Positions 1-64,000 of a stretch of 64,000 nt of DNA are shown here, piece after piece (position 1 is the first letter of the stretch; every line of letters starts with the position of its first letter). Origin of the DNA: Haloplasma contractile SSD-17B (GTDB lineage: Bacteria > Bacillota_I > Bacilli_A > Haloplasmatales > Haloplasmataceae); the NCBI RefSeq assembly GCF_000215935.2, contig NZ_AFNU02000001.1, positions 1 to 64,000 of the forward strand. The letters are read 5' to 3'. Both the position numbers and the translations under genes were made by a program. Under the pieces are notes generated by a model. The model saw only the letters and a list, made by a program, of their open reading frames with translations, did no database searches and was not told the origin of the DNA.

Positions 1-137
1 GGTGTCACTCGTTCAACACAAAATATGCCATAAAACTTTCCATGTTGTTTACACAACCTAAATGTCTTGACTAAATCTGTTTGTTTTAGGCGTAGCTTCT
101 CTTTTAATAAACCAGTTACACGAAATATTCCTACTAC
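1..137 (-). other. open frame at the window edge, possible gene fragment
   Basis: A minus-strand frame stays open for 45 codons from an in-frame TGA (138-140 on the plus strand) to the window edge. It encodes a basic, protein-like string containing LRLKQTDLVKTFRLCKQHGK, and this stretch looks less AT-rich than the DNA to its right. It has no ATG or GTG start before its 44th codon and a TTG only at codon 28, so it may be the broken end of a gene lying outside the window. I do not recognise it, and it could also be chance. Confidence 0.2.
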
Positions 138-532
138 TCAAGTATTTACTTATTAAAATCTATTCATTTATATATAAGTTTAGGTAGATTTAGATAGGTT
201 TATTGTAACTGTTATTTATTCAAACTGTTAATCAAATATGATTAATTAGTAATCAGTGGTTGTAAGTTATATTATAGCACATTAAGCTTAGTCTTAATAT
301 TAATATATTAAATTTTAAGAGTATAGTGATTTGTATACATTGTCTTATGTAATTTAATTAATAAGATTTCAATATTAATTATAATTAAATTGAGGCCTTG
401 TTTTAAATTATTTGCATAAATTGACAAATACTATCATTATTTTTATTGCAGCACGATGAATTGTAAAATATTAAAAGTATATAATAAAAAAAGGGAAAAG
501 ATTTGCATAAAAATTCTAGAGGAGGTTGCAAA
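138..532. other. AT-rich intergenic region upstream of nifJ
   Basis: About 400 bases of very AT-rich sequence with no convincing gene. The only promoter-like element I see is TTGACA at 421-426 with a poor -10 (TATTGC, 444-449) 17 bases later, placed correctly for transcription of the first PFOR gene. No riboswitch-like conserved motif was recognised. Confidence 0.4.
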
Positions 533-3500
533 ATGGCAAAAAAATTCCAATCAATGGATGGTGCACAGGCGTGTGCTTATTGTTCATACGCTTTTACAGA
601 AGTTGCAGGAATCTATCCGATTACTCCTTCAAGTCCGATTGCTGAATATGTTGACTTATGGTCATCACAAGGAAAGAAAAATCTCTTTGGTGCACCAGTT
701 AAAGTCGTTGAGATGCAATCAGAAGCAGGTGCTGCAGGTGTTGTTCATGGATCATTACAAACAGGTGCACTTACGACAACGTTTACAGCATCACAAGGAT
801 TATTATTAAAAATACCTAATATGTATCGTATTGCTGGTGGCTTATTACCCGGTGTTATTCATGTTGCTGCAAGATCAATAGCCGCACAAGCGTTATCAAT
901 CTTTGGTGACCATCAAGATGTTATGGCAGCAAGACAAACTGGATTTGCAATGCTTTCAACAGGATCTGTTCAAGAAGTTATGGATTTAGCAGGTGTCGCA
1001 CACTTAGCTTCAATTGAAAGTCGAATACCGTTCATGCATTTCTTTGATGGATTCAGAACCTCACATGAAATTCAAAAAGTAGAAATGATGGATTATGAGG
1101 TGTATGACCGTCTTTTGGATCGACAAGCTGTTAAACGTTTCCGTGATAATGCATTAAATCCAAATCATCCTGTGACAAGAGGATCTGCACAAAATGACGA
1201 TGTATATTTTCAGACAAGAGAAGTTCAGAATAAATTCTATGATGAAGTTCCGGATATCGTAAATAAATACATGCAAGAAGTCTCAAAAGAAACAGGACGA
1301 AACTATGCTCCTTTTGTCTACTATGGTCCAAGTGATGCAACAGATATCATTATTGCCATGGGATCAGTAACAGAAACAATTGAAGAAACGATTGATTATC
1401 TGAATAATCAAGGAAAAAAAGTCGGACTTATTACTGTTCATTTATACAGGCCGTTTAGTAAAAAGTATTTCTTTAATAGTCTACCAGATTCCGTACAGCG
1501 TATTGCAGTACTCGATCGAACTAAAGAGCCTGGTGCAACTGGTGAACCATTATACTTAGAGATAAGATCAGTTTTTTATGGAAGAGAAAATGCGCCACAG
1601 ATTATAGGTGGACGTTATGGATTATCATCTAAGGATACGACACCCGCACAAATTATAGCAGTTTATGAAAATTTAGCAGGGGAGGCTAGAAATCACTTTA
1701 CAATTGGTATTAAAGATGATGTAACGAACTTATCGCTTGACATTCCAGAAAATATAAATGTTTTATCAGATGATGTCACAGAAGCACTGTTCTTTGGACT
1801 AGGGTCTGATGGTACTGTAGGTGCTAATAAAAATACAATTAAGATTATTGGTGAAAATACTGATTATTATGGTCAGGCATATTTTGCATATGATTCAAAA
1901 AAATCAGGTGGGGTAACACGTTCTCATTTGCGTTTTGCTAAAAATCCAATCCGCTCAACCTACTTATGTTCTAATCCAACATTTGTATCCTGTTCAACAG
2001 ATTCTTACTTACATAAATACGACATGGTAAGTGGAATTAGACAAGGTGGTACATTCTTACTAAATACTGTCCATTCTAAAGATGAAATTATAGACATGCT
2101 ACCTACACATGTTAAACGTATGTTGGCTGAAAAAAATATAAACTTTTATATCATTGATGCAGTGACAATGGCGAATGGAATAGGACTAGGTAGAAGAATC
2201 AACACAATTATGCAATCTGCATTCTTCAAGTTAAATGAACAAATATTACCTTATGAAGAAGCAAAAGACTTAATGAAAACATATGCTAAAAAGTTATATA
2301 GCCGTAAAGGTGAAGCAATTGTCGAAATGAACTACCAAGCAATCGATGCAGGTGGTGACAAGTTAGTTAAGGTGGATATTTTAGCTGACTGGAAAACTCT
2401 AGAGTCACCTCAAGTAGCCGAAACTGCAAATAATGAAAAACCAGAGATACCAAACTTCGTTGAAAATATTGCGAATCCTATTAATGCCATCAAGGGATAT
2501 GATCTTCCTGTATCAGTGTTTGAGGGTTATGAAGATGGAACGATGATTAATGGATCGACAGCATTTGAAAAGCGGGGGATTGCAAACTTTGTTCCAAAAT
2601 GGGTTGAAGAGAATTGTATTCAGTGTAACCAGTGTGCGTATGTTTGTCCACATGCCGTAATAAGAGCATTCTTATTAACAGATGATGAATTAAAGAACGC
2701 ACCTGATGATACAGTTACTTTAAAACCCTTTGGTAAAGGTCTAGATGGATTATACTATCGGATCCAGGTCTCAACTCTCGATTGTACGGGTTGTGAACTA
2801 TGTGTAAATGTATGTCCTGGTAAGCGTGGGGTGAAGGCATTAGAGATGTCACCAATTGGTGAAGAAATCGATAAGGGTGAAATAACACGTTCAGATTACA
2901 TATTTAATAATGTAACGTATAAAGACAATCTAATAAGTAAGAACACAGTCAAAGGATCACAGTTTGCACAACCTTTATTCGAGTTCCACGGTGCATGTGC
3001 GGGATGTGGCGAGACACCATATATTACACTCGCAACTCAATTATTTGGAGACAGTATGATGATTGCAAATGCAACAGGCTGTTCTTCTATTTATGGTGGA
3101 TCGTATCCTGCTACACCTTATACGATAAATTCACAAGGAAATGGACCAGCTTGGGCTAACTCACTATTTGAAGATAATGCCGAATTTGGTTTTGGGATGA
3201 GAATTGCATCAGAAACAATAAGAAATCGAATTGAGTTAGCAATGGAAGAAACAATGGATCAGGTAGAACCTGAGTTACAAGATTTATTTAAAGTATGGAT
3301 TGAAAAACGCGATAGTATGGCAGAAACTAAGGCATTAAAACCGAAATTAATTAAAGCTTTAGAAAATACATCAGTTGAGTCTGCAAAATCAATCTTAGAA
3401 ATAAAAGACTATATTGTTCGTCAATCAAACTGGATTATTGGTGGAGACGGATGGGCTTATGATATTGGATACGGAGGACTAGACCATGTCATTGCAAATC

Positions 3501-4114
3501 AGGAGGATGTAAATATACTAGTACTCGATACTGAAGTATATTCGAATACTGGTGGACAATCATCAAAATCTTCACAGACTGGTTCAATCGCAAAGTTTAC
3601 AGCAGCCGGTAAACCAGGTAAGAAGAAGGACTTAGCAGCTATGGCTATGACTTATGGACATGTGTATGTTGCATCTGTTTCACTTGGTGCTAACATGAAC
3701 CAAGTAATTAAAGCATTCACTGAGGCAGAGGCTCATGATGGTCCTTCAATCATTATTGCCTATTCTACTTGTATAGCACATGGAATTAAAGGAGGACTTG
3801 GAAATACAGCAAGTCAGACAAAGTTAGCAGTTGAATGTGGTTACTGGCCAATCTTTAGATTTAATCCTAAACTTGCTGATGTTGGTAAAAATCCACTTCA
3901 AATTGATTGTAAGGAACCAAATTGGGATAAGTATCATGATTTCTTAATGAGTGAAGCAAGGTACGCTCAGCTCTCTAAAATAAATGGAGACGACGCTAAA
4001 CTATTACTTGAGGCAAACAAAGAAGAGGCAAAGAGACGTTGGATGATGTATAAACGTTATTCATCTATGGATTATTCATTTGAAATACAAGACGAACAAA
4101 CGGAAACAGTATAA
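533..4114 (+). CDS. nifJ: pyruvate:ferredoxin (flavodoxin) oxidoreductase, copy 1
   Basis: Homodimeric-type PFOR of 1193 residues, the usual full length. It oxidatively decarboxylates pyruvate with CoA to acetyl-CoA and CO2 and passes electrons to ferredoxin or flavodoxin in the cytosol. All domains are fused in the usual order: an N-terminal pyruvate/TPP domain starting MAKKFQSMDG, a ferredoxin-like domain with two 4Fe-4S motifs (CIQCNQCAYVCP near residue 695 and CTGCELCVNVCP near 751), then the C-terminal TPP domain with CAGCGETPY, GCSSIYG and GDGWAYDIG near residue 970 and the late cysteine in YSTCIAHGI. The ATG at 533 follows AGAGGAGG (518-525); an upstream in-frame ATG at 503 has no comparable site. 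A strong terminator follows at 4124. The next gene is a close paralogue, so this intact copy probably carries the activity. Confidence 0.97.
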   Translation: MAKKFQSMDGAQACAYCSYAFTEVAGIYPITPSSPIAEYVDLWSSQGKKNLFGAPVKVVEMQSEAGAAGVVHGSLQTGALTTTFTASQGLLLKIPNMYRIAGGLLPGVIHVAARSIAAQALSIFGDHQDVMAARQTGFAMLSTGSVQEVMDLAGVAHLASIESRIPFMHFFDGFRTSHEIQKVEMMDYEVYDRLLDRQAVKRFRDNALNPNHPVTRGSAQNDDVYFQTREVQNKFYDEVPDIVNKYMQEVSKETGRNYAPFVYYGPSDATDIIIAMGSVTETIEETIDYLNNQGKKVGLITVHLYRPFSKKYFFNSLPDSVQRIAVLDRTKEPGATGEPLYLEIRSVFYGRENAPQIIGGRYGLSSKDTTPAQIIAVYENLAGEARNHFTIGIKDDVTNLSLDIPENINVLSDDVTEALFFGLGSDGTVGANKNTIKIIGENTDYYGQAYFAYDSKKSGGVTRSHLRFAKNPIRSTYLCSNPTFVSCSTDSYLHKYDMVSGIRQGGTFLLNTVHSKDEIIDMLPTHVKRMLAEKNINFYIIDAVTMANGIGLGRRINTIMQSAFFKLNEQILPYEEAKDLMKTYAKKLYSRKGEAIVEMNYQAIDAGGDKLVKVDILADWKTLESPQVAETANNEKPEIPNFVENIANPINAIKGYDLPVSVFEGYEDGTMINGSTAFEKRGIANFVPKWVEENCIQCNQCAYVCPHAVIRAFLLTDDELKNAPDDTVTLKPFGKGLDGLYYRIQVSTLDCTGCELCVNVCPGKRGVKALEMSPIGEEIDKGEITRSDYIFNNVTYKDNLISKNTVKGSQFAQPLFEFHGACAGCGETPYITLATQLFGDSMMIANATGCSSIYGGSYPATPYTINSQGNGPAWANSLFEDNAEFGFGMRIASETIRNRIELAMEETMDQVEPELQDLFKVWIEKRDSMAETKALKPKLIKALENTSVESAKSILEIKDYIVRQSNWIIGGDGWAYDIGYGGLDHVIANQEDVNILVLDTEVYSNTGGQSSKSSQTGSIAKFTAAGKPGKKKDLAAMAMTYGHVYVASVSLGANMNQVIKAFTEAEAHDGPSIIIAYSTCIAHGIKGGLGNTASQTKLAVECGYWPIFRFNPKLADVGKNPLQIDCKEPNWDKYHDFLMSEARYAQLSKINGDDAKLLLEANKEEAKRRWMMYKRYSSMDYSFEIQDEQTETV

Positions 4115-4123
4115 AACTACTTA

Positions 4124-4154
4124 GGACTAAGCAATGGTTGCTTGGTCCTTTTTT
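4124..4154 (+). terminator. rho-independent terminator of nifJ copy 1
   Basis: An 11-bp stem (GGACTAAGCAA, 4124-4134, pairing with 4138-4148 through G-U and Watson-Crick pairs) with a 3-base loop is followed by six T residues. It separates the two PFOR genes into different transcripts. Confidence 0.85.
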
Positions 4155-4344
4155 CATGCCATAAATAATTCTAAAGAACCTTTACCAATATATTCTAAAA
4201 GTGCATCACATGACAAGAACTAGAAAAAAGGATAGAATAGCATTTGATATTTCTGTATATTACCTATGAACGATCATTAAAAGTTCCAAATATAGAAAAT
4301 TAATGAAAAATGTTAAATAATTGGAAGTTGTGATTCTATTATCA

Positions 4345-4373
4345 TTGAATATGAAAGGTAAAAGGTGTATAAT
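4345..4373 (+). promoter_or_regulatory. sigma-A-type promoter of nifJ copy 2
   Basis: TTGAAT (4345-4350) and TATAAT (4368-4373) are spaced by 17 bases, 49 bases ahead of the start codon of the second PFOR gene. This gives the second copy its own transcription. Confidence 0.65.
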
Positions 4374-4421
4374 TATCATTGGTAATATTTAAGTGTAAAA
4401 TATTAGAGGAGGTATTTTTAA

Positions 4422-7154
4422 ATGGCAAAGAAATTCCAATCAATGGATGGAAACCAGGCTGCTGCATATTGCTCATATGCATTTACTGAAGTAGCGGGAA
4501 TTTATCCAATTACTCCGTCATCTCCGATGGCAGAATATGTTGACCTTTGGTCTTCTCAGGGTAAGAAGAACTTATTTGGGGCACCTGTAAGGGTAGTCGA
4601 AATGCAATCAGAAGCGGGAGCAGCAGGATCTGTTCACGGTTCATTACAAGCAGGTGCATTAACAACGACATTTACAGCATCACAAGGATTACTATTAAAG
4701 GTTCCTAATATGTATAAAATAGCAGGTGAATTACTACCAGGTGTTATTCACGTTGCTGCACGTTCAATCGCGGCGCAGGCTTTATCAATCTATGGTGACC
4801 ACCAAGATGTAATGGCTGCACGTCAAACTGGTTTTGCAATGATGTCTACTGGTTCTGTTCAAGAAGTAATGGACTTAGCTGGTGTGGCTCATTTAGCAGC
4901 AGTTGAAAGTAGAATACCTTTCTTACACTTCTTTGATGGGTTCCGTACGTCTCACGAAATCCAGAAAGTTGAAGTAATGGATTATGAGGTGTTCGATCAA
5001 TTACTAGATAAGGAAGCAGTTAAAAGTTTCAGAGATAACGCTATGAATCCGAATCAACCTGTTACACGTGGTTCAGCACAAAATGATGATGTGTACTTCC
5101 AAACACGTGAAGTTCAAAATAAATTCTATGATGCAATACCTGATATTGCAGCAAAATATATGAAACAAATATCTGAGGTTACAGGACGTAATTACGCTCC
5201 ATTTGTTTATTATGGTGCAGAAGATGCAACTGATCTTGTTGTTGCAATGGGATCTGTAACAGAAACTATTGAAGAGACAATTGACTATCTAAATGCAAAT
5301 GGACGTAAAGTAGGTTTAATTACTGTACACTTATACCGTCCATTCAGTAGCGAATACTTCTTTAACGTATTCCCAGATACAGTAGAGCGTATCGCAGTAC
5401 TTGACCGTACCAAAGAACCAGGTTCTACAGGAGAACCATTATACTTAGATGTTAAATCAATCTTCTACGGTAGAGAAAATGCTCCTAAAATTATCGGTGG
5501 ACGTTATGGTCTATCATCAAAAGATACGACTCCTGCGCAAGTTGTTGCCGTGTATGATAATCTAGCAAACGAACAAAAGAATAACTTTACTGTTGGTATT
5601 AAAGATGATGTTACGCATTTATCTCTAGACCTTCCTGAAAATATAAATGTATTACCTGATGATGTAACAGAAGCTATTTTCTATGGACTGGGTTCTGATG
5701 GTACAGTTGGTGCTAATAAGAATACAATTAAAATCATCGGTGATAATACTGACTCTTATGCACAAGCATACTTTGCATATGACTCGAAGAAATCAGGTGG
5801 GGTAACGCGCTCTCACTTACGTTTTGGTAAAGATCCAATTCGCTCAACTTACTTGTGTTCAAATCCAAGATTTGTTTCATGTTCAACGGATTCATACTTA
5901 CATAAGTACGATATGATTAGTGGACTTCAAGACGGTGGAACATTCTTATTAAATACAATTCAATCACCTGAAGAAGTAATTGAGATGTTACCGAACACAA
6001 TGAAACGACAATTAGCTGAGAAAAATGCAAAATTCTATATTATTGATGCCATTTCATTAGCGCAAGAAATTGGATTAGGTCGTCGTACAAATACAATCTT
6101 ACAGTCAGCATTCTTCAAGCTGAATGAACAAATTATGCCATTCGCTGAAGCACAAGATTTAATGAAAACGTATGCGAAGAAATTATACGGTCGTAAAGGT
6201 GACGCAATTGTTGAGATGAATTACCAAGCAATTGATGCTGGTGCTGATAAATTAGTAGAGGTCGAAGTAGACCCTGATTGGGCGAACTTAGAACCGACTA
6301 AAGTAAAGGAAGTAAGTTCTTCTTTTACGAACAAAGAAGTACCTGAATTTGTTGAAAACATAGCTAATCCAATCAATGCGATTAAAGGTGATGATATTCC
6401 TGTTTCAGCATTCGTTGGTTATGAGGATGGAACAATGATCAATGGTACAACAGAATTTGAAAAGCGTGGAGTTGCAAACTTTGTACCTGAGTGGATTGAA
6501 GACAACTGTATTCAATGTAATCAGTGTGCTTATGTATGTCCACACGCTGTTATTCGTCCATTCCTAATGACAGATGAGGAATTAGAAAATGCTCCTGAAG
6601 ATACTATTTCATTAAAACCATTAGGTAGAGGATTTGACGGTCTTCATTACCGTATTCAGGTTTCAACACTTGACTGTACAGGGTGCGAGTTATGTGTAAA
6701 TGTATGTCCTGGTAAACGCGGTAATAAGGCGCTTGCAATGGCACCAATCGGTGATGAAATTGAAAAAGGTGAAGTAACAAGAGCAGATTACTTATTCAAT
6801 AACGTAACGTACAAAGATAGCTTAATGAATAAAAACACAGTAAAAGGATCACAATTTGCGCAACCATTATTTGAATTCCATGGGGCATGCGCTGGTTGTG
6901 GAGAAACACCATATATAACTTTAGCTACACAATTATTCGGTGATAGCATGATGATCGCAAATGCGACTGGATGCTCTTCAATATATGGAGGATCTTACCC
7001 TGCAACACCGTATACAATGAATGCAGAAGGAAACGGACCTGCATGGGCAAACTCATTATTCGAAGATAATGCTGAGTTTGGATTCGGTATGAGAATTGCT
7101 TCTGAAACATTACGTAGCCGAATTGAATTATTGATGGAAGAAAATATGGATTAG
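4422..7154 (+). CDS. nifJ: PFOR copy 2, truncated at an in-frame amber codon
   Basis: This tandem paralogue of the preceding gene is closely similar over its whole length and opens with the same residues after a good site (AGAGGAGG). The frame stops after 910 residues at TAG (7152-7154), where copy 1 has CAG (Gln910, nt 3260-3262). The truncated product keeps the pyruvate domains, both ferredoxin-type cluster motifs (CIQCNQCAYVCP, CTGCELCVNVCP) and CAGCGETPY. It lacks the GDGWAYDIG TPP-binding core and the final cluster cysteine, so it should be inactive as PFOR. The frame beyond the stop is intact and well conserved to 7997. A recent nonsense mutation, a sequencing error or stop-codon readthrough would all fit. 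A promoter and a terminator frame the whole 4422-7997 unit. Confidence 0.85.
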   Translation: MAKKFQSMDGNQAAAYCSYAFTEVAGIYPITPSSPMAEYVDLWSSQGKKNLFGAPVRVVEMQSEAGAAGSVHGSLQAGALTTTFTASQGLLLKVPNMYKIAGELLPGVIHVAARSIAAQALSIYGDHQDVMAARQTGFAMMSTGSVQEVMDLAGVAHLAAVESRIPFLHFFDGFRTSHEIQKVEVMDYEVFDQLLDKEAVKSFRDNAMNPNQPVTRGSAQNDDVYFQTREVQNKFYDAIPDIAAKYMKQISEVTGRNYAPFVYYGAEDATDLVVAMGSVTETIEETIDYLNANGRKVGLITVHLYRPFSSEYFFNVFPDTVERIAVLDRTKEPGSTGEPLYLDVKSIFYGRENAPKIIGGRYGLSSKDTTPAQVVAVYDNLANEQKNNFTVGIKDDVTHLSLDLPENINVLPDDVTEAIFYGLGSDGTVGANKNTIKIIGDNTDSYAQAYFAYDSKKSGGVTRSHLRFGKDPIRSTYLCSNPRFVSCSTDSYLHKYDMISGLQDGGTFLLNTIQSPEEVIEMLPNTMKRQLAEKNAKFYIIDAISLAQEIGLGRRTNTILQSAFFKLNEQIMPFAEAQDLMKTYAKKLYGRKGDAIVEMNYQAIDAGADKLVEVEVDPDWANLEPTKVKEVSSSFTNKEVPEFVENIANPINAIKGDDIPVSAFVGYEDGTMINGTTEFEKRGVANFVPEWIEDNCIQCNQCAYVCPHAVIRPFLMTDEELENAPEDTISLKPLGRGFDGLHYRIQVSTLDCTGCELCVNVCPGKRGNKALAMAPIGDEIEKGEVTRADYLFNNVTYKDSLMNKNTVKGSQFAQPLFEFHGACAGCGETPYITLATQLFGDSMMIANATGCSSIYGGSYPATPYTMNAEGNGPAWANSLFEDNAEFGFGMRIASETLRSRIELLMEENMD

Positions 7155-7997
7155 GTTGAACCTGAATTACAAGATGTATTCAAACAATGGACTGATAACC
7201 GTAGTAGTGCAAAAGAAACAGCTGCATTACGACCAAAATTAATCGAATTGTTAGAAAAGACATCGTCTAATGAAGCAAAAGCAATTCTAGAACTTAAAAA
7301 CTATATCACAAAACAATCAAACTGGATCATCGGTGGAGATGGTTGGGCATATGACATCGGATTCGGTGGACTAGACCATGTTATTGCTAACAATGAAGAT
7401 GTTAACATTCTAGTATTAGATACTGAGGTATACTCAAATACTGGTGGACAATCATCTAAATCATCTCAAACTGGATCTATTGCTAAATTTACGGCAGCTG
7501 GTAAACCAGGTAAGAAGAAAGACTTAGCATCAATTGCGATGACTTACGGACATGTTTATGTTGCAACTGTATCGCTTGGTGCAAACATGAACCAAGTAAT
7601 TAAAGCCTTTGCAGAAGCGGAAGCACATGACGGACCTTCAGTAATCATTGCTTACTCTACATGTATAGCACATGGTATCAAAGGTGGACTTGGTCAAAGT
7701 GGTAAGCAAACGAAGCTTGCTGTTGAAAGTGGATATTGGCCAATCTTCAGATTTAACCCTGCACTAGCAGATGAAGGTAAAAACCCATTACAAATAGATT
7801 GTAAAGAACCGAAATGGGAAAAATACCATGACTTCTTAATGAGTGAAGGACGTTATGCACAATTAACGAAGATTAACCCCGATCAAGCAAGTCGTCTACT
7901 TGAAGCAAATAAAGAAGAGTCTAAGCGTCGTTGGAATATGTACAAACGATATGCTGCAATGGATTACTCTTTAGAAACAGAAGAAGACACTGAGTAA
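7155..7997 (+). CDS. C-terminal part of PFOR copy 2, downstream of the amber codon
   Basis: The reading frame of copy 2 continues without further interruption for 280 residues after the TAG. It starts VEPELQDVF, matching copy 1 residue for residue in this region, and holds the C-terminal TPP-binding segment (GGDGWAYDIGFGG, LDTEVYSNTGGQ) and the cysteine in YSTCIAHGI. The first possible independent start is TTG at 7248 with no ribosome binding site in front, so separate translation is unlikely. Expression would need readthrough of the TAG, suppression or reinitiation. The lack of frameshifts or further stops argues that the disruption is recent or not real. Confidence 0.75.
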   Translation, partial: VEPELQDVFKQWTDNRSSAKETAALRPKLIELLEKTSSNEAKAILELKNYITKQSNWIIGGDGWAYDIGFGGLDHVIANNEDVNILVLDTEVYSNTGGQSSKSSQTGSIAKFTAAGKPGKKKDLASIAMTYGHVYVATVSLGANMNQVIKAFAEAEAHDGPSVIIAYSTCIAHGIKGGLGQSGKQTKLAVESGYWPIFRFNPALADEGKNPLQIDCKEPKWEKYHDFLMSEGRYAQLTKINPDQASRLLEANKEESKRRWNMYKRYAAMDYSLETEEDTE

Positions 7998-8009
7998 GAC
8001 TAACTCTAA

Positions 8010-8045
8010 AACCACTCAAGCACTTTGGTGCTTGAGTGGTTTTTT
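8010..8045 (+). terminator. terminator of nifJ copy 2, target of intron insertion
   Basis: A 14-bp stem (8010-8023 with 8028-8041) closes a 4-base loop and ends in a run of T. The group II intron starts two bases after the T-run, an arrangement typical of class C group II introns, which insert behind terminator hairpins. Confidence 0.9.
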
Positions 8046-8046
8046 A

Positions 8047-8660
8047 GTGCGCCGTGCATGTGTTAAAACTTGAGAGTGAAAGTCGCTTGTAGGCTTGGTA
8101 GTAGGAACCACTAGCTAAAGGCAAGGGTGTCCATCGTGAGGTGGAAGTCTTTTGGAAGACGGAGGCATAGTCTTGGCTCGACGAACAGAAACCACATAGA
8201 AGGCTGTATAAACTGGATGAGTTTGCTAAACAAAACAAACTCCAATACTACCCGAGGTTTATGCAGTAAATGTGGCGAGTAGATTATATGAAAGTATTAA
8301 CACTTACCGCGGGAGTTCTTGATGATATGCTTTTATTAGTAATCTATATAGGGATGTATAGTTGAACATCAAGAAGTCAGTTCTTATCATAGTAGCGATG
8401 AATCATAGGAAACTATAGGGAGCGAAGGATAAGACGTTAAATGTAATCTGTCTTGAAACATGCGAAACAACATGAGAAAACCAGACAAACTAAGAAAAGT
8501 TCTTCCTTATGAGAATAAAAGATTGGAAATCGAGGGTAATAAGGAGCAGGTTAGTAGTGTTTCTACGTAAAGTAAAGATAAAGGATAATATTTAACGAAC
8601 GTGACCCGTTTGTCCGGTGGTGTGAGAGGACGGCAGTTAGTCACTGCCTCCTACTCGATT
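8047..8660 (+). mobile_element. ORF-less, degraded group II intron, class C-like
   Basis: The 5' end GTGCGCC (8047-8053) and the 3' end CTACTCGATT (8651-8660) are typical of bacterial group II introns. Internal blocks such as AAGGGTGTCC, ACGAACAGAAACCACAT and GGATGAGTTTGC match what I remember of domain I of class IIC introns such as the Oceanobacillus one. A domain VI-like hairpin (GGCAGT 8632-8637 with ACTGCC 8643-8648) is intact. No reverse transcriptase/maturase is encoded. Domain V looks damaged: its 3' arm (8607-8620) is recognisable, but the lower 5' arm that should face CCGGTGG is the AT-rich 8587-8594, so the catalytic triad is not visible. Position right behind a terminator supports class C. 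Splicing activity is doubtful. Confidence 0.8.
8472..8570 (+). other. 32-codon open frame in the intron, possible maturase-gene relic
   Basis: Within the part of the intron where domain IV normally carries the maturase gene, an ATG frame of 32 codons begins MRKPDKLRKVLPYENK. It has no clear ribosome binding site and no recognisable RT motif. It may be the leftover N-terminus of a deleted intron-encoded protein, or chance. Confidence 0.2.
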
Positions 8661-8764
8661 AAAAATAATACAACTAAAGATAAACTAAAGTATTATAATT
8701 ATTAGTTGTGATTGGTACATTAAATGAATAATAATAGTAATTTACAATCTATTATGATAATATA

Positions 8765-8792
8765 TTGGTAAAGACTGTAAATAAATTATAAA
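8765..8792 (+). promoter_or_regulatory. possible promoter of the GLUG lipoprotein gene
   Basis: TTGGTA (8765-8770) and TATAAA (8787-8792) are 16 bases apart in the AT-rich 200 bases between the intron and the next gene. The region is so AT-rich that chance matches are expected. Confidence 0.3.
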
Positions 8793-8858
8793 TCAATTAA
8801 TTAATACCAAAAAAATATAATTTATTATACAGTAATAATAAGATTTAGGGGATTATAT

Positions 8859-11531
8859 ATGAAACTAAAAATCATGATTATTTTGTCGCTTTTTTTATTA
8901 ACAGGATGTTTTAATAGACATGAAAATAAGGAAACTTTAGGAGCTAGACCAGATATAAGTTATTCGTTTTTCTATGAAGTTAGCCAAACATCAATCATGA
9001 TTGATGTTGATAATTATAGTTCAAGTAGATACTTACCAGAGAAAGGTGAATTTAAACTATATGCTGTTTTAGAAAATAATGATAAAGAAATCAGAAGAAT
9101 AGAATTAGATCCTACTACTCAATCGGTATATCATATTAACAACCTATTACCCAATACGGATTATTCTCTTATTTTTTACCATCTAGATACAAAAAAAAGT
9201 ATAGAGTGGCCTACACACACAATAAATTTCAAAACAGACACAATTATTTCAACAAAAATTGAAGCTATAAAACAAGATCAGTTTACATTCAGTTGGAATG
9301 ATGTAAGTAAGGAAGAACTACTGAATGAACAATCAATAAAAGCATATTTATATAAAAATGACACCTTAATCGATGAACTTGATTTAGTAGAAAATAATAA
9401 TCACTTTAAAAACCTAGAACCAAATAAACATTATAAATTAACTATTGAAAGATCACTAATTAAAGATGCAAAAATGGATACATCGAATCCAACACAGTCT
9501 TATGTTTTAAAAGAGGAAATAATTAGAACATTACCAAGACCGATTACAGTAACTAATTTAAGTGCAACTTATGAAGAAGATAACCACGTTGCATTGTTAA
9601 TTGACTTAAATAATCCGTCAGATTTAGAGTTATCCAGTTTTGTTATTAATGGAGAGTTGTATTATGAATTTGATTATATGCATGGAGTTGACAAACAGAT
9701 TAGATTAAAAATAAAACCATCCTCATTAGGTAGAGATGGTATTGCTAAGTTGGAGTATATTAATGTTGATTTCGATGATCAGATCTTGACAATTCCAATC
9801 ACAGAACACAACCAAATAGATGTATCTGAATTTCAAGTGACAAGTGTATCTCTTGAGGAAGAAAGAAAATTAGAGTCCGGTTATTATAACCTTGGTGATG
9901 AACTCATCATCAATTTCAACGTTTTACACCAAAATAATCAAACAGTTGAATCAATAGTATTTGGAGACAAGACATATACTACTGAAGATTTCCTAACCTA
10001 TACGGACTCAGAACTGTCTATTAAAGTAAACACAGGACAAGAACCTGGATTACAGAATTTAGTATTTAAAGAATATCAAATAGCTAATAATCATCAGACA
10101 AAAACGATTGAGGTAGGGGGTCATAAAGAAATTTACTTCTTTGCTGGTAATATAAGTCAAATCAATTATATAAATAATTTCAGTGACTTTATGAATCTTG
10201 ACGTTGATGGGATTAACGTATTGACCTCGAACATAGATTTGTCATTAAATCATGTAAAGATTTTACCAATTGAAAACTTTTCGGGTTATCTAGAAGGTAA
10301 TGGTTATAAAATATCAGGGAATAGATTATCGAATGAACTGAATGTATCTGATCGATCGTATCACGGACTTTTTACTATAAACGATGGTCTGATTAACAAT
10401 ATAATATTGACTGATAGCAGCGTTAAGGTTACTAATTCAGGAACTGGTGACACAATAGTAGGTAGTTTAGTAGGCCAAAATAGAGGAATTATATACAACA
10501 GTTCAGTAAATGGTGAGATAGAGGGCACAGATGTAACAGGTGGATTAGTAGGAAGAAATAACGGAACTATAGTTAACTCACATGCAGACATAATTGTACG
10601 TGGTGGTAATGGACTAGAGAATCAGTCAGCTAGTACGGGTGGATTAGTTGGAAGTAATTATGGAACTATAGACAACTCATCTTCAAGTGGTTTAGTTACT
10701 AGTAATGGTGTTAATATAGATAATAGTACTGGTGGACTGATTGGATATAATTACGCTGCTGTTATATATTCACACTCCACAAGTGAAGTTAAGGTCACAA
10801 AGAGTGACGATGAAAATAAAAACATTGGGTCAGTAGGCGGACTCGTTGGAAAAAGTCAAGGTAAAATCAAGAATTCTTACGCAACAGGGGATGTATACAA
10901 TGGAATGAATACAGGTGGGTTAGTAGGATTTTCATATTCTTATTATGGAAGTATAGAAAACTCATACGCGACTGGTAATGTAAGTTCAGCATCTTATGCG
11001 GGTGGACTGGTTGGAAATAACGCCACAAAAATAAAAAATTGCTATGCAACAGGAACTGTTACAAGTGGGATTACATATAAATCGTATACGGGACGTTATG
11101 CTGGTGGTTTGGTAGGATACAATCAAGCTGGAGGCAGCGTAAGTTTTTCGTATTCAACAGGAAATATCAATATTGGTTTTGTAGAGAATTATAATATTAT
11201 TATTGGTGGACTAGTAGGTTTTAATAACAAATCGATTGTATTTAATTCACTAGCAACAGGAGATGTATATGGCGGAAATGCTGAACATTCAGGTAGTGTA
11301 CTGGGCTCAAATAAGGGAGTTCTTTTTAACACCTTTTATAGTGAAAACCAAATTATCCGTATAGGAATAGATGATTCAAAGATTAATCCAAGTGCTCCTT
11401 ATAAACGATCAAAATCTGTAAATAGTATTGATCTACATGATGCTAATTGGTTTAAAACTCAACTTGGTTTTGAAGAATTAGTTTGGAATTTAGACAACGT
11501 AGATCATTCATTGCCAAGTCTAAAGAATTGA
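8859..11531 (+). CDS. surface lipoprotein with fibronectin/Ig-like N-terminal half and GLUG repeats
   Basis: An 890-residue lipoprotein. The signal peptide ends in LLTGC, placing the lipid-modified cysteine at residue 17. Residues about 30-420 look like two or three beta-sandwich (fibronectin- or Ig-like) units. From about 430 a short leader resembling the entry of a GLUG/filamentous right-handed beta-helix (YLEGNGYKISG) runs into at least ten GLUG-type repeats of the form GGLVGxNxGxIxNSxATG up to about residue 820. Such proteins are cell-surface adhesins or structural proteins; the target is not visible. The gene stands alone between the intron and the suf operon and has its own terminator. 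Start: ATG preceded by AGGGG. Confidence 0.8.
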   Translation: MKLKIMIILSLFLLTGCFNRHENKETLGARPDISYSFFYEVSQTSIMIDVDNYSSSRYLPEKGEFKLYAVLENNDKEIRRIELDPTTQSVYHINNLLPNTDYSLIFYHLDTKKSIEWPTHTINFKTDTIISTKIEAIKQDQFTFSWNDVSKEELLNEQSIKAYLYKNDTLIDELDLVENNNHFKNLEPNKHYKLTIERSLIKDAKMDTSNPTQSYVLKEEIIRTLPRPITVTNLSATYEEDNHVALLIDLNNPSDLELSSFVINGELYYEFDYMHGVDKQIRLKIKPSSLGRDGIAKLEYINVDFDDQILTIPITEHNQIDVSEFQVTSVSLEEERKLESGYYNLGDELIINFNVLHQNNQTVESIVFGDKTYTTEDFLTYTDSELSIKVNTGQEPGLQNLVFKEYQIANNHQTKTIEVGGHKEIYFFAGNISQINYINNFSDFMNLDVDGINVLTSNIDLSLNHVKILPIENFSGYLEGNGYKISGNRLSNELNVSDRSYHGLFTINDGLINNIILTDSSVKVTNSGTGDTIVGSLVGQNRGIIYNSSVNGEIEGTDVTGGLVGRNNGTIVNSHADIIVRGGNGLENQSASTGGLVGSNYGTIDNSSSSGLVTSNGVNIDNSTGGLIGYNYAAVIYSHSTSEVKVTKSDDENKNIGSVGGLVGKSQGKIKNSYATGDVYNGMNTGGLVGFSYSYYGSIENSYATGNVSSASYAGGLVGNNATKIKNCYATGTVTSGITYKSYTGRYAGGLVGYNQAGGSVSFSYSTGNINIGFVENYNIIIGGLVGFNNKSIVFNSLATGDVYGGNAEHSGSVLGSNKGVLFNTFYSENQIIRIGIDDSKINPSAPYKRSKSVNSIDLHDANWFKTQLGFEELVWNLDNVDHSLPSLKN

Positions 11532-11553
11532 ATATAAACCATACTTCAAAATG

Positions 11554-11582
11554 AAAAAAGCGAATAACATTCGCTTTTTTCT
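11554..11582 (+). terminator. terminator of the GLUG lipoprotein gene
   Basis: The A-rich stem AAAAAAGCGAA with its complement TTCGCTTTTTT encloses a 5-base loop and ends in T residues, 22 bases after the stop codon. Confidence 0.85.
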
Positions 11583-12037
11583 GCTTATAAAATATATCGT
11601 TATACGTAAGATATAATATATTAGTAAGATATTCAATTGAGATACACGGAAACTTTACTATCATAATGTTTAAAAACAAGTTGTAGTATAAAACACACTG
11701 ATTTTATAACGACTGCAATTTATAAATGATACAATCTTTAATTTTTTGGAGATATGAAGTTGTGTTGTCATAAAAAATTATAGTTAATTATTATTTGAAT
11801 CAGAGTAAAACACTTAGCAATAGCTTTTGACTAATTTAAGGGATTTCGAACATTAGAGCATTATTGTTACCACATACTCTTTTTTTTGATAGAATAATAA
11901 ATGCAAATACTGATTTGTAAAAAAGTCAGTATTTTTATTTGAAAAACATTAATTTAAAATATATTCACACAATAAAACTAGAATTGTTATAATAATGCTT
12001 AAATATTACCAAATTTTCGCATTTATAGGTTATATCG
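11583..12037. other. AT-rich intergenic region with a second, orphan terminator
   Basis: No gene is recognised here. A hairpin AAATACTGA (11905-11913) pairing with TCAGTATTT (11926-11934), followed by TTATTT, looks like a second intrinsic terminator about 320 bases after the previous one. A weak TTGACT (11827-11832) lies upstream without a good -10. A promoter-like TTCACA-18-TATAAT also occurs at 11964-11993. A small RNA ending at about 11940 is possible but unproven. Confidence 0.35.
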
Positions 12038-12067
12038 TTGGAAATTACAATAAATATTCGGTATAAT
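12038..12067 (+). promoter_or_regulatory. promoter of the suf operon
   Basis: TTGGAA (12038-12043) and TATAAT (12062-12067) are separated by 18 bases and lie 60 bases before the sufC start codon. It is the closest good sigma-A-type match to the operon. Confidence 0.6.
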
Positions 12068-12127
12068 CTAATATGAAAGAAAAGAAAAAATAAAATTCAC
12101 AATTTTTATTTAATAAGGAGGATTTAT

Positions 12128-12973
12128 ATGGCAAAGCCTAAATTAACGATAAATAATTTACATGCAACTGTAGAGGATAAAGAAATCCTTAAGGGTGTAG
12201 ATCTTGAAATAAATGGTGGAGAAATTCACGCAATCATGGGACCTAATGGTACAGGTAAATCAACCCTTGCCTCAACGATAATGGGGAGTCCTAAATTTTC
12301 CATTACAGATGGAGAAATTAGTTTAAATGGTGAAGACGTACTTGAGATGGAAGTAGACGAACGTGCTCGTAATGGATTATTCTTAGCGATGCAATATCCA
12401 TCAGAGGTGCCGGGTGTTACAAACTCTGATTTTATTCGTACGGCAATGCAATCAAAATTAGATGAAGGTAAATCAATACCATTATATAAATTTATTTCTC
12501 AATATGATAAAGCGATTCAAAAATTAGAGATGAATTCAGACCTACCACATCGTTACTTAAATGATGGGTTTTCCGGTGGTGAGAAAAAACGTAACGAAAT
12601 TTTACAAATGTTAATGTTACAACCTCAAATAGCAATTCTCGATGAAATTGATTCAGGGCTTGATGTTGATGCTCTTCGTGTTGTTGGTGAGGCAGTTAAT
12701 TCATTACGAAGTGATGATTTTGGTTGCTTATTAATTACTCATTATCAAAGAATGTTAGACTATGTTAAACCTGATTATGTTCATATCATGATGAAAGGTC
12801 GCATTGTTATGAGTGGAGGCCCTGAATTAATAGAACGCATAGATCAAGAAGGATACGACTGGGTAAAAGCAGAATTAGGAATTGAAGATGAACGCGTTCT
12901 TCCAGAAGAGGATAAGAATGAACGTCCTGTAATGATCGGAGAATGTGCCACTAAGGAAGCACTTGATTTATAA
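12128..12973 (+). CDS. sufC: Fe-S cluster assembly ATPase SufC
   Basis: ABC-type ATPase of the cytosolic SufBCD scaffold complex; ATP binding drives the rearrangement that lets SufB-SufD build Fe-S clusters. Visible motifs are Walker A GPNGTGKS near residue 38, the signature FSGGEKKR near 150, and Walker B with the SufC-type IAILDEIDSGLD. At 281 residues it is about 20-30 longer than usual because of an acidic C-terminal extension (ERVLPEEDKNERPVMIGE). The start is preceded by AAGGAGG. It is first in sufCDSUB, the Bacillus order, with an 18-base gap to sufD. Confidence 0.97.
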   Translation: MAKPKLTINNLHATVEDKEILKGVDLEINGGEIHAIMGPNGTGKSTLASTIMGSPKFSITDGEISLNGEDVLEMEVDERARNGLFLAMQYPSEVPGVTNSDFIRTAMQSKLDEGKSIPLYKFISQYDKAIQKLEMNSDLPHRYLNDGFSGGEKKRNEILQMLMLQPQIAILDEIDSGLDVDALRVVGEAVNSLRSDDFGCLLITHYQRMLDYVKPDYVHIMMKGRIVMSGGPELIERIDQEGYDWVKAELGIEDERVLPEEDKNERPVMIGECATKEALDL

Positions 12974-12991
12974 AAGAATGGAGGTCTACAA

Positions 12992-14248
12992 ATGTCTTTG
13001 AATATCTCAAAAAATGACATCAAAACGATTTTCTCAAAAGACCCTGAAATAGAACTCAAGCGTCGAGAAGAAAGTTATGATTTAATTGAAACATTAGAGT
13101 TACCTAAAGTTTCAAAGATTAATTTAAATAAATTTAATTTTGAAGCATTCAATGTAAAATATGAAACTGGTCAATTATATGATCAATTAAGTGATGAGTT
13201 AAAAACATATATTACTGATGAGGAAAATATCGTTGTGATAAAGGATGGTAATCTAATTTATCGTAATTTATCTAGTAATTTTAATTCTACTTATATTGAA
13301 GATTTCAAACACGCGAAAGAAAACAACCGTGAACTGCTCGAACAGTATTATATGACAAAAGCAATAAAACCAAATGAAAATAAATTAACTGCAATTCATC
13401 ATGCATTTTTAACAAGTGGTCTACTCATTCATGTGCCTAAGAATGTTGTTGTAAAGGATACACTTAAGGTTTATATTATAGGCGAACGTAGTGACCTTTT
13501 TCACCATACATTATTAATTGCAGATGAAAGCAGTGAGTTTTCATATGTTGAGAAATTGGTTAATATAAATGACATCAAGGCTAATGTAATTAGCGAAACA
13601 ATTGTAAATGAAAATGCAAAAGTTAATTATGCAGCAATTGATAGATTTAGTGAAGACTGCTTAGCTTATATCAATAGACGTGGACATGTTCTAGCGAATG
13701 GACGTCTAGTTTATGCACTAGGGCAATTAAACGATGGTAATACAGTATCTGAAAACTTAGTAAACTTAGTAGGTAATGGAGCATATTGTGAATCAAGAAA
13801 TGTAATCTTAGCAGAAAAAGAACAACTTCAAGCTGTGACGACTAAAATTGCCCATCATGCACCACACTCAGAAGGGTATATTATTAATCATGGAATTTCA
13901 AAAGATCATGCCAAGTTAGTAATTGATGGAATTGGTAAGATTCATAAAGGTATGAATCAATCAAATGCACAACAGGATACAAAGGTTATTATTTTATCTG
14001 AGACAGCACGTGCTGATGCGAATCCACTTCTATTAATTGATGAGTATGATGTTTTAGCAGGGCATGCTGCAGGAATTGGCCGTGTAGACGAAGAACAACT
14101 TTACTATTTAATGAGTCGTGGACTATCTAGACTTGAAGCAGAACGATTAATTATTCTTGGATTTTTATATCCAATAGTAGATCAAATAGATTCTGAACAA
14201 TTACAAAATGAGTTTATAAAGACGATTGAACAAAAATTAGCAATGTAA
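12992..14248 (+). CDS. sufD: Fe-S cluster assembly protein SufD
   Basis: Beta-helical partner of SufB in the SufBC2D scaffold, 418 residues. The family core is visible in the second half: HHAPHSEGYIINHGISKDHAKLVIDG-type sequence with the His-rich stretch, QSNAQQDTKVIILSETARADANP and the SufB/SufD C-terminal motif [23 protein letters not shown]. It shares this tail with the sufB product in the same operon. The start follows ATGGAGG. The downstream cysteine desulfurase begins 15 bases after its stop, so translation is probably coupled. Confidence 0.95.
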   Translation: MSLNISKNDIKTIFSKDPEIELKRREESYDLIETLELPKVSKINLNKFNFEAFNVKYETGQLYDQLSDELKTYITDEENIVVIKDGNLIYRNLSSNFNSTYIEDFKHAKENNRELLEQYYMTKAIKPNENKLTAIHHAFLTSGLLIHVPKNVVVKDTLKVYIIGERSDLFHHTLLIADESSEFSYVEKLVNINDIKANVISETIVNENAKVNYAAIDRFSEDCLAYINRRGHVLANGRLVYALGQLNDGNTVSENLVNLVGNGAYCESRNVILAEKEQLQAVTTKIAHHAPHSEGYIINHGISKDHAKLVIDGIGKIHKGMNQSNAQQDTKVIILSETARADANPLLLIDEYDVLAGHAAGIGRVDEEQLYYLMSRGLSRLEAERLIILGFLYPIVDQIDSEQLQNEFIKTIEQKLAM

Positions 14249-14263
14249 GTGAGTGGTGTTACG

Positions 14264-15469
14264 ATGGATATTAAAAAAATAAAAAATGATTTTCCTGTAT
14301 TAGTAGAAAATGATATAAGCTATTTAGATAGTGCAGCATCTACGATTAAACCTCGAAATGTTATAGATGCGATTAATTACTACTATGAGAAACTTGGTGT
14401 TAACGTACATCGAGGTGTTTATAAATTAAGTTATGATGCTACGGAACGATACGAACTTTCTAGACAGCGTGTAGCGGACTTTATAAATTGCAAATTTGAT
14501 GAAGTCGTATTTACAAGAGGTGCATCAAATGCACTGAACTTAGTAGCGAATAGTTATGGAATGGCTAATATAGAAGAAGGTGATGAAATTATTGTTTCGG
14601 AACTAGAACATCATTCTTCTATGTTACCTTGGCAGCATGTTGCAAAAGAAAAGAACGCTAATCTTGTCTATGTTCCTTTAAGTGATGAGGGACGCATTAC
14701 AGTTGAGAACTTCAAGAAAGTACTTACTGAAAAAACAAAGGTAGTTGCATTAACTTATGTTTCAAATGTAATGGGTTATATTACACCAATTGAAGAAATA
14801 ATTGAGTTAGCTCATGAAGTCGGTGCAATTGTAACTGTTGATGGTGCGCAGGCTGTTCCGCACATGAAGGTTGATGTTAAAGCACTTAATTGTGACTTTC
14901 TTTCTTTTTCAGGACATAAAATGGTAGGACCTACAGGGATTGGAGTCCTATATGGAAAATTCGAACTATTACAGGATATGAATCCTGTAGAATTTGGTGG
15001 AGACATGATTGATTATGTGTATCTTCATGACGCTACTTGGAAAGATGCACCGTATAAATTCGAAACGGGTACTCCGCTAATAGCTGGTGCAATCGGATTA
15101 CATGCTGCAATTGACTATATTGAAAGTATTGGTTATGATCAAATTATTCAGCATGAGCACAAACTTAAAAATTATGCAATTGAACAATTTCATAAAATAG
15201 ATGGTGTTACGGTATTTAACGAGACATCTGACACAGGAATCATATCATTTAATATCGATAACGTGCATCCTCATGATGCTGCGAGTGTCTTTGACCAAGA
15301 AGGCGTTTGTATAAGGGCGGGGCATCACTGTGCACAGCCATTAATGAAATACTTGAATCAAATTGCAACATTACGTGCATCTTTTTACTTTTACAACGAT
15401 AAAAAAGATGTTGATCGATTAGTAAATGCAGTTAAAAAAGCAAAAGAATTCTTTGCTTTCTTTGAATAG
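14264..15469 (+). CDS. sufS: cysteine desulfurase SufS
   Basis: PLP enzyme of 401 residues that removes sulfur from cysteine and gives it to SufU for cluster assembly. The PLP lysine is in SGHKMVGPTG (Lys about 219) and the persulfide cysteine in RAGHHCAQPL (Cys about 356), both characteristic of group II desulfurases. ELEHHSSMLPW and TVDGAQAVPH, which contribute to the cofactor pocket, are present. I start at ATG 14264, which gives the usual N-terminus and has GTGGTG just upstream; an in-frame GTG at 14249 directly abuts the sufD stop and has no binding site. Confidence 0.96.
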   Translation: MDIKKIKNDFPVLVENDISYLDSAASTIKPRNVIDAINYYYEKLGVNVHRGVYKLSYDATERYELSRQRVADFINCKFDEVVFTRGASNALNLVANSYGMANIEEGDEIIVSELEHHSSMLPWQHVAKEKNANLVYVPLSDEGRITVENFKKVLTEKTKVVALTYVSNVMGYITPIEEIIELAHEVGAIVTVDGAQAVPHMKVDVKALNCDFLSFSGHKMVGPTGIGVLYGKFELLQDMNPVEFGGDMIDYVYLHDATWKDAPYKFETGTPLIAGAIGLHAAIDYIESIGYDQIIQHEHKLKNYAIEQFHKIDGVTVFNETSDTGIISFNIDNVHPHDAASVFDQEGVCIRAGHHCAQPLMKYLNQIATLRASFYFYNDKKDVDRLVNAVKKAKEFFAFFE

Positions 15470-15511
15470 AGTATAAGTAAGTAATGTAAATATTTTAGGG
15501 AGTGATCATCA

Positions 15512-15955
15512 ATGTCATACGGAAATATTGAAAATCTATATCGTCAAGTTATCATGGATCATTATAAAACCCCGAGAAATAAAGGACTTAAGAATGATGA
15601 TGAAAATTATATAAATGTTCATATAAAAAATCCCACATGTGGAGACGATATAACGATACAAGTAAAAATTAAAGATAATATAATAGAAGATGTAAAGCAT
15701 GATGGAACGGGTTGTTCAATTTCAATGTCAGCAGCGTCTGTCATGACTGAAACAATCAAAGGTAAAAAAACAGATGAAGCACTTAAAATAATGACCAATT
15801 ACGTTAATATGGTAAAAGGTGATGACTTTGATGAAGAGTTAGAGATGGGGGATGCGATGGTTTACCAGGGAGTATCTCAGTTTCCTGCTCGCTTTAAATG
15901 TGCTACAATTGCGTGGAAGGCATTAAATAAAGCTATTGAGAAATCAAAAGAATAG
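15512..15955 (+). CDS. sufU: SufU, zinc-dependent sulfurtransferase of the SUF system
   Basis: IscU-like protein of 147 residues. The Zn ligands and sulfur acceptor are in PTCGDDITIQ, GTGCSISMSA and RFKCATIAW, spaced as in Bacillus SufU, with the insertion between the second and third cysteine that separates SufU from IscU. It takes persulfide from SufS and hands it to SufBCD. It sits between sufS and sufB as in other Bacilli, with GGGAGTG upstream of the ATG. Confidence 0.96.
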   Translation: MSYGNIENLYRQVIMDHYKTPRNKGLKNDDENYINVHIKNPTCGDDITIQVKIKDNIIEDVKHDGTGCSISMSAASVMTETIKGKKTDEALKIMTNYVNMVKGDDFDEELEMGDAMVYQGVSQFPARFKCATIAWKALNKAIEKSKE

Positions 15956-15966
15956 AGGTGACCTAA

Positions 15967-17421
15967 ATGGCAGAACAAGAAAACGTGAATAATGAATTTA
16001 ATGATACAAAAAATGAGATAAATGAAATCGTTGGTAGCGATTATAAATATGGATTTAAAACAAACGCTAAACGTGTCTTTGATACAGGTAAAGGGTTAAA
16101 TGAAGCGGTAGTTAGAAAGATTTCTGAAATGAAAGGTGAACCTGAATGGATGTTAAAGATCCGCTTAAAAGCATACGATTATTTCCTGAAAGCAGGGATA
16201 CCTAGCTGGCCAGGAGCACCGATAGAGGAAATCTCACAAATCAATTATGATGATTATACGTACTTTATTAAGTCAACAGATAAGACAGAAAAGTCATGGG
16301 ACGACGTACCTGAAGATATTAAAGATACATTTGCAAAATTAGGGATTCCTGAAGCGGAACAAAAATTCCTAGCAGGTGTATCAACACAGTTTGAATCAGA
16401 AGTGGTTTATCATAAAAATCTTAAAGAGTTAGAAGATCAAGGTGTTATTTTCATGGATACTGACTCGGCACTTCGTGAATATCCTGAACTATTTAAAGAG
16501 TATTTTGCTAAGTCGGTCCCTTATACGGACAATAAATTTGCTGCTTTAAACACAGCCGTATGGAGTGGAGGTTCATTTATTTATGTTCCTAAAGGAGTTA
16601 AGGTAGAAAAACCATTACAATCTTACTTCCGTATTAACTCTGAACAAATGGGTCAATTTGAGCGTACTTTGATTATTGTTGATGAGGGAGCATCCGTTCA
16701 CTATGTTGAAGGATGTACAGCCCCAATCTATTCACAAGATAGTTTACACGCAGCTGTAGTTGAAATATTCGTGAGAGATGAAGGGTACTGTCGTTATTCA
16801 ACCGTACAAAACTGGGCAAATAACATTATTAACCTTGTAACAAAACGTGCGATGGTTGATCGTTCAGCACATATGGAATGGATTGATGGAAACATTGGAT
16901 CAGGTGTTAATATGAAATATCCTGCTTGTGTACTTCGTGGTGAAGGGGCTAAAGGAACCACCGTTTCAATTGCCTTTGCATCAGAGGGAATGAACCAAGA
17001 TACAGGAGCTAAGATGATCCATCTTGCACCGAACACGACATCAAATATTATTTCTAAATCAATTGCTCGCGGTGGTGGCCGAGTGAATTACCGAGGACTT
17101 GTTGAGCATGGCAAGAAAGCAATTGGTGCAAAATCTAATGTTGAATGTGATACCATTATCTTAGATGGTAAGTCAACATCTGATACGATTCCATTTAATA
17201 TAGTTAAAAACAATAGAGGGACGATTCAACATGAGGCTACTGTTTCTAAAGTAAGTGAAGAACAGTTATTCTATTTAATGAGTCGTGGTCTATCGGAAGA
17301 ACAAGCGATGGAAATGATTATTATGGGATTCATTGAACCATTCGCTAGAGAGTTACCAATGGAATATGCGGTAGAATTGAATCAATTATTAAAATTAGAA
17401 ATGGAAGGCGCTATTGGGTAA
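15967..17421 (+). CDS. sufB: Fe-S cluster assembly scaffold SufB
   Basis: 484-residue scaffold subunit on which the nascent cluster is built with SufC and SufD. Typical stretches are [20 protein letters not shown] near the N-terminus, [35 protein letters not shown], the long [20 protein letters not shown] region and the C-terminal [22 protein letters not shown]. It lies 11 bases after sufU behind AGAGGTG and is the last gene of the operon, followed by two terminators. Confidence 0.97.
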
Positions 17422-17480
17422 TGACTCAGTACCGTATTGTCTTATTTACTCTTATATTATTTTAGAAGTTAGAATTGAAA

Positions 17481-17545
17481 AGTCATCTCTTTAGATGGCT
17501 TTTTTTCATTAGTGACAAAGTACTCTATTTAGAGTGCTATTTTTT
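17481..17545 (+). terminator. two tandem terminators ending the suf operon
   Basis: The first hairpin is AGTCATCT (17481-17488) with AGATGGCT (17493-17500) followed by seven T. The second is AGTACTCT (17519-17526) with AGAGTGCT (17531-17538) followed by a T-run. Each stem has 8 pairs including one G-U. Confidence 0.8.
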
Positions 17546-17817
17546 ATTTTCCATTTTATAATAATGAATTTTATATTTTATCTCGAAAACAACCTTTACG
17601 TCAGCTTCTTCTTTTTACAAATCACAAATTTTATGAATCGCACGCATTAAATGACACTTTTTGTAAAAAATATAGATTGAATTAATTTATTCTACAAAAG
17701 TTGGCAAAAACAGATCCTTTTTACAAAAAATGAATAAGTTTTTGTCAGAGTATTAATAATAATAAACGATTATTCAATACAGGTAGAATGAAAAACGATA
17801 TATAATGGAGGTAAATA
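17546..17817. promoter_or_regulatory. control region of the sugar ABC genes with three TTTTTACAAA-like elements
   Basis: No gene. CTTTTTACAAAT occurs at 17611, TTTTTGTAAAAAA at 17658-17670 and TTTTTACAAAAAA at 17718-17730. The last two are reverse complements, with centres 60 bases apart. They could be operators of an unknown regulator of the downstream transporter. AT-richness makes chance possible. I see no canonical cre site here. Confidence 0.3.
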
Positions 17818-19122
17818 ATGAAAAAATTTAGTTTATTAATCGGAATCCTATTTCTAACCCTAGTAACAGTGGGTTGTCAAACTGGAGATAAATATGATTT
17901 ATATGTATTTAACTTTAAAGCCGAAGTAAAAGATGAATTAAAAGCTCTGGTCAATGAATATGGAGAGGCAAACGATTTAAATGTAAAAATTATGACAGTT
18001 GGTGGAGGTCAAGATACAGCACAGGCAATGCGCGCTGAGATGAGTAAACAAGACAAGCCAACAATATTCAATATAGGCGGTCCTCAAGACTTAGTGGATT
18101 GGGAAGGTTACTTAGCCGATCTAAGTGATATGACAATAACACAAAATACACAACAAGCGTATCTTGCTCCTGTTAGTCAAGGTGGCAATGTGTATGGTGT
18201 CCCAATGGCAATTGAAGGGTATGGATTCGTGTATAATACTGAAATCTTATCTCAGGCAGGCATTGATCCAAAAGGTATTACCTCATTTGCTGATTTAAAA
18301 GCAGCAGTTGAAGCAATCGATGCTAAAAAAGATGAATTAGGAATCGATGCTGTATTTAGTTATCCTACGAAAGAAACTTGGGTAACAGGACTTCATTCTA
18401 GTAATATTCCACTTGCATTCGAATTTTATAATGAAGGAATTGCAGGAATTGGAGATGCCGAAACAATTGATTTCAGTTATGCTCCTGAATTTAAGAAATT
18501 AATTGACTTACAAGCTCAATATACAGTAGAAGGTGCGATTGCAAGAGAGAATAATCAGCAAGGGATAGCACCTGGTTTAAATAACGTTACCTATACAGAT
18601 CAAGTACAGGCATTAGCCCAAGGTAAGGTAGCAATGATCCAACAAGGTAACTGGATTTACCCAGACTTAGAACAATATAGTGAAGAGGCAGGTAATGAAG
18701 TTGCAGCGAATGTTGGAATTATACCAATGTTCTTAGATCACGATAACTTCCCGAATACAATTCCAATCGGTGTACCTAGTTACTGGGCAGTAAATGCTAA
18801 AGTATCGGAAGATAAGCAACAAACATCAAAGGATTTCTTAGATTGGATGTATACAGAAAAAGGTGACTTCGTAGTTGAAGAAATGAAATTTATTTCCCCG
18901 TATACGACAATCGAAAAACTACCTGAAGATCCATTAGCTCAAGATGTATTAAAATATAGTAACTTAGATGTTGCACCTTTACCTTGGGTGTTTACAGCGT
19001 ATCCTCCTACTTGGGGAATGGATGAATTCGGTGTAAGAATTCAAGATTATGTTGCAGGTAATAAGTCTTGGAACGAAACAATTACTGAATCAAAGGCAGA
19101 ATGGAAAAATCTCAGCCGTTAA
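17818..19122 (+). CDS. sugar ABC transporter substrate-binding lipoprotein
   Basis: 434-residue extracytoplasmic solute-binding lipoprotein of the carbohydrate-uptake CUT1 (family 1, MalE-like) type. The signal peptide ends VTVGC, with the lipidated Cys at residue 20. The mature part has family features such as QAMRAEMSKQDKPTIFNIGG, YGVPMAIEGYGFVYNTEIL, an ALAQGKVAMIQQGNW segment and IPIGVPSYWAVN. It would capture an oligosaccharide and deliver it to the two permeases that follow; the sugar cannot be read from the sequence. A hairpin between this gene and the permeases would make the binding protein more abundant than they are. Start: ATG after TGGAGG. Confidence 0.9.
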   Translation: MKKFSLLIGILFLTLVTVGCQTGDKYDLYVFNFKAEVKDELKALVNEYGEANDLNVKIMTVGGGQDTAQAMRAEMSKQDKPTIFNIGGPQDLVDWEGYLADLSDMTITQNTQQAYLAPVSQGGNVYGVPMAIEGYGFVYNTEILSQAGIDPKGITSFADLKAAVEAIDAKKDELGIDAVFSYPTKETWVTGLHSSNIPLAFEFYNEGIAGIGDAETIDFSYAPEFKKLIDLQAQYTVEGAIARENNQQGIAPGLNNVTYTDQVQALAQGKVAMIQQGNWIYPDLEQYSEEAGNEVAANVGIIPMFLDHDNFPNTIPIGVPSYWAVNAKVSEDKQQTSKDFLDWMYTEKGDFVVEEMKFISPYTTIEKLPEDPLAQDVLKYSNLDVAPLPWVFTAYPPTWGMDEFGVRIQDYVAGNKSWNETITESKAEWKNLSR

Positions 19123-19131
19123 AATTTAAAT

Positions 19132-19156
19132 AAATGGGGGCATATGGTCCCCATTT
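19132..19156 (+). terminator. intraoperonic hairpin, partial terminator
   Basis: AAATGGGG (19132-19139) pairs with CCCCATTT (19149-19156) around a 9-base loop; only a weak T-run follows. Between binding-protein and permease genes such hairpins usually limit read-through or protect the upstream mRNA. Confidence 0.6.
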
Positions 19157-19280
19157 TCTATATCTAACAATCTTTTTTTTCAAAGTAAAGTTAATTTTAA
19201 TAATTATGTAGAAGATTTAGTAATGAATTTACTAAATTTAAGATACACATTCTCTTTGTTACTACATGGGAGGTTACTAA

Positions 19281-20147
19281 ATGAGAAGTTATAAACGAGT
19301 CTACTTTTTATTTATTGCACCAGTACTAATTGCTTTTACATTGTTTATGATCATTCCTTTTTTACTTAGTATTTACTATTCTTTTACTGATTGGCGAGGT
19401 ATCGAATTTACCGCTTCCATTACAGGAATCGATAATTATAAGCGTATACTAACAGATGAGGGTTTTATTCGAGCGTTTTGGTTTACGTTTAAATTTTCCA
19501 TCATTAATATTCTTGCCGTCAATAGTATTGCTTTTCTATTAGCATTTATTTTAACTAGAAAGATACGAGGGAAGGATATTTTTCGTACAATCTTTTTTAT
19601 TCCTAATTTAATAGGTGGACTAATTTTAGGATACATTTGGCAATTTATATTTAATGGTATTATTTTGCCGTTCTTTTACCTAGGGAAATTTGGTATTACT
19701 TCTGAAATTGGTCTAAATAGTGATCCTAAATTTGGATTTTGGGGGTTAGTGGTATTATCTGCATGGCAAATGGCTGGTTATATGATGGTCATATATATTG
19801 CCGCAATTCAGAATATTCCAAAAGAATTAGTTGAGGCCTCGGATATTGATGGCGCAACGTTAGGACAAAAAATCAGACACATCGTCATTCCACTAATTAT
19901 GCCTGCAGTTACAATCAGTCTGTTTTTAACGGCATCGAATTCATTTAAGTTATTCGATCAGAATTTGGCATTAACAGAAGGTGGACCAGCTGGAAAAACA
20001 GAAATGTTAGCATTAAGTATTTATAATGCAGGTGGTACCGGACGTTATGGATTAGCCCAGGCACAGGCTATCGTGTTTTTTGTTTTAGTGTCATTAATTA
20101 CATTAATACAGGTTGGAATCTCGAAACGAAAAGAGGTTGAAGCATAA
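19281..20147 (+). CDS. sugar ABC transporter permease, MalF/UgpA type
   Basis: 288-residue membrane permease of a CUT1 carbohydrate importer with about six transmembrane segments, the first at residues about 9-31. The EAA loop that docks the ATPase is ELVEASDIDGATLGQKIRHIVIPLIMP. It continues GGPAGKTEMLALSIYNAGG, as usual for this subunit. The start follows GGGAGG. Its stop overlaps the start of the next permease (TAATG), indicating coupled translation. No ATPase gene is nearby, so it probably uses a shared MsmX/UgpC-type ATPase. Confidence 0.93.
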   Translation: MRSYKRVYFLFIAPVLIAFTLFMIIPFLLSIYYSFTDWRGIEFTASITGIDNYKRILTDEGFIRAFWFTFKFSIINILAVNSIAFLLAFILTRKIRGKDIFRTIFFIPNLIGGLILGYIWQFIFNGIILPFFYLGKFGITSEIGLNSDPKFGFWGLVVLSAWQMAGYMMVIYIAAIQNIPKELVEASDIDGATLGQKIRHIVIPLIMPAVTISLFLTASNSFKLFDQNLALTEGGPAGKTEMLALSIYNAGGTGRYGLAQAQAIVFFVLVSLITLIQVGISKRKEVEA

Positions 20148-21004
20148 TGGAAGAGAAGGCACCAAGTCTTAAACGAACAGGACAAAAAAATCATATTGTA
20201 CAATATTCCCTGTTTTTATTGCTCGTTGTGTTATCCGCATTGTGGTTAATTCCTTTTTATATTCTTATGGTTAATTCATTTAAAGAAAAAGATATAGAAA
20301 TCACAGGATTTCCATTAAATCTTCCTGAAAATTTTTCTGTTATCAATTTTATAGAAGGAATTGCAGAGACAAGTCTATTTAATGCTGCAGTTTTTTCGCT
20401 GATTGTAACGGTTGGTTCTGTCACATTAATTGTTTTATTTTCAGGAATTGCTGCATGGATGCTTGTACGAGTTAAAGGGACTGTATCAACTATAATATTT
20501 TTTACATTTGTGGCAGCAATGCTTGTTCCATTTCAATCTGTTATGTTCCCAATGGTGCGTATTGCAAGTGCTTTAGGCTTATTAAATCCTATTGGAATTA
20601 TGTTTATCTATATGGGATTTGGTTCTAGTTTATCGATATTCTTGTTTCATGGTTTTATTAAGGGAATTCCATTCGAACTAGAAGAAGCAGCTACAATTGA
20701 TGGGTGCAATCCACTTCAGGCCTATTTATATGTTGTCTTTCCAATGCTTAAACCAATTTCTATTACAGTTGCAATACTGAATACGCTTTGGATCTGGAAT
20801 GACTTCCTACTTCCAAGTCTAATACTATCAGAAGAATACGCCACAATCCCAATGGCAATCAACTTAAGGTTAGTGAATACTTATTCGGTTGAATGGGGGT
20901 TGATGCTTGCAAACCTTGTAGTAGCAATCGCACCAGTTATAATATTCTATTTCATCTTACAACGTTTTATTATTGAAGGGATTACAGCAGGATCTATAAA
21001 ATAA
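20147..21004 (+). CDS. sugar ABC transporter permease, MalG/UgpE type
   Basis: 285-residue second permease of the importer. About six transmembrane segments; the EAA loop is FELEEAATIDGCNPLQAYLYVVFPMLKP, followed by the family's WNDFLLPSLIL and PMAINL segments. It overlaps the preceding permease gene by one base and is followed by a terminator, so binding protein plus two permeases form the complete cluster here. Confidence 0.93.
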   Translation: MEEKAPSLKRTGQKNHIVQYSLFLLLVVLSALWLIPFYILMVNSFKEKDIEITGFPLNLPENFSVINFIEGIAETSLFNAAVFSLIVTVGSVTLIVLFSGIAAWMLVRVKGTVSTIIFFTFVAAMLVPFQSVMFPMVRIASALGLLNPIGIMFIYMGFGSSLSIFLFHGFIKGIPFELEEAATIDGCNPLQAYLYVVFPMLKPISITVAILNTLWIWNDFLLPSLILSEEYATIPMAINLRLVNTYSVEWGLMLANLVVAIAPVIIFYFILQRFIIEGITAGSIK

Positions 21005-21046
21005 GTGAACAGGATAATTACAAAGAGAATGATAGAGATTACAAAT

Positions 21047-21079
21047 AAAAATGCTGGTTACTAGCCAGTATTTTTATTT
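21047..21079 (+). terminator. terminator of the sugar ABC cluster
   Basis: ATGCTGG (21051-21057) pairs with CCAGTAT (21064-21070) with one G-U pair and a T-rich tail; A residues precede the stem. Confidence 0.8.
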
Positions 21080-21160
21080 GAGATTAATTTATAGATTAAA
21101 TAAATGATTGGTGATATAATAGACAGAGTTTTGGAGTATATAAGAGATAGGAGAAAAAAC

Positions 21161-22315
21161 ATGAATAAAAAAACGATTATTATTATCATAGTGATGACAC
21201 TCATGGCAATTACAGCGAATATGGCGCACCCTGTAACGCCTAAACTAGTTGAAGAAAATGGCTATGATCCGATTATGTATGGTGCGTTATTTGCAACGAT
21301 GGCTTTCGCAAACCTACTTGCATCGCCTATTTTCGGTAGGTTATCCGACAAACACGGGAGAAAGCTGTTCTTAATCATTGGTGCTATTGGTTACGGTCTT
21401 GCCCAGCTAGGGTTTGGCTTTTTACAACCTCGATATGCTATATTATCCTTTCGATTTATAGCAGGTGCTTTTGCGTGTTCGATTTTTGTTTCTGGAATGG
21501 CGTATTTAGTCGATGTGACTAAAAAAGAGTATAGAAGTAAGGCGATGGCTTATTATACATCGATTCTAGGGGCTGGAATGGCAGGTGGTTACTTATTAGG
21601 AGGGTTGATTGGTAATTATAATTACCGCTACTCATTTGTGGCTCAAGCAATAGGAAGTGTTTTAGTTGCGACCTTGATATTTTTAGTCGTGAAAGAAAGC
21701 CATACAGATCGGAAAGCAAGAACAATAAACACTAATATTATTGTAGACTTTAAAAAGTATAGCCATACCATTTTACCTGTGCTTTTAATTGCAGTAGTAT
21801 TAACAAGCTTCACAGACATTGGTTTTAATAATACTTTTAACCTGTATATGAACAATGCACTTGATTTTGAACCTTTAGAAATAGGATATGTTATGGCAGT
21901 AACGGGTGCTATAGGTTTATTTACTAATATTGTGATTTTTCCAATATTAAAGCGTAAATTTAATGATGCTTATGTACTACGCTTAAGTATGTTCGTTATT
22001 GTCGTTACATTAACGGTTGTTGCACTTATTGATAATCAAACGTACCAGGTTATCGTGTTAATCCCATTCTTTGCTGCTATACGTTTATATAAGCCATTAA
22101 TACAATCGATTATCTCTAAACTAGGAGAACGAAATGGAGAAGTGATGGGTCTTAATAATGCAGCACATGCAATAGGGATGATTGCAGGATCATTTATTGC
22201 TGGGGGAATTATATATGATATCAACCCGATTTATTCTGTTTATACAGTTGCAGGAACCTGTCTTGTAGCATTCTTGTTAATTGTGGTATTTTTTAAGAAA
22301 GTTGTTAAAGTTTAA
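21161..22315 (+). CDS. MFS transporter
   Basis: 384-residue multi-pass membrane protein of the major facilitator superfamily, probably a multidrug or sugar efflux type. Twelve hydrophobic stretches can be picked out. The conserved loop between segments 2 and 3 is GRLSDKHGRK, and a second half-repeat follows a central cytoplasmic linker (KESHTDRKARTINTN). I start at ATG 21161, six bases after AGGAG, giving an N-terminus that enters the membrane at once; an in-frame ATG at 21104 would add 19 hydrophilic residues. The substrate is unknown. A TATAAT at 21115-21120 may be its promoter. Confidence 0.85.
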   Translation: MNKKTIIIIIVMTLMAITANMAHPVTPKLVEENGYDPIMYGALFATMAFANLLASPIFGRLSDKHGRKLFLIIGAIGYGLAQLGFGFLQPRYAILSFRFIAGAFACSIFVSGMAYLVDVTKKEYRSKAMAYYTSILGAGMAGGYLLGGLIGNYNYRYSFVAQAIGSVLVATLIFLVVKESHTDRKARTINTNIIVDFKKYSHTILPVLLIAVVLTSFTDIGFNNTFNLYMNNALDFEPLEIGYVMAVTGAIGLFTNIVIFPILKRKFNDAYVLRLSMFVIVVTLTVVALIDNQTYQVIVLIPFFAAIRLYKPLIQSIISKLGERNGEVMGLNNAAHAIGMIAGSFIAGGIIYDINPIYSVYTVAGTCLVAFLLIVVFFKKVVKV

Positions 22316-22395
22316 CTAAAAATATTAATTTAAGCCTACTTAACCTTGAATATTAAATCAATCAGTCACAACTGTAATAGGTTATTGGAGGAGTT

Positions 22396-22905
22396 ATGGA
22401 TACACGTGTTATTTTAAATGTAGACCAAGTTAATTTATATAAAATGATTGACTCTATTATAAAATACATTGATAAGAGCAACTATAAGTCTATATCTATT
22501 TTTGGTCTTTTAAATAGTTCTAAACAACTACTTCCGCTCTTTAATATACTCATTTATTTAGGTAAAATAGTTGTAATGCCATCTATTAATACCGATGGGT
22601 CTCTTCTTTTTTTTGAGATTAAAAACGAACGCGACTTAAATAATTTATTTGATGGAAAAAAAGAACATTTAAAATCGATTAATAATCAACTGATAGAACT
22701 TCACGTTGTTCCTTTGTTTCATCTTCTTGATATACAAAAACAAACATCAGGATGCGAGCAGTTGATCACTCAACTAAAGCATTTGAATGGATTAAAGATA
22801 GGGTTGTGTTACGAAGAGCATCGTACCTTTTACGCAAACTTATATAACGAAATAAACATTTTATTTACTGAAACAAATCAATATAAAATAAAAGAAAGAC
22901 CTTAG
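22396..22905 (+). CDS. degenerate 5-formyltetrahydrofolate cyclo-ligase-like protein
   Basis: 169 residues. Read against the cyclo-ligase family, the order of landmarks fits: a helix then SISIFGLLNSSKQ (family: Y.S..E..T), LIYLGKIVVMPSIN (gk.v.lP.v), LLFFEIKNERDLN, IELHVVPLFHLLD (DlivvPg.afd), and a tail LKIGLCYEEH...INILFTETNQYKI (kiGlaye.Q...d.iiTe). The glycine-rich GyG.GyYDR segment that binds nucleotide and folate is missing: the region reads KQTSGCEQLITQLKHL. It is also shorter than the usual 180-190. If the assignment is right it should lack ligase activity. It follows the MFS gene by 80 bases with GGAGG before the ATG. Alternatively it is an unrelated protein. Confidence 0.45.
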   Translation: MDTRVILNVDQVNLYKMIDSIIKYIDKSNYKSISIFGLLNSSKQLLPLFNILIYLGKIVVMPSINTDGSLLFFEIKNERDLNNLFDGKKEHLKSINNQLIELHVVPLFHLLDIQKQTSGCEQLITQLKHLNGLKIGLCYEEHRTFYANLYNEINILFTETNQYKIKERP

Positions 22906-22930
22906 TGATTTAAAATCACTAAGGTCTTTC
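22894..22930 (-). terminator. terminator of the CBS-domain gene, overlapping the facing gene's stop
   Basis: A perfect 17-bp stem (22894-22910 with 22914-22930) with a 3-base loop. On the minus strand it is followed by TTTTATTTTA, so it terminates the CBS gene that ends at 22950. The stop codon of the plus-strand gene (22903-22905) lies inside the stem, so the hairpin may serve both directions. Confidence 0.8.
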
Positions 22931-22949
22931 TAAATATAAAGATCATTAA

Positions 22950-23423
22950 TTACAGTCTAAAATCATCTACATTTACACCGTAATATGGATTTGAATCTTG
23001 ATATGATTCTGGCATTGAGATATCAGATAACGCTCTACCTGCTTTTGCATCAGACATCTCATGTGTAGAGATATCGCCAAGCGCAATAATTCCAATCAAT
23101 CGCTCTACCTCATCTACTACAGGAATACGTCTTATTTGATGATTACCCATGATATGAGCAGCAGTAGCTACCTCATCAGTAGGTTTAAGCATAAACACCT
23201 GTGTGGTCATAATGTTATCAATTTCAACAGTATAAGGTTTATTCAGGTGTATACAACGTAATACGATGTCACGATCCGTTAAAACGCCTACAACTCTTCT
23301 GTCATCGTTTATTACAGGTAAACACCCAATATTATAAGCTGCCATGTATTCAGCAGCTGTTCTTACTGTATCGTCTGGGTATAAACAGACAACATCATGT
23401 GTCATTAACTCATGTACCTGCAT
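22950..23423 (-). CDS. CBS-domain pair protein
   Basis: 157 residues made of two CBS domains: VHELMTHDVVCLYPDDTV to VVGVLTDRDIV (about 1-57) and VDNIMTTQVFMLKP-like to LIGIIALGDIS (about 68-118), then a 40-residue tail rich in Asp, Ser and Tyr. Pairs of CBS domains bind adenine nucleotides and act as energy sensors or regulate a partner. No catalytic domain is attached. The closest family is the small stand-alone CBS proteins of Bacillus (YhcV/YkuL style). The ATG is preceded by AAGGAGG. Confidence 0.88.
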   Translation of the reverse strand: MQVHELMTHDVVCLYPDDTVRTAAEYMAAYNIGCLPVINDDRRVVGVLTDRDIVLRCIHLNKPYTVEIDNIMTTQVFMLKPTDEVATAAHIMGNHQIRRIPVVDEVERLIGIIALGDISTHEMSDAKAGRALSDISMPESYQDSNPYYGVNVDDFRL

Positions 23424-23541
23424 AATTCAACCTCCTTTTGAATACTCACTATATTTTTTGTGTATTTTGTAAAACTATGCGAAAAAACATAATTTTTGTG
23501 AAGCTGTTGCATATAATTTGGTGTAAGGGAGGTTTTTAAGT

Positions 23542-23850
23542 ATGTTTAATGTAAATCGAATTACAATTGAAGATAAAGAATTTTATACGTATCAAGTTAA
23601 ATTGCCAAAGACAAATTTATTAGTTATTTCAAACGATGTTGGCTATTTCATGTGCGGGGCATTAGATGTTGCCGTATTTGATAGTAAACCACACTTGCAG
23701 GCAAGGAAAGTTATTTGTGGCCGTGCTTTAGGTGTTAAGACAATTGATGATTTATTAAACGCACCACTAAAAGAAGTTACAAAAGCAGCGGAACAAAAAG
23801 GCATTACAGAAGGTATGATTGTAAGAGACGCTTTACTTAAATTGGATTGA
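23542..23850 (+). CDS. yunC: DUF1805 family protein YunC
   Basis: 102 residues, the size of the YunC/DUF1805 family. The N-terminal half has the typical KLPKTNLLVISNDVGYFMCGALDVAVFD segment and ICGRALGVKTIDDLL follows. The function is not established. It is directly followed by yunB, the neighbour it also has in Bacillus subtilis, with six bases between them. Start: ATG after GGGAGG. Confidence 0.85.
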   Translation: MFNVNRITIEDKEFYTYQVKLPKTNLLVISNDVGYFMCGALDVAVFDSKPHLQARKVICGRALGVKTIDDLLNAPLKEVTKAAEQKGITEGMIVRDALLKLD

Positions 23851-23856
23851 TTCTAG

Positions 23857-24657
23857 ATGCGTCGCAGACGAATAAGGATAGGAAGTAAAAAAAGGTCACA
23901 ACATAGAAAAAAGAAACCTAAACTATTAAGATTATTTACATTTAAAAAAACGCTCTTATTTACAATCGTACTATTCGTTTTATTATTTCAATTAACTCGT
24001 TTATATTTTAAACCACCTGTACTCACATATGCAAAACATAAGTCAACATTTTATGCTACCTTAATTATTAATAATGCGATTCGAGATGAAGTAGTGAAGA
24101 ACATAGATATGGAAAAAATTGTTGTAGTAGATAATAAAACTGGAGGCGACGTATCAAGTATCATCATTAACACTTATGAGGTTAACAATATCTTAGCAAA
24201 AATGACGGATGAAATCCAAAGACAGTTAATTATTATCGAAAATGACCCCTCTAATGAACTACATAGTATAGATATACCTCTAGGGGTCATTTTAAATCAC
24301 GGTTCAATTGATAACGTAGGTCCTAAAATCAATGTAAAACTACATACAATAGGAAGTGTCCATACAGATATTGTATCTTCAGTTAAACCGTATGGAATTA
24401 ATAATACGTTAATTGAAATTATTTTAAAGACAGAGGTACGTTTTCAGGTCATGATACCATTTCAACAAGATGAAATACTGGTGACGACACGAACCCCATT
24501 ATTAATCAAAGTGATCCAAGGAGAAGTACCTAGATACTATTATACAGGTGGAGGAAATTATAGAAATCCGCCTCATGACTCAGGTGATAGTGGCGGTGAA
24601 GATATACCTGATGGTGGTGGTTCTGATGCGCCTAGCCCACAGACTCCTTCTGAATAA
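23857..24657 (+). CDS. yunB: sporulation protein YunB
   Basis: 266 residues with a very basic N-terminus (RRRRIRIGSKKRSQHRKKK), one transmembrane segment at about 31-50 and an outside domain that matches YunB: NAIRDEVVKNID, EVNNILAKMTDEIQRQL, IPLGVILNHGSIDNVGPKINVKLHTIGSVHTD. The last 35 residues are a Gly/Pro/Asp-rich tail not needed for the fold. In Bacillus subtilis yunB is a mother-cell gene whose loss impairs sporulation. Its presence here, next to yunC as in Bacillus, is either evidence of a sporulation programme or a retained relic. Confidence 0.82.
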   Translation: MRRRRIRIGSKKRSQHRKKKPKLLRLFTFKKTLLFTIVLFVLLFQLTRLYFKPPVLTYAKHKSTFYATLIINNAIRDEVVKNIDMEKIVVVDNKTGGDVSSIIINTYEVNNILAKMTDEIQRQLIIIENDPSNELHSIDIPLGVILNHGSIDNVGPKINVKLHTIGSVHTDIVSSVKPYGINNTLIEIILKTEVRFQVMIPFQQDEILVTTRTPLLIKVIQGEVPRYYYTGGGNYRNPPHDSGDSGGEDIPDGGGSDAPSPQTPSE

Positions 24658-24697
24658 AAGAATATTCGCTTATTTCTGTCATTTTTATTTTAATGTA

Positions 24698-24706
24698 TGT
24701 TATAAT
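24698..24706 (+). promoter_or_regulatory. extended -10 promoter of yutD
   Basis: TGTTATAAT is an extended -10 element (TG, one base, TATAAT at 24701-24706), 51 bases before the yutD start; no good -35 is visible. Confidence 0.5.
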
Positions 24707-24756
24707 AGAAAATAATGTAAACTAAAACTAATACGAGAAGCACTAGAGGTGACAAA

Positions 24757-25026
24757 ATGATTGAGATAGGAAATAAAAAATTTGAAATCGTTAAGGATTA
24801 TCGTGATGGATTTGATGAAGAAGTATTTACAAAAAAGTATACAGGTACATTAGATAAATATAATGTTATTGTTGGCGATATTTCATCAAACTTACTCCGT
24901 TTAAAAGGATTTACTACAAAAGGAAATAAACGTTCATCAAAACACGTAAATGCAATACCAGATTACCTGAATGAAGCGTGTAATTATAATTGTCCTTACT
25001 TTATCGTAAAGCGTGTATCGGATTAG
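24757..25026 (+). CDS. yutD: YutD family protein
   Basis: 89 residues of the YutD (DUF1027) family: FEIVKDYRDGFDEEVFTKKYT, YNVIVGDISSNLLRLKGF and the C-terminal HVNAIPDYLNEACNYNCPYFIVKR with two cysteines. Biochemical role unknown. It ends in TAG directly against the ATG of the HAD phosphatase gene, as in Bacillus where yutD and yutF are near neighbours. Start after AGAGGTGAC. Confidence 0.83.
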   Translation: MIEIGNKKFEIVKDYRDGFDEEVFTKKYTGTLDKYNVIVGDISSNLLRLKGFTTKGNKRSSKHVNAIPDYLNEACNYNCPYFIVKRVSD

Positions 25027-25806
25027 ATGTATAAAGGTTATTTAATCGATCTAGATGGTATAGCCTATAAGGGTACAACGGTTATTGAAAGTTGTATCGA
25101 TTTCATTAACTATCTAAAAGAACACAATATTCCTTTTGCCTTTATTACTAATAATTCAACAAGGCACAAGAGGGATGTTTATTCTAAATTAACCAAAATG
25201 GGTTATGATATAGAGCAGGACAAAATTGTAACTTCGAGTATGGTAACAGCAGAGTATATAAAGAATCATAAGAAAGATGCAACTGTTTTTTTAATTGGTA
25301 TGCAAGGGATTCATGATGAATTAATGAATCACAATCTGAAATTAGTTGAAAACAACGCGGACTACGTAGTCATCGGACTAGATTCAAGATTAACCTATGA
25401 AAAGTTAGCAGTAGCATCGCTTGAAATTGCAAATGGAGCAACGTTTATTTCAACAAATATGGATTACATGTTTCCATCTGAACGCGGGATTATTCCAGGT
25501 AACGGTTCTATAACTAAAACATTGGAATATACAACAGGAGTTAAGCCCATTGTGATGGGAAAACCTGAACGGGCAATGCTTGATTATGCATTATCTATTC
25601 TTAAGTTAAAATCTGATGATGTTGCTATTGTAGGGGATAATTATCATACAGACTTAATGCTTGGTATAAACAATGGTGTTGATACATTATTTGTTGAAAC
25701 GGGTGTCATGTCGCGAACAGACTTAGAACAGTATACAAAAAAGCCAACTCATATAGTCAACGATTTATCTGAATGGATTAAAATATGTCAAGGAATCAAA
25801 ATCTAG
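25027..25806 (+). CDS. yutF: HAD-IIA (NagD/YutF-like) phosphatase
   Basis: 259-residue HAD-superfamily hydrolase with the C2 cap of the NagD/p-nitrophenylphosphatase group. Motif I is IDLDGIAYKG with Asp8 and Asp10 as nucleophile and acid; motif II is FITNNST; motif III lysine lies in MGKPE; motif IV is VGDNYHTD. In motif I an Ile stands where the family nearly always has Thr (DxDGT), a mild change that leaves both aspartates. It starts immediately after yutD and ends before a strong bidirectional hairpin. The natural substrate is a small phosphoester, not predictable here. Confidence 0.88.
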   Translation: MYKGYLIDLDGIAYKGTTVIESCIDFINYLKEHNIPFAFITNNSTRHKRDVYSKLTKMGYDIEQDKIVTSSMVTAEYIKNHKKDATVFLIGMQGIHDELMNHNLKLVENNADYVVIGLDSRLTYEKLAVASLEIANGATFISTNMDYMFPSERGIIPGNGSITKTLEYTTGVKPIVMGKPERAMLDYALSILKLKSDDVAIVGDNYHTDLMLGINNGVDTLFVETGVMSRTDLEQYTKKPTHIVNDLSEWIKICQGIKI

Positions 25807-25838
25807 TCAATGTGTCCTTTAACCATCATTTTTATTAA

Positions 25839-25872
25839 AAAAGTGGCTCGGTCCATCTAGACCGAGCCTTTT
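25839..25872. terminator. bidirectional terminator between yutF and the DapF-like gene
   Basis: GGCTCGGTC (25845-25853) pairs perfectly with GACCGAGCC (25860-25868); T residues follow on the plus strand and a T-rich run follows on the minus strand. Confidence 0.85.
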
Positions 25873-25958
25873 CATTATAATTTAGAATAGAATAAATGAT
25901 TTACCGATTAAAACAAATAATATAAATAAATGCTATTCTATTAACATTATTTTGATAA

Positions 25959-26744
25959 TTAATAGAAAAAAATGCCCCTTGTAATTGTTTGAACCTTACT
26001 GCTTAAATAGACCGAATCATAGTCGCAAACTCCTTGAAGATCACCACGCGGAACTTGTACGTGTATAAGTCCATCACTAGCGATCACTTTTTTATTTTTT
26101 AAAATGGATAGTACTTCGCATATTTCTAGATCCGTGGGATCATCTTTTACTTCTCCATCAATACAGTCTAAACAAATGAATGAAGGTGTCTTTTGTCTAA
26201 TGAAGAAAAATCTATTATTAGATCGTTTTGTTATGAATGAACGACCCTCTAATTTAAATTGTGCACGATCAAGGGTAATTGAATAATCAGTATGGTTTGG
26301 TTGTGAACTAAAAGTATTTACATTAGACTCATTCATATAAATTGTCTCTTCTGTGTGGATATCAGGCAACTTATATTTCACAGATGAATTTGTATTTTTA
26401 ATGCGACATACAAGTATAATCGTATTCCCGTCTATGTTTAACTCTAATTGATTTTTCGTTTGCTTTTCTAAGAGATAAGTAGCTATAATTCTTAATGAGT
26501 CATCCGTAACTGAAACATTTTTGCCATCCCTATTATATGCTTTTACAAAGGGGATAGGACGATATTTTTCATCAACAATTAGAATCCCATCTGAACCAAT
26601 TCCGTATCCTACATGACATATATTTCTAGCAAGTTGGCTTAAGAGGATACTTTTGTTTAGAGACTCCTCATGTATAATGATCCAAGAATGCCCGTTAGTT
26701 TCCATTTTCGTATACGGAAATTGCAAATTATCAACTCCAAACAA
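25959..26744 (-). CDS. diaminopimelate epimerase-like protein lacking the catalytic cysteine motifs
   Basis: 261 residues that follow the DapF fold order: an opening FPYTKMETNGHSWIII (DapF: F.KMhG.GNDFv.i), CHVGYGIGSDGILIV (h.GiGaDGl..v), VKAYNRDGKNVSVTDDSLRIIATYL (rifN.DGSeaemCGNg.RC.a.y), and a C-terminal VQVPRGDLQG...VYLSSKVQTITRGIF (v..pGG.L......v.l.G.a..v..G). At the first active-site cysteine the CGN triplet reads TDD. No ACGTGA-type motif surrounds the second one; the nearest cysteine is in LEICEVL. It should not epimerise diaminopimelate. It lies where Bacillus has dapF, between yutF and yutI genes, so it is probably the positional orthologue turned to another use or decaying. Confidence 0.65.
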   Translation of the reverse strand: MFGVDNLQFPYTKMETNGHSWIIIHEESLNKSILLSQLARNICHVGYGIGSDGILIVDEKYRPIPFVKAYNRDGKNVSVTDDSLRIIATYLLEKQTKNQLELNIDGNTIILVCRIKNTNSSVKYKLPDIHTEETIYMNESNVNTFSSQPNHTDYSITLDRAQFKLEGRSFITKRSNNRFFFIRQKTPSFICLDCIDGEVKDDPTDLEICEVLSILKNKKVIASDGLIHVQVPRGDLQGVCDYDSVYLSSKVQTITRGIFFY

Positions 26745-26823
26745 TATTTTTAATACATCATATTAGTTTACATAACACAGTAAAAGATATATAATATAAC
26801 TAGTTGAAAAGGAGTGTTGCGAT

Positions 26824-27057
26824 ATGACTGAAATCGAACAACAAGTTAAGGAAATATTAAAAAAAATTCGCCCATATATCCAACGTGATGGCGGAGATGT
26901 AGAGTTTGTAAAGTTAGATGAAGATGGAATTGTCTATGTACGGTTGTTAGGAGCATGTGTTGGGTGTTCAGCTGCTGATAGTACAATCAATGACGTAATT
27001 GAACAGATATTAGTAGAAGAAGTACCCGGTGTAATAGCCGTTATGCAAATAGATTAG
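26824..27057 (+). CDS. yutI: NFU-type Fe-S carrier, YutI
   Basis: 77 residues consisting only of the NifU C-terminal domain. The cluster-binding pair is in GACVGCSAAD (CxxC near residues 41-44), preceded by the family's IRPYIQRDGGDVEFV. It binds a 4Fe-4S cluster between two monomers and passes it to client enzymes, downstream of the SUF machinery encoded at 12128-17421. It is diverging from the DapF-like gene and ends in a strong terminator. Start after AAAGGAGTG. Confidence 0.93.
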   Translation: MTEIEQQVKEILKKIRPYIQRDGGDVEFVKLDEDGIVYVRLLGACVGCSAADSTINDVIEQILVEEVPGVIAVMQID

Positions 27058-27086
27058 TTTCCATTATTAGATGGAAACTTTTTTTT
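27056..27086 (+). terminator. terminator of yutI
   Basis: AGTTTCCAT (27056-27064) pairs with ATGGAAACT (27071-27079) and is followed by seven T; part of the stop codon lies in the stem. Confidence 0.88.
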
Positions 27087-27172
27087 ACGATATGCTCCCG
27101 TTAGACTTTTAGCATCACTTTTTTGCGTCATCTTAAATTAATTTAGACAAATGTTTAACTGTTTACTATTCT

Positions 27173-27634
27173 TTAATTACGAGTACGATAAAGTGCTTGT
27201 TGAATTTTAGTTAAATTAGACTCAATAATTGGAATGTTAATGTATAATAAGTTTAGTGACTTCTCCATATCATATTTAATGTAATGTAAGAACCGATCAT
27301 AAAAATAAATTGGAAATAGACAGAGTCCTAGAAACTGATCGTTCGAGATTTTTTTATTAAATAGCCATTTTTTTATGTCCTCATGACTAAGTTCTCGTTT
27401 ATAGATATTAGGAATGGTGTTTAATTCTTCTGCCACAGTCGGATCGTAGTTGTTTTTCTTTAAGATAATAATGCTATTTTCTGCTAAATTGGAAAAATAT
27501 AGATACAATGAGCGAATATATAGTGGCATGTTTTTGTAATTATTGGTATAATAAAACTCAAACTCATCTAAAATATTAATTAGATTGTACTTAAAATAGT
27601 TTAGCACTTGATTTGGAACTTGGTCTTGGTTCAT
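27173..27634 (-). CDS. hypothetical protein
   Basis: 153 residues, all-helical in appearance and rich in Leu, Ile, Asn and Tyr, with no signal peptide and no cysteine-based or nucleotide-binding motif. FLGLCLFPIYFYDRFLHYIKYD and an amphipathic C-terminal helix are the most notable stretches. I do not recognise a family. It is a single gene facing yutI, with AAGGATGAAAT before its start codon, and Bacillus has nothing comparable at this point in the conserved neighbourhood. Confidence 0.6.
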   Translation of the reverse strand: MNQDQVPNQVLNYFKYNLINILDEFEFYYTNNYKNMPLYIRSLYLYFSNLAENSIIILKKNNYDPTVAEELNTIPNIYKRELSHEDIKKWLFNKKISNDQFLGLCLFPIYFYDRFLHYIKYDMEKSLNLLYINIPIIESNLTKIQQALYRTRN

Positions 27635-27699
27635 ACAATTTCATCCTTTCATTAAACTATATGCATGTACTTTTAAAAAATTGAAAGAAGGTTGAAAAT

Positions 27700-28200
27700 A
27701 TGTCTAAAATTAAAATTAACGATAAGGAATTACGTGAAAAATGTGTAACGATTCTTAGTGAACGTGGAGTTGAAATAAAAGATATTGCAGAAATTACTTA
27801 TGAAATACAAAAACAATATTATCCAGATTTGACGTTAGAAGAATGCATCGAGCATGTGAATGCTGTCCTTGATAAAAGAGAAGTGACACATGCTGTTATA
27901 ACAGGATTAAACCTTGATATGCTTGCAGAACAAGGTCATCTAGTGGAACCATTATCAACAATAATGCTTAACGACTATCCTCTATATGGAATAGATGAGG
28001 TACTTGCTTATTCAATTGTTAATGTTTATGGTTCAATTGGACTAACGAATTTCGGTTATGTCGATAAGATAAAACCAGGTATCATCGGTAGAATTGATGA
28101 ACTAGGTAAAGAGACAGGAAACTGTAACACTTATTTAGATGATATCATAGGAGCAATTGCAGCAGCAGCAGCTAGTAGAATTGCACATACTAGACTATAA
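27700..28200 (+). CDS. yutG: phosphatidylglycerophosphatase A-related protein YutG
   Basis: 166 residues of the YutG/PgpA-like family: ECIEHVNAVLDKREVTHAVITGLNLDMLAE, PLSTIMLNDYPLYGIDEVLAYSIVNVYGSIGLTNFGYVDKIKPGII and a C-terminal TYLDDIIGAIAAAAASRIAH. Unlike PgpA of Gram-negatives it is not strongly hydrophobic, as in Bacillus YutG. A role in phospholipid head-group removal has been suggested for relatives but is not shown here. It precedes a membrane phosphatase-like gene and is in the Bacillus-like yut/yui order. Start after GAAGG. Confidence 0.8.
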   Translation: MSKIKINDKELREKCVTILSERGVEIKDIAEITYEIQKQYYPDLTLEECIEHVNAVLDKREVTHAVITGLNLDMLAEQGHLVEPLSTIMLNDYPLYGIDEVLAYSIVNVYGSIGLTNFGYVDKIKPGIIGRIDELGKETGNCNTYLDDIIGAIAAAAASRIAHTRL

Positions 28201-28228
28201 AAAATAAATAACAGTATGGGGTGTTTGT

Positions 28229-28693
28229 ATGTTCTTTAATGCACCATTAATTACATCAATTGTAGCTATGTTACTTGCACAATTTGTCAAGTTCCCACTA
28301 AACTATTTTATAAACAAAGAGTGGCGTCCTTCTATATTAATTAGTACTGGTGGAATGCCGAGTTCGCACTCTGCATTTGTCACTGCACTCACAATTTCGA
28401 TTGGAATAATAGAGGGGATTTCTACCACCTCTTTTGCTATTTCGTTTGTTTTAGCAGGAGTCGTAATTCATGATGCAATGGGAATAAGACGAGAAGCAGG
28501 AAAACATGCTACGGTATTGAATCAAATGGCACAAGACCTAAACTATTTAGTAACGAATGGTATTAAAAGACAATTTAATGATCGATATGATGAGAAGTTT
28601 AAGGAATTATTGGGACATGAACCAAGTGAGACATTTGCTGGTATAATATTCGGAATAATTGTAACCGTATTATTCAAAGTGTATGTCTATTAA
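28229..28693 (+). CDS. yuiD: YuiD family membrane protein (divergent PAP2)
   Basis: 154-residue membrane protein with four to five hydrophobic segments. GGMPSSHSAFVTAL near residue 40 and VIHDAMGIRREAGKHATVLNQ near 85 are the signatures of the DUF212/YuiD group, a branch of the acid phosphatase/PAP2 proteins. Substrate unknown; lipid pyrophosphates are a reasonable guess. It follows yutG by 28 bases and ends in a terminator. Confidence 0.87.
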   Translation: MFFNAPLITSIVAMLLAQFVKFPLNYFINKEWRPSILISTGGMPSSHSAFVTALTISIGIIEGISTTSFAISFVLAGVVIHDAMGIRREAGKHATVLNQMAQDLNYLVTNGIKRQFNDRYDEKFKELLGHEPSETFAGIIFGIIVTVLFKVYVY

Positions 28694-28718
28694 CAGGTAA
28701 ATATAATTAGTTTGTAGG

Positions 28719-28762
28719 AATCGTTCTATTGGGAAAGTTCATTCCCTGTGAACGATTTTTTT
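28719..28762 (+). terminator. terminator of the yutG-yuiD unit
   Basis: AATCGTTC (28719-28726) pairs with GAACGATT (28750-28757), with an inner GGGAA/TTCCC helix, followed by T residues. Confidence 0.82.
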
Positions 28763-29064
28763 ACTTTCAATCCTAGTAGTCCCGATAATGATTTTTTTGT
28801 TAGCAAAATTAGTATAGCAATCAATCACTTATAATTGTTTTATGGTCATGTAATAAGCCCATTTTCTATAGGGACAGAATAAATTAACTCTAACTAGGGA
28901 CTGTTAGAATGTTTATTTATATCTAGTACTATATTTTTTTATAACTATAAAAATGGCTCATTAATCTAATTTACTCAACCATAAACTGTAAGCATTTTGC
29001 TTAATGATTTTCGGTACTTTGTGGTAAAATATAAGAGAACGTTAGAGAAAGAGGTGTTTTACAT
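28763..29064. other. intergenic region upstream of the ferredoxin-NADP reductase
   Basis: Three hundred AT-rich bases without a gene. The best promoter element is an extended -10, TGGTAAAAT with TAAAAT at 29025-29030, 35 bases before the start codon. Nothing else is recognised. Confidence 0.4.
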
Positions 29065-30060
29065 ATGATTAATCATGCTTATGATCTTACAATTATAGGT
29101 GCAGGTCCTGTGGGGATGTATGCTGCATTCTATGCAGGTTTAAGAGGAATGAAGGTTAAAATCATTGATGCATTACCTGAACTAGGTGGTCAATTACAGG
29201 CGATTTATCCTGAGAAATATATCTATGATGCTCCTGGATATGATGAAGTATTAGCTGGAGATCTTATAAAAAATATTAAAAAACAAATGGATACTGTAGG
29301 TGAACAAATAGAAGTCGTACTCCAAGAACGCGTAGAGTATGTTAAGAAGCGTGAAGAAGATGGTTTCTTTGAAATCTGTACAAATAAAATCTGTCACTAC
29401 TCTAAAACAGTATTAATAACTGCAGGTAAAGGTGCTTTTAAACCTAGACCTCTAGGTGTCGAAAATGAAGATTCATTTAATAATATTCATTACTTTGTTA
29501 ATGATATGAGTAAATTTAAAGGGAAGCGTGTAGCAATCTTTGGTGGTGGAGACTCTGCTGTTGACTGGGCAAATATGTTAAATGGTGTTAGTAAAGAAGT
29601 TACAATCATCCATCGCCGAGATAAGTTTAGAGCACACGCTCACAGTGTTGAGCAAATGAATAATTCAGATGTGGATGTATTGACACCATTTTCTATCGAT
29701 TCATTAGAAGGCGAAAATGGTAAAGTGTCTAAAGTCACAATTAAAGAAGCGAAGAATGCTGAAAATACTAAGACACTAGAAGTTGATGATTTAATCGTTC
29801 TGTTTGGATTCTTAAGTTCTTTGGGTCCAATTGAAGATTGGGATTTAGAACTCGAGCAACGTGCACTACTTGTAGATTCACGTCATGAAACGAATATAAG
29901 AGGAATCTTTGCAGCAGGTGATAGCTGTACCTATAATGGTAAGGTTAAAATGATTACTTCTGGGTTTGGAGAGTCTACAGTTGCTGTAAATAGTGCCTTT
30001 GTTCATATAAATCCAGATAAGAAAAATGCTCCTGTGTTTAGTTCTGCTCTTAAAAAATAA
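29065..30060 (+). CDS. yumC: ferredoxin--NADP(+) reductase, YumC type
   Basis: 331-residue flavoprotein of the thioredoxin-reductase-like FNR group. The FAD-binding IIGAGPVGMYAAFYAG is at the N-terminus, the NADP-binding IFGGGDSAVDWANML near residue 158, and the second FAD motif GIFAAGDSCTYNGKV near 280. The CxxC of true thioredoxin reductases is absent, which separates it from TrxB. It exchanges electrons between NADPH and ferredoxin or flavodoxin and would connect the PFOR-reduced pool to NADP. Start after AGAGGTG; own terminator. Confidence 0.93.
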   Translation: MINHAYDLTIIGAGPVGMYAAFYAGLRGMKVKIIDALPELGGQLQAIYPEKYIYDAPGYDEVLAGDLIKNIKKQMDTVGEQIEVVLQERVEYVKKREEDGFFEICTNKICHYSKTVLITAGKGAFKPRPLGVENEDSFNNIHYFVNDMSKFKGKRVAIFGGGDSAVDWANMLNGVSKEVTIIHRRDKFRAHAHSVEQMNNSDVDVLTPFSIDSLEGENGKVSKVTIKEAKNAENTKTLEVDDLIVLFGFLSSLGPIEDWDLELEQRALLVDSRHETNIRGIFAAGDSCTYNGKVKMITSGFGESTVAVNSAFVHINPDKKNAPVFSSALKK

Positions 30061-30066
30061 GATGAG

Positions 30067-30096
30067 GGACTGAGTCTTTTGATTCGGTCCTTTTTT
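30067..30096 (+). terminator. terminator of yumC
   Basis: GGACTGAGTC pairs with GATTCGGTCC (two G-U pairs) around TTTT, followed by six T. Confidence 0.85.
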
Positions 30097-30154
30097 GTTA
30101 AAAAAAATTTCACACATTAATTTTCTTATAAAATATAAAATATTTTTATATTTT

Positions 30155-30411
30155 TTGTGAACAGAACACAACTGCGCATATAATATAATGAGAGTATAAA
30201 CGGTGATTACAGTCTACATTATAGAATTAAATTAACATCTTAGTTAACACTAAGTATTAATGGACTCATAGATGTTAAACTATAGGTTTTTCATTATGGG
30301 AAGTTATAAACACGATCATAAATAAAAAAAACAAGAAATCGTTTTACTTATGTAAAAATAAGGAATATTATGTTATAATTTATAAAGGCATAATATAAAG
30401 AGGTGTATACG
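30155..30411 (+). promoter_or_regulatory. promoter, palindrome and structured leader upstream of the S1-domain gene
   Basis: TTGTGA (30155-30160) and TATAAT (30179-30184), 18 bases apart, form a promoter whose -35 lies inside the near-palindrome TTGTGAACAGAACACAA (30155-30171). The leader to the next gene would be about 220 bases and can fold: TTAACATCT (30232-30240) pairs with AGATGTTAA (30270-30278) and encloses TTAGT/ACTAA. A second -10, TATAAT at 30374-30379, is closer to the gene. The palindrome resembles a Rex-type operator, TTGTG with CACAA, but with 7 rather than 8 bases between the arms. Confidence 0.35.
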
Positions 30412-30795
30412 ATGGCTTTAAAGGAAGGGAGCGTTGTACGCGGAAAGGTAACAGGAATTCAACCTTATGGAGTTTTTGTTAAACTTAGTAACGAGATGAA
30501 TGGATTAATTCATATCTCTGAACTGACAGATGATTATGTAAAAGATGTTTCCGAATATGCCAAAGTGGGCGATATAATACGAGTTAAAGTATTAGAAATC
30601 GACGATTACAATAACGCTAAACTTAGTTTAAAACAGGCAAACAACTATTACGCAAACCTTAGACAAAAGAAACAACGAAAACGTAACTGTATTAAAGAAA
30701 CTCATAGTGGTTTCAAGAACTTAGAGAAAAAATTAGACGATTGGGTTCAAAAAAAAATTAAAAAACAAAAACAAAAACAATACAATAAACGTTAA
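30412..30795 (+). CDS. yugI: S1 RNA-binding domain protein, YugI/GSP13 type
   Basis: 127 residues. An S1 domain fills the first 75 (GSVVRGKVTGIQPYGVFVKL, GLIHISEL, VGDIIRVKVLEID, AKLSLKQ). A Lys/Arg/Gln-rich tail ends in KKIKKQKQKQYNKR, which would also bind RNA. Relatives such as Bacillus YugI associate with ribosomes under stress. ATG 30412 is chosen because AAAGAGGTG precedes it by a normal distance; a GTG at 30403 is part of that site. pgi follows 18 bases later, as near-neighbours in Bacillus. Confidence 0.88.
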   Translation: MALKEGSVVRGKVTGIQPYGVFVKLSNEMNGLIHISELTDDYVKDVSEYAKVGDIIRVKVLEIDDYNNAKLSLKQANNYYANLRQKKQRKRNCIKETHSGFKNLEKKLDDWVQKKIKKQKQKQYNKR

Positions 30796-30813
30796 AACGC
30801 AGGAGGAAGAACA

Positions 30814-32163
30814 ATGGGAAAATATTTGAACTTTGATTATTCTAATGCATTAGGCGCAGTAGAAGAACAAGAATTATCACATTTACAACCATATGTAAAG
30901 GTAGCTCACGATGCTATTCATAATAAAACATGTGCGGGAAGTGACTTTTTAGGTTGGGTAGACTTACCGCAAAATTTTGATCAAGAAGAATTTGATCGAA
31001 TTAAATCCGCGGCACAAAAAATTAGAAAAAATTCAGATATTCTTTTAGTAATCGGAATAGGTGGTTCCTATTTAGGAGCTAAAGCTGCTATTGAAATGTT
31101 AAATCACACATTTTTTAATTTAGTTGATTCTGATGATCCTAAAGTTATCTTTGTAGGGCATAATATATCATCGACTTATGTAAATGATTTGAAGGACCTA
31201 ATTAAAGATAAAGATTTTTCAATTAATGTAATTTCAAAATCTGGAACAACAACAGAACCCGCTATATCATTTAGAATTTTTAAAACATTATTAGAAGAGA
31301 AATACGGTAAAGAAGCTTCTAAAGAACGTATTTTTGCTACTACAGATCGTGAAAAAGGTGCATTAAAACAGTTAGCAGATAACGAGGGTTATGAATCATT
31401 CGTTGTTCCTGATGACGTGGGTGGACGATTCTCAGTTTTAACTCCAGTTGGGTTACTACCAATTGCTGTATCCGGTATTGACATTGACGATATGATGAGT
31501 GGGGCTAACGATGCGAGAGCGGAATATGAAGAGCCAAACTTAAGTCAAAATGAAGCGTATCAATATGCAGTTATTCGAAATTGTCTGTATAATAAAGGAA
31601 AAACAATTGAGATGTTAGTTAACTATGAGCCTGCGCTTATCTACTTTGGAGAATGGTGGAAGCAACTATTTGGAGAATCAGAAGGAAAAGACCAAAAAGG
31701 GATTTTCCCAGCTAGTGCAAACTTCTCAACTGATCTTCATTCATTAGGTCAATATATTCAAGATGGCAGAAGAGACTTATTTGAGACTGTTTTAAACGTT
31801 ACGAAACCAAAGCACGAACTAGTAATTGAGGAAGACGAGAAAAATTTAGATGGATTAAACTATTTAGCTGGCAAGACAATGGATTTTGTAAACAAAAAAG
31901 CAACTCAAGGAACAATTTTAGCTCATGTTGATGGTGGAGTTCCAAATTTAGTGATTGATATACCTGAATTGACACCATACGCATTTGGATATTTAGTTTA
32001 CTTCTTCGAAAAGTCATGTGCGTTAAGTGGTTATTTACTTGGTGTAAATCCATTTAATCAGCCAGGTGTAGAGGCTTACAAACGTAATATGTTTGCTTTA
32101 CTCGGAAAGCCTGGATTTGAAAATTTAAAAGAAGAGTTAGAAAATAGATTAAACAATAAATAA
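30814..32163 (+). CDS. pgi: glucose-6-phosphate isomerase
   Basis: 449 residues, matching the Bacillus enzyme length. It interconverts glucose-6-phosphate and fructose-6-phosphate in glycolysis. Sugar-phosphate and catalytic regions are [18 protein letters not shown] near residue 75, [16 protein letters not shown] near 145, [15 protein letters not shown] near 205, and the GxFxA...[10 protein letters not shown] region near 300. The start follows AGGAGGA, 18 bases after yugI. It ends in a strong terminator and is probably transcribed with yugI. Confidence 0.97.
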
Positions 32164-32172
32164 AACATATCG

Positions 32173-32209
32173 AAACATGGTTGGTGATGATACTAGCCAT
32201 GTTTTTTTT
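32173..32209 (+). terminator. terminator of pgi
   Basis: AAACATGG (32173-32180) and the following five bases pair with ACTAGCCATGTTT, followed by a long T-run. Confidence 0.88.
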
Positions 32210-32298
32210 ATGTGTTAATCATAAAAAAAGAAAAAATTACTGTTCCTAATGATAGATATTAAACCACTTATATTCATATAATAATAAAGGTGATTTAT

Positions 32299-32982
32299 AT
32301 GAAAAAAATAGTAACGATTCTAATTTTATTGTTAAGTATTTTATTTTTATTAGATTTAAACAAGGATGCAGCTGCAGAACAGCGATATAACAATTATGTC
32401 GTTTATCTTGATGCAGGACATGGTGGATATGATGGTGGAGCTAGTACTCGCGATGGGGCACAGGAAAAAGACCTAAATTTAGCTATATCTTTATATTTGC
32501 GAAACTATTTAGAAAGTGTCGGTATTAAAGTTCTAATGATACGAGATACAGATATTTCGCTAACGGATGGTAGTGAACGGACTAAAAAACGTTCTGATAT
32601 GATGAATCGAATTAAATTAATAAGGGAGTCAGATGCTGATTTATTCATTTCTATTCATATGAACGCTTTTCCTAGTGGACGTTGGTATGGTTCACAAACA
32701 TTTTATAATTCACAGGATCCGAATAATAAACTGATAGCAGAAGCAATTCAGAAGAATTTAAAAGATACTTTAAAAAATACCTACCGTAATGCAAAACCTT
32801 CTAATAATCTATTTATTTTGAAATATAGCGAAAAAGTTGGGGCATTAGTAGAGGCTGGGTTTTTATCAAATAGTAGAGAAGGAAGATTATTGCAAAAACC
32901 CATTTATCAACAAAAAGTAGCGTATGCAATATTTCTTGGAATCATTGAATACTTCGATCAAACAACGAATAGTTATTCGTAA
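32299..32982 (+). CDS. N-acetylmuramoyl-L-alanine amidase, CwlD-like
   Basis: 227 residues: an N-terminal signal or anchor (about 4-22) and an Amidase_3 domain. Zinc ligands are His in YLDAGHGGYDGGA, Glu in AQEKDLNLA and His in FISIHMNAF; the catalytic Glu is in ALVEAGFLSN. It hydrolyses the bond between muramic acid and L-alanine in peptidoglycan. Size, domain content and lack of cell-wall-binding repeats match CwlD, which makes muramic-delta-lactam in spore cortex, more than vegetative autolysins. The ATG at 32299 has AAAGGTGA upstream. It stands alone. Confidence 0.85.
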   Translation: MKKIVTILILLLSILFLLDLNKDAAAEQRYNNYVVYLDAGHGGYDGGASTRDGAQEKDLNLAISLYLRNYLESVGIKVLMIRDTDISLTDGSERTKKRSDMMNRIKLIRESDADLFISIHMNAFPSGRWYGSQTFYNSQDPNNKLIAEAIQKNLKDTLKNTYRNAKPSNNLFILKYSEKVGALVEAGFLSNSREGRLLQKPIYQQKVAYAIFLGIIEYFDQTTNSYS

Positions 32983-33085
32983 AATTACACGTAAACACTT
33001 TCATATGTATATAAATTGCATTATATAAAATAATACAGTACAATGGTGCAGTAAAAAGTAAAAGTAGTCTTATAGAGGTGATACA

Positions 33086-34405
33086 ATGCACAAGCAAATA
33101 AAAGAAAACATACACTTTATAGGTGTTTTAGATCGTGAAATAGAAGTATTTGATGTTGTTATGGAAACTGAATTTGGAACATCATATAATTCCTATTTAA
33201 TTAAAGGTAAAGAAAAAAATGCGATTGTAGAGACAGTAAAAGACAGATTCTTTGATGAGTATTTAAATAATATTAATGAATTAGTCGGAGGAATTGAAAA
33301 TATCGACTATGTAATCATGGACCATACTGAGCCAGACCATGCTGGTTCTCTAGAAAAGCTGTTAGAACTTAATCCGAATATAGAAGTTGTTGGTTCAAGA
33401 GCTGCCATTTTATATTTGAAGGATATAACGAATATGGAGTTTAAATCTAGAGTCGTTAAACAGAATGATACACTTTCCTTAGGGGATAAAACATTCCGTT
33501 TTATTAGTGCTCCATTCCTTCATTGGCCTGATTCGATTTATACGTATTTAGAAGAGGACAATACGCTATTTACATGTGATTCTTTTGGTTGTCACTATGC
33601 CCATGATGGAATTTTTATTTCAGAATTAGATGCTAAGGAACAAATCGATTTTATCTTTGCTCTAAAATATTATTTTAATGCAATATTTTCACCATTTAAG
33701 AAGTTCTTACTTCAAGCAGTGGCTAAAATTGAAACACTTGATATTGACATTATTGCACCAGGTCATGGACCAGTGTTTGACGTAAAAAGTGAGGCTCAGC
33801 AAATTATTAATTTTTATCAGTCATGGGCAGAAGATTATAATCAGCATGTCGATTATGAAACAATGAATGGACGTACGGAGAAGCCTTATGATAAGTTAGT
33901 AGTAATTCCTTATAGTACATCTTATGGTTATACAGAGACGATGGCAATGAAAATTGTAGAAGGAATCAAATCGTTTGAAGAGGATATAGAGGTAAAACTA
34001 TATAATCTCAATGTAAAAAATTTCGGTGATTTAAAAGCTGAAATAATGGAGCATATCTTTTTTGCTGATTCCGTTTTATTTGGTTCAACGACAATCAATA
34101 AAGATGCGACTCCTGTAATATGGGATATTGCAACAGCTATGAACCCTATTGTTCATAACGGTAAAATTTGTACTGCATTTGGTTCCTTTGGATGGAGTGG
34201 TGAAGGAGTGGATTTCATCTTTGAGCGATTAAAGAGCCTAGGTATGAAAATGATCCCTGCACTTAAACTAAAGTTTAAACCATCAGAGGAACAATATAAT
34301 GAACTGATTCAATATGGAAAAATGGTTGCAGAATCAATATTTGCTAAGGAAAGCAAATTTGAACAATATGAATCTGGGAACGGAATTATCTGCAAGAAGA
34401 AGTAA
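33086..34405 (+). CDS. flavodiiron protein (A-type flavoprotein)
   Basis: 439 residues: a metallo-beta-lactamase-like diiron domain (about 1-255) and a flavodoxin domain (about 265-410). Iron ligands are HTEPDH near residue 80, HWPDS near 150, CDSFGCH with the bridging Asp near 165, and GHGP near 230. The FMN loop is PYSTSYGYTETMA. These proteins reduce O2 to water or NO to N2O and protect anaerobic Fe-S enzymes such as PFOR. No rubredoxin domain is fused; a 20-residue tail ends NGIICKKK. Start after AGAGGTGA; own terminator. Confidence 0.94.
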   Translation: MHKQIKENIHFIGVLDREIEVFDVVMETEFGTSYNSYLIKGKEKNAIVETVKDRFFDEYLNNINELVGGIENIDYVIMDHTEPDHAGSLEKLLELNPNIEVVGSRAAILYLKDITNMEFKSRVVKQNDTLSLGDKTFRFISAPFLHWPDSIYTYLEEDNTLFTCDSFGCHYAHDGIFISELDAKEQIDFIFALKYYFNAIFSPFKKFLLQAVAKIETLDIDIIAPGHGPVFDVKSEAQQIINFYQSWAEDYNQHVDYETMNGRTEKPYDKLVVIPYSTSYGYTETMAMKIVEGIKSFEEDIEVKLYNLNVKNFGDLKAEIMEHIFFADSVLFGSTTINKDATPVIWDIATAMNPIVHNGKICTAFGSFGWSGEGVDFIFERLKSLGMKMIPALKLKFKPSEEQYNELIQYGKMVAESIFAKESKFEQYESGNGIICKKK

Positions 34406-34419
34406 TTAATTTACTAATC

Positions 34420-34463
34420 AACCCTCATATAATAGCCGAAAGGTTTTTATGTGAGGGTTTTAT
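34420..34463 (+). terminator. terminator of the flavodiiron gene
   Basis: AACCCTCATATAA (34420-34432) pairs with TTATGTGAGGGTT (34447-34459); the loop region holds AGCC-GAAA-GGTT, a GNRA tetraloop helix. T residues follow. Confidence 0.85.
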
Positions 34464-34616
34464 ACTTAATTGACTCTATATCACGTAGATGATTGTACGT
34501 TATTAGTATTAAAATAGTATAATTATTAGAAATATTTACTAAAAGTATGTTAATTAAAGGCATAATGTTATAAAATAATAGATAGAGCATAATTTAAGTT
34601 GACAAGTGGTGATAAA

Positions 34617-35075
34617 ATGAATCAACTCAAACTAATTACAAATTCTGGTGAGGAAACAGAGAATCTAGGCTACCGTTTAGGGAAGCATTTATTTAGTGGC
34701 GCTGTTCTTACACTTGAAGGTGATTTGGGTGCAGGTAAAACAACATTTACAAAAGGTATTGCTAAATCACTCCATATAAACCAAATTGTAAAAAGTCCTA
34801 CGTTTACCATTATAAAAGAATATAATGGTGACCTTCCTTTATATCATATGGATGTTTATCGGTTAGATGATATGTATGAGGATTTAGGATTTGATGACTA
34901 CTTTTATTCAGATGGGGTAACTGTAGTTGAATGGGCAAAACGGATTAAAGAGCAATTGCCAAAGAATTATTTAGAAATTAACGTCTTTAATTTGAGTGAA
35001 ACAAAACGTGAAGTAGTACTCATCCCTCATGGAGAACAATATGTCAAGTTATGTGAGGTGTTACATGATGAATAA
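34617..35075 (+). CDS. tsaE: tRNA t6A biosynthesis ATPase TsaE
   Basis: 152 residues. The Walker A motif GDLGAGKT is at about 35-42, followed by the family's SPTFTIIKEY and LYHMDVYRLDD. It works with TsaB and TsaD in making N6-threonylcarbamoyladenosine at position 37 of ANN-decoding tRNAs. I start at ATG 34617 behind AGTGGTGA; a TTG at 34599 is in frame but unsupported. It overlaps tsaB by 8 bases, so the two are translationally coupled. Confidence 0.95.
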   Translation: MNQLKLITNSGEETENLGYRLGKHLFSGAVLTLEGDLGAGKTTFTKGIAKSLHINQIVKSPTFTIIKEYNGDLPLYHMDVYRLDDMYEDLGFDDYFYSDGVTVVEWAKRIKEQLPKNYLEINVFNLSETKREVVLIPHGEQYVKLCEVLHDE

Positions 35076-35745
35076 ACTATTTATAGATACTGCAACTAAG
35101 ACTTTAATTGTTGGACTATATAAGAACGATGAGGTCATAGATTCTACAATTGAACTAGCAAACAGGGACCATTCAAGTCGTTTGATGCCAGCTGTTCAGG
35201 TATTACTTCAAAAAAATAACCTCGCATTAAATGATCTCGATGGGATTTTCTGTTCAAAAGGACCAGGTTCTTATACAGGGGTTCGAATAGGTGTTACCGT
35301 CGCGAAAACACTGGCTTGGACATTAAATAAAAAATTATATTCAATTTCAAGTTTAAAAGTGATTGCATCTAAAGTGGCGCTTAAGGAATCAATGTTCGTC
35401 CTACCCATTATAGATGCTAGACGCGGGAATGTTTTTGCAGCACTTTATCAGTTTGATGGTAGAAGGTTAAATGAACGCATCGAAGATGGTCTCTATAACT
35501 TTAACGACTTATTAGAAAAAGTACGTGATGAAGTAGGAAACAATGTGACAATTGTTGGGACAGATGTAGAACTTCATACAGATCTCCTTAATGAGTTTAA
35601 TTTTAAAGTGCAAACAACGATCGACTACAACAATGTCTTTAAACAGTTAAACAGACTGGATGATTTTTGTAAAGTAGATAACGTTCATGAGTTTGTTCCA
35701 AATTATAAACGACTAACTGAAGCTGAACGAAATTTAAAGAGATGA
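35068..35745 (+). CDS. tsaB: tRNA t6A biosynthesis protein TsaB
   Basis: 225 residues of the ASKHA-fold TsaB family: LFIDTATKTLIVGLY at the start, NRDHSSRLMPAVQVLL, GPGSYTGVRIGVTVAKTLAW near 70 and PIIDARRGNVFAALY. It lacks an ATP site and serves as scaffold for TsaD. Of two adjacent ATGs (35065, 35068) the second has better spacing from GTGAGGTG. It begins inside the end of tsaE and is followed by rimI after 9 bases. Confidence 0.94.
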   Translation: MNKLFIDTATKTLIVGLYKNDEVIDSTIELANRDHSSRLMPAVQVLLQKNNLALNDLDGIFCSKGPGSYTGVRIGVTVAKTLAWTLNKKLYSISSLKVIASKVALKESMFVLPIIDARRGNVFAALYQFDGRRLNERIEDGLYNFNDLLEKVRDEVGNNVTIVGTDVELHTDLLNEFNFKVQTTIDYNNVFKQLNRLDDFCKVDNVHEFVPNYKRLTEAERNLKR

Positions 35746-35754
35746 GTCAACTAG

Positions 35755-36216
35755 ATGGATGCCGAACTCTCTAAAGAAAAAGTAAAAGTCCTACCATTAG
35801 AAAAAAACGATATCTATGTATATGGTTCACTCATGAGAAAGACACTAAAAACGGTACAATGTAGTGATGACTACTTGAATGATTTAACATCTAATGCCTT
35901 TAGTCGTTATTTTAAAATGGTTGAGGGTGGTACCTTTATAGGTGCTCTATCTATTTGGCATGTGTTTGAGGATATTCAAATCCTAACAATTGGAATCTGT
36001 CCTTCCTTACAGGGTCGAGGATTTGGTAATCAACTAATGTTGTTTCTTCTGGACTATGCAAAAATGCATGCTGTAGAACGACTATCGCTTGAAGTTCGTT
36101 TATCGAATCAAGTTGCAATTCAGTTTTATGAAAAATTTGGATTCAAGAAAGAGGCAATACGTAAAAATTATTATAATGATGGAGAAGATGCGCATTTGAT
36201 GGTAAAATATGTATAG
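35755..36216 (+). CDS. rimI: GNAT N-acetyltransferase, RimI-like
   Basis: 153-residue GNAT protein. The acetyl-CoA site is ILTIGICPSLQGRGFGNQLM (Q/RxxGxG/A, here QGRGFG), and the tail RLSLEVRLSNQVAIQFYEKFGFKKEAIRKNYYNDGEDAHLMV is typical of ribosomal protein N-terminal alanine acetyltransferase. Its place between tsaB and tsaD is the Bacillus order. Whether the substrate is ribosomal protein S18 is not shown by the sequence. Confidence 0.9.
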   Translation: MDAELSKEKVKVLPLEKNDIYVYGSLMRKTLKTVQCSDDYLNDLTSNAFSRYFKMVEGGTFIGALSIWHVFEDIQILTIGICPSLQGRGFGNQLMLFLLDYAKMHAVERLSLEVRLSNQVAIQFYEKFGFKKEAIRKNYYNDGEDAHLMVKYV

Positions 36217-36411
36217 ACTATAATATCGGTTTGTTTTTTACTAGGGCTCTGTTAGCGTGGTTTATCATAAAAACATGTTTTACTAATAGCGCATATAATA
36301 ATAAATAATTGGCTAAAAAATGACCTGAAAATAGAAAAGAACGCTAATATATTTGAAAATCATAACATTTTTGTGTAATATAAAGATAGACATATATAGA
36401 AGGTGATAAAG

Positions 36412-38478
36412 ATGGATGAATATAAAAAATACGATCAAGATGAATTTAATGAGACATTTTTTTATGAAGGGTCCGATTTAGGTGCCATATATACGAAAGA
36501 GAAAACAACTTTCAAAGTGTGGAGTCCGGATGCTAGTAAAATTATTTTAATGTTATATGATAAGGGTTATAATAGTAAGCCTTATGATAAAATAAAGATG
36601 AAAAAAGATGAAAAAGGAACATTCACTACAGTCGTATCTGAAGACTTACAGGGTGTTTACTATACGTATGAAGTACATCATGGTAAAACAATATATGAGA
36701 CAGTAGATATTTATGCAAAGGCATGTAGTGTGAATGGACAGCGTGGTATGGTAGTCGACTTAGATAGTACCAATCCTGAGGGCTTTGAAAACGATACTAG
36801 ACCAACCTTTGTTCACCCTACGGATGCAATCATTTATGAAGCGCATGTTAGGGACTTAACGATTCATCGTTCTGCTGGATGCGAACATCCAGGTAAATTC
36901 TTAGGGTTAGCTGAAGTTGGTACGACTTCTCCTGAAGGTCTTGCTACAGGTATAGATCATTTAGTTGAAATGGGAATAACCCATCTACACTTATTACCAA
37001 TCTTTGACTTTGGATCGATTGATGAAACAAAACCTGAACTATTACAATACAACTGGGGTTATGCACCAGTCAACTATAATATTCCTGAGGGATCATTTTC
37101 TACAAACCCATTGGACGGAACGGTGAGAATTCAAGAGTTGAAACAATTAATTCAAACTCTACACAAAAAAGGCATTCGTGTAATTATGGATGTTGTTTAT
37201 AATCATACACAAGATAGTAGCGAATCGAATTTCCACAAAACAGTCCCATATTATTATCATCGTTTAGATGAAAATGGAAACTTTTCAAATGGATCGGGTT
37301 GTGGAAACGAACTAGCGAGTGAGCGTCCGATGGTACGCAAGTATATCATAGATTCATTGCTTTATTGGGTAGAAGAATATCACGTTGATGGATTCCGCTT
37401 TGATTTAATGGGCTTACACGATGTAAAAACCATGAATGAGATTAGAGAAGCATTAGACCAAGTCGATGCAACTATTATTACATATGGTGAAGGTTGGACT
37501 GCTGAAAAGACACCATTACCCGTTACAGAACAAGCAATTAAAAATAACATTCATAAGATGCCTAGAATCGCAGCTTTTAGTGATGAGGGAAGAGATGGTA
37601 TTAAAGGACATGTTATGTACCGTGATCAACCCGGGTTTGTAAATGGTGCAATTAATATGGAGGAGACGGTTAAATTCTCAATTGTAGCGGCTACCGAGCA
37701 TCCTCAAGTTGATTATGACAACATTAACTATTCAAAGAAACCATGGGCAAATCAACCACATCAAACAATTAACTATGTATCCTGTCATGACAATCTAACA
37801 TTATATGACAAATTAGTTGAGACTACAGAAGGACTGGATATGGAAACACGCATTAAGATGCACAAAATGTCTAATGCAATTGTTTTAACATCACAAGGGA
37901 TTCCATTTTTACATGCCGGTGTTGAGTTCTTAAGAACAAAAAATGGCGATGAGAATAGTTATAAGTCACCTGATACAATTAATGAGATCGTATGGCATAG
38001 TAAGTACGACCATAGAGAAATCGTTGACTACTATAAGGGACTAATCAGGTTAAGAAAAGAACATCCAGCATTCAGGATGACAACCACAGAGCAAATTCAA
38101 ACGCATTTAGAGTTCATAGACCCATCTGTAAGTAATACTATTGGATATACGATTACAAATAGTGCAAATGGTGATGTGTGGGAAGATATAGCGGTTCTAT
38201 TTAATGCGAATACAAGTGAAGTGAAGTTTAAATTACCTCACTTTGGTGTGTGGAATATCGTTGTCGATGGGGAGCGTGCGGGTACTGAAACAATTCGTAG
38301 CTTTACTGGAGATGAAATTGTTATTAAAGAGTTAACGTCTATGGTACTTTATTCAAATGAAAAACAGGTGAATGAAGTTAAGGTAGTTGAGCGTAATAAA
38401 ACAAACTTTAAAAATGTTGCTGTTGCTGCCGGGGTCTTAGGAGCATGGTGGTTATTAAGAAGAGGAAAGAAAAAATAA
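36412..38478 (+). CDS. type I pullulanase / glycogen debranching enzyme with a C-terminal hydrophobic tail
   Basis: 688 residues. A CBM48-like N-terminal domain (AIYTKEKTTFKVWSPDA) leads into a GH13 barrel. Conserved regions are DVVYNHT (about 260), GFRFDLMG with the nucleophile Asp (about 327), TYGEGWT with the acid Glu (about 357) and VSCHDN (about 456); YNWGYAPVNYN is the pullulanase motif. It cleaves alpha-1,6 branches of pullulan, limit dextrins or glycogen. There is no signal peptide, yet the last 30 residues contain a short hydrophobic stretch (VAVAAGVLGAWWLL) and end RRGKKK, like a membrane anchor without an LPXTG motif. It is inserted between rimI and tsaD. ATG 36412 follows AGAAGGTG. 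Confidence 0.93.
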   Translation: MDEYKKYDQDEFNETFFYEGSDLGAIYTKEKTTFKVWSPDASKIILMLYDKGYNSKPYDKIKMKKDEKGTFTTVVSEDLQGVYYTYEVHHGKTIYETVDIYAKACSVNGQRGMVVDLDSTNPEGFENDTRPTFVHPTDAIIYEAHVRDLTIHRSAGCEHPGKFLGLAEVGTTSPEGLATGIDHLVEMGITHLHLLPIFDFGSIDETKPELLQYNWGYAPVNYNIPEGSFSTNPLDGTVRIQELKQLIQTLHKKGIRVIMDVVYNHTQDSSESNFHKTVPYYYHRLDENGNFSNGSGCGNELASERPMVRKYIIDSLLYWVEEYHVDGFRFDLMGLHDVKTMNEIREALDQVDATIITYGEGWTAEKTPLPVTEQAIKNNIHKMPRIAAFSDEGRDGIKGHVMYRDQPGFVNGAINMEETVKFSIVAATEHPQVDYDNINYSKKPWANQPHQTINYVSCHDNLTLYDKLVETTEGLDMETRIKMHKMSNAIVLTSQGIPFLHAGVEFLRTKNGDENSYKSPDTINEIVWHSKYDHREIVDYYKGLIRLRKEHPAFRMTTTEQIQTHLEFIDPSVSNTIGYTITNSANGDVWEDIAVLFNANTSEVKFKLPHFGVWNIVVDGERAGTETIRSFTGDEIVIKELTSMVLYSNEKQVNEVKVVERNKTNFKNVAVAAGVLGAWWLLRRGKKK

Positions 38479-38489
38479 TTAATGTTAGT

Positions 38490-38528
38490 ATGGTGGTAGT
38501 AGGAAAAATAACTACCACCATCTTTTTT
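38490..38528 (+). terminator. terminator of the pullulanase gene
   Basis: ATGGTGGTAGT (38490-38500) pairs perfectly with ACTACCACCAT (38511-38521), followed by C and six T. Confidence 0.9.
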
Positions 38529-38662
38529 GTTTATATTGTTTATAATGCTTTTTATAAAGTCATCTATACTATAAAAGAAAGCCGAGCATAAGGCTAACAA
38601 GCCATAATACGACTAAACATTATTAATATAAAATAACTATTAATTGAAGTGAGTGATTATAC

Positions 38663-39670
38663 ATGACAAGTACACTAATCTTATCAGTAGAGACATCATG
38701 TGATGAATCAAGTGTTGCGATTATTAAAAATGGCCGTGATGTTCTATCGAATATCGTAGCATCGCAAATTGACATCCATAAAGAGTTTGGAGGTGTGGTT
38801 CCTGAAGTTGCGAGTAGACACCATGTTGCAAGTATTACGCATGTGTTTGAAGAGGCATTAAGAGTCGCTAATGTTACACCAGCTGACTTAACTGCCGTAG
38901 CCGTAACTGAAGGACCAGGGTTAATTGGAAGTTTACTCGTCGGAATTAATGCAGCAAAAGCGTTTGCCCTAGCTCATGATCTTCCGGTTGTAGGTGTTCA
39001 TCATATTGCAGGACATATTTATTCAAATCATATTGTAGAACCATTGCAGTTTCCATTATTAACACTTGTCGTTTCTGGTGGTCACACTGAACTAGTATTA
39101 ATGAAAGACCACTATGACTTTGAAGTGATTGGTGAAACGTTAGACGATGCAGTTGGTGAAGCGTATGATAAAGTCGCGAGAACGGTTGGTTTAGGATATC
39201 CAGGTGGGCCTAAAATAGATCGTTTAGCACAAGAGGGTAAAGAGACCTATGACTTACCGAGAGTTATGATCAATCAAGATAACTATAACTTTAGTTTCTC
39301 AGGGTTAAAGTCTGCTGTTATTAATTTGATTCATAACCATAAGCAGCGTGGTGAGGAAATTCGAAATAAGGACTTAGCGTGTAGCTTTCAAAATAGCGTA
39401 GTCGATGTCCTCTCGCATAAAGCAATTAAAGCAGTAAAGGAATATGATGTTAAACAGTTATTAGTTGCAGGTGGAGTAGCAGCCAATTCTGGGCTTAGAA
39501 AAAGATTGATAGAAGAAATGGAGTATATTCCAAATACGAAGTTAGTCATTCCACCACTTAAATACTGCACGGATAATGCTGCTATGATTGGAGTAGCAGG
39601 AACGTTTGCTTTTTTAAGAGGCGATCGTTCTGACATGAGTTTAAATGGACGCGCGAATATGGATTTATAA
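38663..39670 (+). CDS. tsaD: tRNA N6-adenosine threonylcarbamoyltransferase TsaD
   Basis: 335 residues, full length. [13 protein letters not shown] opens the ASKHA fold; the metal site [11 protein letters not shown] is near 112-122, SGGHTEL near 135, [19 protein letters not shown] near 165 and the ATP-binding [12 protein letters not shown] near 270. It attaches the threonylcarbamoyl group to A37 with TsaB and TsaE encoded upstream. Start behind AAGTGAGTG. It is separated from the rest of the tsa genes by the pullulanase unit and its terminator, so it needs its own promoter. Confidence 0.97.
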
Positions 39671-39677
39671 ATAAAAT

Positions 39678-39715
39678 AAAAAAACTCAGGATTAAATATA
39701 AATCCTGAGTTTTTT
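39678..39715 (+). terminator. terminator of tsaD
   Basis: AAAAAACTCAGGATT pairs with AATCCTGAGTTTTTT around a 7-base loop, with A residues before and T residues after. Confidence 0.9.
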
Positions 39716-40025
39716 AAATTAAGACGTTTTTTTTATTGATGATAAACAAGTTGTTCTATTGAAGTACATTTATATCTTCGTGTATGAATAAGGATACTGT
39801 AGAATATAAAAGACAAATTCTTCTATTTTCAATCATATGAAATTACAACGTGTTGCCTTTTCAATGGTGTTCATTATTGTCTATATAATGCACAACTGGA
39901 CACGAGTTCTATAACATTAAGTGAAATCGAATTAAAGAGAAAATAGAATAAGTAGGGGTATAAAAAAATAATCGATCCAGTTATTTAGCAACAAGAAGTA
40001 TTTAATGCAATTGAATAATTTGACA
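39716..40025. other. AT-rich intergenic region with no recognised feature
   Basis: Three hundred bases between tsaD and the converging ABC-F gene. A 25-codon frame at 39837-39914 has a hydrophobic middle but no ribosome binding site. I see nothing else. Confidence 0.4.
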
Positions 40026-40070
40026 ATCAAAAGAGCAGACGATCAATTGCATATCGTTAGCTCTTTTGAT
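40026..40070 (-). terminator. hairpin downstream of the ABC-F gene
   Basis: ATCAAAAGAGC (40026-40036) pairs with GCTCTTTTGAT (40060-40070), with an inner GACGAT/ATCGTT helix. It is 6 bases after the stop of the minus-strand gene. No T-run follows on that strand, so it may stabilise the mRNA end rather than terminate by itself. Confidence 0.6.
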
Positions 40071-40075
40071 GTAGG

Positions 40076-42001
40076 CTATGCGTTTAATTCTGCAAGAGAC
40101 ACGGATACCTCTTCCCATTCTTCCATCTTGTTTTCTAAGTCTGTTTCAATCGATTTTATTGTTCCTTGTAATTTATTTGACTTATCGATATCATTATACA
40201 CCAAAGGATCAAATAAATCCTCTTTTAAGGTTTCTAATTTTGACTCGAGAGCTTCTATAGTTTCCTCTAATTGTTTATGTTGTTTCTCAAGTCTATTTTT
40301 TTCGCGGCGTACTTCCTTCATACGTTCATAGTCTGATTGTGTATTTTGTTTTGAATCCTGGTTAGCTGCAACCTGTCTCTTTAATGCTTCTTCTGATTGT
40401 TTCCTCTCAATAAAGTATGAGTAGTTCCCATCAATAACGGTAACTTGATCCTCTGTAATCTCGATTACTTTGGTAGCTATTTTATCAATAAAGTAACGAT
40501 CATGTGAAACAAAGAGGATCGTTCCTTCATAGTTCACTAGTGCGTCTTCTAGTACTTCACGACTGTCAATGTCTAAGTGATTAGTCGGCTCATCTAAAAT
40601 AAGGAGGTTTGCATGTTGCATCTTTAATTTCGTAAGTGCAAGTCTCACTCGTTCTCCACCTGATAATTCATTAACAATTTTGAACACGTCATCCTGTCTA
40701 AAGAGAAAAGCACCTAGTACCCGTCTAATCTCCTTTTCAGGTGTCATACGGTATTCATCCCATAATTCATTTAGAACGTTTTTACTAGAATTAAGTGCAG
40801 TTTGTTCCTGATCAAAATAGCCGATATCAATGCAAGCTCCGTATTTGATCTTCCCACCTTTTCTAGGAATCTTTTTAGTTATAGTCTTTAAGAGAGTGGA
40901 TTTACCTATTCCATTTTCTCCAATGATCGCAACGCGGTCTTGACGTTTAATTAAAAAATTAATATTACTAGCTAATGTTTCCTCGTCGTCATATCCGATC
41001 GCTAAATTTTCAGCCTGTAACACATCATTTCCTGAGCGTCGCTCTGTTTCAAAACGTAGGTTGATACTATGGTCATCGATTCGTGGATTGTCTAGCTTGT
41101 CCATTTTTTCTAACTGCTTACGTCTAGCCTGAGCACGTTTAGTTGTCGATGCTCGTACTAAATTTTTATCGACAAATTCCTGCAATTTATTGATTTCTTT
41201 TTGTTGTAGGTCATATTGTTTTAAATTTTGTTCATATTTTTCTTTCTTTAATTCTAAAAATTTTGTGTAGTTTGCTTTGTATTTTGTTGCTTTATTAAAC
41301 TCAATATCATAAACAATGTTAACAACTTTATCTAAAAAGTAACGGTCATGAGAAATGATAATAAGTGCATTCTTATATCCTGATAAAAAGTTTTCTAACC
41401 AACTAACCGTTTCAATATCTAAATGATTAGTTGGTTCATCTAAGATTAATAGGTCAGGCTCTTCTAATAACAACTTAGCGAGTGCTAATCGGGTCTTCTG
41501 CCCACCACTTAAGGTGTTGATTGGTTCATTATAATAGTCCTCAAAACCAAACCGATTTAGAATCATATTGATTTTATGTTCATACTCATAGCCACCGATT
41601 TCTTCAAATTGCGCCATTAATTTTGTTAATTTTGCTAATAAATTCTCGTAATTAATGTGACTTGAATTTGTATTCTCAACTTCTTTTGATAATGCGTCAA
41701 CTTGTACTTTCATTTTAATCTGCTCATGAAATACTTTTCTCATTTCATTAATAACTAAATCATCTGACTCTACAAGACTATTTTGAGAGAAGTATCCGAT
41801 TTTTGTGTTCGATGAAATAAATAAGTTTCCGGAATCGTAATGCTCTTCATTACAGATGATCTTAGCTAATGTTGATTTTCCTGCACCGTTTCGACCCACA
41901 ATCGCAATTTTTTCTTTAGGATTTAATGTAAAATCGATTTCGTTTAAAATAATAGTTCCATCATAAGTCTTTGTTAATTTATTTAATGTTATTAAACTCA
42001 T
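40076..42001 (-). CDS. ydiF: ABC-F family ATPase, YdiF-like
   Basis: 641 residues, two ABC cassettes in one chain without membrane segments. First cassette: Walker A GRNGAGKS near 38, signature LSGGQKTRLA, Walker B LLILDEPTNHLD. Second: GENGIGKS, LSGGERVRLALT, LLILDEPTNHLD. The linker PtIM region (about 240-310) and a C-terminal coiled coil (about 550-640) follow the pattern of YdiF/Uup-like proteins. These bind ribosomes and resolve stalled translation. In Bacillus the orthologue lies in the tsaD-rex interval in the same direction; here it is inverted. Confidence 0.93.
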   Translation of the reverse strand: MSLITLNKLTKTYDGTIILNEIDFTLNPKEKIAIVGRNGAGKSTLAKIICNEEHYDSGNLFISSNTKIGYFSQNSLVESDDLVINEMRKVFHEQIKMKVQVDALSKEVENTNSSHINYENLLAKLTKLMAQFEEIGGYEYEHKINMILNRFGFEDYYNEPINTLSGGQKTRLALAKLLLEEPDLLILDEPTNHLDIETVSWLENFLSGYKNALIIISHDRYFLDKVVNIVYDIEFNKATKYKANYTKFLELKKEKYEQNLKQYDLQQKEINKLQEFVDKNLVRASTTKRAQARRKQLEKMDKLDNPRIDDHSINLRFETERRSGNDVLQAENLAIGYDDEETLASNINFLIKRQDRVAIIGENGIGKSTLLKTITKKIPRKGGKIKYGACIDIGYFDQEQTALNSSKNVLNELWDEYRMTPEKEIRRVLGAFLFRQDDVFKIVNELSGGERVRLALTKLKMQHANLLILDEPTNHLDIDSREVLEDALVNYEGTILFVSHDRYFIDKIATKVIEITEDQVTVIDGNYSYFIERKQSEEALKRQVAANQDSKQNTQSDYERMKEVRREKNRLEKQHKQLEETIEALESKLETLKEDLFDPLVYNDIDKSNKLQGTIKSIETDLENKMEEWEEVSVSLAELNA

Positions 42002-42103
42002 AAGTAATCACCAATTTTCATAGAATTCATAAAATCTTCAGAGAATTTTATTATAATGATTATATAATATCAAAAAAGGGTCAAATTAACAACGTTAGTT
42101 CAA

Positions 42104-42121
42104 TTGTGAAATTTTTAACCT
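42104..42121 (+). promoter_or_regulatory. candidate Rex operator upstream of rex
   Basis: TTGTGAAATTTTTAACCT matches the left arm and most of the right arm of the Rex consensus TTGTGAAATATTTCACAA. It lies about 70 bases before the rex start codon, suggesting autoregulation by NADH/NAD ratio. Confidence 0.4.
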
Positions 42122-42190
42122 CAAGACATTTACAAAAAAAAACTTTAATGGTATGATTAATACAATATAAAATAATTAGAGGTGAAACAA

Positions 42191-42844
42191 ATGTCTTACA
42201 AGATACCAAAAGCTACTGTGAAACGATTACCGTTTTATCGTAGGTGCTTTGAAAATTTGGATGAACAAGGAATTGACCGAATCATGTCACGTGATTTAGG
42301 TGATATTCTAAAAATTGACCCTGCAACAATTCGTAGAGACTTTTCGTATATCGGGGAGTTAGGTCGTCAAGGTTATGGATATGAAGTTACAAAAGTGTTA
42401 AGTGCATTGAATGAGTTTTTAGATTTGAATAATTCATCAAAGTGTATTGTTGTTGGTGTTGGTAACCTTGGTCGAGCATTTTCTCAGTACATTGCAATGA
42501 AATCTTCACAAAAAAATTATATGGGGCCAATCCGTATTACTCATGCATTTGATATTAAAGAAGAGATTATCGGCACTGAAATAGCTGAAGGTGTTAAGAT
42601 TCATCATATAGATGAGTTAGAACAAATCATAAAAGAAAACGGAATCAAGATCGCTGTATTGTCGGTACCTGGAAAGGTAGCAAATGATATAGCAGAGAAA
42701 CTAGAAAGCAATGGTATTAAGGGGATTTTTAATTTTTCATCAACAAGTTTAAACGTATCACGTGATGTTTTTGTTCACGATGTTGATTTATTAAACGAAA
42801 TGCAATCATTCTTGTTCTTTACTAAAAATAACTATTCTAAATAA
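42191..42844 (+). CDS. rex: redox-sensing transcriptional repressor Rex
   Basis: 217 residues. An N-terminal winged helix (KATVKRLPFYRRCFENL, DPATIRRDFSYIGELGRQGYGYEV) is followed by a Rossmann domain with GVGNLGRAF near 90 and a C-terminal domain-swap helix ending FLFFTKNN. It binds DNA when NAD+ is high and releases when NADH rises, controlling fermentation genes. A Rex-like site is upstream. Start ATG 42191 after AGAGGTG; a GTG at 42182 belongs to that site. It sits between ABC-F and groES, as in Bacillus. Confidence 0.96.
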   Translation: MSYKIPKATVKRLPFYRRCFENLDEQGIDRIMSRDLGDILKIDPATIRRDFSYIGELGRQGYGYEVTKVLSALNEFLDLNNSSKCIVVGVGNLGRAFSQYIAMKSSQKNYMGPIRITHAFDIKEEIIGTEIAEGVKIHHIDELEQIIKENGIKIAVLSVPGKVANDIAEKLESNGIKGIFNFSSTSLNVSRDVFVHDVDLLNEMQSFLFFTKNNYSK

Positions 42845-42873
42845 CTAATTTAGAGTATTGGGGAGGAGATTAT

Positions 42874-43968
42874 ATGAAGTCAGTAGGAAGAGTCATTAGT
42901 TTGATTATCTTATTACTAATAGCAGCGCCTTTTGCATTAGGTGCAGCAATCATTACTCCTAGCGCTGAAGTACCTGTTGAAATTACTGAACTAAGTGTAG
43001 ATGAGTTTGACTACGGTACGCAGTTTGATGAAATGAAAAATCAATATATAATGAACGCAGCACTAGGATCTAAGAGTTTTTATATTAATGATCAATTTTT
43101 TAATAAAATAGTCTTAAAAGAAACCAATTCCTTTAAAGACTTACGTATAACTGTTCCTGAATTAGGAAATAAAGAAATTGGTTTAGAAGGTATGTGGATC
43201 GATTTTGATGAAGACCATGCGAATTTTCATGCAATTGTAGACATGAGTTATTTTAAAACAACGTTAGTGGTACGATTTAAGCTCGAGGATCGAGAGAATG
43301 ATATCCTATTGTCACTTGATGAGGCTAAGTTAGGTCTGGTAAATATTCCGGATTGGCTAGTCATACGCCTAATTCAAACAGCTGAGGAACGAGGATATGA
43401 CATTTTTGAAAACTACTCATTAGGTGATGTGAACAAGGACAAACTATCTATCACACTCGATGATCAAAAGATTAATAGTATCGTTGAGGAACAACTGAAG
43501 TCTGATTTATTAATTTATACAGGTGCAACATTTGAGGAAGATAAATTTGGTGTTCACTTTGCACTTAATAAAGACGGTGTAGATGGACAGAAGGCCGTCG
43601 CAATTGATAAGGCTATTACGAATGTTAAGACGATACTAGAGGATTCATCTGAAGATTCAGTTCGTAGTAAGATTGAAAATGACCCTTTAGTCAAAGGGAC
43701 CGAGTTTGAAACAACATTCAAAACCATTTCAGAAAAAATTGATCAGACTATTCAAAATGAAGATGACATTACAACTGCTCTAAATGAAGACGAAATTAAT
43801 AACTTCGTTAATGACTTCTCTGAACTTGATAAAGAGACGCAACAGTCTGTCATCGACTCATTAATGGAAGGTATTGATCAAGAGACAATAAAGGAATTAG
43901 AAGAAGCATTTCCAGGTGATTATAGTAAGTATTTAAAAGATGGAGATACGTCTTTAGTTACGGAGTAA
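42874..43968 (+). CDS. exported or membrane-anchored protein of unknown function
   Basis: 364 residues. A hydrophobic N-terminal segment (about 5-27, RVISLIILLLIAAPFALGAAI) is followed by an acidic extracytoplasmic part. Residues about 80-200 have alternating strands (ITVPELGNKEIGLEGMWIDF, FHAIVDMSYFKTTLVVRF, ILLSLDEAKLGLVNIPDWLV) with a loose likeness to the YpmS/DUF2140 type of anchored protein. The last 100 residues are highly acidic with helices full of Glu and Asp. I do not recognise a family with confidence. It follows rex by 29 bases (GGGGAGG before the ATG) and is probably cotranscribed with it. Confidence 0.7.
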   Translation: MKSVGRVISLIILLLIAAPFALGAAIITPSAEVPVEITELSVDEFDYGTQFDEMKNQYIMNAALGSKSFYINDQFFNKIVLKETNSFKDLRITVPELGNKEIGLEGMWIDFDEDHANFHAIVDMSYFKTTLVVRFKLEDRENDILLSLDEAKLGLVNIPDWLVIRLIQTAEERGYDIFENYSLGDVNKDKLSITLDDQKINSIVEEQLKSDLLIYTGATFEEDKFGVHFALNKDGVDGQKAVAIDKAITNVKTILEDSSEDSVRSKIENDPLVKGTEFETTFKTISEKIDQTIQNEDDITTALNEDEINNFVNDFSELDKETQQSVIDSLMEGIDQETIKELEEAFPGDYSKYLKDGDTSLVTE

Positions 43969-44020
43969 ATAAGTTTGAGATAAAGAAAATTTATAGAAAA
44001 TAATAGATATTGATTTAAAT

Positions 44021-44052
44021 GGCTCTGTATGAATAATGATACAGGGTCTTTT
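44021..44052 (+). terminator. terminator of the rex unit
   Basis: GGCTCTGTAT (44021-44030) pairs with ATACAGGGTC (44039-44048) including two G-U pairs, followed by TTTT. Confidence 0.7.
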
Positions 44053-44175
44053 CTTATTCCTAAATATGTTGTCACTATAGATTTGTCCACCAATAAATAG
44101 TTTATTTCCAACAATAAATTATTTGGTGCTCCTAAATATAATTTAGAGTCATTATTAGTCGTATATTAAGTCATG

Positions 44176-44251
44176 TATAATCATACACATTTTAATGGGC
44201 TCCCCATATAATACCTTGAAAGAACTGGAAAGAAGCCCAGTTCATTTTTTT
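44176..44251 (+). ncRNA. possible small transcript upstream of groES
   Basis: TATAAT (44176-44181) is followed after about 40 bases by a clear terminator hairpin, GAACTGG (44222-44228) with CCAGTTC (44237-44243) and seven T (44245-44251). No open frame lies between. The groES promoter starts 23 bases later. The hairpin could end a small RNA or simply insulate groES. No good -35 is visible. Confidence 0.3.
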
Positions 44252-44273
44252 CTAAAAAATGTATATTTTTTAC

Positions 44274-44301
44274 TTGAAAAACTAAAATATATATGTATAA
44301 T
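44274..44301 (+). promoter_or_regulatory. promoter of groESL
   Basis: TTGAAA (44274-44279) and TATAAT (44296-44301) are 16 bases apart and lie just before the CIRCE operator. Confidence 0.8.
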
Positions 44302-44311
44302 AATAAATAGA

Positions 44312-44338
44312 TTAGCACTCACTATTTACGAGTGCTAA
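44312..44338 (+). promoter_or_regulatory. CIRCE operator (HrcA site)
   Basis: TTAGCACTC, nine bases, GAGTGCTAA: a perfect match to the CIRCE inverted repeat. It overlaps the start of the groESL transcript, so HrcA should repress the operon and heat shock should release it. No hrcA gene is in the window. Confidence 0.98.
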
Positions 44339-44364
44339 TAAAATAGAGAAGGAGGTAATCATGT

Positions 44365-44649
44365 ATGATTAAACCATTAGGACAAAGAGTTTTATTAGAA
44401 AAAGTAGAAGTTGAAAAAACAACTGTAAGTGGCATTGTATTACCTGATTCTGTAAAAGAAGAGAAAAACATCGGAAAGGTAGTAGCGCTAGGAACCGGTA
44501 AAAAGTTAGATGATGGTTCAAGAGTTGAGTTCGATGTTAAACCAGGTGATCGAGTTGTGTTTTCACCATATTCTACTACAGAGACAAAAGTTGATGGAAA
44601 TGAATACTTAATTATTGAAGAAAAAGAGATATTAGCAATTATTGATTAG
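44365..44649 (+). CDS. groES: co-chaperonin GroES
   Basis: 94 residues. IKPLGQRVLLEKVEVEKTTVSGIVLPDSVKEE includes the mobile loop that contacts GroEL, and GDRVVFSPYSTTETKVDGNEYLIIEEKEILAII is the usual C-terminal half. It caps the GroEL ring for folding of cytosolic proteins. The ATG at 44365 is chosen over one at 44361, which meets a stop after three codons. AAGGAGG lies upstream. It is 21 bases ahead of groEL under CIRCE control. Confidence 0.97.
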   Translation: MIKPLGQRVLLEKVEVEKTTVSGIVLPDSVKEEKNIGKVVALGTGKKLDDGSRVEFDVKPGDRVVFSPYSTTETKVDGNEYLIIEEKEILAIID

Positions 44650-44652
44650 TGA

Positions 44653-46296
<1,644 letters not shown>

Positions 46297-46308
46297 TCCA
46301 CTAAATAA

Positions 46309-46346
46309 AACAACGCTGGTTGATGTTTAATCAGCGTTGTTTTTTA
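46309..46346 (+). terminator. terminator of groESL
   Basis: AACAACGCTG (46309-46318) pairs with CAGCGTTGTT (46332-46341), followed by T residues. Confidence 0.9.
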
Positions 46347-46470
46347 TGTTCAAATGAAAATACTGGAAAACATAGAAACTGAATGTTTAATGACTTGTTT
46401 TTTATACCTTGAATACGCTTTCTTTATCGGTGATTTTTAGATTTTCTGTTTATTTTTAAAAAATATGTTG

Positions 46471-46557
46471 TATAATATTAATATATTATAAATGGAAATA
46501 TTTTGTATGAAGGTTAATGAACTAAATTGTTTAGGTCTTTTTTTTTATTTATCATAA
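46471..46557 (+). other. short transcript with terminator and possible leader peptide ahead of the B3/4 gene
   Basis: TATAAT at 46471-46476 is followed by a small frame at 46507-46557, MKVNELNCLGLFFYLS, with no good ribosome binding site. A terminator-like hairpin GAACTAAA/TTTAGGTC (46519-46537) with nine T (46538-46546) overlaps the frame. This could be an attenuator, a small RNA or a chance terminator. No T-box motif is present. Confidence 0.25.
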
Positions 46558-46607
46558 TATACCTTTATATAAAAATAAACCGATAGACGAAATAGAGGTG
46601 AAACTTA

Positions 46608-47264
46608 TTGCAAACTGTCGTAATTAGTGATGCATTAAAAGAACAACTACCAGAATTCATGCTAGCTGTCTGTCAGTTTAAAGCAGATGTTTTCAGGAAT
46701 GAAGAACTTTCAGGCTATATAAAAGAGTTAGAACAATCAATTAATCTAAAATATGAATTAAAGGATGTTTTAACCATTCCCAAGATTAAAGCTGCTCGTG
46801 ATGGATATAAAACGCTTGGTAAGGACCCAAGTCGTTATCGTTTAGCGTGTGAATCCCTTTTGAGACGGATTGTTAAAGGAAATCCGTTATATCGGATCAA
46901 TAATGTTGTTGATATTGGAAATATTCTATCGATTAAAACAAACCGCTCAGTAGCGGTACTCGATCATGATCAAATTAAAGGCGATGTTTTAATTCGAATT
47001 GGAACTGACGAAATATATGAAGGAATTGGTAGAGGTAGAATAAACATTGAACACATACCCACTTATAGCGATGAAATAGGCGCATTTGGAACCCCAACAA
47101 GCGATACGCCACGTACCATGATTACAGATGATACCAACCATATTTTATTATTCATTATATCGTTTAACGGGAAAAAAGATTTAGAACAAGATATAAATTT
47201 ATGTTTTGAACTGTATAAACAATTTGCAAATGCCAAAGAGTTCAACTACTACATTGTAGAGTAA
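46608..47264 (+). CDS. B3/4 domain protein (PheRS beta-subunit editing-domain homologue)
   Basis: 218 residues equivalent to the B3/B4 domain of phenylalanyl-tRNA synthetase beta, here free-standing. Typical sequences are [48 protein letters not shown] and [36 protein letters not shown]. The domain hydrolyses mis-charged Tyr-tRNA in PheRS, but the stand-alone family has no settled role. The start is TTG, supported by AGAGGTGAAA at correct distance; the first in-frame ATG is 17 codons later. glnS follows by 25 bases, suggesting cotranscription. Confidence 0.85.
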
Positions 47265-47289
47265 ATTATACGAGTATGGAGGAGATAAA

Positions 47290-48942
47290 ATGGAACACAC
47301 ATCAAATTTTATCAAAACAATCATGAAAAAAGATTTAGAATCTGGTAAGCATGATGAAATTATTACACGTTTTCCACCTGAACCAAACGGATATTTACAT
47401 ATAGGACATGTAAGAGCGATCTTAACAAATTTTGAATTAGCAAAAGAATTTGGTGGTAAAACAAACCTACGTTTTGATGACACGAACCCTTTAAAAGAAG
47501 ATGAATCCTATGTACATGCAATTAAAAATGATATTGAATGGTTAGGCTATAAGTGGAATGATTTATTCTATGCATCTAATTACTTTGATATTATGTTTGA
47601 GAAAGCTATTGTGCTTATAAAAAAAGGAGTAGCTTATGTAGATGATCAGTCTGCTGATGAAATAAGAGAAAATCGTGGTACGTTAACAGAACCAGGAAAA
47701 GTATCCCCTTACCGTGATCGTACTGTAGGAGAGAACTTAGATTTATTTGAACGTATGAAAAAAGGTGAGTTTGAAGATGGTTCTAAAGTACTAAGGGCTA
47801 AAATTGATATGGCATCACCTAATATTAACTTACGTGATCCTGTTTTATATCGAGTTTCTCATGTAACACATCATAATACAGGTGATAAGTGGTGTATTTA
47901 TCCGATGTATGACTATGCGCATCCAATTGAGGATGCGATTGAAGCGATTACGCATTCACTTTGTACATTAGAGTTTGAAGCGCACCGCCCTCTATATGAT
48001 TGGGTTGTAAGGGAGTGTGAAATGAAGCATACGCCACGTCAAATAGAATTTGCGAAGCTTCGTTTAACGGATACTGTATTATCAAAACGTAATCTTGTGA
48101 AACTTGTAGAGGATGGTGTTATTGATGGATTTGATGATCCACGTATTGCATCCATATCAGGACTACGACGTCGTGGATATACGTCTGAATCACTTAAGCA
48201 ATTTGTGCGTGAGACAGGGTTATCAAAATCAGAAAGTGGGAAAGTAGACTTTCGTATGCTCGAACACTTTATCAGACAAGATTTAAAGTTAAAGGCAAAC
48301 CGTACGATGTCTGTAATCGATCCACTTAAAGTTGTCATTACCAATTATCCTGAGGGAGAACATGAATATTTACCTGCAACAAATAACCCTGAGAATGAAG
48401 AACTGGGTAAACGTGAAATTCCTTTCTCACGTGAAATCTATATTGAACGTGAAGACTTTATGGAAAACCCTCCTAAGAAGTATCGTCGTTTATATCCTGG
48501 TAATGAAGTACGCCTAAAACATGCATATTTTATTAAGTGTACGGACTTTATTAAAGATGAGGATGGAAACGTTGTTGAGATTCGTGCTACATATGACCCT
48601 GAAACTAAATCTGGAACTGGATTTACAGGGCGTAAAGTAAAAGGAACGATTCATTGGGTAGATGCATCTCATAATGTACCTGCTGAATTTAGATTATATG
48701 ATCACCTCGTTTTAGATGATGAAGCAAATGAAGACAAACCATTTAGTGAGCGAGTAAACCCTAACTCTCTACATGTCTACAATGGATTTTTAGAGGAAAA
48801 TATGAAGGGGATCAAACCTTATGACAAATTCCAATTTTATCGCCATGGTTACTTCAGTGTAGATCCTAATGACACGACAGAATCAAACCTTGTTATTAAT
48901 CGTATTGTTTCGCTTAAATCATCATTTAAAATAAACAAATAA
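47290..48942 (+). CDS. glnS: glutaminyl-tRNA synthetase
   Basis: 550 residues, class I synthetase. [17 protein letters not shown] holds the HIGH motif near 40; VLSKRNL near 263 is the KMSKS equivalent. [23 protein letters not shown] is diagnostic for GlnRS over GluRS, and the C-terminal beta-barrel domain ([33 protein letters not shown]) is bacterial GlnRS type. It charges tRNA-Gln directly. Most Bacilli lack it and use GatCAB transamidation, so this is a notable marker. GGAGGAG precedes the ATG. Confidence 0.96.
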
Positions 48943-48948
48943 TACAAT

Positions 48949-48984
48949 AGCCACGGTAGGTAGCGATGCCTCGTGGCTTTTTTT
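48949..48984 (+). terminator. terminator of glnS
   Basis: AGCCACG (48949-48955) pairs with CGTGGCT (48972-48978), followed by T residues. Confidence 0.85.
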
Positions 48985-48993
48985 AATGCGTAT

Positions 48994-49030
48994 AAAAAAG
49001 CTAGACTCAGTATTCAATACTGGACTAGCC
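48994..49030 (-). terminator. terminator of the DDAH-like gene
   Basis: On the minus strand GCTAG...CAGTAT-TGA-ATACTG...CTAGC forms a two-part stem (49000-49029) ending in six T, 10 bases beyond the stop codon. Confidence 0.8.
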
Positions 49031-49039
49031 TTTATCACT

Positions 49040-49867
49040 TTATTTAGCGCACCTTACAATAGGAAGCGTACTACATCTAACACTCCCGCCGGATTTAATA
49101 AATTCATCGTATTCAATAAGAATAGGATCGTACCCTAATTCTTTTAAAGTTTCTGCCATGCGCGGGTTGGTACATACCATTCTACCGTCCCCTATATGAA
49201 CGTAGTTCGTTGCAAGGTAATCAACATCTTCCCCTTTAAAACGAACGACATTTTTAAAGTGCTGTTCGATTACTTCCGGGTTGTATACATAATCCGTGAT
49301 GATACAGGTATCCTGATCTAGAATGTTAAAAACACAGTCTAAATGAAGTTGTTCGACATTGAACTTAACGGGAATAACCTGGATATCCTTGTTATGCTGT
49401 TCTAACACGTCTTGAATTTCATTAATTCCATTCATATTCGTGCGTTTACTAACTCCTACGAAGACTTTATCCTGATGCACGAAGACATCTCCACCTTCAG
49501 CATTATGAGACATTTTGTGAATATTTATTGTTTCATCTTTAAAATAATCAACTAAAGAGTTTGGCTCTTCCTGGCGAATGTCACGTGCCATATTTGAGAC
49601 GAATAGTATATCATCAATTGTAAATCCGATGTCTCTTGTAAATACTTGTTCAGGACTATCTACTAAATCAAGAAATTGGACCTTAACGCCATGTTCAATT
49701 AAAAGATTTGTAAAATTGTGAAACTGTTGACTAGCAATCTCCTGGTCGATTTGTCCCTTGAATTTACTTTGCATCTTATTTATGATTTCATCAATTCTAA
49801 AATTTCTAGGGTAGGCTACCATTACATACTCGAGCCTGTCATATTCATTCCTAACGGTTACATCCAT
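49040..49867 (-). CDS. amidinotransferase-fold hydrolase, DDAH/YkgA-like
   Basis: 275 residues of the guanidino-group-modifying enzyme fold. Catalytic features: HNAEGGDVFV (Glu-Gly-Gly-Asp) near 122-126, EQLHLDCVF with the catalytic His near 170, and GGSVRCSTLPI with the nucleophilic Cys at 265. FTRDIGFTIDD binds substrate. Closest are Bacillus YkgA and dimethylarginine dimethylaminohydrolases; it is too short for arginine deiminase. The substrate, an arginine derivative, is uncertain. AGAGG precedes the ATG. It stands alone between two terminators. Confidence 0.87.
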   Translation of the reverse strand: MDVTVRNEYDRLEYVMVAYPRNFRIDEIINKMQSKFKGQIDQEIASQQFHNFTNLLIEHGVKVQFLDLVDSPEQVFTRDIGFTIDDILFVSNMARDIRQEEPNSLVDYFKDETINIHKMSHNAEGGDVFVHQDKVFVGVSKRTNMNGINEIQDVLEQHNKDIQVIPVKFNVEQLHLDCVFNILDQDTCIITDYVYNPEVIEQHFKNVVRFKGEDVDYLATNYVHIGDGRMVCTNPRMAETLKELGYDPILIEYDEFIKSGGSVRCSTLPIVRCAK

Positions 49868-50017
49868 ACGTACCTCTCCAATCTATTATCTGGTTCTAAG
49901 TTAGACAATTTTTAACAGATAATCATATTATAACACATTTTTATGTTATTATTAATACTTGTAGATAGATAAAAACGGGTTAAAATTCTAACATAATAAG
50001 TCTATTTTAGTTAATAT

Positions 50018-50052
50018 AAAAAACAGGACTACATAAACCTGTAACCCTGTTT
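50018..50052 (-). terminator. terminator of mscS
   Basis: On the minus strand AAACAGG pairs with CCTGTTT (50021-50052), with an inner TACA/TGTA helix, followed by TTTATA, 17 bases after the mscS stop. Confidence 0.8.
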
Positions 50053-50068
50053 CATTCATCTATTGTAT

Positions 50069-50974
50069 TTAAACTTCTTCTGTAACCGGCATGATTTTGT
50101 TTCGTTCTTGATTGCCTTTAATGATAATTTGATTTTTACTGATGCTTATTCCTGACTTTCTTAAAGTAGTTAATAATTCACCACGTATAAACCGCTGAAC
50201 GCCCCAATGAGTTTCTGACTTCGTATCGCACATAATTCGAATCTCATATCCTAAAGATTCTAATTTGTTTACACCTAAAATGTAGGGTAAGGTAATAATG
50301 TTTGAATTATTCTCTTTGATGATCGATAACTGTTCTTTAATAACCGCTAGAGCCTGTTCGAGCTCGATATCATAATCAATACGAATATCAACTAGTGCTT
50401 TTCCATTATCAAGCGAGTAGTTAATAACATGACCAATTTTAGAGTTTGGTACAATGTGAACTTCACCGGTAAAGCTCTTAATTTTTAAAGCTCTTAACCC
50501 TATATCTGTAATATTTCCTTCAACCTTATCGATTTCTACATAGTCACCAACGGAAATATTGTCTTCAAATACATTAAAGAACCCTTGTAGAAAGTCTTGA
50601 ATCAATTGTTGAGACCCTACAGCAAATACCACCCCTAGAATACCTGCACCCGCTAAAATTGTTTGAATATTAATTCCAAATGCTGCTAAAATCATTAGAA
50701 ATGCGAAAAAATAGGTAAAATAACGCCATAAACTTAATACAATTTTCTCTAACGTTTGTCTTCGCTTACGAATAAAAGCTGAATCCGAACGGATAATTTT
50801 TTTGAATCGTAATCGAAATAACCGCCTGATGATAATTTTCACAAAAATGTAGATGACAATTGAAGCAACAATAATCCCCACAACTTGAATTAGTCGATTA
50901 AATATCAAGGCAACGTCTAAATTTTCTGGGTTAAGTGTTTTAAGTACCTTATCCCAAATAGCATTTAAATTCAT
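50069..50974 (-). CDS. mscS: small-conductance mechanosensitive channel, MscS family
   Basis: 301 residues. Three membrane segments lie in the first 125 residues; the third, pore-lining one is IQTILAGAGILGVVFAVGSQQLIQDFLQGFF, rich in Gly and Ala as in MscS TM3. The beta domain follows (NISVGDYVEID, GEVHIVPNSKIGHVINYS), then a C-terminal alpha/beta domain. It releases solutes on osmotic down-shock. It is about the usual length and its start has GAGGAGG. It diverges from pcrA. Confidence 0.93.
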   Translation of the reverse strand: MNLNAIWDKVLKTLNPENLDVALIFNRLIQVVGIIVASIVIYIFVKIIIRRLFRLRFKKIIRSDSAFIRKRRQTLEKIVLSLWRYFTYFFAFLMILAAFGINIQTILAGAGILGVVFAVGSQQLIQDFLQGFFNVFEDNISVGDYVEIDKVEGNITDIGLRALKIKSFTGEVHIVPNSKIGHVINYSLDNGKALVDIRIDYDIELEQALAVIKEQLSIIKENNSNIITLPYILGVNKLESLGYEIRIMCDTKSETHWGVQRFIRGELLTTLRKSGISISKNQIIIKGNQERNKIMPVTEEV

Positions 50975-51043
50975 AATAATTCCTCCTCAAGTAATAACTT
51001 AATCCCTACCGTTAAAATTTTTTGATGAAATACAAATCTACAT

Positions 51044-51072
51044 CAAACATTTGTTCGAATATATGTTATAAT
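51044..51072 (+). promoter_or_regulatory. LexA-like box overlapping a promoter upstream of pcrA
   Basis: CAAACATTTGTTCG (51044-51057) differs at one half-site position from the Bacillus LexA/DinR box CGAACnnnnGTTCG. It covers the -35 position of an extended -10 element, TGTTATAAT (51064-51072). The leader to pcrA would be about 105 bases. A second extended -10, TGATATAAT (51145-51153), lies closer and is outside the box, so expression may be partly SOS-independent. Confidence 0.45.
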
Positions 51073-51182
51073 AGTTTTGAGTAAAAATGTTAAATCCCAT
51101 TTTTTAACTACAGGACATTTTATGTTTATTATTATAGCATATTTTGATATAATTAATCTAGAAAATCTGAAAAGGTGATAGA

Positions 51183-53402
51183 ATGACGGAAATATTACAG
51201 ACACTAAACAAACAACAAGTTGAAGCTGTTAAACATTATAGAGGGCCGATGTTAGTAATGGCCGGTGCAGGTTCAGGAAAAACAAAAGTACTAACGAATC
51301 GAATTGCATACCTTATATCTGAAAAAGAAATTTCCCCCTATAGCATCTTAGCAATCACATTTACGAATAAAGCCGCAAAAGAGATGAAGCATCGTGTAAT
51401 AAAGCAAGTCGGACCTAATGCAAAAGACATGTGGATATCGACTTTTCACTCAATGTGCTTGCAGATTCTAAGACAGGATATCGACATATTAGGATACAAT
51501 AATAACTTTATTATATTAGATGATAAGGACTCAACCTCTGTAATTAAGAAAGTAATGAAAGAACTTAATATTGACTCAAAGCGGAATTCGTACAAAAAGA
51601 TTTCAGCTGTTATTTCAGCAGCTAAAAATGATTACATATTTCCAGAGCAATATAAGAAAAAGGCTAGTGATGAGTTTGAAACGATGGTAGCCTCTATTTA
51701 TGAACGTTATCAGCGCTATCTACAGAAAAGTAGCGCAGTTGATTTTGATGACTTAATTATGCTTACAATAAAATTATTTGAACGTGATGAAGAAATATTA
51801 AAGTACTACCAGCAAAAGTTTCAATTTGTTCTAGTAGATGAGTATCAGGATACAAATAAATCACAGTTTAGACTCGTTCGTCTACTAGCTAAAAAACACC
51901 ACAATATCTTTGTTGTGGGGGATACGGATCAATCTATTTATAGTTGGCGCGGTGCTGATATTCGTAACATTCAACAATTTGAGACTGATTTTAAGAATGA
52001 TAATTTGGAGCCCAAAGTCGTTTACTTAGAACAAAACTATCGCTCATTCCAAAACATTTTAAGTGCAGCAAATGATGTTATTAAACATAACACAAAACAC
52101 ACAAGTCACACGAAGCAGCTATGGTCTGATAAAGGTGATGGTGATAAAATTGTCTATTATCGAGCAAATACGAGTGATGAAGAGGCTGACTTTATCGCAA
52201 AAGAAATTGCTACATTGGTTAAAATACACAAATGCAAACTATCCGACTTTGCTGTATTATATCGTACCAACTCACTATCATTAGCACTTGAGAAGACGTT
52301 TAATCGTTTTAATATCGATTACCATATTTATGGAAACGTTGGTTTCTTCTCTAGACGAGAAATAAAGGATTTAACTGCGTATCTACGATTAATTGTCAAT
52401 CCTGATGATGATGTGTCATATGCTCGTGTGGTGAATATGCCTAAACGTGGAATTGGTAAAACAACATTAGAAAAACTTGAATCCTATGCGAATGATCACA
52501 ACTTATCGTTGTATTTAGCAGCAAAAGAAGTGTCAACATTATCAGTTACTATGAGAAACCGTCTAGGAGAGTTTAATGATTTAATCGAATACATGAGAAG
52601 TGTAATAGAAGATATGGAACTAGATGATTTAATTGATCTAGTGCTAGTTAAATCTGGGTATAGACAAATGCTTGAAGAAGAAGGGACAGATGAAGCACGA
52701 GATCGTCTGGACAACTTAAAAGAATTTAAAACGTTAACGGTGGATTTGGAAGAAAAAACAGACTTTGCTTCTATTAAAGGGTTAACGGATGAAGATAAGT
52801 TTTCAAAAATGAATAAACTAAATATCATGTTGAGTCAATATACATTGGAGACTGACCATAAAAAGGCTAAGCCGAACTCAGTTAAAATGATGACGATTCA
52901 TGCAGCTAAGGGACTTGAGTTCCCTTACGTGTTTGTATATGGACTAGAGGAGAATTTATTCCCACTAGGTAGAGTGAACACAGATCCATTAGAACTTGAA
53001 GAGGAACGACGTCTTATGTATGTAGCAATTACACGAGCAGAGAAAAAGTTATATTTAAGTAGTAGTTTCTTTAGAAAGCAATATGGTCAGATGAAATCCA
53101 ATGAAGAATCGCGTTTTATAGATGAGATTACAGAGAACTTACTTGAGTTAAAAGGAACGGTAATGAGAAAAAGATTTAAAAAACGTGAGAAGACCGTATC
53201 CACTCCAATCAAAGGTGTCGATCGAAAAGATAAAGGGACTGTATCACTCAACGGATTTAAACCAGGAACCAAAGTAACACACACACGCTTTGGTAATGGT
53301 GTCATTATTTCTGTTAAAGGTGATATAGCGAAGATCGCTTTTGGACCAGGACAAGGAATTAAAGAACTAGACGTGAATCATCCAGCATTAACGAAACGGT
53401 AG
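51183..53402 (+). CDS. pcrA: ATP-dependent DNA helicase PcrA (UvrD/Rep family)
   Basis: 739 residues, full length. SF1A helicase motifs: I AGAGSGKTKVLTNRI near 27, Ia TFTNKAAKEM, II LVDEYQDTN near 219, III VVGDTDQSIYSWRGA, IV LEQNYRS, V TIHAAKGLEFPYVF, VI EERRLMYVAITRAEKKLY. The C-terminal tail (GTKVTHTRFGNGVIISVKGDIAKIAF) is the Tudor-like RNA-polymerase-binding segment. It unwinds 3'-5' in repair, replication conflicts and plasmid replication. AAAAGGTGA lies before the ATG. No ligA follows, unlike Bacillus. Confidence 0.96.
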   Translation: MTEILQTLNKQQVEAVKHYRGPMLVMAGAGSGKTKVLTNRIAYLISEKEISPYSILAITFTNKAAKEMKHRVIKQVGPNAKDMWISTFHSMCLQILRQDIDILGYNNNFIILDDKDSTSVIKKVMKELNIDSKRNSYKKISAVISAAKNDYIFPEQYKKKASDEFETMVASIYERYQRYLQKSSAVDFDDLIMLTIKLFERDEEILKYYQQKFQFVLVDEYQDTNKSQFRLVRLLAKKHHNIFVVGDTDQSIYSWRGADIRNIQQFETDFKNDNLEPKVVYLEQNYRSFQNILSAANDVIKHNTKHTSHTKQLWSDKGDGDKIVYYRANTSDEEADFIAKEIATLVKIHKCKLSDFAVLYRTNSLSLALEKTFNRFNIDYHIYGNVGFFSRREIKDLTAYLRLIVNPDDDVSYARVVNMPKRGIGKTTLEKLESYANDHNLSLYLAAKEVSTLSVTMRNRLGEFNDLIEYMRSVIEDMELDDLIDLVLVKSGYRQMLEEEGTDEARDRLDNLKEFKTLTVDLEEKTDFASIKGLTDEDKFSKMNKLNIMLSQYTLETDHKKAKPNSVKMMTIHAAKGLEFPYVFVYGLEENLFPLGRVNTDPLELEEERRLMYVAITRAEKKLYLSSSFFRKQYGQMKSNEESRFIDEITENLLELKGTVMRKRFKKREKTVSTPIKGVDRKDKGTVSLNGFKPGTKVTHTRFGNGVIISVKGDIAKIAFGPGQGIKELDVNHPALTKR

Positions 53403-53413
53403 TTTATAAAATG

Positions 53414-53457
53414 AAAACAGTACTTCCTACATATCGTGTGAGGGTGTACTGTTTTTT
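53414..53457 (+). terminator. terminator of pcrA
   Basis: AAAACAGTAC (53414-53423) pairs with GTACTGTTTT (53446-53455), followed by T residues. Confidence 0.82.
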
Positions 53458-53523
53458 ATATTGTTTAAGTATAAAATTAATCTTAAAAACGTAGATAATA
53501 GTTTTTTAAGACTACATAAACTG

Positions 53524-53532
53524 TGTTATAAT
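53524..53532 (+). promoter_or_regulatory. extended -10 promoter of rsmI
   Basis: TGTTATAAT (53524-53532), 71 bases before the start codon; no clear -35. Confidence 0.45.
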
Positions 53533-53603
53533 GGATAAGATGTAATTAGTATAGTAATTTAATAGGGTACCTAATAAAATTAATAGATAAAGTTGGTGTA
53601 ACA

Positions 53604-54452
53604 ATGAGCGTTCAAAAAAGTTTTCAAAATGAAGACTCAAAACTATATTTAGTCGCTACTCCTATTGGTAACCTTGGTGACTTTTCTAAGCGGGCAATTG
53701 AAATCTTAAAAGAAGTAGACCTTGTTGCCTGTGAAGATACAAGAGTGACAATAAAACTACTGAACCATTTTGAAATTAAAAAGCCACTTATGAGTTACCA
53801 TGAGCATAACAAAGAAGTAGGTGGTGATAAGATAGTAAGAGAAATAGAGTCAGGAAAGAGTATCGCGCTTGTTAGTGATGCAGGGATGCCTTGTATATCG
53901 GACCCAGGATATGAAGTGGTTAAGTCAGCAATCAGTCACGGTATAGATGTTGTGCCGATCCCTGGCGCAAGTGCTGCAGTAACGAGTTTAATCGCATCAG
54001 GATTAGTTCCTCAACCGTATACATTTTATGGATTCTTAGATCATAAGAAATCTAAGAAACGAAAACAACTTGAAGAATTAAAAGGGCATCCATTTACCTT
54101 AATTTTTTATGAGTCACCATATCGCTTTAAAGATACGATGGAAGTCATATTAGATGTACTAGGAGACTTAAACTGTGCCGTCGTTCGTGAGTTGACAAAG
54201 CGCTATGAGGAAATTTTTCGTGGTAATGTCTCTGAGGCTATTTCATTTTATGATACTATCAAAGGGGAAATCGCACTAATCATTGAGGGTAAGAAAATCG
54301 AAGAACAATCTCCATTATTAGAACTCGATGTGGTGTCCCATGTTGACGTTTATATAAAGAACGGTCTAAAGAAAAATGATGCGATTAAAAAGGTAGCTAA
54401 GGAACGTGAAATTCCTAAGCGGGATGTTTATAATGCCTATCATCAAGAATAA
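53604..54452 (+). CDS. rsmI: 16S rRNA (cytidine-1402-2'-O)-methyltransferase RsmI
   Basis: 282 residues of the tetrapyrrole-methylase fold. LVATPIGNLGDFSKRAIEIL and VDLVACEDTRVTIKLLNHFEI mark the N-terminal half; ALVSDAGMPCISDPGYEVV near 95 is the SAM site; FYGFLDHKKSKKRKQLEEL and FYESPYRFKDT follow. The C-terminal RsmI-specific domain contains KKNDAIKKVAKEREIPKRDVYNAY. It methylates the ribose of C1402 in 16S rRNA. Single gene with its own promoter and a shared terminator with ytqB. Confidence 0.96.
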   Translation: MSVQKSFQNEDSKLYLVATPIGNLGDFSKRAIEILKEVDLVACEDTRVTIKLLNHFEIKKPLMSYHEHNKEVGGDKIVREIESGKSIALVSDAGMPCISDPGYEVVKSAISHGIDVVPIPGASAAVTSLIASGLVPQPYTFYGFLDHKKSKKRKQLEELKGHPFTLIFYESPYRFKDTMEVILDVLGDLNCAVVRELTKRYEEIFRGNVSEAISFYDTIKGEIALIIEGKKIEEQSPLLELDVVSHVDVYIKNGLKKNDAIKKVAKEREIPKRDVYNAYHQE

Positions 54453-54462
54453 GTTTTAAATA

Positions 54463-54494
54463 AAAAACTGTACCGATTATTAGGTACAGTTTTT
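54463..54494. terminator. bidirectional terminator between rsmI and ytqB
   Basis: AAAAACTGTACC (54463-54474) pairs perfectly with GGTACAGTTTTT (54483-54494); T-run on one side and A-run on the other serve both converging genes. Confidence 0.9.
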
Positions 54495-54516
54495 CTTTGT
54501 TGTTATTTAATTAGCA

Positions 54517-55098
54517 CTAATTAATTTCTTTAACTTTTTCAATCGCTATAATAAATGGTGCATGATTTTTTTGATTAACAAACTGATATCTTAGTACATG
54601 TGCGTATTTTTGATTTAGCGTTGATACATAGTCAAGAAGTTCATCTTTCTCAACTTGTCCCTCAGGATGTCCGTGATAAACTACAAGAACGATGATTCCA
54701 CCAACTTTCAAAATCTGTAACAATTGGTTAATCGCTTTTATTGTAGTTGACCCTTTAGTAGTAACTGTTTTATCACTGCCAGGCAAATAGCCTAGGTTAA
54801 ATATGGCTGAGGACACATTACCATAAAGAGAAGATGGTACAGTATCTAGTATGTATTCGTGCCCTTTATGAAATAGAGTAACCTGTTCAATTTTGTGTTG
54901 ATCTAACAAATTTCTAGTTTTTTCAATCGCTTGCTTCTGAATGTCATATCCATAAACATGACCGGATTCACCTACTAGTTTTGACAGAAATAAGCTATCG
55001 TGACCATTACCAATTGTGGCATCAATAGCAATGTCTCCCTTACCGGTGCACGCTTTTATAAGTGTTTTAGCGTATTGTAATACGCGTTCTAAGTGCAT
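54517..55098 (-). CDS. ytqB: SAM-dependent methyltransferase YtqB (MnmM family)
   Basis: 193 residues. The SAM motif is AIDATIGNGHDSLFL near 31-45; FNLGYLPGSDK near 108 and VVYHGHPEGQVEKD near 145 are characteristic of the YtqB group. Members in Gram-positive bacteria have been shown to be MnmM, which methylates nm5U34 to mnm5U34 in tRNA. ATG at 55098 is chosen because AAGGTGATT lies directly before it; an in-frame ATG seven codons upstream lacks a site. ytqA lies upstream in the same direction, as in Bacillus, 42 bases away. Confidence 0.88.
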   Translation of the reverse strand: MHLERVLQYAKTLIKACTGKGDIAIDATIGNGHDSLFLSKLVGESGHVYGYDIQKQAIEKTRNLLDQHKIEQVTLFHKGHEYILDTVPSSLYGNVSSAIFNLGYLPGSDKTVTTKGSTTIKAINQLLQILKVGGIIVLVVYHGHPEGQVEKDELLDYVSTLNQKYAHVLRYQFVNQKNHAPFIIAIEKVKEIN

Positions 55099-55139
55099 AC
55101 AATCACCTTCATTTGACATTTTGTTTTTGCTAATTGTTA

Positions 55140-56093
55140 TTATATAGAAGTACTATACTGCTTATAATACTTTCCTTGATAGGTGTCGCGCTTTTTAAGC
55201 TCATCATCAATTGCATTAAGCACTTCCCATTTTTTAAGTGACCACATTGGACCAATTAAGTCCTCACGTACTGCATCACCTGTTAGCCTGTGAATAACAA
55301 CTTCAGGTGGAAGAATTTCTAACTGCTTTACTACCGTATCAACGTAATCATCTTTGGCCATTAATTCAAATTCACCTTTTTTATATTGCTTTGCCATTCG
55401 TGTATATTTAATGACATGTAATAAATGTATCTTTAATCCTTGAATATCCAATTTGGAGACAGCTCGAGCAGTTTCTAACATCATTTCCTGTGTCTCAAAA
55501 GGAAGACCATTTATGATATGGACGACGACGTCAATTCCTTTTGCGCGTAATTTATTTACACCATCAACAAATGTTTGATAATCATGACCACGATTAATAT
55601 AGTCTGCAGCCTTTTGATGAATTGACTGTAATCCTAGTTCTACCCATAGATTCGTACGTTTATTTAAGTCAGCTAAATAATCCACTACATCATCAGGTAG
55701 ACAGTCAGGTCTTGTAGATATGGATAATCCAACAATGTTTGAATCATGGTTTAATATCTGTTCATACTTTTCTCTTAGTTCAGGAACGGGTGCATATGTA
55801 TTCGTGTTTGCTTGAAAGTATCCAATGTATTTGGCCTCTGGCCATTTTTGATGCATCATTTCTTTAATATTTTCAAACTGAGTAATCAAATCATCTTTTA
55901 CATCGCCTGCAAAGTCACCACTTCCTACTCGACTACAAAACGTGCATCCGCCGTATCCGGCATCACCTGTTTTATTTGGACAGGTAAACGAAGCATTAAG
56001 GGAGACTTTAAACACTTTGTGTCCAAATCGATTTTTAAGGTGATAGTTCCATGTGTGGTATCGTTTATCACCATATGTATAGTTAAAATTCAT
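55140..56093 (-). CDS. ytqA: radical SAM protein YtqA
   Basis: 317 residues of the TIGR01212 radical SAM group. The cluster motif is the extended CPNKTGDAGYGGCTFCS (cysteines near 34, 47 and 50), with the long insertion between first and second cysteine that marks this family and the Elp3-like SAM proteins. GYFQANTNTYAPV and LWVELGLQSIHQKAADYINRGH follow. Substrate unknown; constant linkage with ytqB suggests tRNA modification. AAGGAGCG precedes the ATG. Confidence 0.9.
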   Translation of the reverse strand: MNFNYTYGDKRYHTWNYHLKNRFGHKVFKVSLNASFTCPNKTGDAGYGGCTFCSRVGSGDFAGDVKDDLITQFENIKEMMHQKWPEAKYIGYFQANTNTYAPVPELREKYEQILNHDSNIVGLSISTRPDCLPDDVVDYLADLNKRTNLWVELGLQSIHQKAADYINRGHDYQTFVDGVNKLRAKGIDVVVHIINGLPFETQEMMLETARAVSKLDIQGLKIHLLHVIKYTRMAKQYKKGEFELMAKDDYVDTVVKQLEILPPEVVIHRLTGDAVREDLIGPMWSLKKWEVLNAIDDELKKRDTYQGKYYKQYSTSI

Positions 56094-56309
56094 AGTTATC
56101 GCTCCTTCTTTAGTGATTTTACCATAAGCAGTAATGATTCACAACTTGTAAACTCTCTCTAAAAATTGGATTTATAGTTTTATTTTGTCACATTAATAAT
56201 AATGATTGTACAATTGATTAAAGAGTTTGATTAAATCAATAAAAAAACCGCTTTTTATCTCTTAAATAGTACGCTCCTTCATATGATTATAGAGATAGAA
56301 GGTGATTGA

Positions 56310-57728
56310 ATGTTTAACTTGATTGAAACAGTAAATAATTTAGTTTGGGGAGCACCACTCGTCATACTTTGTTTAGGAGCAGGTGTCTACTTCACACTGC
56401 GTACAAAGTTTGTTCAATTAAGGTTTTTAGTTGAAATGCCAAGGTTATTATTCGGGAGTAAAGAGACAGATAAAGGGGTATCATCCTTTCAGGCATTTGC
56501 ATTAGCAGTATCAGGCCATGTTGGTACTGGTAATATAGCAGGTGTTGCGATGGCTATTTTTTATGGCGGTCCAGGTTCAATATTCTGGATGTGGGCAATG
56601 GCAATACTATGTTCTGCATCATCATTTGTAGAAACTACCCTAGGTCAAATTTATAAAAAAGAAATTAATGGTGAATATCGAGGTGGACCTGCATTCTATA
56701 TTGATAAGGGACTCGGTATGCGGTGGTTTGCCATTTTATTTGCCGTTGTATCAGTTATTAGTATTGGTCTGTTTTTACCTATGGTTCAATCAGCAAATAT
56801 TGCTGATGCAGTATCCACTGCATTCAGAATCGATCGTTTTATCGTAGGGATCATTATAATGGTATTTCTAGGTGCAGTTATATTCGGTGGTAGTAGACGA
56901 TTAGTTCACATAGCTGAAGTCATTGTTCCGTTTATGGCCGTATCATATTTGATTATTACGATTCTGGTAATTCTATTAAATATACAAGAGTTACCTCGGG
57001 TTATACAATTAATCATTGATAGTGCGTTTAAACGGGATGCCGTATTCGGTGGAATAGCCGGTTCAGCTATCTCATTAGGAGTTAAAAGAGGTATTTTCTC
57101 TAATGAAGCAGGACTTGGATCTGTTCCTAATTTAACTGCATCGTCTGATGTAAGTCATCCGGTTAAGCAAGGTCTTGTAAGTGCATTTTGCGTATATATT
57201 GATACTATCTTTATCTGTACATCAACTGCATTTATGATCTTAATAACGGGTAAATTTAACGTAGCAAATCCTGAGGGGGGATTCTTATATGAAGGCCTTC
57301 CTGGAGTGACACGATATTCTGAATATACGCAAGAATCCATTAGTGCTGTTTTAAATAACTTTGGACCGTTATTCGTTGCCATATCTTTAATATTCTTCGG
57401 TTTCACAACATTTATGGCTTACTACTATCAGGCTGAGACAAACTTACTTTATTTATTTGATCGTAATAAAAAACTAACATTCTTTATCAATGTATTAAGA
57501 GTTAGTACATTAGTTTCGGTTTTGATTAGTACGATCTATACAAGTGAGTTTGCTTGGAAAGTCGGCGATATTGGTGTTGGAATCATCGCTTGGTTAAACA
57601 TTATAGCAATTTTACTATTACATAAACTCTCACTTCATGCGTTGAAAGACTATGAGAAGCAAAAGAAGGAAGGAAATGATCCTGTTTATAAGGCGAAATA
57701 CTTAAAAAATGTTGAGTGCTGGAAATAA
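56310..57728 (+). CDS. sodium:alanine/glycine symporter, AgcS (AlsT) family
   Basis: 472 residues with about ten to eleven membrane segments. The family signature SGHVGTGNIAGVAMAIFYGGPGSIFWMW is near 75-100, and GGPAFYIDKGLG and GVKRGIFSNEAGLGSVPNLTA (near 255) are conserved. It imports alanine or glycine with Na+. The C-terminus is a short charged tail (ALKDYEKQKKEGNDPVYKAKYLKNVECWK), longer than minimal family members. AGAAGGTGA precedes the ATG. Divergent from ytqA. Confidence 0.93.
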   Translation: MFNLIETVNNLVWGAPLVILCLGAGVYFTLRTKFVQLRFLVEMPRLLFGSKETDKGVSSFQAFALAVSGHVGTGNIAGVAMAIFYGGPGSIFWMWAMAILCSASSFVETTLGQIYKKEINGEYRGGPAFYIDKGLGMRWFAILFAVVSVISIGLFLPMVQSANIADAVSTAFRIDRFIVGIIIMVFLGAVIFGGSRRLVHIAEVIVPFMAVSYLIITILVILLNIQELPRVIQLIIDSAFKRDAVFGGIAGSAISLGVKRGIFSNEAGLGSVPNLTASSDVSHPVKQGLVSAFCVYIDTIFICTSTAFMILITGKFNVANPEGGFLYEGLPGVTRYSEYTQESISAVLNNFGPLFVAISLIFFGFTTFMAYYYQAETNLLYLFDRNKKLTFFINVLRVSTLVSVLISTIYTSEFAWKVGDIGVGIIAWLNIIAILLLHKLSLHALKDYEKQKKEGNDPVYKAKYLKNVECWK

Positions 57729-57877
57729 TAGTCTTTTATATTATTTTACATGTCTTAGTTAGTTAAGTATAAGGAAAATATGTAGGAGGAACTACAAATT
57801 TGTAGTTCTTTTTATTTTCTATTGAAAAAATGATCATTTTTGGTTATTCTAATAATAGAACTTGGAGGGAAGAAACC

Positions 57878-58735
57878 ATGACAGAAAAATTGAAAGACCT
57901 TTTATTTAGACCAAGAGAACTACGAAAATTAAAGGACTCAAAACTGTATAAGGCATTTCTATATTTATTTATTATAGCCCTTTTTTCATCAATCATCCCA
58001 ATCATAGATATAATTAAGTTTGAGGGGTTTGACGTGTATGACAAGGAGCTATTTGAACAAGTATCGGGATTAAATTTTGAAGCTTCAAATGAACTTCCGG
58101 ATTGTAACATTTATGATTATAAATTAACTTGTAAAAATCAAGACGAACCTCAACTATTTTCACTCGGAAAATTAGAGGAACCCTATATCCCCGTTCAATA
58201 TAATCTGGTCATTGATGAACACTCTACATTTAACGATTTAGCGGATGATGAGTTGTATTTAATTTTTAAAAATGACAAATTGGTACTGAATATGGGACGA
58301 CAGGCATATCGTTTAGAATATGAATCCTATAAATCAGTCTTTGAATCAGTCGACTTTAAAGAAATCAGCGAAGCAAATAACTCTAGTGAACAATTATTTG
58401 CACTATTAATTAGTATAGTGAACGAAATCTATCAATCGAACAAGGGAATTTTTGATTCAATTACGATCAGTTTTCTTTATCTAGTAAATTATGTAATTAC
58501 TATTTTTCAGGTTTTATTTTATTCTTTTATACTTTTTATATTTCTAATTCCCTATAAAGTAAAATTTATCCATGTATTTAAAGTGACCACATATGCGATT
58601 ACGTTGGGTGCAATTTTAAGTTTAATATTTAGACTTTTTGGGTTTGTTGGTTTATCATCAACTGTAATGATGTTAACTACCTTCATATATGTGTCTAGAG
58701 CTTTACGAACAATGCCACCTATTAGAAGAGGATGA
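57878..58735 (+). CDS. DUF1189 family membrane protein
   Basis: 285 residues. A membrane segment at about 24-43 is followed by an extracytoplasmic domain (about 45-190) and three membrane segments in the last 100 residues (ITIFQVLFYSFILFIFLIP, VTTYAITLGAILSLIF, a further one). RELRKLKDSKLYKAFLYLFIIAL at the start and the outer-domain layout match DUF1189, found in many Bacillota, function unknown. ATG 57878 lies behind GGAGGGA; an upstream in-frame start at 57830 adds 16 residues without a site. TAC of other genes do not overlap it. Confidence 0.75.
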   Translation: MTEKLKDLLFRPRELRKLKDSKLYKAFLYLFIIALFSSIIPIIDIIKFEGFDVYDKELFEQVSGLNFEASNELPDCNIYDYKLTCKNQDEPQLFSLGKLEEPYIPVQYNLVIDEHSTFNDLADDELYLIFKNDKLVLNMGRQAYRLEYESYKSVFESVDFKEISEANNSSEQLFALLISIVNEIYQSNKGIFDSITISFLYLVNYVITIFQVLFYSFILFIFLIPYKVKFIHVFKVTTYAITLGAILSLIFRLFGFVGLSSTVMMLTTFIYVSRALRTMPPIRRG

Positions 58736-58795
58736 TTTAATCGTTATACTCAACTAATTAACTATGAAATAAATTATTCAATATATCATGTAATA

Positions 58796-58823
58796 AGTTC
58801 CTGATATTCTCAGGGACTTTTTT
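58796..58823 (+). terminator. terminator of the DUF1189 gene
   Basis: AGTTCCTGA (58796-58804) pairs with TCAGGGACT (58810-58818), followed by T residues. Confidence 0.85.
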
Positions 58824-58943
58824 GCATACTTATAACAAAAAAATCAAACCTATATAAGACAAGACTATTTTTGTTATTAAACAATTACTATTTCAGCAAA
58901 GATAACAAAAGTGGAACTTAAAAAGCATATAGTAGGTGAAATT

Positions 58944-59957
58944 ATGTTTGTACCAAAGCGATATGTATTTGAGCGTGATACATTAGATTATCCATTAGGA
59001 CAGGAGTTACATGATCAACTAACATCACAAAATAAAAATGTCATTGTTTTGAAGTCAAATCGAGCAGTCCTTGATAAGTTGACATCACTCGAAGAAAAAT
59101 TTCATTACGGTAAAGAGACATTAATTCTATCTGTCAGACGGTCTTTTAAGTTTATGAGTTGCAGGCCTTCTGCACATTATCAAATGCCGGTAGCAACAGG
59201 ATGTATGGGCCGCTGTGAATATTGTTATTTAAACACGCAATTAGGAGATAAACCATATGTAAGGGCTTATGTTAATACGGAAGAAATTTTGGATCATGCT
59301 AAGAAGTATATTGATAAGAGAGGTAAGATGACCTTATTTGAAGGTGCTTCAACATCCGACCCTTTACCAGTTGAACCGTATACTCACGGGTTAGAGAAAT
59401 CAATTAAATATTTTGCAGACCAAGATCAGGGACATTTTAGATTTGTTACAAAATATAGTAATGTAGAGCCGCTATTAAATATTGACCACAATAATCATAC
59501 GGATATTAGGTTTAGTATTAATACCAACTCGATTATTGATGCCTATGAGCATTACACGTCGAAACTCGATTTAAGAATTAATGCAGCAAAAAAAATAGGT
59601 GATGCAGGGTATCAATTAGGGTTTATAATAGCACCTGTATTTATGTATGATGGTTGGCGTAAAGAGTACCAAGCATTAATCGATCAGCTTAATCGAACAT
59701 TTAAAGATTATAAGCATGGAAAAATTACGTTTGAGGTCATTACCCATCGCTATACCGAGAGAGCTAAAAAGCGTATTGAAGAGGTCTTTCCTGAAACAGG
59801 TTTACCAATGGATAAGGAAGAGCGAAAGTTTAAGTGGGGTCAATTTGGATATGGTAAATGGATTTATAAACCAGAGGATATGGATGAAGTAAAGGAATTC
59901 TTCACAGAACGATTAACGAATATGGACTTTGAGACTGAGTTAAAATACATTGTATAA
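58944..59957 (+). CDS. splB: spore photoproduct lyase-like radical SAM protein
   Basis: 337 residues. Starts FVPKRYVFERDTLDYPLGQ as SplB does. The SAM-cluster motif is CMGRCEYCYL (Cys87, Cys91, Cys94), with Tyr93 and Tyr95 at the positions of the radical-relay tyrosines. Downstream motif FEGASTSDPLPVEPYTHGL has Ser136 (or Thr137) where SplB proteins carry the hydrogen-donor cysteine (Cys141 in Bacillus subtilis, context ACTSD). SplB repairs the 5-thyminyl-dihydrothymine lesion in germinating spores. Without that Cys, repair would be impaired, so function is uncertain. ATG 58944 after TAGGTGA is preferred over GTG 58911. Confidence 0.85.
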   Translation: MFVPKRYVFERDTLDYPLGQELHDQLTSQNKNVIVLKSNRAVLDKLTSLEEKFHYGKETLILSVRRSFKFMSCRPSAHYQMPVATGCMGRCEYCYLNTQLGDKPYVRAYVNTEEILDHAKKYIDKRGKMTLFEGASTSDPLPVEPYTHGLEKSIKYFADQDQGHFRFVTKYSNVEPLLNIDHNNHTDIRFSINTNSIIDAYEHYTSKLDLRINAAKKIGDAGYQLGFIIAPVFMYDGWRKEYQALIDQLNRTFKDYKHGKITFEVITHRYTERAKKRIEEVFPETGLPMDKEERKFKWGQFGYGKWIYKPEDMDEVKEFFTERLTNMDFETELKYIV

Positions 59958-59969
59958 TTTCTTCTATAA

Positions 59970-60011
59970 AAAACAACTCACTAAATATAAAATTTTTTAG
60001 TGAGTTGTTTT
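59970..60011 (+). terminator. terminator of the splB-like gene
   Basis: AAAACAACTCACTAAA pairs with TTTAGTGAGTTGTTTT around an AT loop. Confidence 0.85.
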
Positions 60012-60047
60012 ATATATTGTTATATATTACAATTTGATTTGTGTCAT

Positions 60048-60094
60048 TAGTATATAATTTATCATCCTTTCTACTGATGATAAATTATATACTA
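60048..60094. repeat. 19-bp perfect inverted repeat downstream of the hydrolase gene
   Basis: TAGTATATAATTTATCATC (60048-60066) pairs without mismatch with 60076-60094 across a 9-base loop. It is 9 bases beyond the stop of the minus-strand hydrolase. No T-run follows on either strand, so it is not a standard terminator; an mRNA-stabilising hairpin is likelier. Confidence 0.6.
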
Positions 60095-60102
60095 GACTTA
60101 TA

Positions 60103-60909
60103 TTATAAGTCATTTTTTAAAAAATCAAGCAATAACGTATTGACTCGAGCTGGATTGTCTTGATTTGAATTATGTGCAGCATTCGGAATGATATGAAAAT
60201 AACAATTTTTTTCATTGTTTAGCCAATAATATGCTTCTTGTTTTATATTGAATGTTTTATCATGTTCACCTGCTAATAGTAAAATTGGTATCTTAATTAA
60301 ATATCGACGTTCATGATGAAATGTTTTTAACTGTTCATTAAAAATTTTTACAAAATCTTGTTTTCCTATTACTCGATAGGCTTCTTCAATATAATCTTGT
60401 ACTTGTTTTTTAACACTTGCTAACCGTTTGTTTTGAGAAATTAAATTTTCCCAGGAGTACACTTTAAGGGTTAGGCCGCTTATTAGAGAATTTATTTTGT
60501 CACCACGCGTACGTTTGCGAGTAATTGACATTCCATCAATCTGTACTAATTTAGTTACCCGAGATGGATATCTAAACCTTACTTCTTGTGCTAAATGTCC
60601 TCCCATAGAGTGACCGACAAAAACGGCCGTTTTTATCTCTTCTAGGTCAAGAATTTCAATTAGATCACTAATTACCATATCAATTTTAAAATTAATTCCA
60701 ATAGGCCTAGACTTACCATGTCCTCGGAGATCTATTAGAAATAAATTATAATCTGTAGGAATTCCATGAAACTGTTTTGCAAACATACGATGATCAAGTC
60801 CTGCACCATGTAAGAAAACAATCCATTTGTTACTTTTGTTATCTGTAATCCAATAATGGATCGGACATTCATGTTTAAGATGTACTTTTAAAGTAAATGA
60901 ATGTTCCAT
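60103..60909 (-). CDS. alpha/beta hydrolase
   Basis: 268 residues. The oxyanion region is WIVFLHGAGLDHRMF near 33, the nucleophile elbow GHSMGGHLAQE near 97-105 (Ser about 99), the Asp in LLAGEHDKTF near 213 and the catalytic His in PNAAHNSNQDNP near 246. It belongs to the large Abhydrolase_1 family of esterases and C-C hydrolases; no specific substrate can be named. N-terminal HLKHECPIHYWITDNKSNKW is typical of small cytosolic members. Weak ribosome binding site (GAAGTG). Confidence 0.85.
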   Translation of the reverse strand: MEHSFTLKVHLKHECPIHYWITDNKSNKWIVFLHGAGLDHRMFAKQFHGIPTDYNLFLIDLRGHGKSRPIGINFKIDMVISDLIEILDLEEIKTAVFVGHSMGGHLAQEVRFRYPSRVTKLVQIDGMSITRKRTRGDKINSLISGLTLKVYSWENLISQNKRLASVKKQVQDYIEEAYRVIGKQDFVKIFNEQLKTFHHERRYLIKIPILLLAGEHDKTFNIKQEAYYWLNNEKNCYFHIIPNAAHNSNQDNPARVNTLLLDFLKNDL

Positions 60910-61105
60910 AATAACACTTCTTTCTATTTTAAAATTCAGTTTCTTTTGTTAGTTTGCATATTAAAACACTAATTATAAGCGTTAATCTTTACCTATGTTA
61001 TCGTTTTTATAGTTAACACAGAATTAGAGTCATGATTATATTTAAGAAAGACAGTTTTTGTGTTCATAAAATAAAACTATTATATTTTTTTTAGATTTAA
61101 GACAA

Positions 61106-61147
61106 TAAAAAAACCTAGATACATTGTTTCATAATATGAATCTAGGT
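61106..61147 (-). terminator. terminator of the DUF3899-like gene
   Basis: On the minus strand ACCTAGAT pairs with ATCTAGGT (61113-61120 with 61140-61147), followed by seven T. Confidence 0.82.
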
Positions 61148-61176
61148 CACTAAGAAATATTAGGTGGCTCAATTTT

Positions 61177-61587
61177 TTAAAATAACATAAATATAACTGA
61201 AAATACTAAAGACAGTATTGCCCCTAAAAATATATAAGTTGTCTTTTTTGAGCGTTTTTCCATTCGGTATTCGATATAATCTTTAATAGTTCTAAATGAA
61301 TTTGTTTTCTCATCATTAGCTAAATCATCGATAACTGCTGATTTACTAAAACCAAAGCTTCTTCTTACCTTATGCGTCGAATATAAAATTGAATCGTAGG
61401 CTCCTTGTTCAAAGAGAAGTCTGAATGTCACTAATACAACAACTCCTAAGGATACTAAAAACCAATTGTTAAAGAAATGATCAAATCCATTTAAAAGTGA
61501 AACAACTAATGTAATGACTAATATTAACAGCACTGTTAATAAAACTAAACTTAATTTATAACTGGTTTTCATTTTTTTAAACTTCAT
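61177..61587 (-). CDS. membrane protein, DUF3899-like
   Basis: 136 residues with a basic N-terminus, two membrane segments at about 12-32 and 42-60, a cytoplasmic stretch FEQGAYDSILYSTHKVRRSFGF to IKDYIEYRMEKRSKK, and a C-terminal membrane segment at about 118-135. The G(A/F)(Y/F)D...Y...R.. centre resembles DUF3899 proteins of Bacillota; function unknown. ATG at 61587 follows GAGGTG by six bases on the minus strand. It diverges from the opp operon. Confidence 0.6.
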   Translation of the reverse strand: MKFKKMKTSYKLSLVLLTVLLILVITLVVSLLNGFDHFFNNWFLVSLGVVVLVTFRLLFEQGAYDSILYSTHKVRRSFGFSKSAVIDDLANDEKTNSFRTIKDYIEYRMEKRSKKTTYIFLGAILSLVFSVIFMLF

Positions 61588-61816
61588 GTATGACACCTCA
61601 ACTTAGTCTGATTGTTATTAATCTAACGTATAGCGTATCATAAAAATAAAAAAATATAAAGAATCATTTTTCATAATAAAATGTTTTATAAAAGTGATGT
61701 TCATTTGTATAAAATTGTCGAATTAACATATCTTATGAATGTCTGTAAATATAGGTTGTACTGAATTATAATAAGAATGCAATACTGTAACAAAAAGATA
61801 AAAATAGAACAAATTA

Positions 61817-61850
61817 TAGCATATATATGCTACTGTTGTAAACGCTTATA
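61817..61850 (+). promoter_or_regulatory. 16-bp palindrome and cre-like site upstream of the opp promoter
   Basis: TAGCATATATATGCTA (61817-61832) is a perfect palindrome. Four bases later TTGTAAACGCTTATA (61836-61850) matches 14 of 15 positions of the CcpA consensus WTGNAARCGNWWWCA. Both lie upstream of the -35 at 61896, a position where CcpA can activate. Confidence 0.45.
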
Positions 61851-61895
61851 ACAAAATACGACAGGAATTTACAAATTTTACTAGCCCAGAATCCC

Positions 61896-61924
61896 TTGAC
61901 TAAAGTGTCTGATTTTCCTATAAT
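61896..61924 (+). promoter_or_regulatory. promoter of the oligopeptide ABC operon
   Basis: TTGACT (61896-61901), 17 bases, TATAAT (61919-61924): the best sigma-A match in the window. The leader to oppA is about 165 bases and begins with a small hairpin, AGAATT with AAATTCT, near 61933-61957. No riboswitch or T-box motif is recognised. Confidence 0.8.
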
Positions 61925-62097
61925 GAATGACAAGAATTTTTTTTGAGAGAAATTCTTTAATCATCTTTTATGACACAGAGTATTAGGATATTTATACATG
62001 ATTAGTCTTGGATTGATTGGGTTAGCATTGTTTGAGGAGTTGGACTAGCTATGTATAAAATTCAAAATACTAAAAAATTACAGGAGGAGAGAAATTG

Positions 62098-63786
62098 ATG
62101 AAAAAATATTTATCACTAGTACTTATGTTAGTAACTGTCGTTACATTAGCGGCATGTGGGAACAAAGAAGATAATATTCCAAGTTTTAAAGACGCTGATT
62201 TAAGGTTAGCTAATAGCTCTATTGCAGAGGATTTAGACTTCCATACAACATCATTAGCATCTGACTTTACAATTTTAAATAATATAAATGAAGGTTTAGT
62301 ACGCCTTAAAGAAAACGACGAAGTTGTTGAAGGTGTAGCAAAATCTTGGTCTGTAAGTGAAGATCAATTAGTCTATACTTTTACATTACGTCAAGATGCG
62401 ACTTGGTCTAATGGTGACACTGTAACTGCTGATGATTTTGTATATTCATGGCATCGTGCAGTAAATCCACCAGAGGGAATCACTGTAAAGTATGCATCAA
62501 TGTATGACATGATTAAAAATGGTAGTGCTATTCGTACTGGAGAAGAAACTGATGTAACGAAATTAGGAATTGAAGCTGTAGATGAATATACGGTTAAAGT
62601 TACATTAGAACAGCCAACTCCATACTTCTTACCTCTAATGGCATTCCCTGCATTCTATCCTGCTCATCAAGAAACAATTGAAGAGTATGGAAAAGATTAT
62701 GGTAAAAAAATGGATAACTTAATTTATAATGGTCCGTTTAAAGTAACTTACTGGAATACAGATTACGGAGTATACTTAGAGAAGAACGAAACATATTGGG
62801 ATAAAGACGCTGTAAAAATTGAATCAGTATCGTATCGTGCTGTTGAAGATCCAACAACGCGTTTATCATTATATGATGCCGATGAATTAGACCGAGTAGG
62901 TGTTACAGGGGAACAATATGAGGACCGTATGGATGTGGCTGACGTTTATATTGATCCAGTTCAATGGTATTTAATTTTTAATACTGAAGATGAAAACTTT
63001 TCAAATAAAAACTTACGTTTAGCATTTAAATACGGAATTGATAAAGCTGAATTAGTACAGGCATTAAAGCCATATGTACCAGCAGATGAATTCGTTCCAC
63101 GTGGATATTCAGTTATGGAAGTTGAAGGTGAATATGTTGACTTCCGCGATTTTGTAACAGCTAATGCTGATGCGACTGAGGTAAATTACGATGAGTCAAC
63201 AAATGGTATTTTTGATGCAAAAGTAGCTCAAGATTACCTTGATCTTGCATTGAATGAATTAGGTGAAGACTCAATAACGGTTAAATTTAAAGCATTCGAT
63301 TCAGATGGTTGGAAACCTTTATTTGAAAACATACGTAACCAGTTATCTCGATTAGAAGGGTTAACTGTTGAATTAGACAAAAAGCCGGCTGCAGGTGTTT
63401 ATGATAGTTATGATGGACGTACATATGAATTTGGTTTCTATGGATGGGGACCTGACTATCCAGATCCAATGTCATTCTTAGAATTATATCATTCAGAAGA
63501 TTCTCATAATGTCTTGAAAAAGGAAGAAACTGACGTTTTAAATGCAGAATTTGATGCATTAATCGAAGCAGCTAGAGGGGATAATCCTGAGACTTCATTA
63601 CTAGATGACCCTGTTGCTCGTTGGGAAGCATTAGTACAAGCTGAAGCATTATTGTTAGAGGAAGCTTATGTAGTTCCATTAGCACAGCGTGCTGGAGGTA
63701 CGTTACAACAAGGCCGTGTTTCTGGTGTCATTAAACATAACTTTGGACCAGATTATTCATGGAAATGGGTTGAAGTTACTGACTAG
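62098..63786 (+). CDS. oppA: oligopeptide ABC transporter substrate-binding lipoprotein
   Basis: 562 residues. The signal peptide ends LAACGNKED, lipidated Cys at residue 20. The SBP_bac_5 fold is evident: LEDFHTTSLASDFTILNNINEGLVRL-like opening, YTFTLRQDATWSNGDTVTADDFVYSWHRAVNP near 100, YNGPFKVTYW near 215, EFGFYGWGPDYPDPMSFLELYHS near 450 and VPLAQRAGGTLQQGRVSGVIKHNFGPDYSWKW at the end. It binds peptides for import by the OppBCDF complex. ATG 62098 follows AGGAGGAGA. First gene of the operon, 70 bases before oppB. Confidence 0.94.
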   Translation: MKKYLSLVLMLVTVVTLAACGNKEDNIPSFKDADLRLANSSIAEDLDFHTTSLASDFTILNNINEGLVRLKENDEVVEGVAKSWSVSEDQLVYTFTLRQDATWSNGDTVTADDFVYSWHRAVNPPEGITVKYASMYDMIKNGSAIRTGEETDVTKLGIEAVDEYTVKVTLEQPTPYFLPLMAFPAFYPAHQETIEEYGKDYGKKMDNLIYNGPFKVTYWNTDYGVYLEKNETYWDKDAVKIESVSYRAVEDPTTRLSLYDADELDRVGVTGEQYEDRMDVADVYIDPVQWYLIFNTEDENFSNKNLRLAFKYGIDKAELVQALKPYVPADEFVPRGYSVMEVEGEYVDFRDFVTANADATEVNYDESTNGIFDAKVAQDYLDLALNELGEDSITVKFKAFDSDGWKPLFENIRNQLSRLEGLTVELDKKPAAGVYDSYDGRTYEFGFYGWGPDYPDPMSFLELYHSEDSHNVLKKEETDVLNAEFDALIEAARGDNPETSLLDDPVARWEALVQAEALLLEEAYVVPLAQRAGGTLQQGRVSGVIKHNFGPDYSWKWVEVTD

Positions 63787-63856
63787 TGTTGTCTGAAGAT
63801 AAATGGTGGTCCTTCGGCCACCATTTATTTATTTTTTAGAAGGAGGGAACTTTTTA

Positions 63857-64000
63857 ATGATTAAATACATACTAAAGAGAATTGGTTTTTCATTGTTAAC
63901 CATTATTCTTGCATCCTCACTATTATTTATACTTCTACAGTTTATGCCAGGAAAACCTTGGGATACTCAGAAAACAGATCCTGCTACTCAAGCACGTTTA
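63857..64000 (+). CDS. oppB: oligopeptide ABC transporter permease OppB, cut by the window end
   Basis: The first 48 residues, MIKYILKRIGFSLLTIILAS and onward to FMPGKPWDTQKTDPATQARL, are the N-terminus of an OppB/DppB permease: a short cytoplasmic start, the first membrane segment (about 9-30) and the beginning of the outer loop. It follows oppA after a short hairpin region and has AAGGAGGG upstream. The rest of the gene lies outside the window. Confidence 0.9.
   Translation, partial: MIKYILKRIGFSLLTIILASSLLFILLQFMPGKPWDTQKTDPATQARL

What the first reader, a model, noticed from the sequence alone, without database searches (positions are those of the whole stretch)
25959..26744. DapF-fold protein without the catalytic cysteine motifs at the dapF position
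The landmarks of diaminopimelate epimerase are readable (KMETNG, GIGSDG, YNRDG), but CGN is TDD and the second ACGTGA motif is gone. The gene keeps the Bacillus dapF neighbourhood and an intact frame, which points to a new, non-epimerase role rather than simple decay. If the organism lacks a DAP-type wall, this would be a repurposed relic.
Basis: partly seen in the sequence, partly recalled or inferred. Interest (0 to 1): 0.68.

Follow-up and report, generated by a model that had tools for sequence, protein, structure and literature searches.

The report
Catalytically dead DapF relative in Haloplasma
The wall-less bacterium Haloplasma contractile keeps, at the ancestral dapF position, an intact gene for a diaminopimelate-epimerase-fold protein whose catalytic machinery has been lost while a normal dapF sits elsewhere, so it is probably a retained 'dead enzyme' rather than a working epimerase or rotting debris.

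Summary
The ORF (25959-26744, minus; likely start TTG 26726 with GGAG 8 nt upstream) is a highly diverged DapF. It scores 51 bits against a cut-off of 115. CGNG is TDDS, ERG is gone, and the second Cys motif is destroyed. GIGSDG and YN-DG remain.

The genome matches Haloplasma contractile SSD-17B (34 contigs; one contig equals the published N50). It is published as wall-less, but it keeps the whole DAP pathway, a DAP-type MurE and a second, canonical dapF in the lysine operon.

Four other Haloplasmataceae hold orthologues at the same place. Two of these genomes have no other dapF and keep both cysteines, so the locus encodes the ancestral epimerase. Of three genomes with both copies, one is intact, one lost the first Cys, and Haloplasma lost nearly everything. 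Three more, with only the canonical gene, have cleanly lost this one.

The H. contractile branch is long, yet the frame is open. Neutral decay to this identity left no open frame in 300 simulations. A retained non-epimerase protein is therefore the best reading. What it does is unknown; a binding or scaffold role is inference.

The parts
25959..26726 (-). DapF-fold pseudoenzyme gene (255 codons from TTG 26726; the reported ORF runs to 26744)
   Evidence: first residue aligns with residue 1 of the syntenic relatives
26735..26738 (-). Shine-Dalgarno GGAG, 8 nt before TTG 26726
26586..26603 (-). retained motif GIGSDG (residues 48-53)
26523..26537 (-). retained YNRDG (residues 70-74); N71 is the distal substrate-binding Asn (Asn66 of Anabaena DapF)
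26496..26507 (-). former catalytic CGNG, now T80-D-D-S83 at the start of the predicted helix 81-94
26118..26165 (-). former second catalytic region (C194 to C209); ERG and CGTG lost; T204 caps the predicted helix 205-217
26824..27057 (+). NifU-type (yutI) gene, divergent neighbour, conserved beside the locus
25027..25806 (+). yutF-type HAD phosphatase, convergent neighbour
27173..27634 (-). uncharacterised syntenic gene found in all eight Haloplasmataceae
27700..28200 (+). yutG/CobZ-like gene used as synteny anchor

Best explanation
This is the vertically inherited dapF of the Haloplasmataceae, still an epimerase in some relatives, which in Haloplasma contractile has become a pseudoenzyme. Shown: orthology by place and tree; loss of the proximal-carboxylate, acid/base and Glu-Arg residues needed for the epimerase reaction; a second intact DapF in the lysine operon that can supply meso-DAP; a single open frame with a ribosome-binding site despite a very long branch. 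Inferred: after redundancy the protein was released from catalysis but kept as a folded, expressed protein, with both catalytic helices now starting with ordinary helix caps (T-D-D-S and T-D-L-E). It most likely acts by binding, either as a partner of another protein (for example heteromerising with the lysine-operon DapF) or as a ligand-binding regulator. E. coli DapF, which with both cysteines removed still binds and stimulates RppH, is a precedent for a catalysis-free role. The binding step is a guess with about one chance in three.
For: Same place and orientation in G001, G004, G005, G006; clean absence at the same block in G002, G003, G007. Clade with the four syntenic relatives 98/96, apart from the lysine-operon DapF clade 100/100; shared YRPIP[FY] stretch absent from other DapF in the alignment. 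DapF score falls stepwise: 141.9, 136.0, 132.1, 107.1, 51.3 bits; own lysine-operon copy 278.7. 17 of 41 family-conserved columns kept, against 34, 34, 34, 30 in the orthologues; N19H, CGNG to TDDS, ERG lost, residues that bind substrate in solved DapF (PMC12039745). Neutral evolution to 31% identity gave 5 or more stops in all 300 runs; 95% of neutral runs hit a stop before 0.073 substitutions per site. Branch 8.2 times the mean of the others, the highest of 19 neighbourhood genes. Model pLDDT 79, best PDB match DapF 2otn TM 0.72. RppH precedent PMC4227774.
Against: No expression, binding or activity data. No second genome of the same genus is held, so selection on the H. contractile gene itself could not be measured. 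The structural model leans on the homologous alignment; without it the prediction fails (pLDDT 30). C194 may still correspond to one catalytic Cys. H. contractile is diverged in neighbouring genes too (ratios 1.5-6.6).
Confidence: 0.68

Rival explanations
1. A recently released pseudogene: the gene became redundant, changed fast under weak selection and has only lately become neutral, so stops have not yet appeared.
For: A canonical DapF is present in the same genome. Three relatives deleted the gene altogether and another lost the first Cys. The branch is the longest of the neighbourhood.
Against: A neutral phase longer than about 0.07 substitutions per site is unlikely without a stop, so nearly all of the divergence arose under protein-level selection. 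The other old duplicates, dapA2 and dapB2, did not decay. A ribosome-binding site is kept.
Confidence: 0.2
2. An enzyme with new chemistry on the DapF fold, using Thr/Asp/His rather than two cysteines, as PhzF does with Glu/His/Asp.
For: Both former Cys positions became Thr-Asp in one register, and N71 and N150 of the distal site remain. PhzF shares the fold.
Against: The Pfam PhzF family does not match. Residues at the proximal site are helix-capping in type, and acidic side chains would repel a substrate carboxylate. No second sequence with the same motif was found.
Confidence: 0.08
3. Still a DAP epimerase with an unusual active site.
For: The orthologues of G004 and G006 are probably working epimerases with a changed motif, C[VI]NG.
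Against: The first Cys, Asn of CGNG, Glu-Arg and Gly-Thr of CGTG are all gone, and the organism has a canonical copy.
Confidence: 0.04

Closest known systems
DapF, diaminopimelate epimerase (TIGR00652, PF01678), in particular the Bacillaceae dapF next to yutI/nifU
   Same: fold, gene position, GIG[AS]DG and YN-DG motifs, length
   Different: no CGNG, no ERG, no usable CGTG; scores below both curated cut-offs
Syntenic DapF of other Haloplasmataceae (G001, G004, G005, G006)
   Same: orthologue: same place, YRPIP signature, one clade
   Different: those of G004, G005 and G006 keep both cysteines and pass the DapF cut-off; G001 is intermediate (LSINGLS)
E. coli DapF as non-catalytic activator of RppH (PMC4227774)
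   Same: a DapF-fold protein acting without its catalytic cysteines
   Different: that is a side role of a working enzyme; no RppH link was tested here
Ser/Ser DapF-like proteins of Bacteroidota and Clostridium (SGNG / ASG[ST]S)
   Same: DapF fold without the two cysteines
   Different: all other active-site residues kept, passes the DapF cut-off, not related closely to this gene

Membership tests
Diaminopimelate epimerase DapF (TIGR00652 / EC 5.1.1.7) | family profile score above the curated cut-off | tested here: not met
   51.3 against 114.65 bits; Pfam 28.5 against 34.7
Diaminopimelate epimerase DapF (TIGR00652 / EC 5.1.1.7) | first catalytic Cys in CGNG | tested here: not met
   T80-D-D-S83, ungapped alignment
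Diaminopimelate epimerase DapF (TIGR00652 / EC 5.1.1.7) | second catalytic Cys in CGTG at a helix start | tested here: not met
   either T204, or C194 separated by ten residues from the helix; no CG[TS] in either register
Diaminopimelate epimerase DapF (TIGR00652 / EC 5.1.1.7) | Glu-Arg binding the distal amine and carboxylate | tested here: not met
   ERG lost in all alignments; residue roles from PMC12039745
Diaminopimelate epimerase DapF (TIGR00652 / EC 5.1.1.7) | DapF fold | tested here: met
   pLDDT 79, best PDB matches are DapF, TM 0.72; the model depends on the homologous alignment
Diaminopimelate epimerase DapF (TIGR00652 / EC 5.1.1.7) | orthology to dapF | tested here: met
   synteny and clade 98/96
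Diaminopimelate epimerase DapF (TIGR00652 / EC 5.1.1.7) | epimerase activity on LL-DAP | not testable with these tools
   needs an assay
PhzF-type Cys-free isomerases (PF02567) | PhzF profile match | tested here: not met
   no PF02567 match listed at E up to 10
Ser/Ser DapF-like group | SGNG and ASG[ST]S motifs | tested here: not met

The most novel reading that the evidence does not exclude
A maintained DapF pseudoenzyme that took on a new, non-catalytic job in a wall-less, contractile bacterium, for example regulating the lysine-operon DapF or another cytoplasmic partner, after the lysine operon made the ancestral epimerase redundant.
Probability: 0.4. Interest if true: 0.6.

Novelty: new variant of a known kind. 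Interest (0 to 1): 0.42.

Why it matters
It gives a small natural series for the step from enzyme to pseudoenzyme: sole copy and intact (G004, G006), duplicated and intact (G005), duplicated with one Cys lost (G001), duplicated and dead (H. contractile), deleted (G002, G003, G007), all at one locus. It also warns that 'dapF' at the dapF position cannot be read as epimerase. None of the papers returned by the searches here is about a DapF pseudoenzyme, judging by titles and abstracts.

Tried and rejected
Hidden frameshift restoring the motifs: tblastn of the four relatives finds one frame end to end and no second frame. Horizontal replacement: rejected by synteny, clade and the shared YRPIP signature, with the caution that the long branch makes the tree alone weak. 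Absence of the DAP pathway: rejected. Meso-DAP dehydrogenase as an alternative supply in G004 and G006: no match over cut-off. Closer relatives: direct genome-contig scan with the protein found none, and the family holds eight genomes only. Fold from sequence alone: uninformative. Correlation of intact cysteines with absence of a second dapF: suggestive, but only eight genomes.

Full report
Observation. The minus-strand ORF 25959-26744 exists and is open for 261 codons. The likely start is TTG 26726, with GGAG 8 nt upstream; it aligns with residue 1 of the relatives. NCBIfam DapF matches at 1e-13 but with 51.3 bits against a cut-off of 114.65. Pfam matches only the first half, under its cut-off. 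At the second motif two registers compete: default alignments keep C194 with a 10-residue deletion before it and a 10-residue insertion after it, while an almost ungapped register puts T204 on the Cys. The model starts its helix at 205, which fits the second register. Either way no CGTG-type site remains.

Organism. The genome has 34 contigs and contig 4 is 347,868 bases long. The published Haloplasma contractile assembly has 34 contigs and N50 347,868 (PMC3855842), so G000 is taken to be that strain. The nearest named records are Haloplasmataceae. The species is reported to lack a cell wall (PMC7301438).

DAP metabolism. H. contractile carries lysA, lysC, dapF, asd, dapA, dapB, dapH, an aminotransferase and an amidohydrolase in one cluster on contig 4. 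That DapF has CGNG and ACGTG and scores 278.7 bits. Second copies of dapA and dapB lie elsewhere and are above cut-off. MurE of the DAP type with DNPR is present. The pathway is therefore not missing, and the window gene is redundant.

The locus in relatives. All eight held Haloplasmataceae keep the block yunC-yunB-yutD-yutF ... nifU-(27173 gene)-yutG or the parts of it their contigs cover. Five carry the DapF-like gene at one point and in one orientation; G002, G003 and G007 have the same block without it. Allobacillus dapF sits beside nifU, yutG and yutF too, so this is the ancestral place. G004 and G006 have no other DapF, no meso-DAP dehydrogenase over cut-off, yet have dapA, dapB, dapH and DAP-type MurE. 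Their syntenic gene passes the DapF cut-off and keeps both cysteines as C[VI]NG and SCGSN. It is probably their working epimerase; this is inference from genome content. G005 has both genes and keeps both cysteines. G001 has both and has lost the first Cys and the Arg of the first motif (LSINGLS). H. contractile has lost nearly the whole site.

Tree and rates. The five syntenic proteins form one clade (98/96) apart from the lysine-operon DapF clade (100/100); the H. contractile branch is 5.83 against 0.09 to 0.37 in the others, so its exact position is unsure. With five genomes only, its branch is 8.2 times the mean of the others, the highest of 19 genes of the neighbourhood (range of the rest 1.5 to 6.6).

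Selection. Neutral evolution of the G005 gene to 31% identity gave 5 or more stops in each of 300 runs (mean 12), and the first stop came before 0.073 substitutions per site in 95% of runs; indels were not simulated, so this is conservative. Hence most of the divergence must have built up under protein-level selection, though a short recent neutral phase cannot be excluded. Changes in the first 120 residues are milder than neutral ones (mean BLOSUM62 -0.05 against -0.72, s.d. 0.20). Between G001 and G006 pairwise dN/dS is 0.20, the same as between G004 and G006, although G001 lacks the first Cys; pairwise values average over time. No close relative of H. contractile is held, so its own gene could not be tested this way.

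Fold and site. With 54 sequences the model has pLDDT 79 and its best PDB matches are DapF structures (2otn, TM 0.72); without an alignment the prediction fails. In solved DapF the substrate is held by Asn13, Asn66, Gly76-Asn77, Asn164, Asn197, Glu215-Arg216 and Gly225-Thr226 (Anabaena numbers, PMC12039745). Here Asn66 (N71) and probably Asn164 (N150) remain; Asn13 is H19, and Cys75-Gly76-Asn77, Glu215-Arg216 and Gly225-Thr226 are lost; Asn197 depends on the register. The two helices that hold the carboxylate now begin T-D-D-S and, in the second register, T-D-L-E, which are ordinary helix-capping sequences (reading of the sequence, general knowledge).

Mechanism. Committed view: a retained pseudoenzyme that works by binding. 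The precedent is E. coli DapF C73A/C217A, which has no epimerase activity yet binds RppH tightly and stimulates it (PMC4227774). Which partner or ligand is bound here is unknown. Rivals are a very recent pseudogene, a new chemistry, and a still active epimerase, in falling order.

Novelty. Searches of the paper library returned no report about a DapF pseudoenzyme, judging by titles and abstracts; the library is partial. As a kind, dead paralogues of enzymes are well known, so this is a new variant of a known kind.

Noticed in passing
L035, L037, L042, L044, L049, L055, L061, L063, L069, L070, L072, L076, L077, L083, L085, L092: A clade (99/98) of DapF-like proteins in Bacteroidota, Clostridium and Neobacillus has Ser at both catalytic Cys positions (KSGNGLR / ERGAGFTLASG[ST]S) with the rest of the site intact. 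The two tested pass NCBI's DapF equivalog cut-off (241.7 and 231.5 bits), so they would be named epimerase. The neighbouring genes listed for six loci look different from one another.
   Followed up: partly
L193:15726-17243 (G000 contig 3) and L121, L142, L127: PMC7301438 states that H. contractile lacks murE and murF. The genome holds two DAP-type MurE homologues above cut-off (518.4 and 477.8 bits; the first with DNPR) and two MurF-like ligases that fall below the murF cut-off (237.6 and 236.1 against 288.6).
   Followed up: partly
window 27173-27634: Gene for a 153-residue protein conserved at this place in all eight Haloplasmataceae, without Pfam or NCBIfam match; second fastest on the H. 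contractile branch.
   Followed up: partly
window 23857-24657 and 32290-32982: Sporulation-type genes yunB (155.6 bits, over cut-off) and cwlD (220.6 against 221.55) in a bacterium published as wall-less.
   Followed up: no
L193 422-12735 and L194 13066-18208 (contig 3): Between murD and ftsW/murG lie repeated cassettes of about 1,080-1,100-residue exported proteins with membrane and ABC-type genes, probably the 'gene insertions' mentioned in PMC3855842.
   Followed up: no
L031 (JAENYC010000022.1): A metagenome bin labelled Haloplasma contractile (same locus as G001) is in a different genus from the window's genome by the held classification and only about 27% identical in this protein.
   Followed up: no
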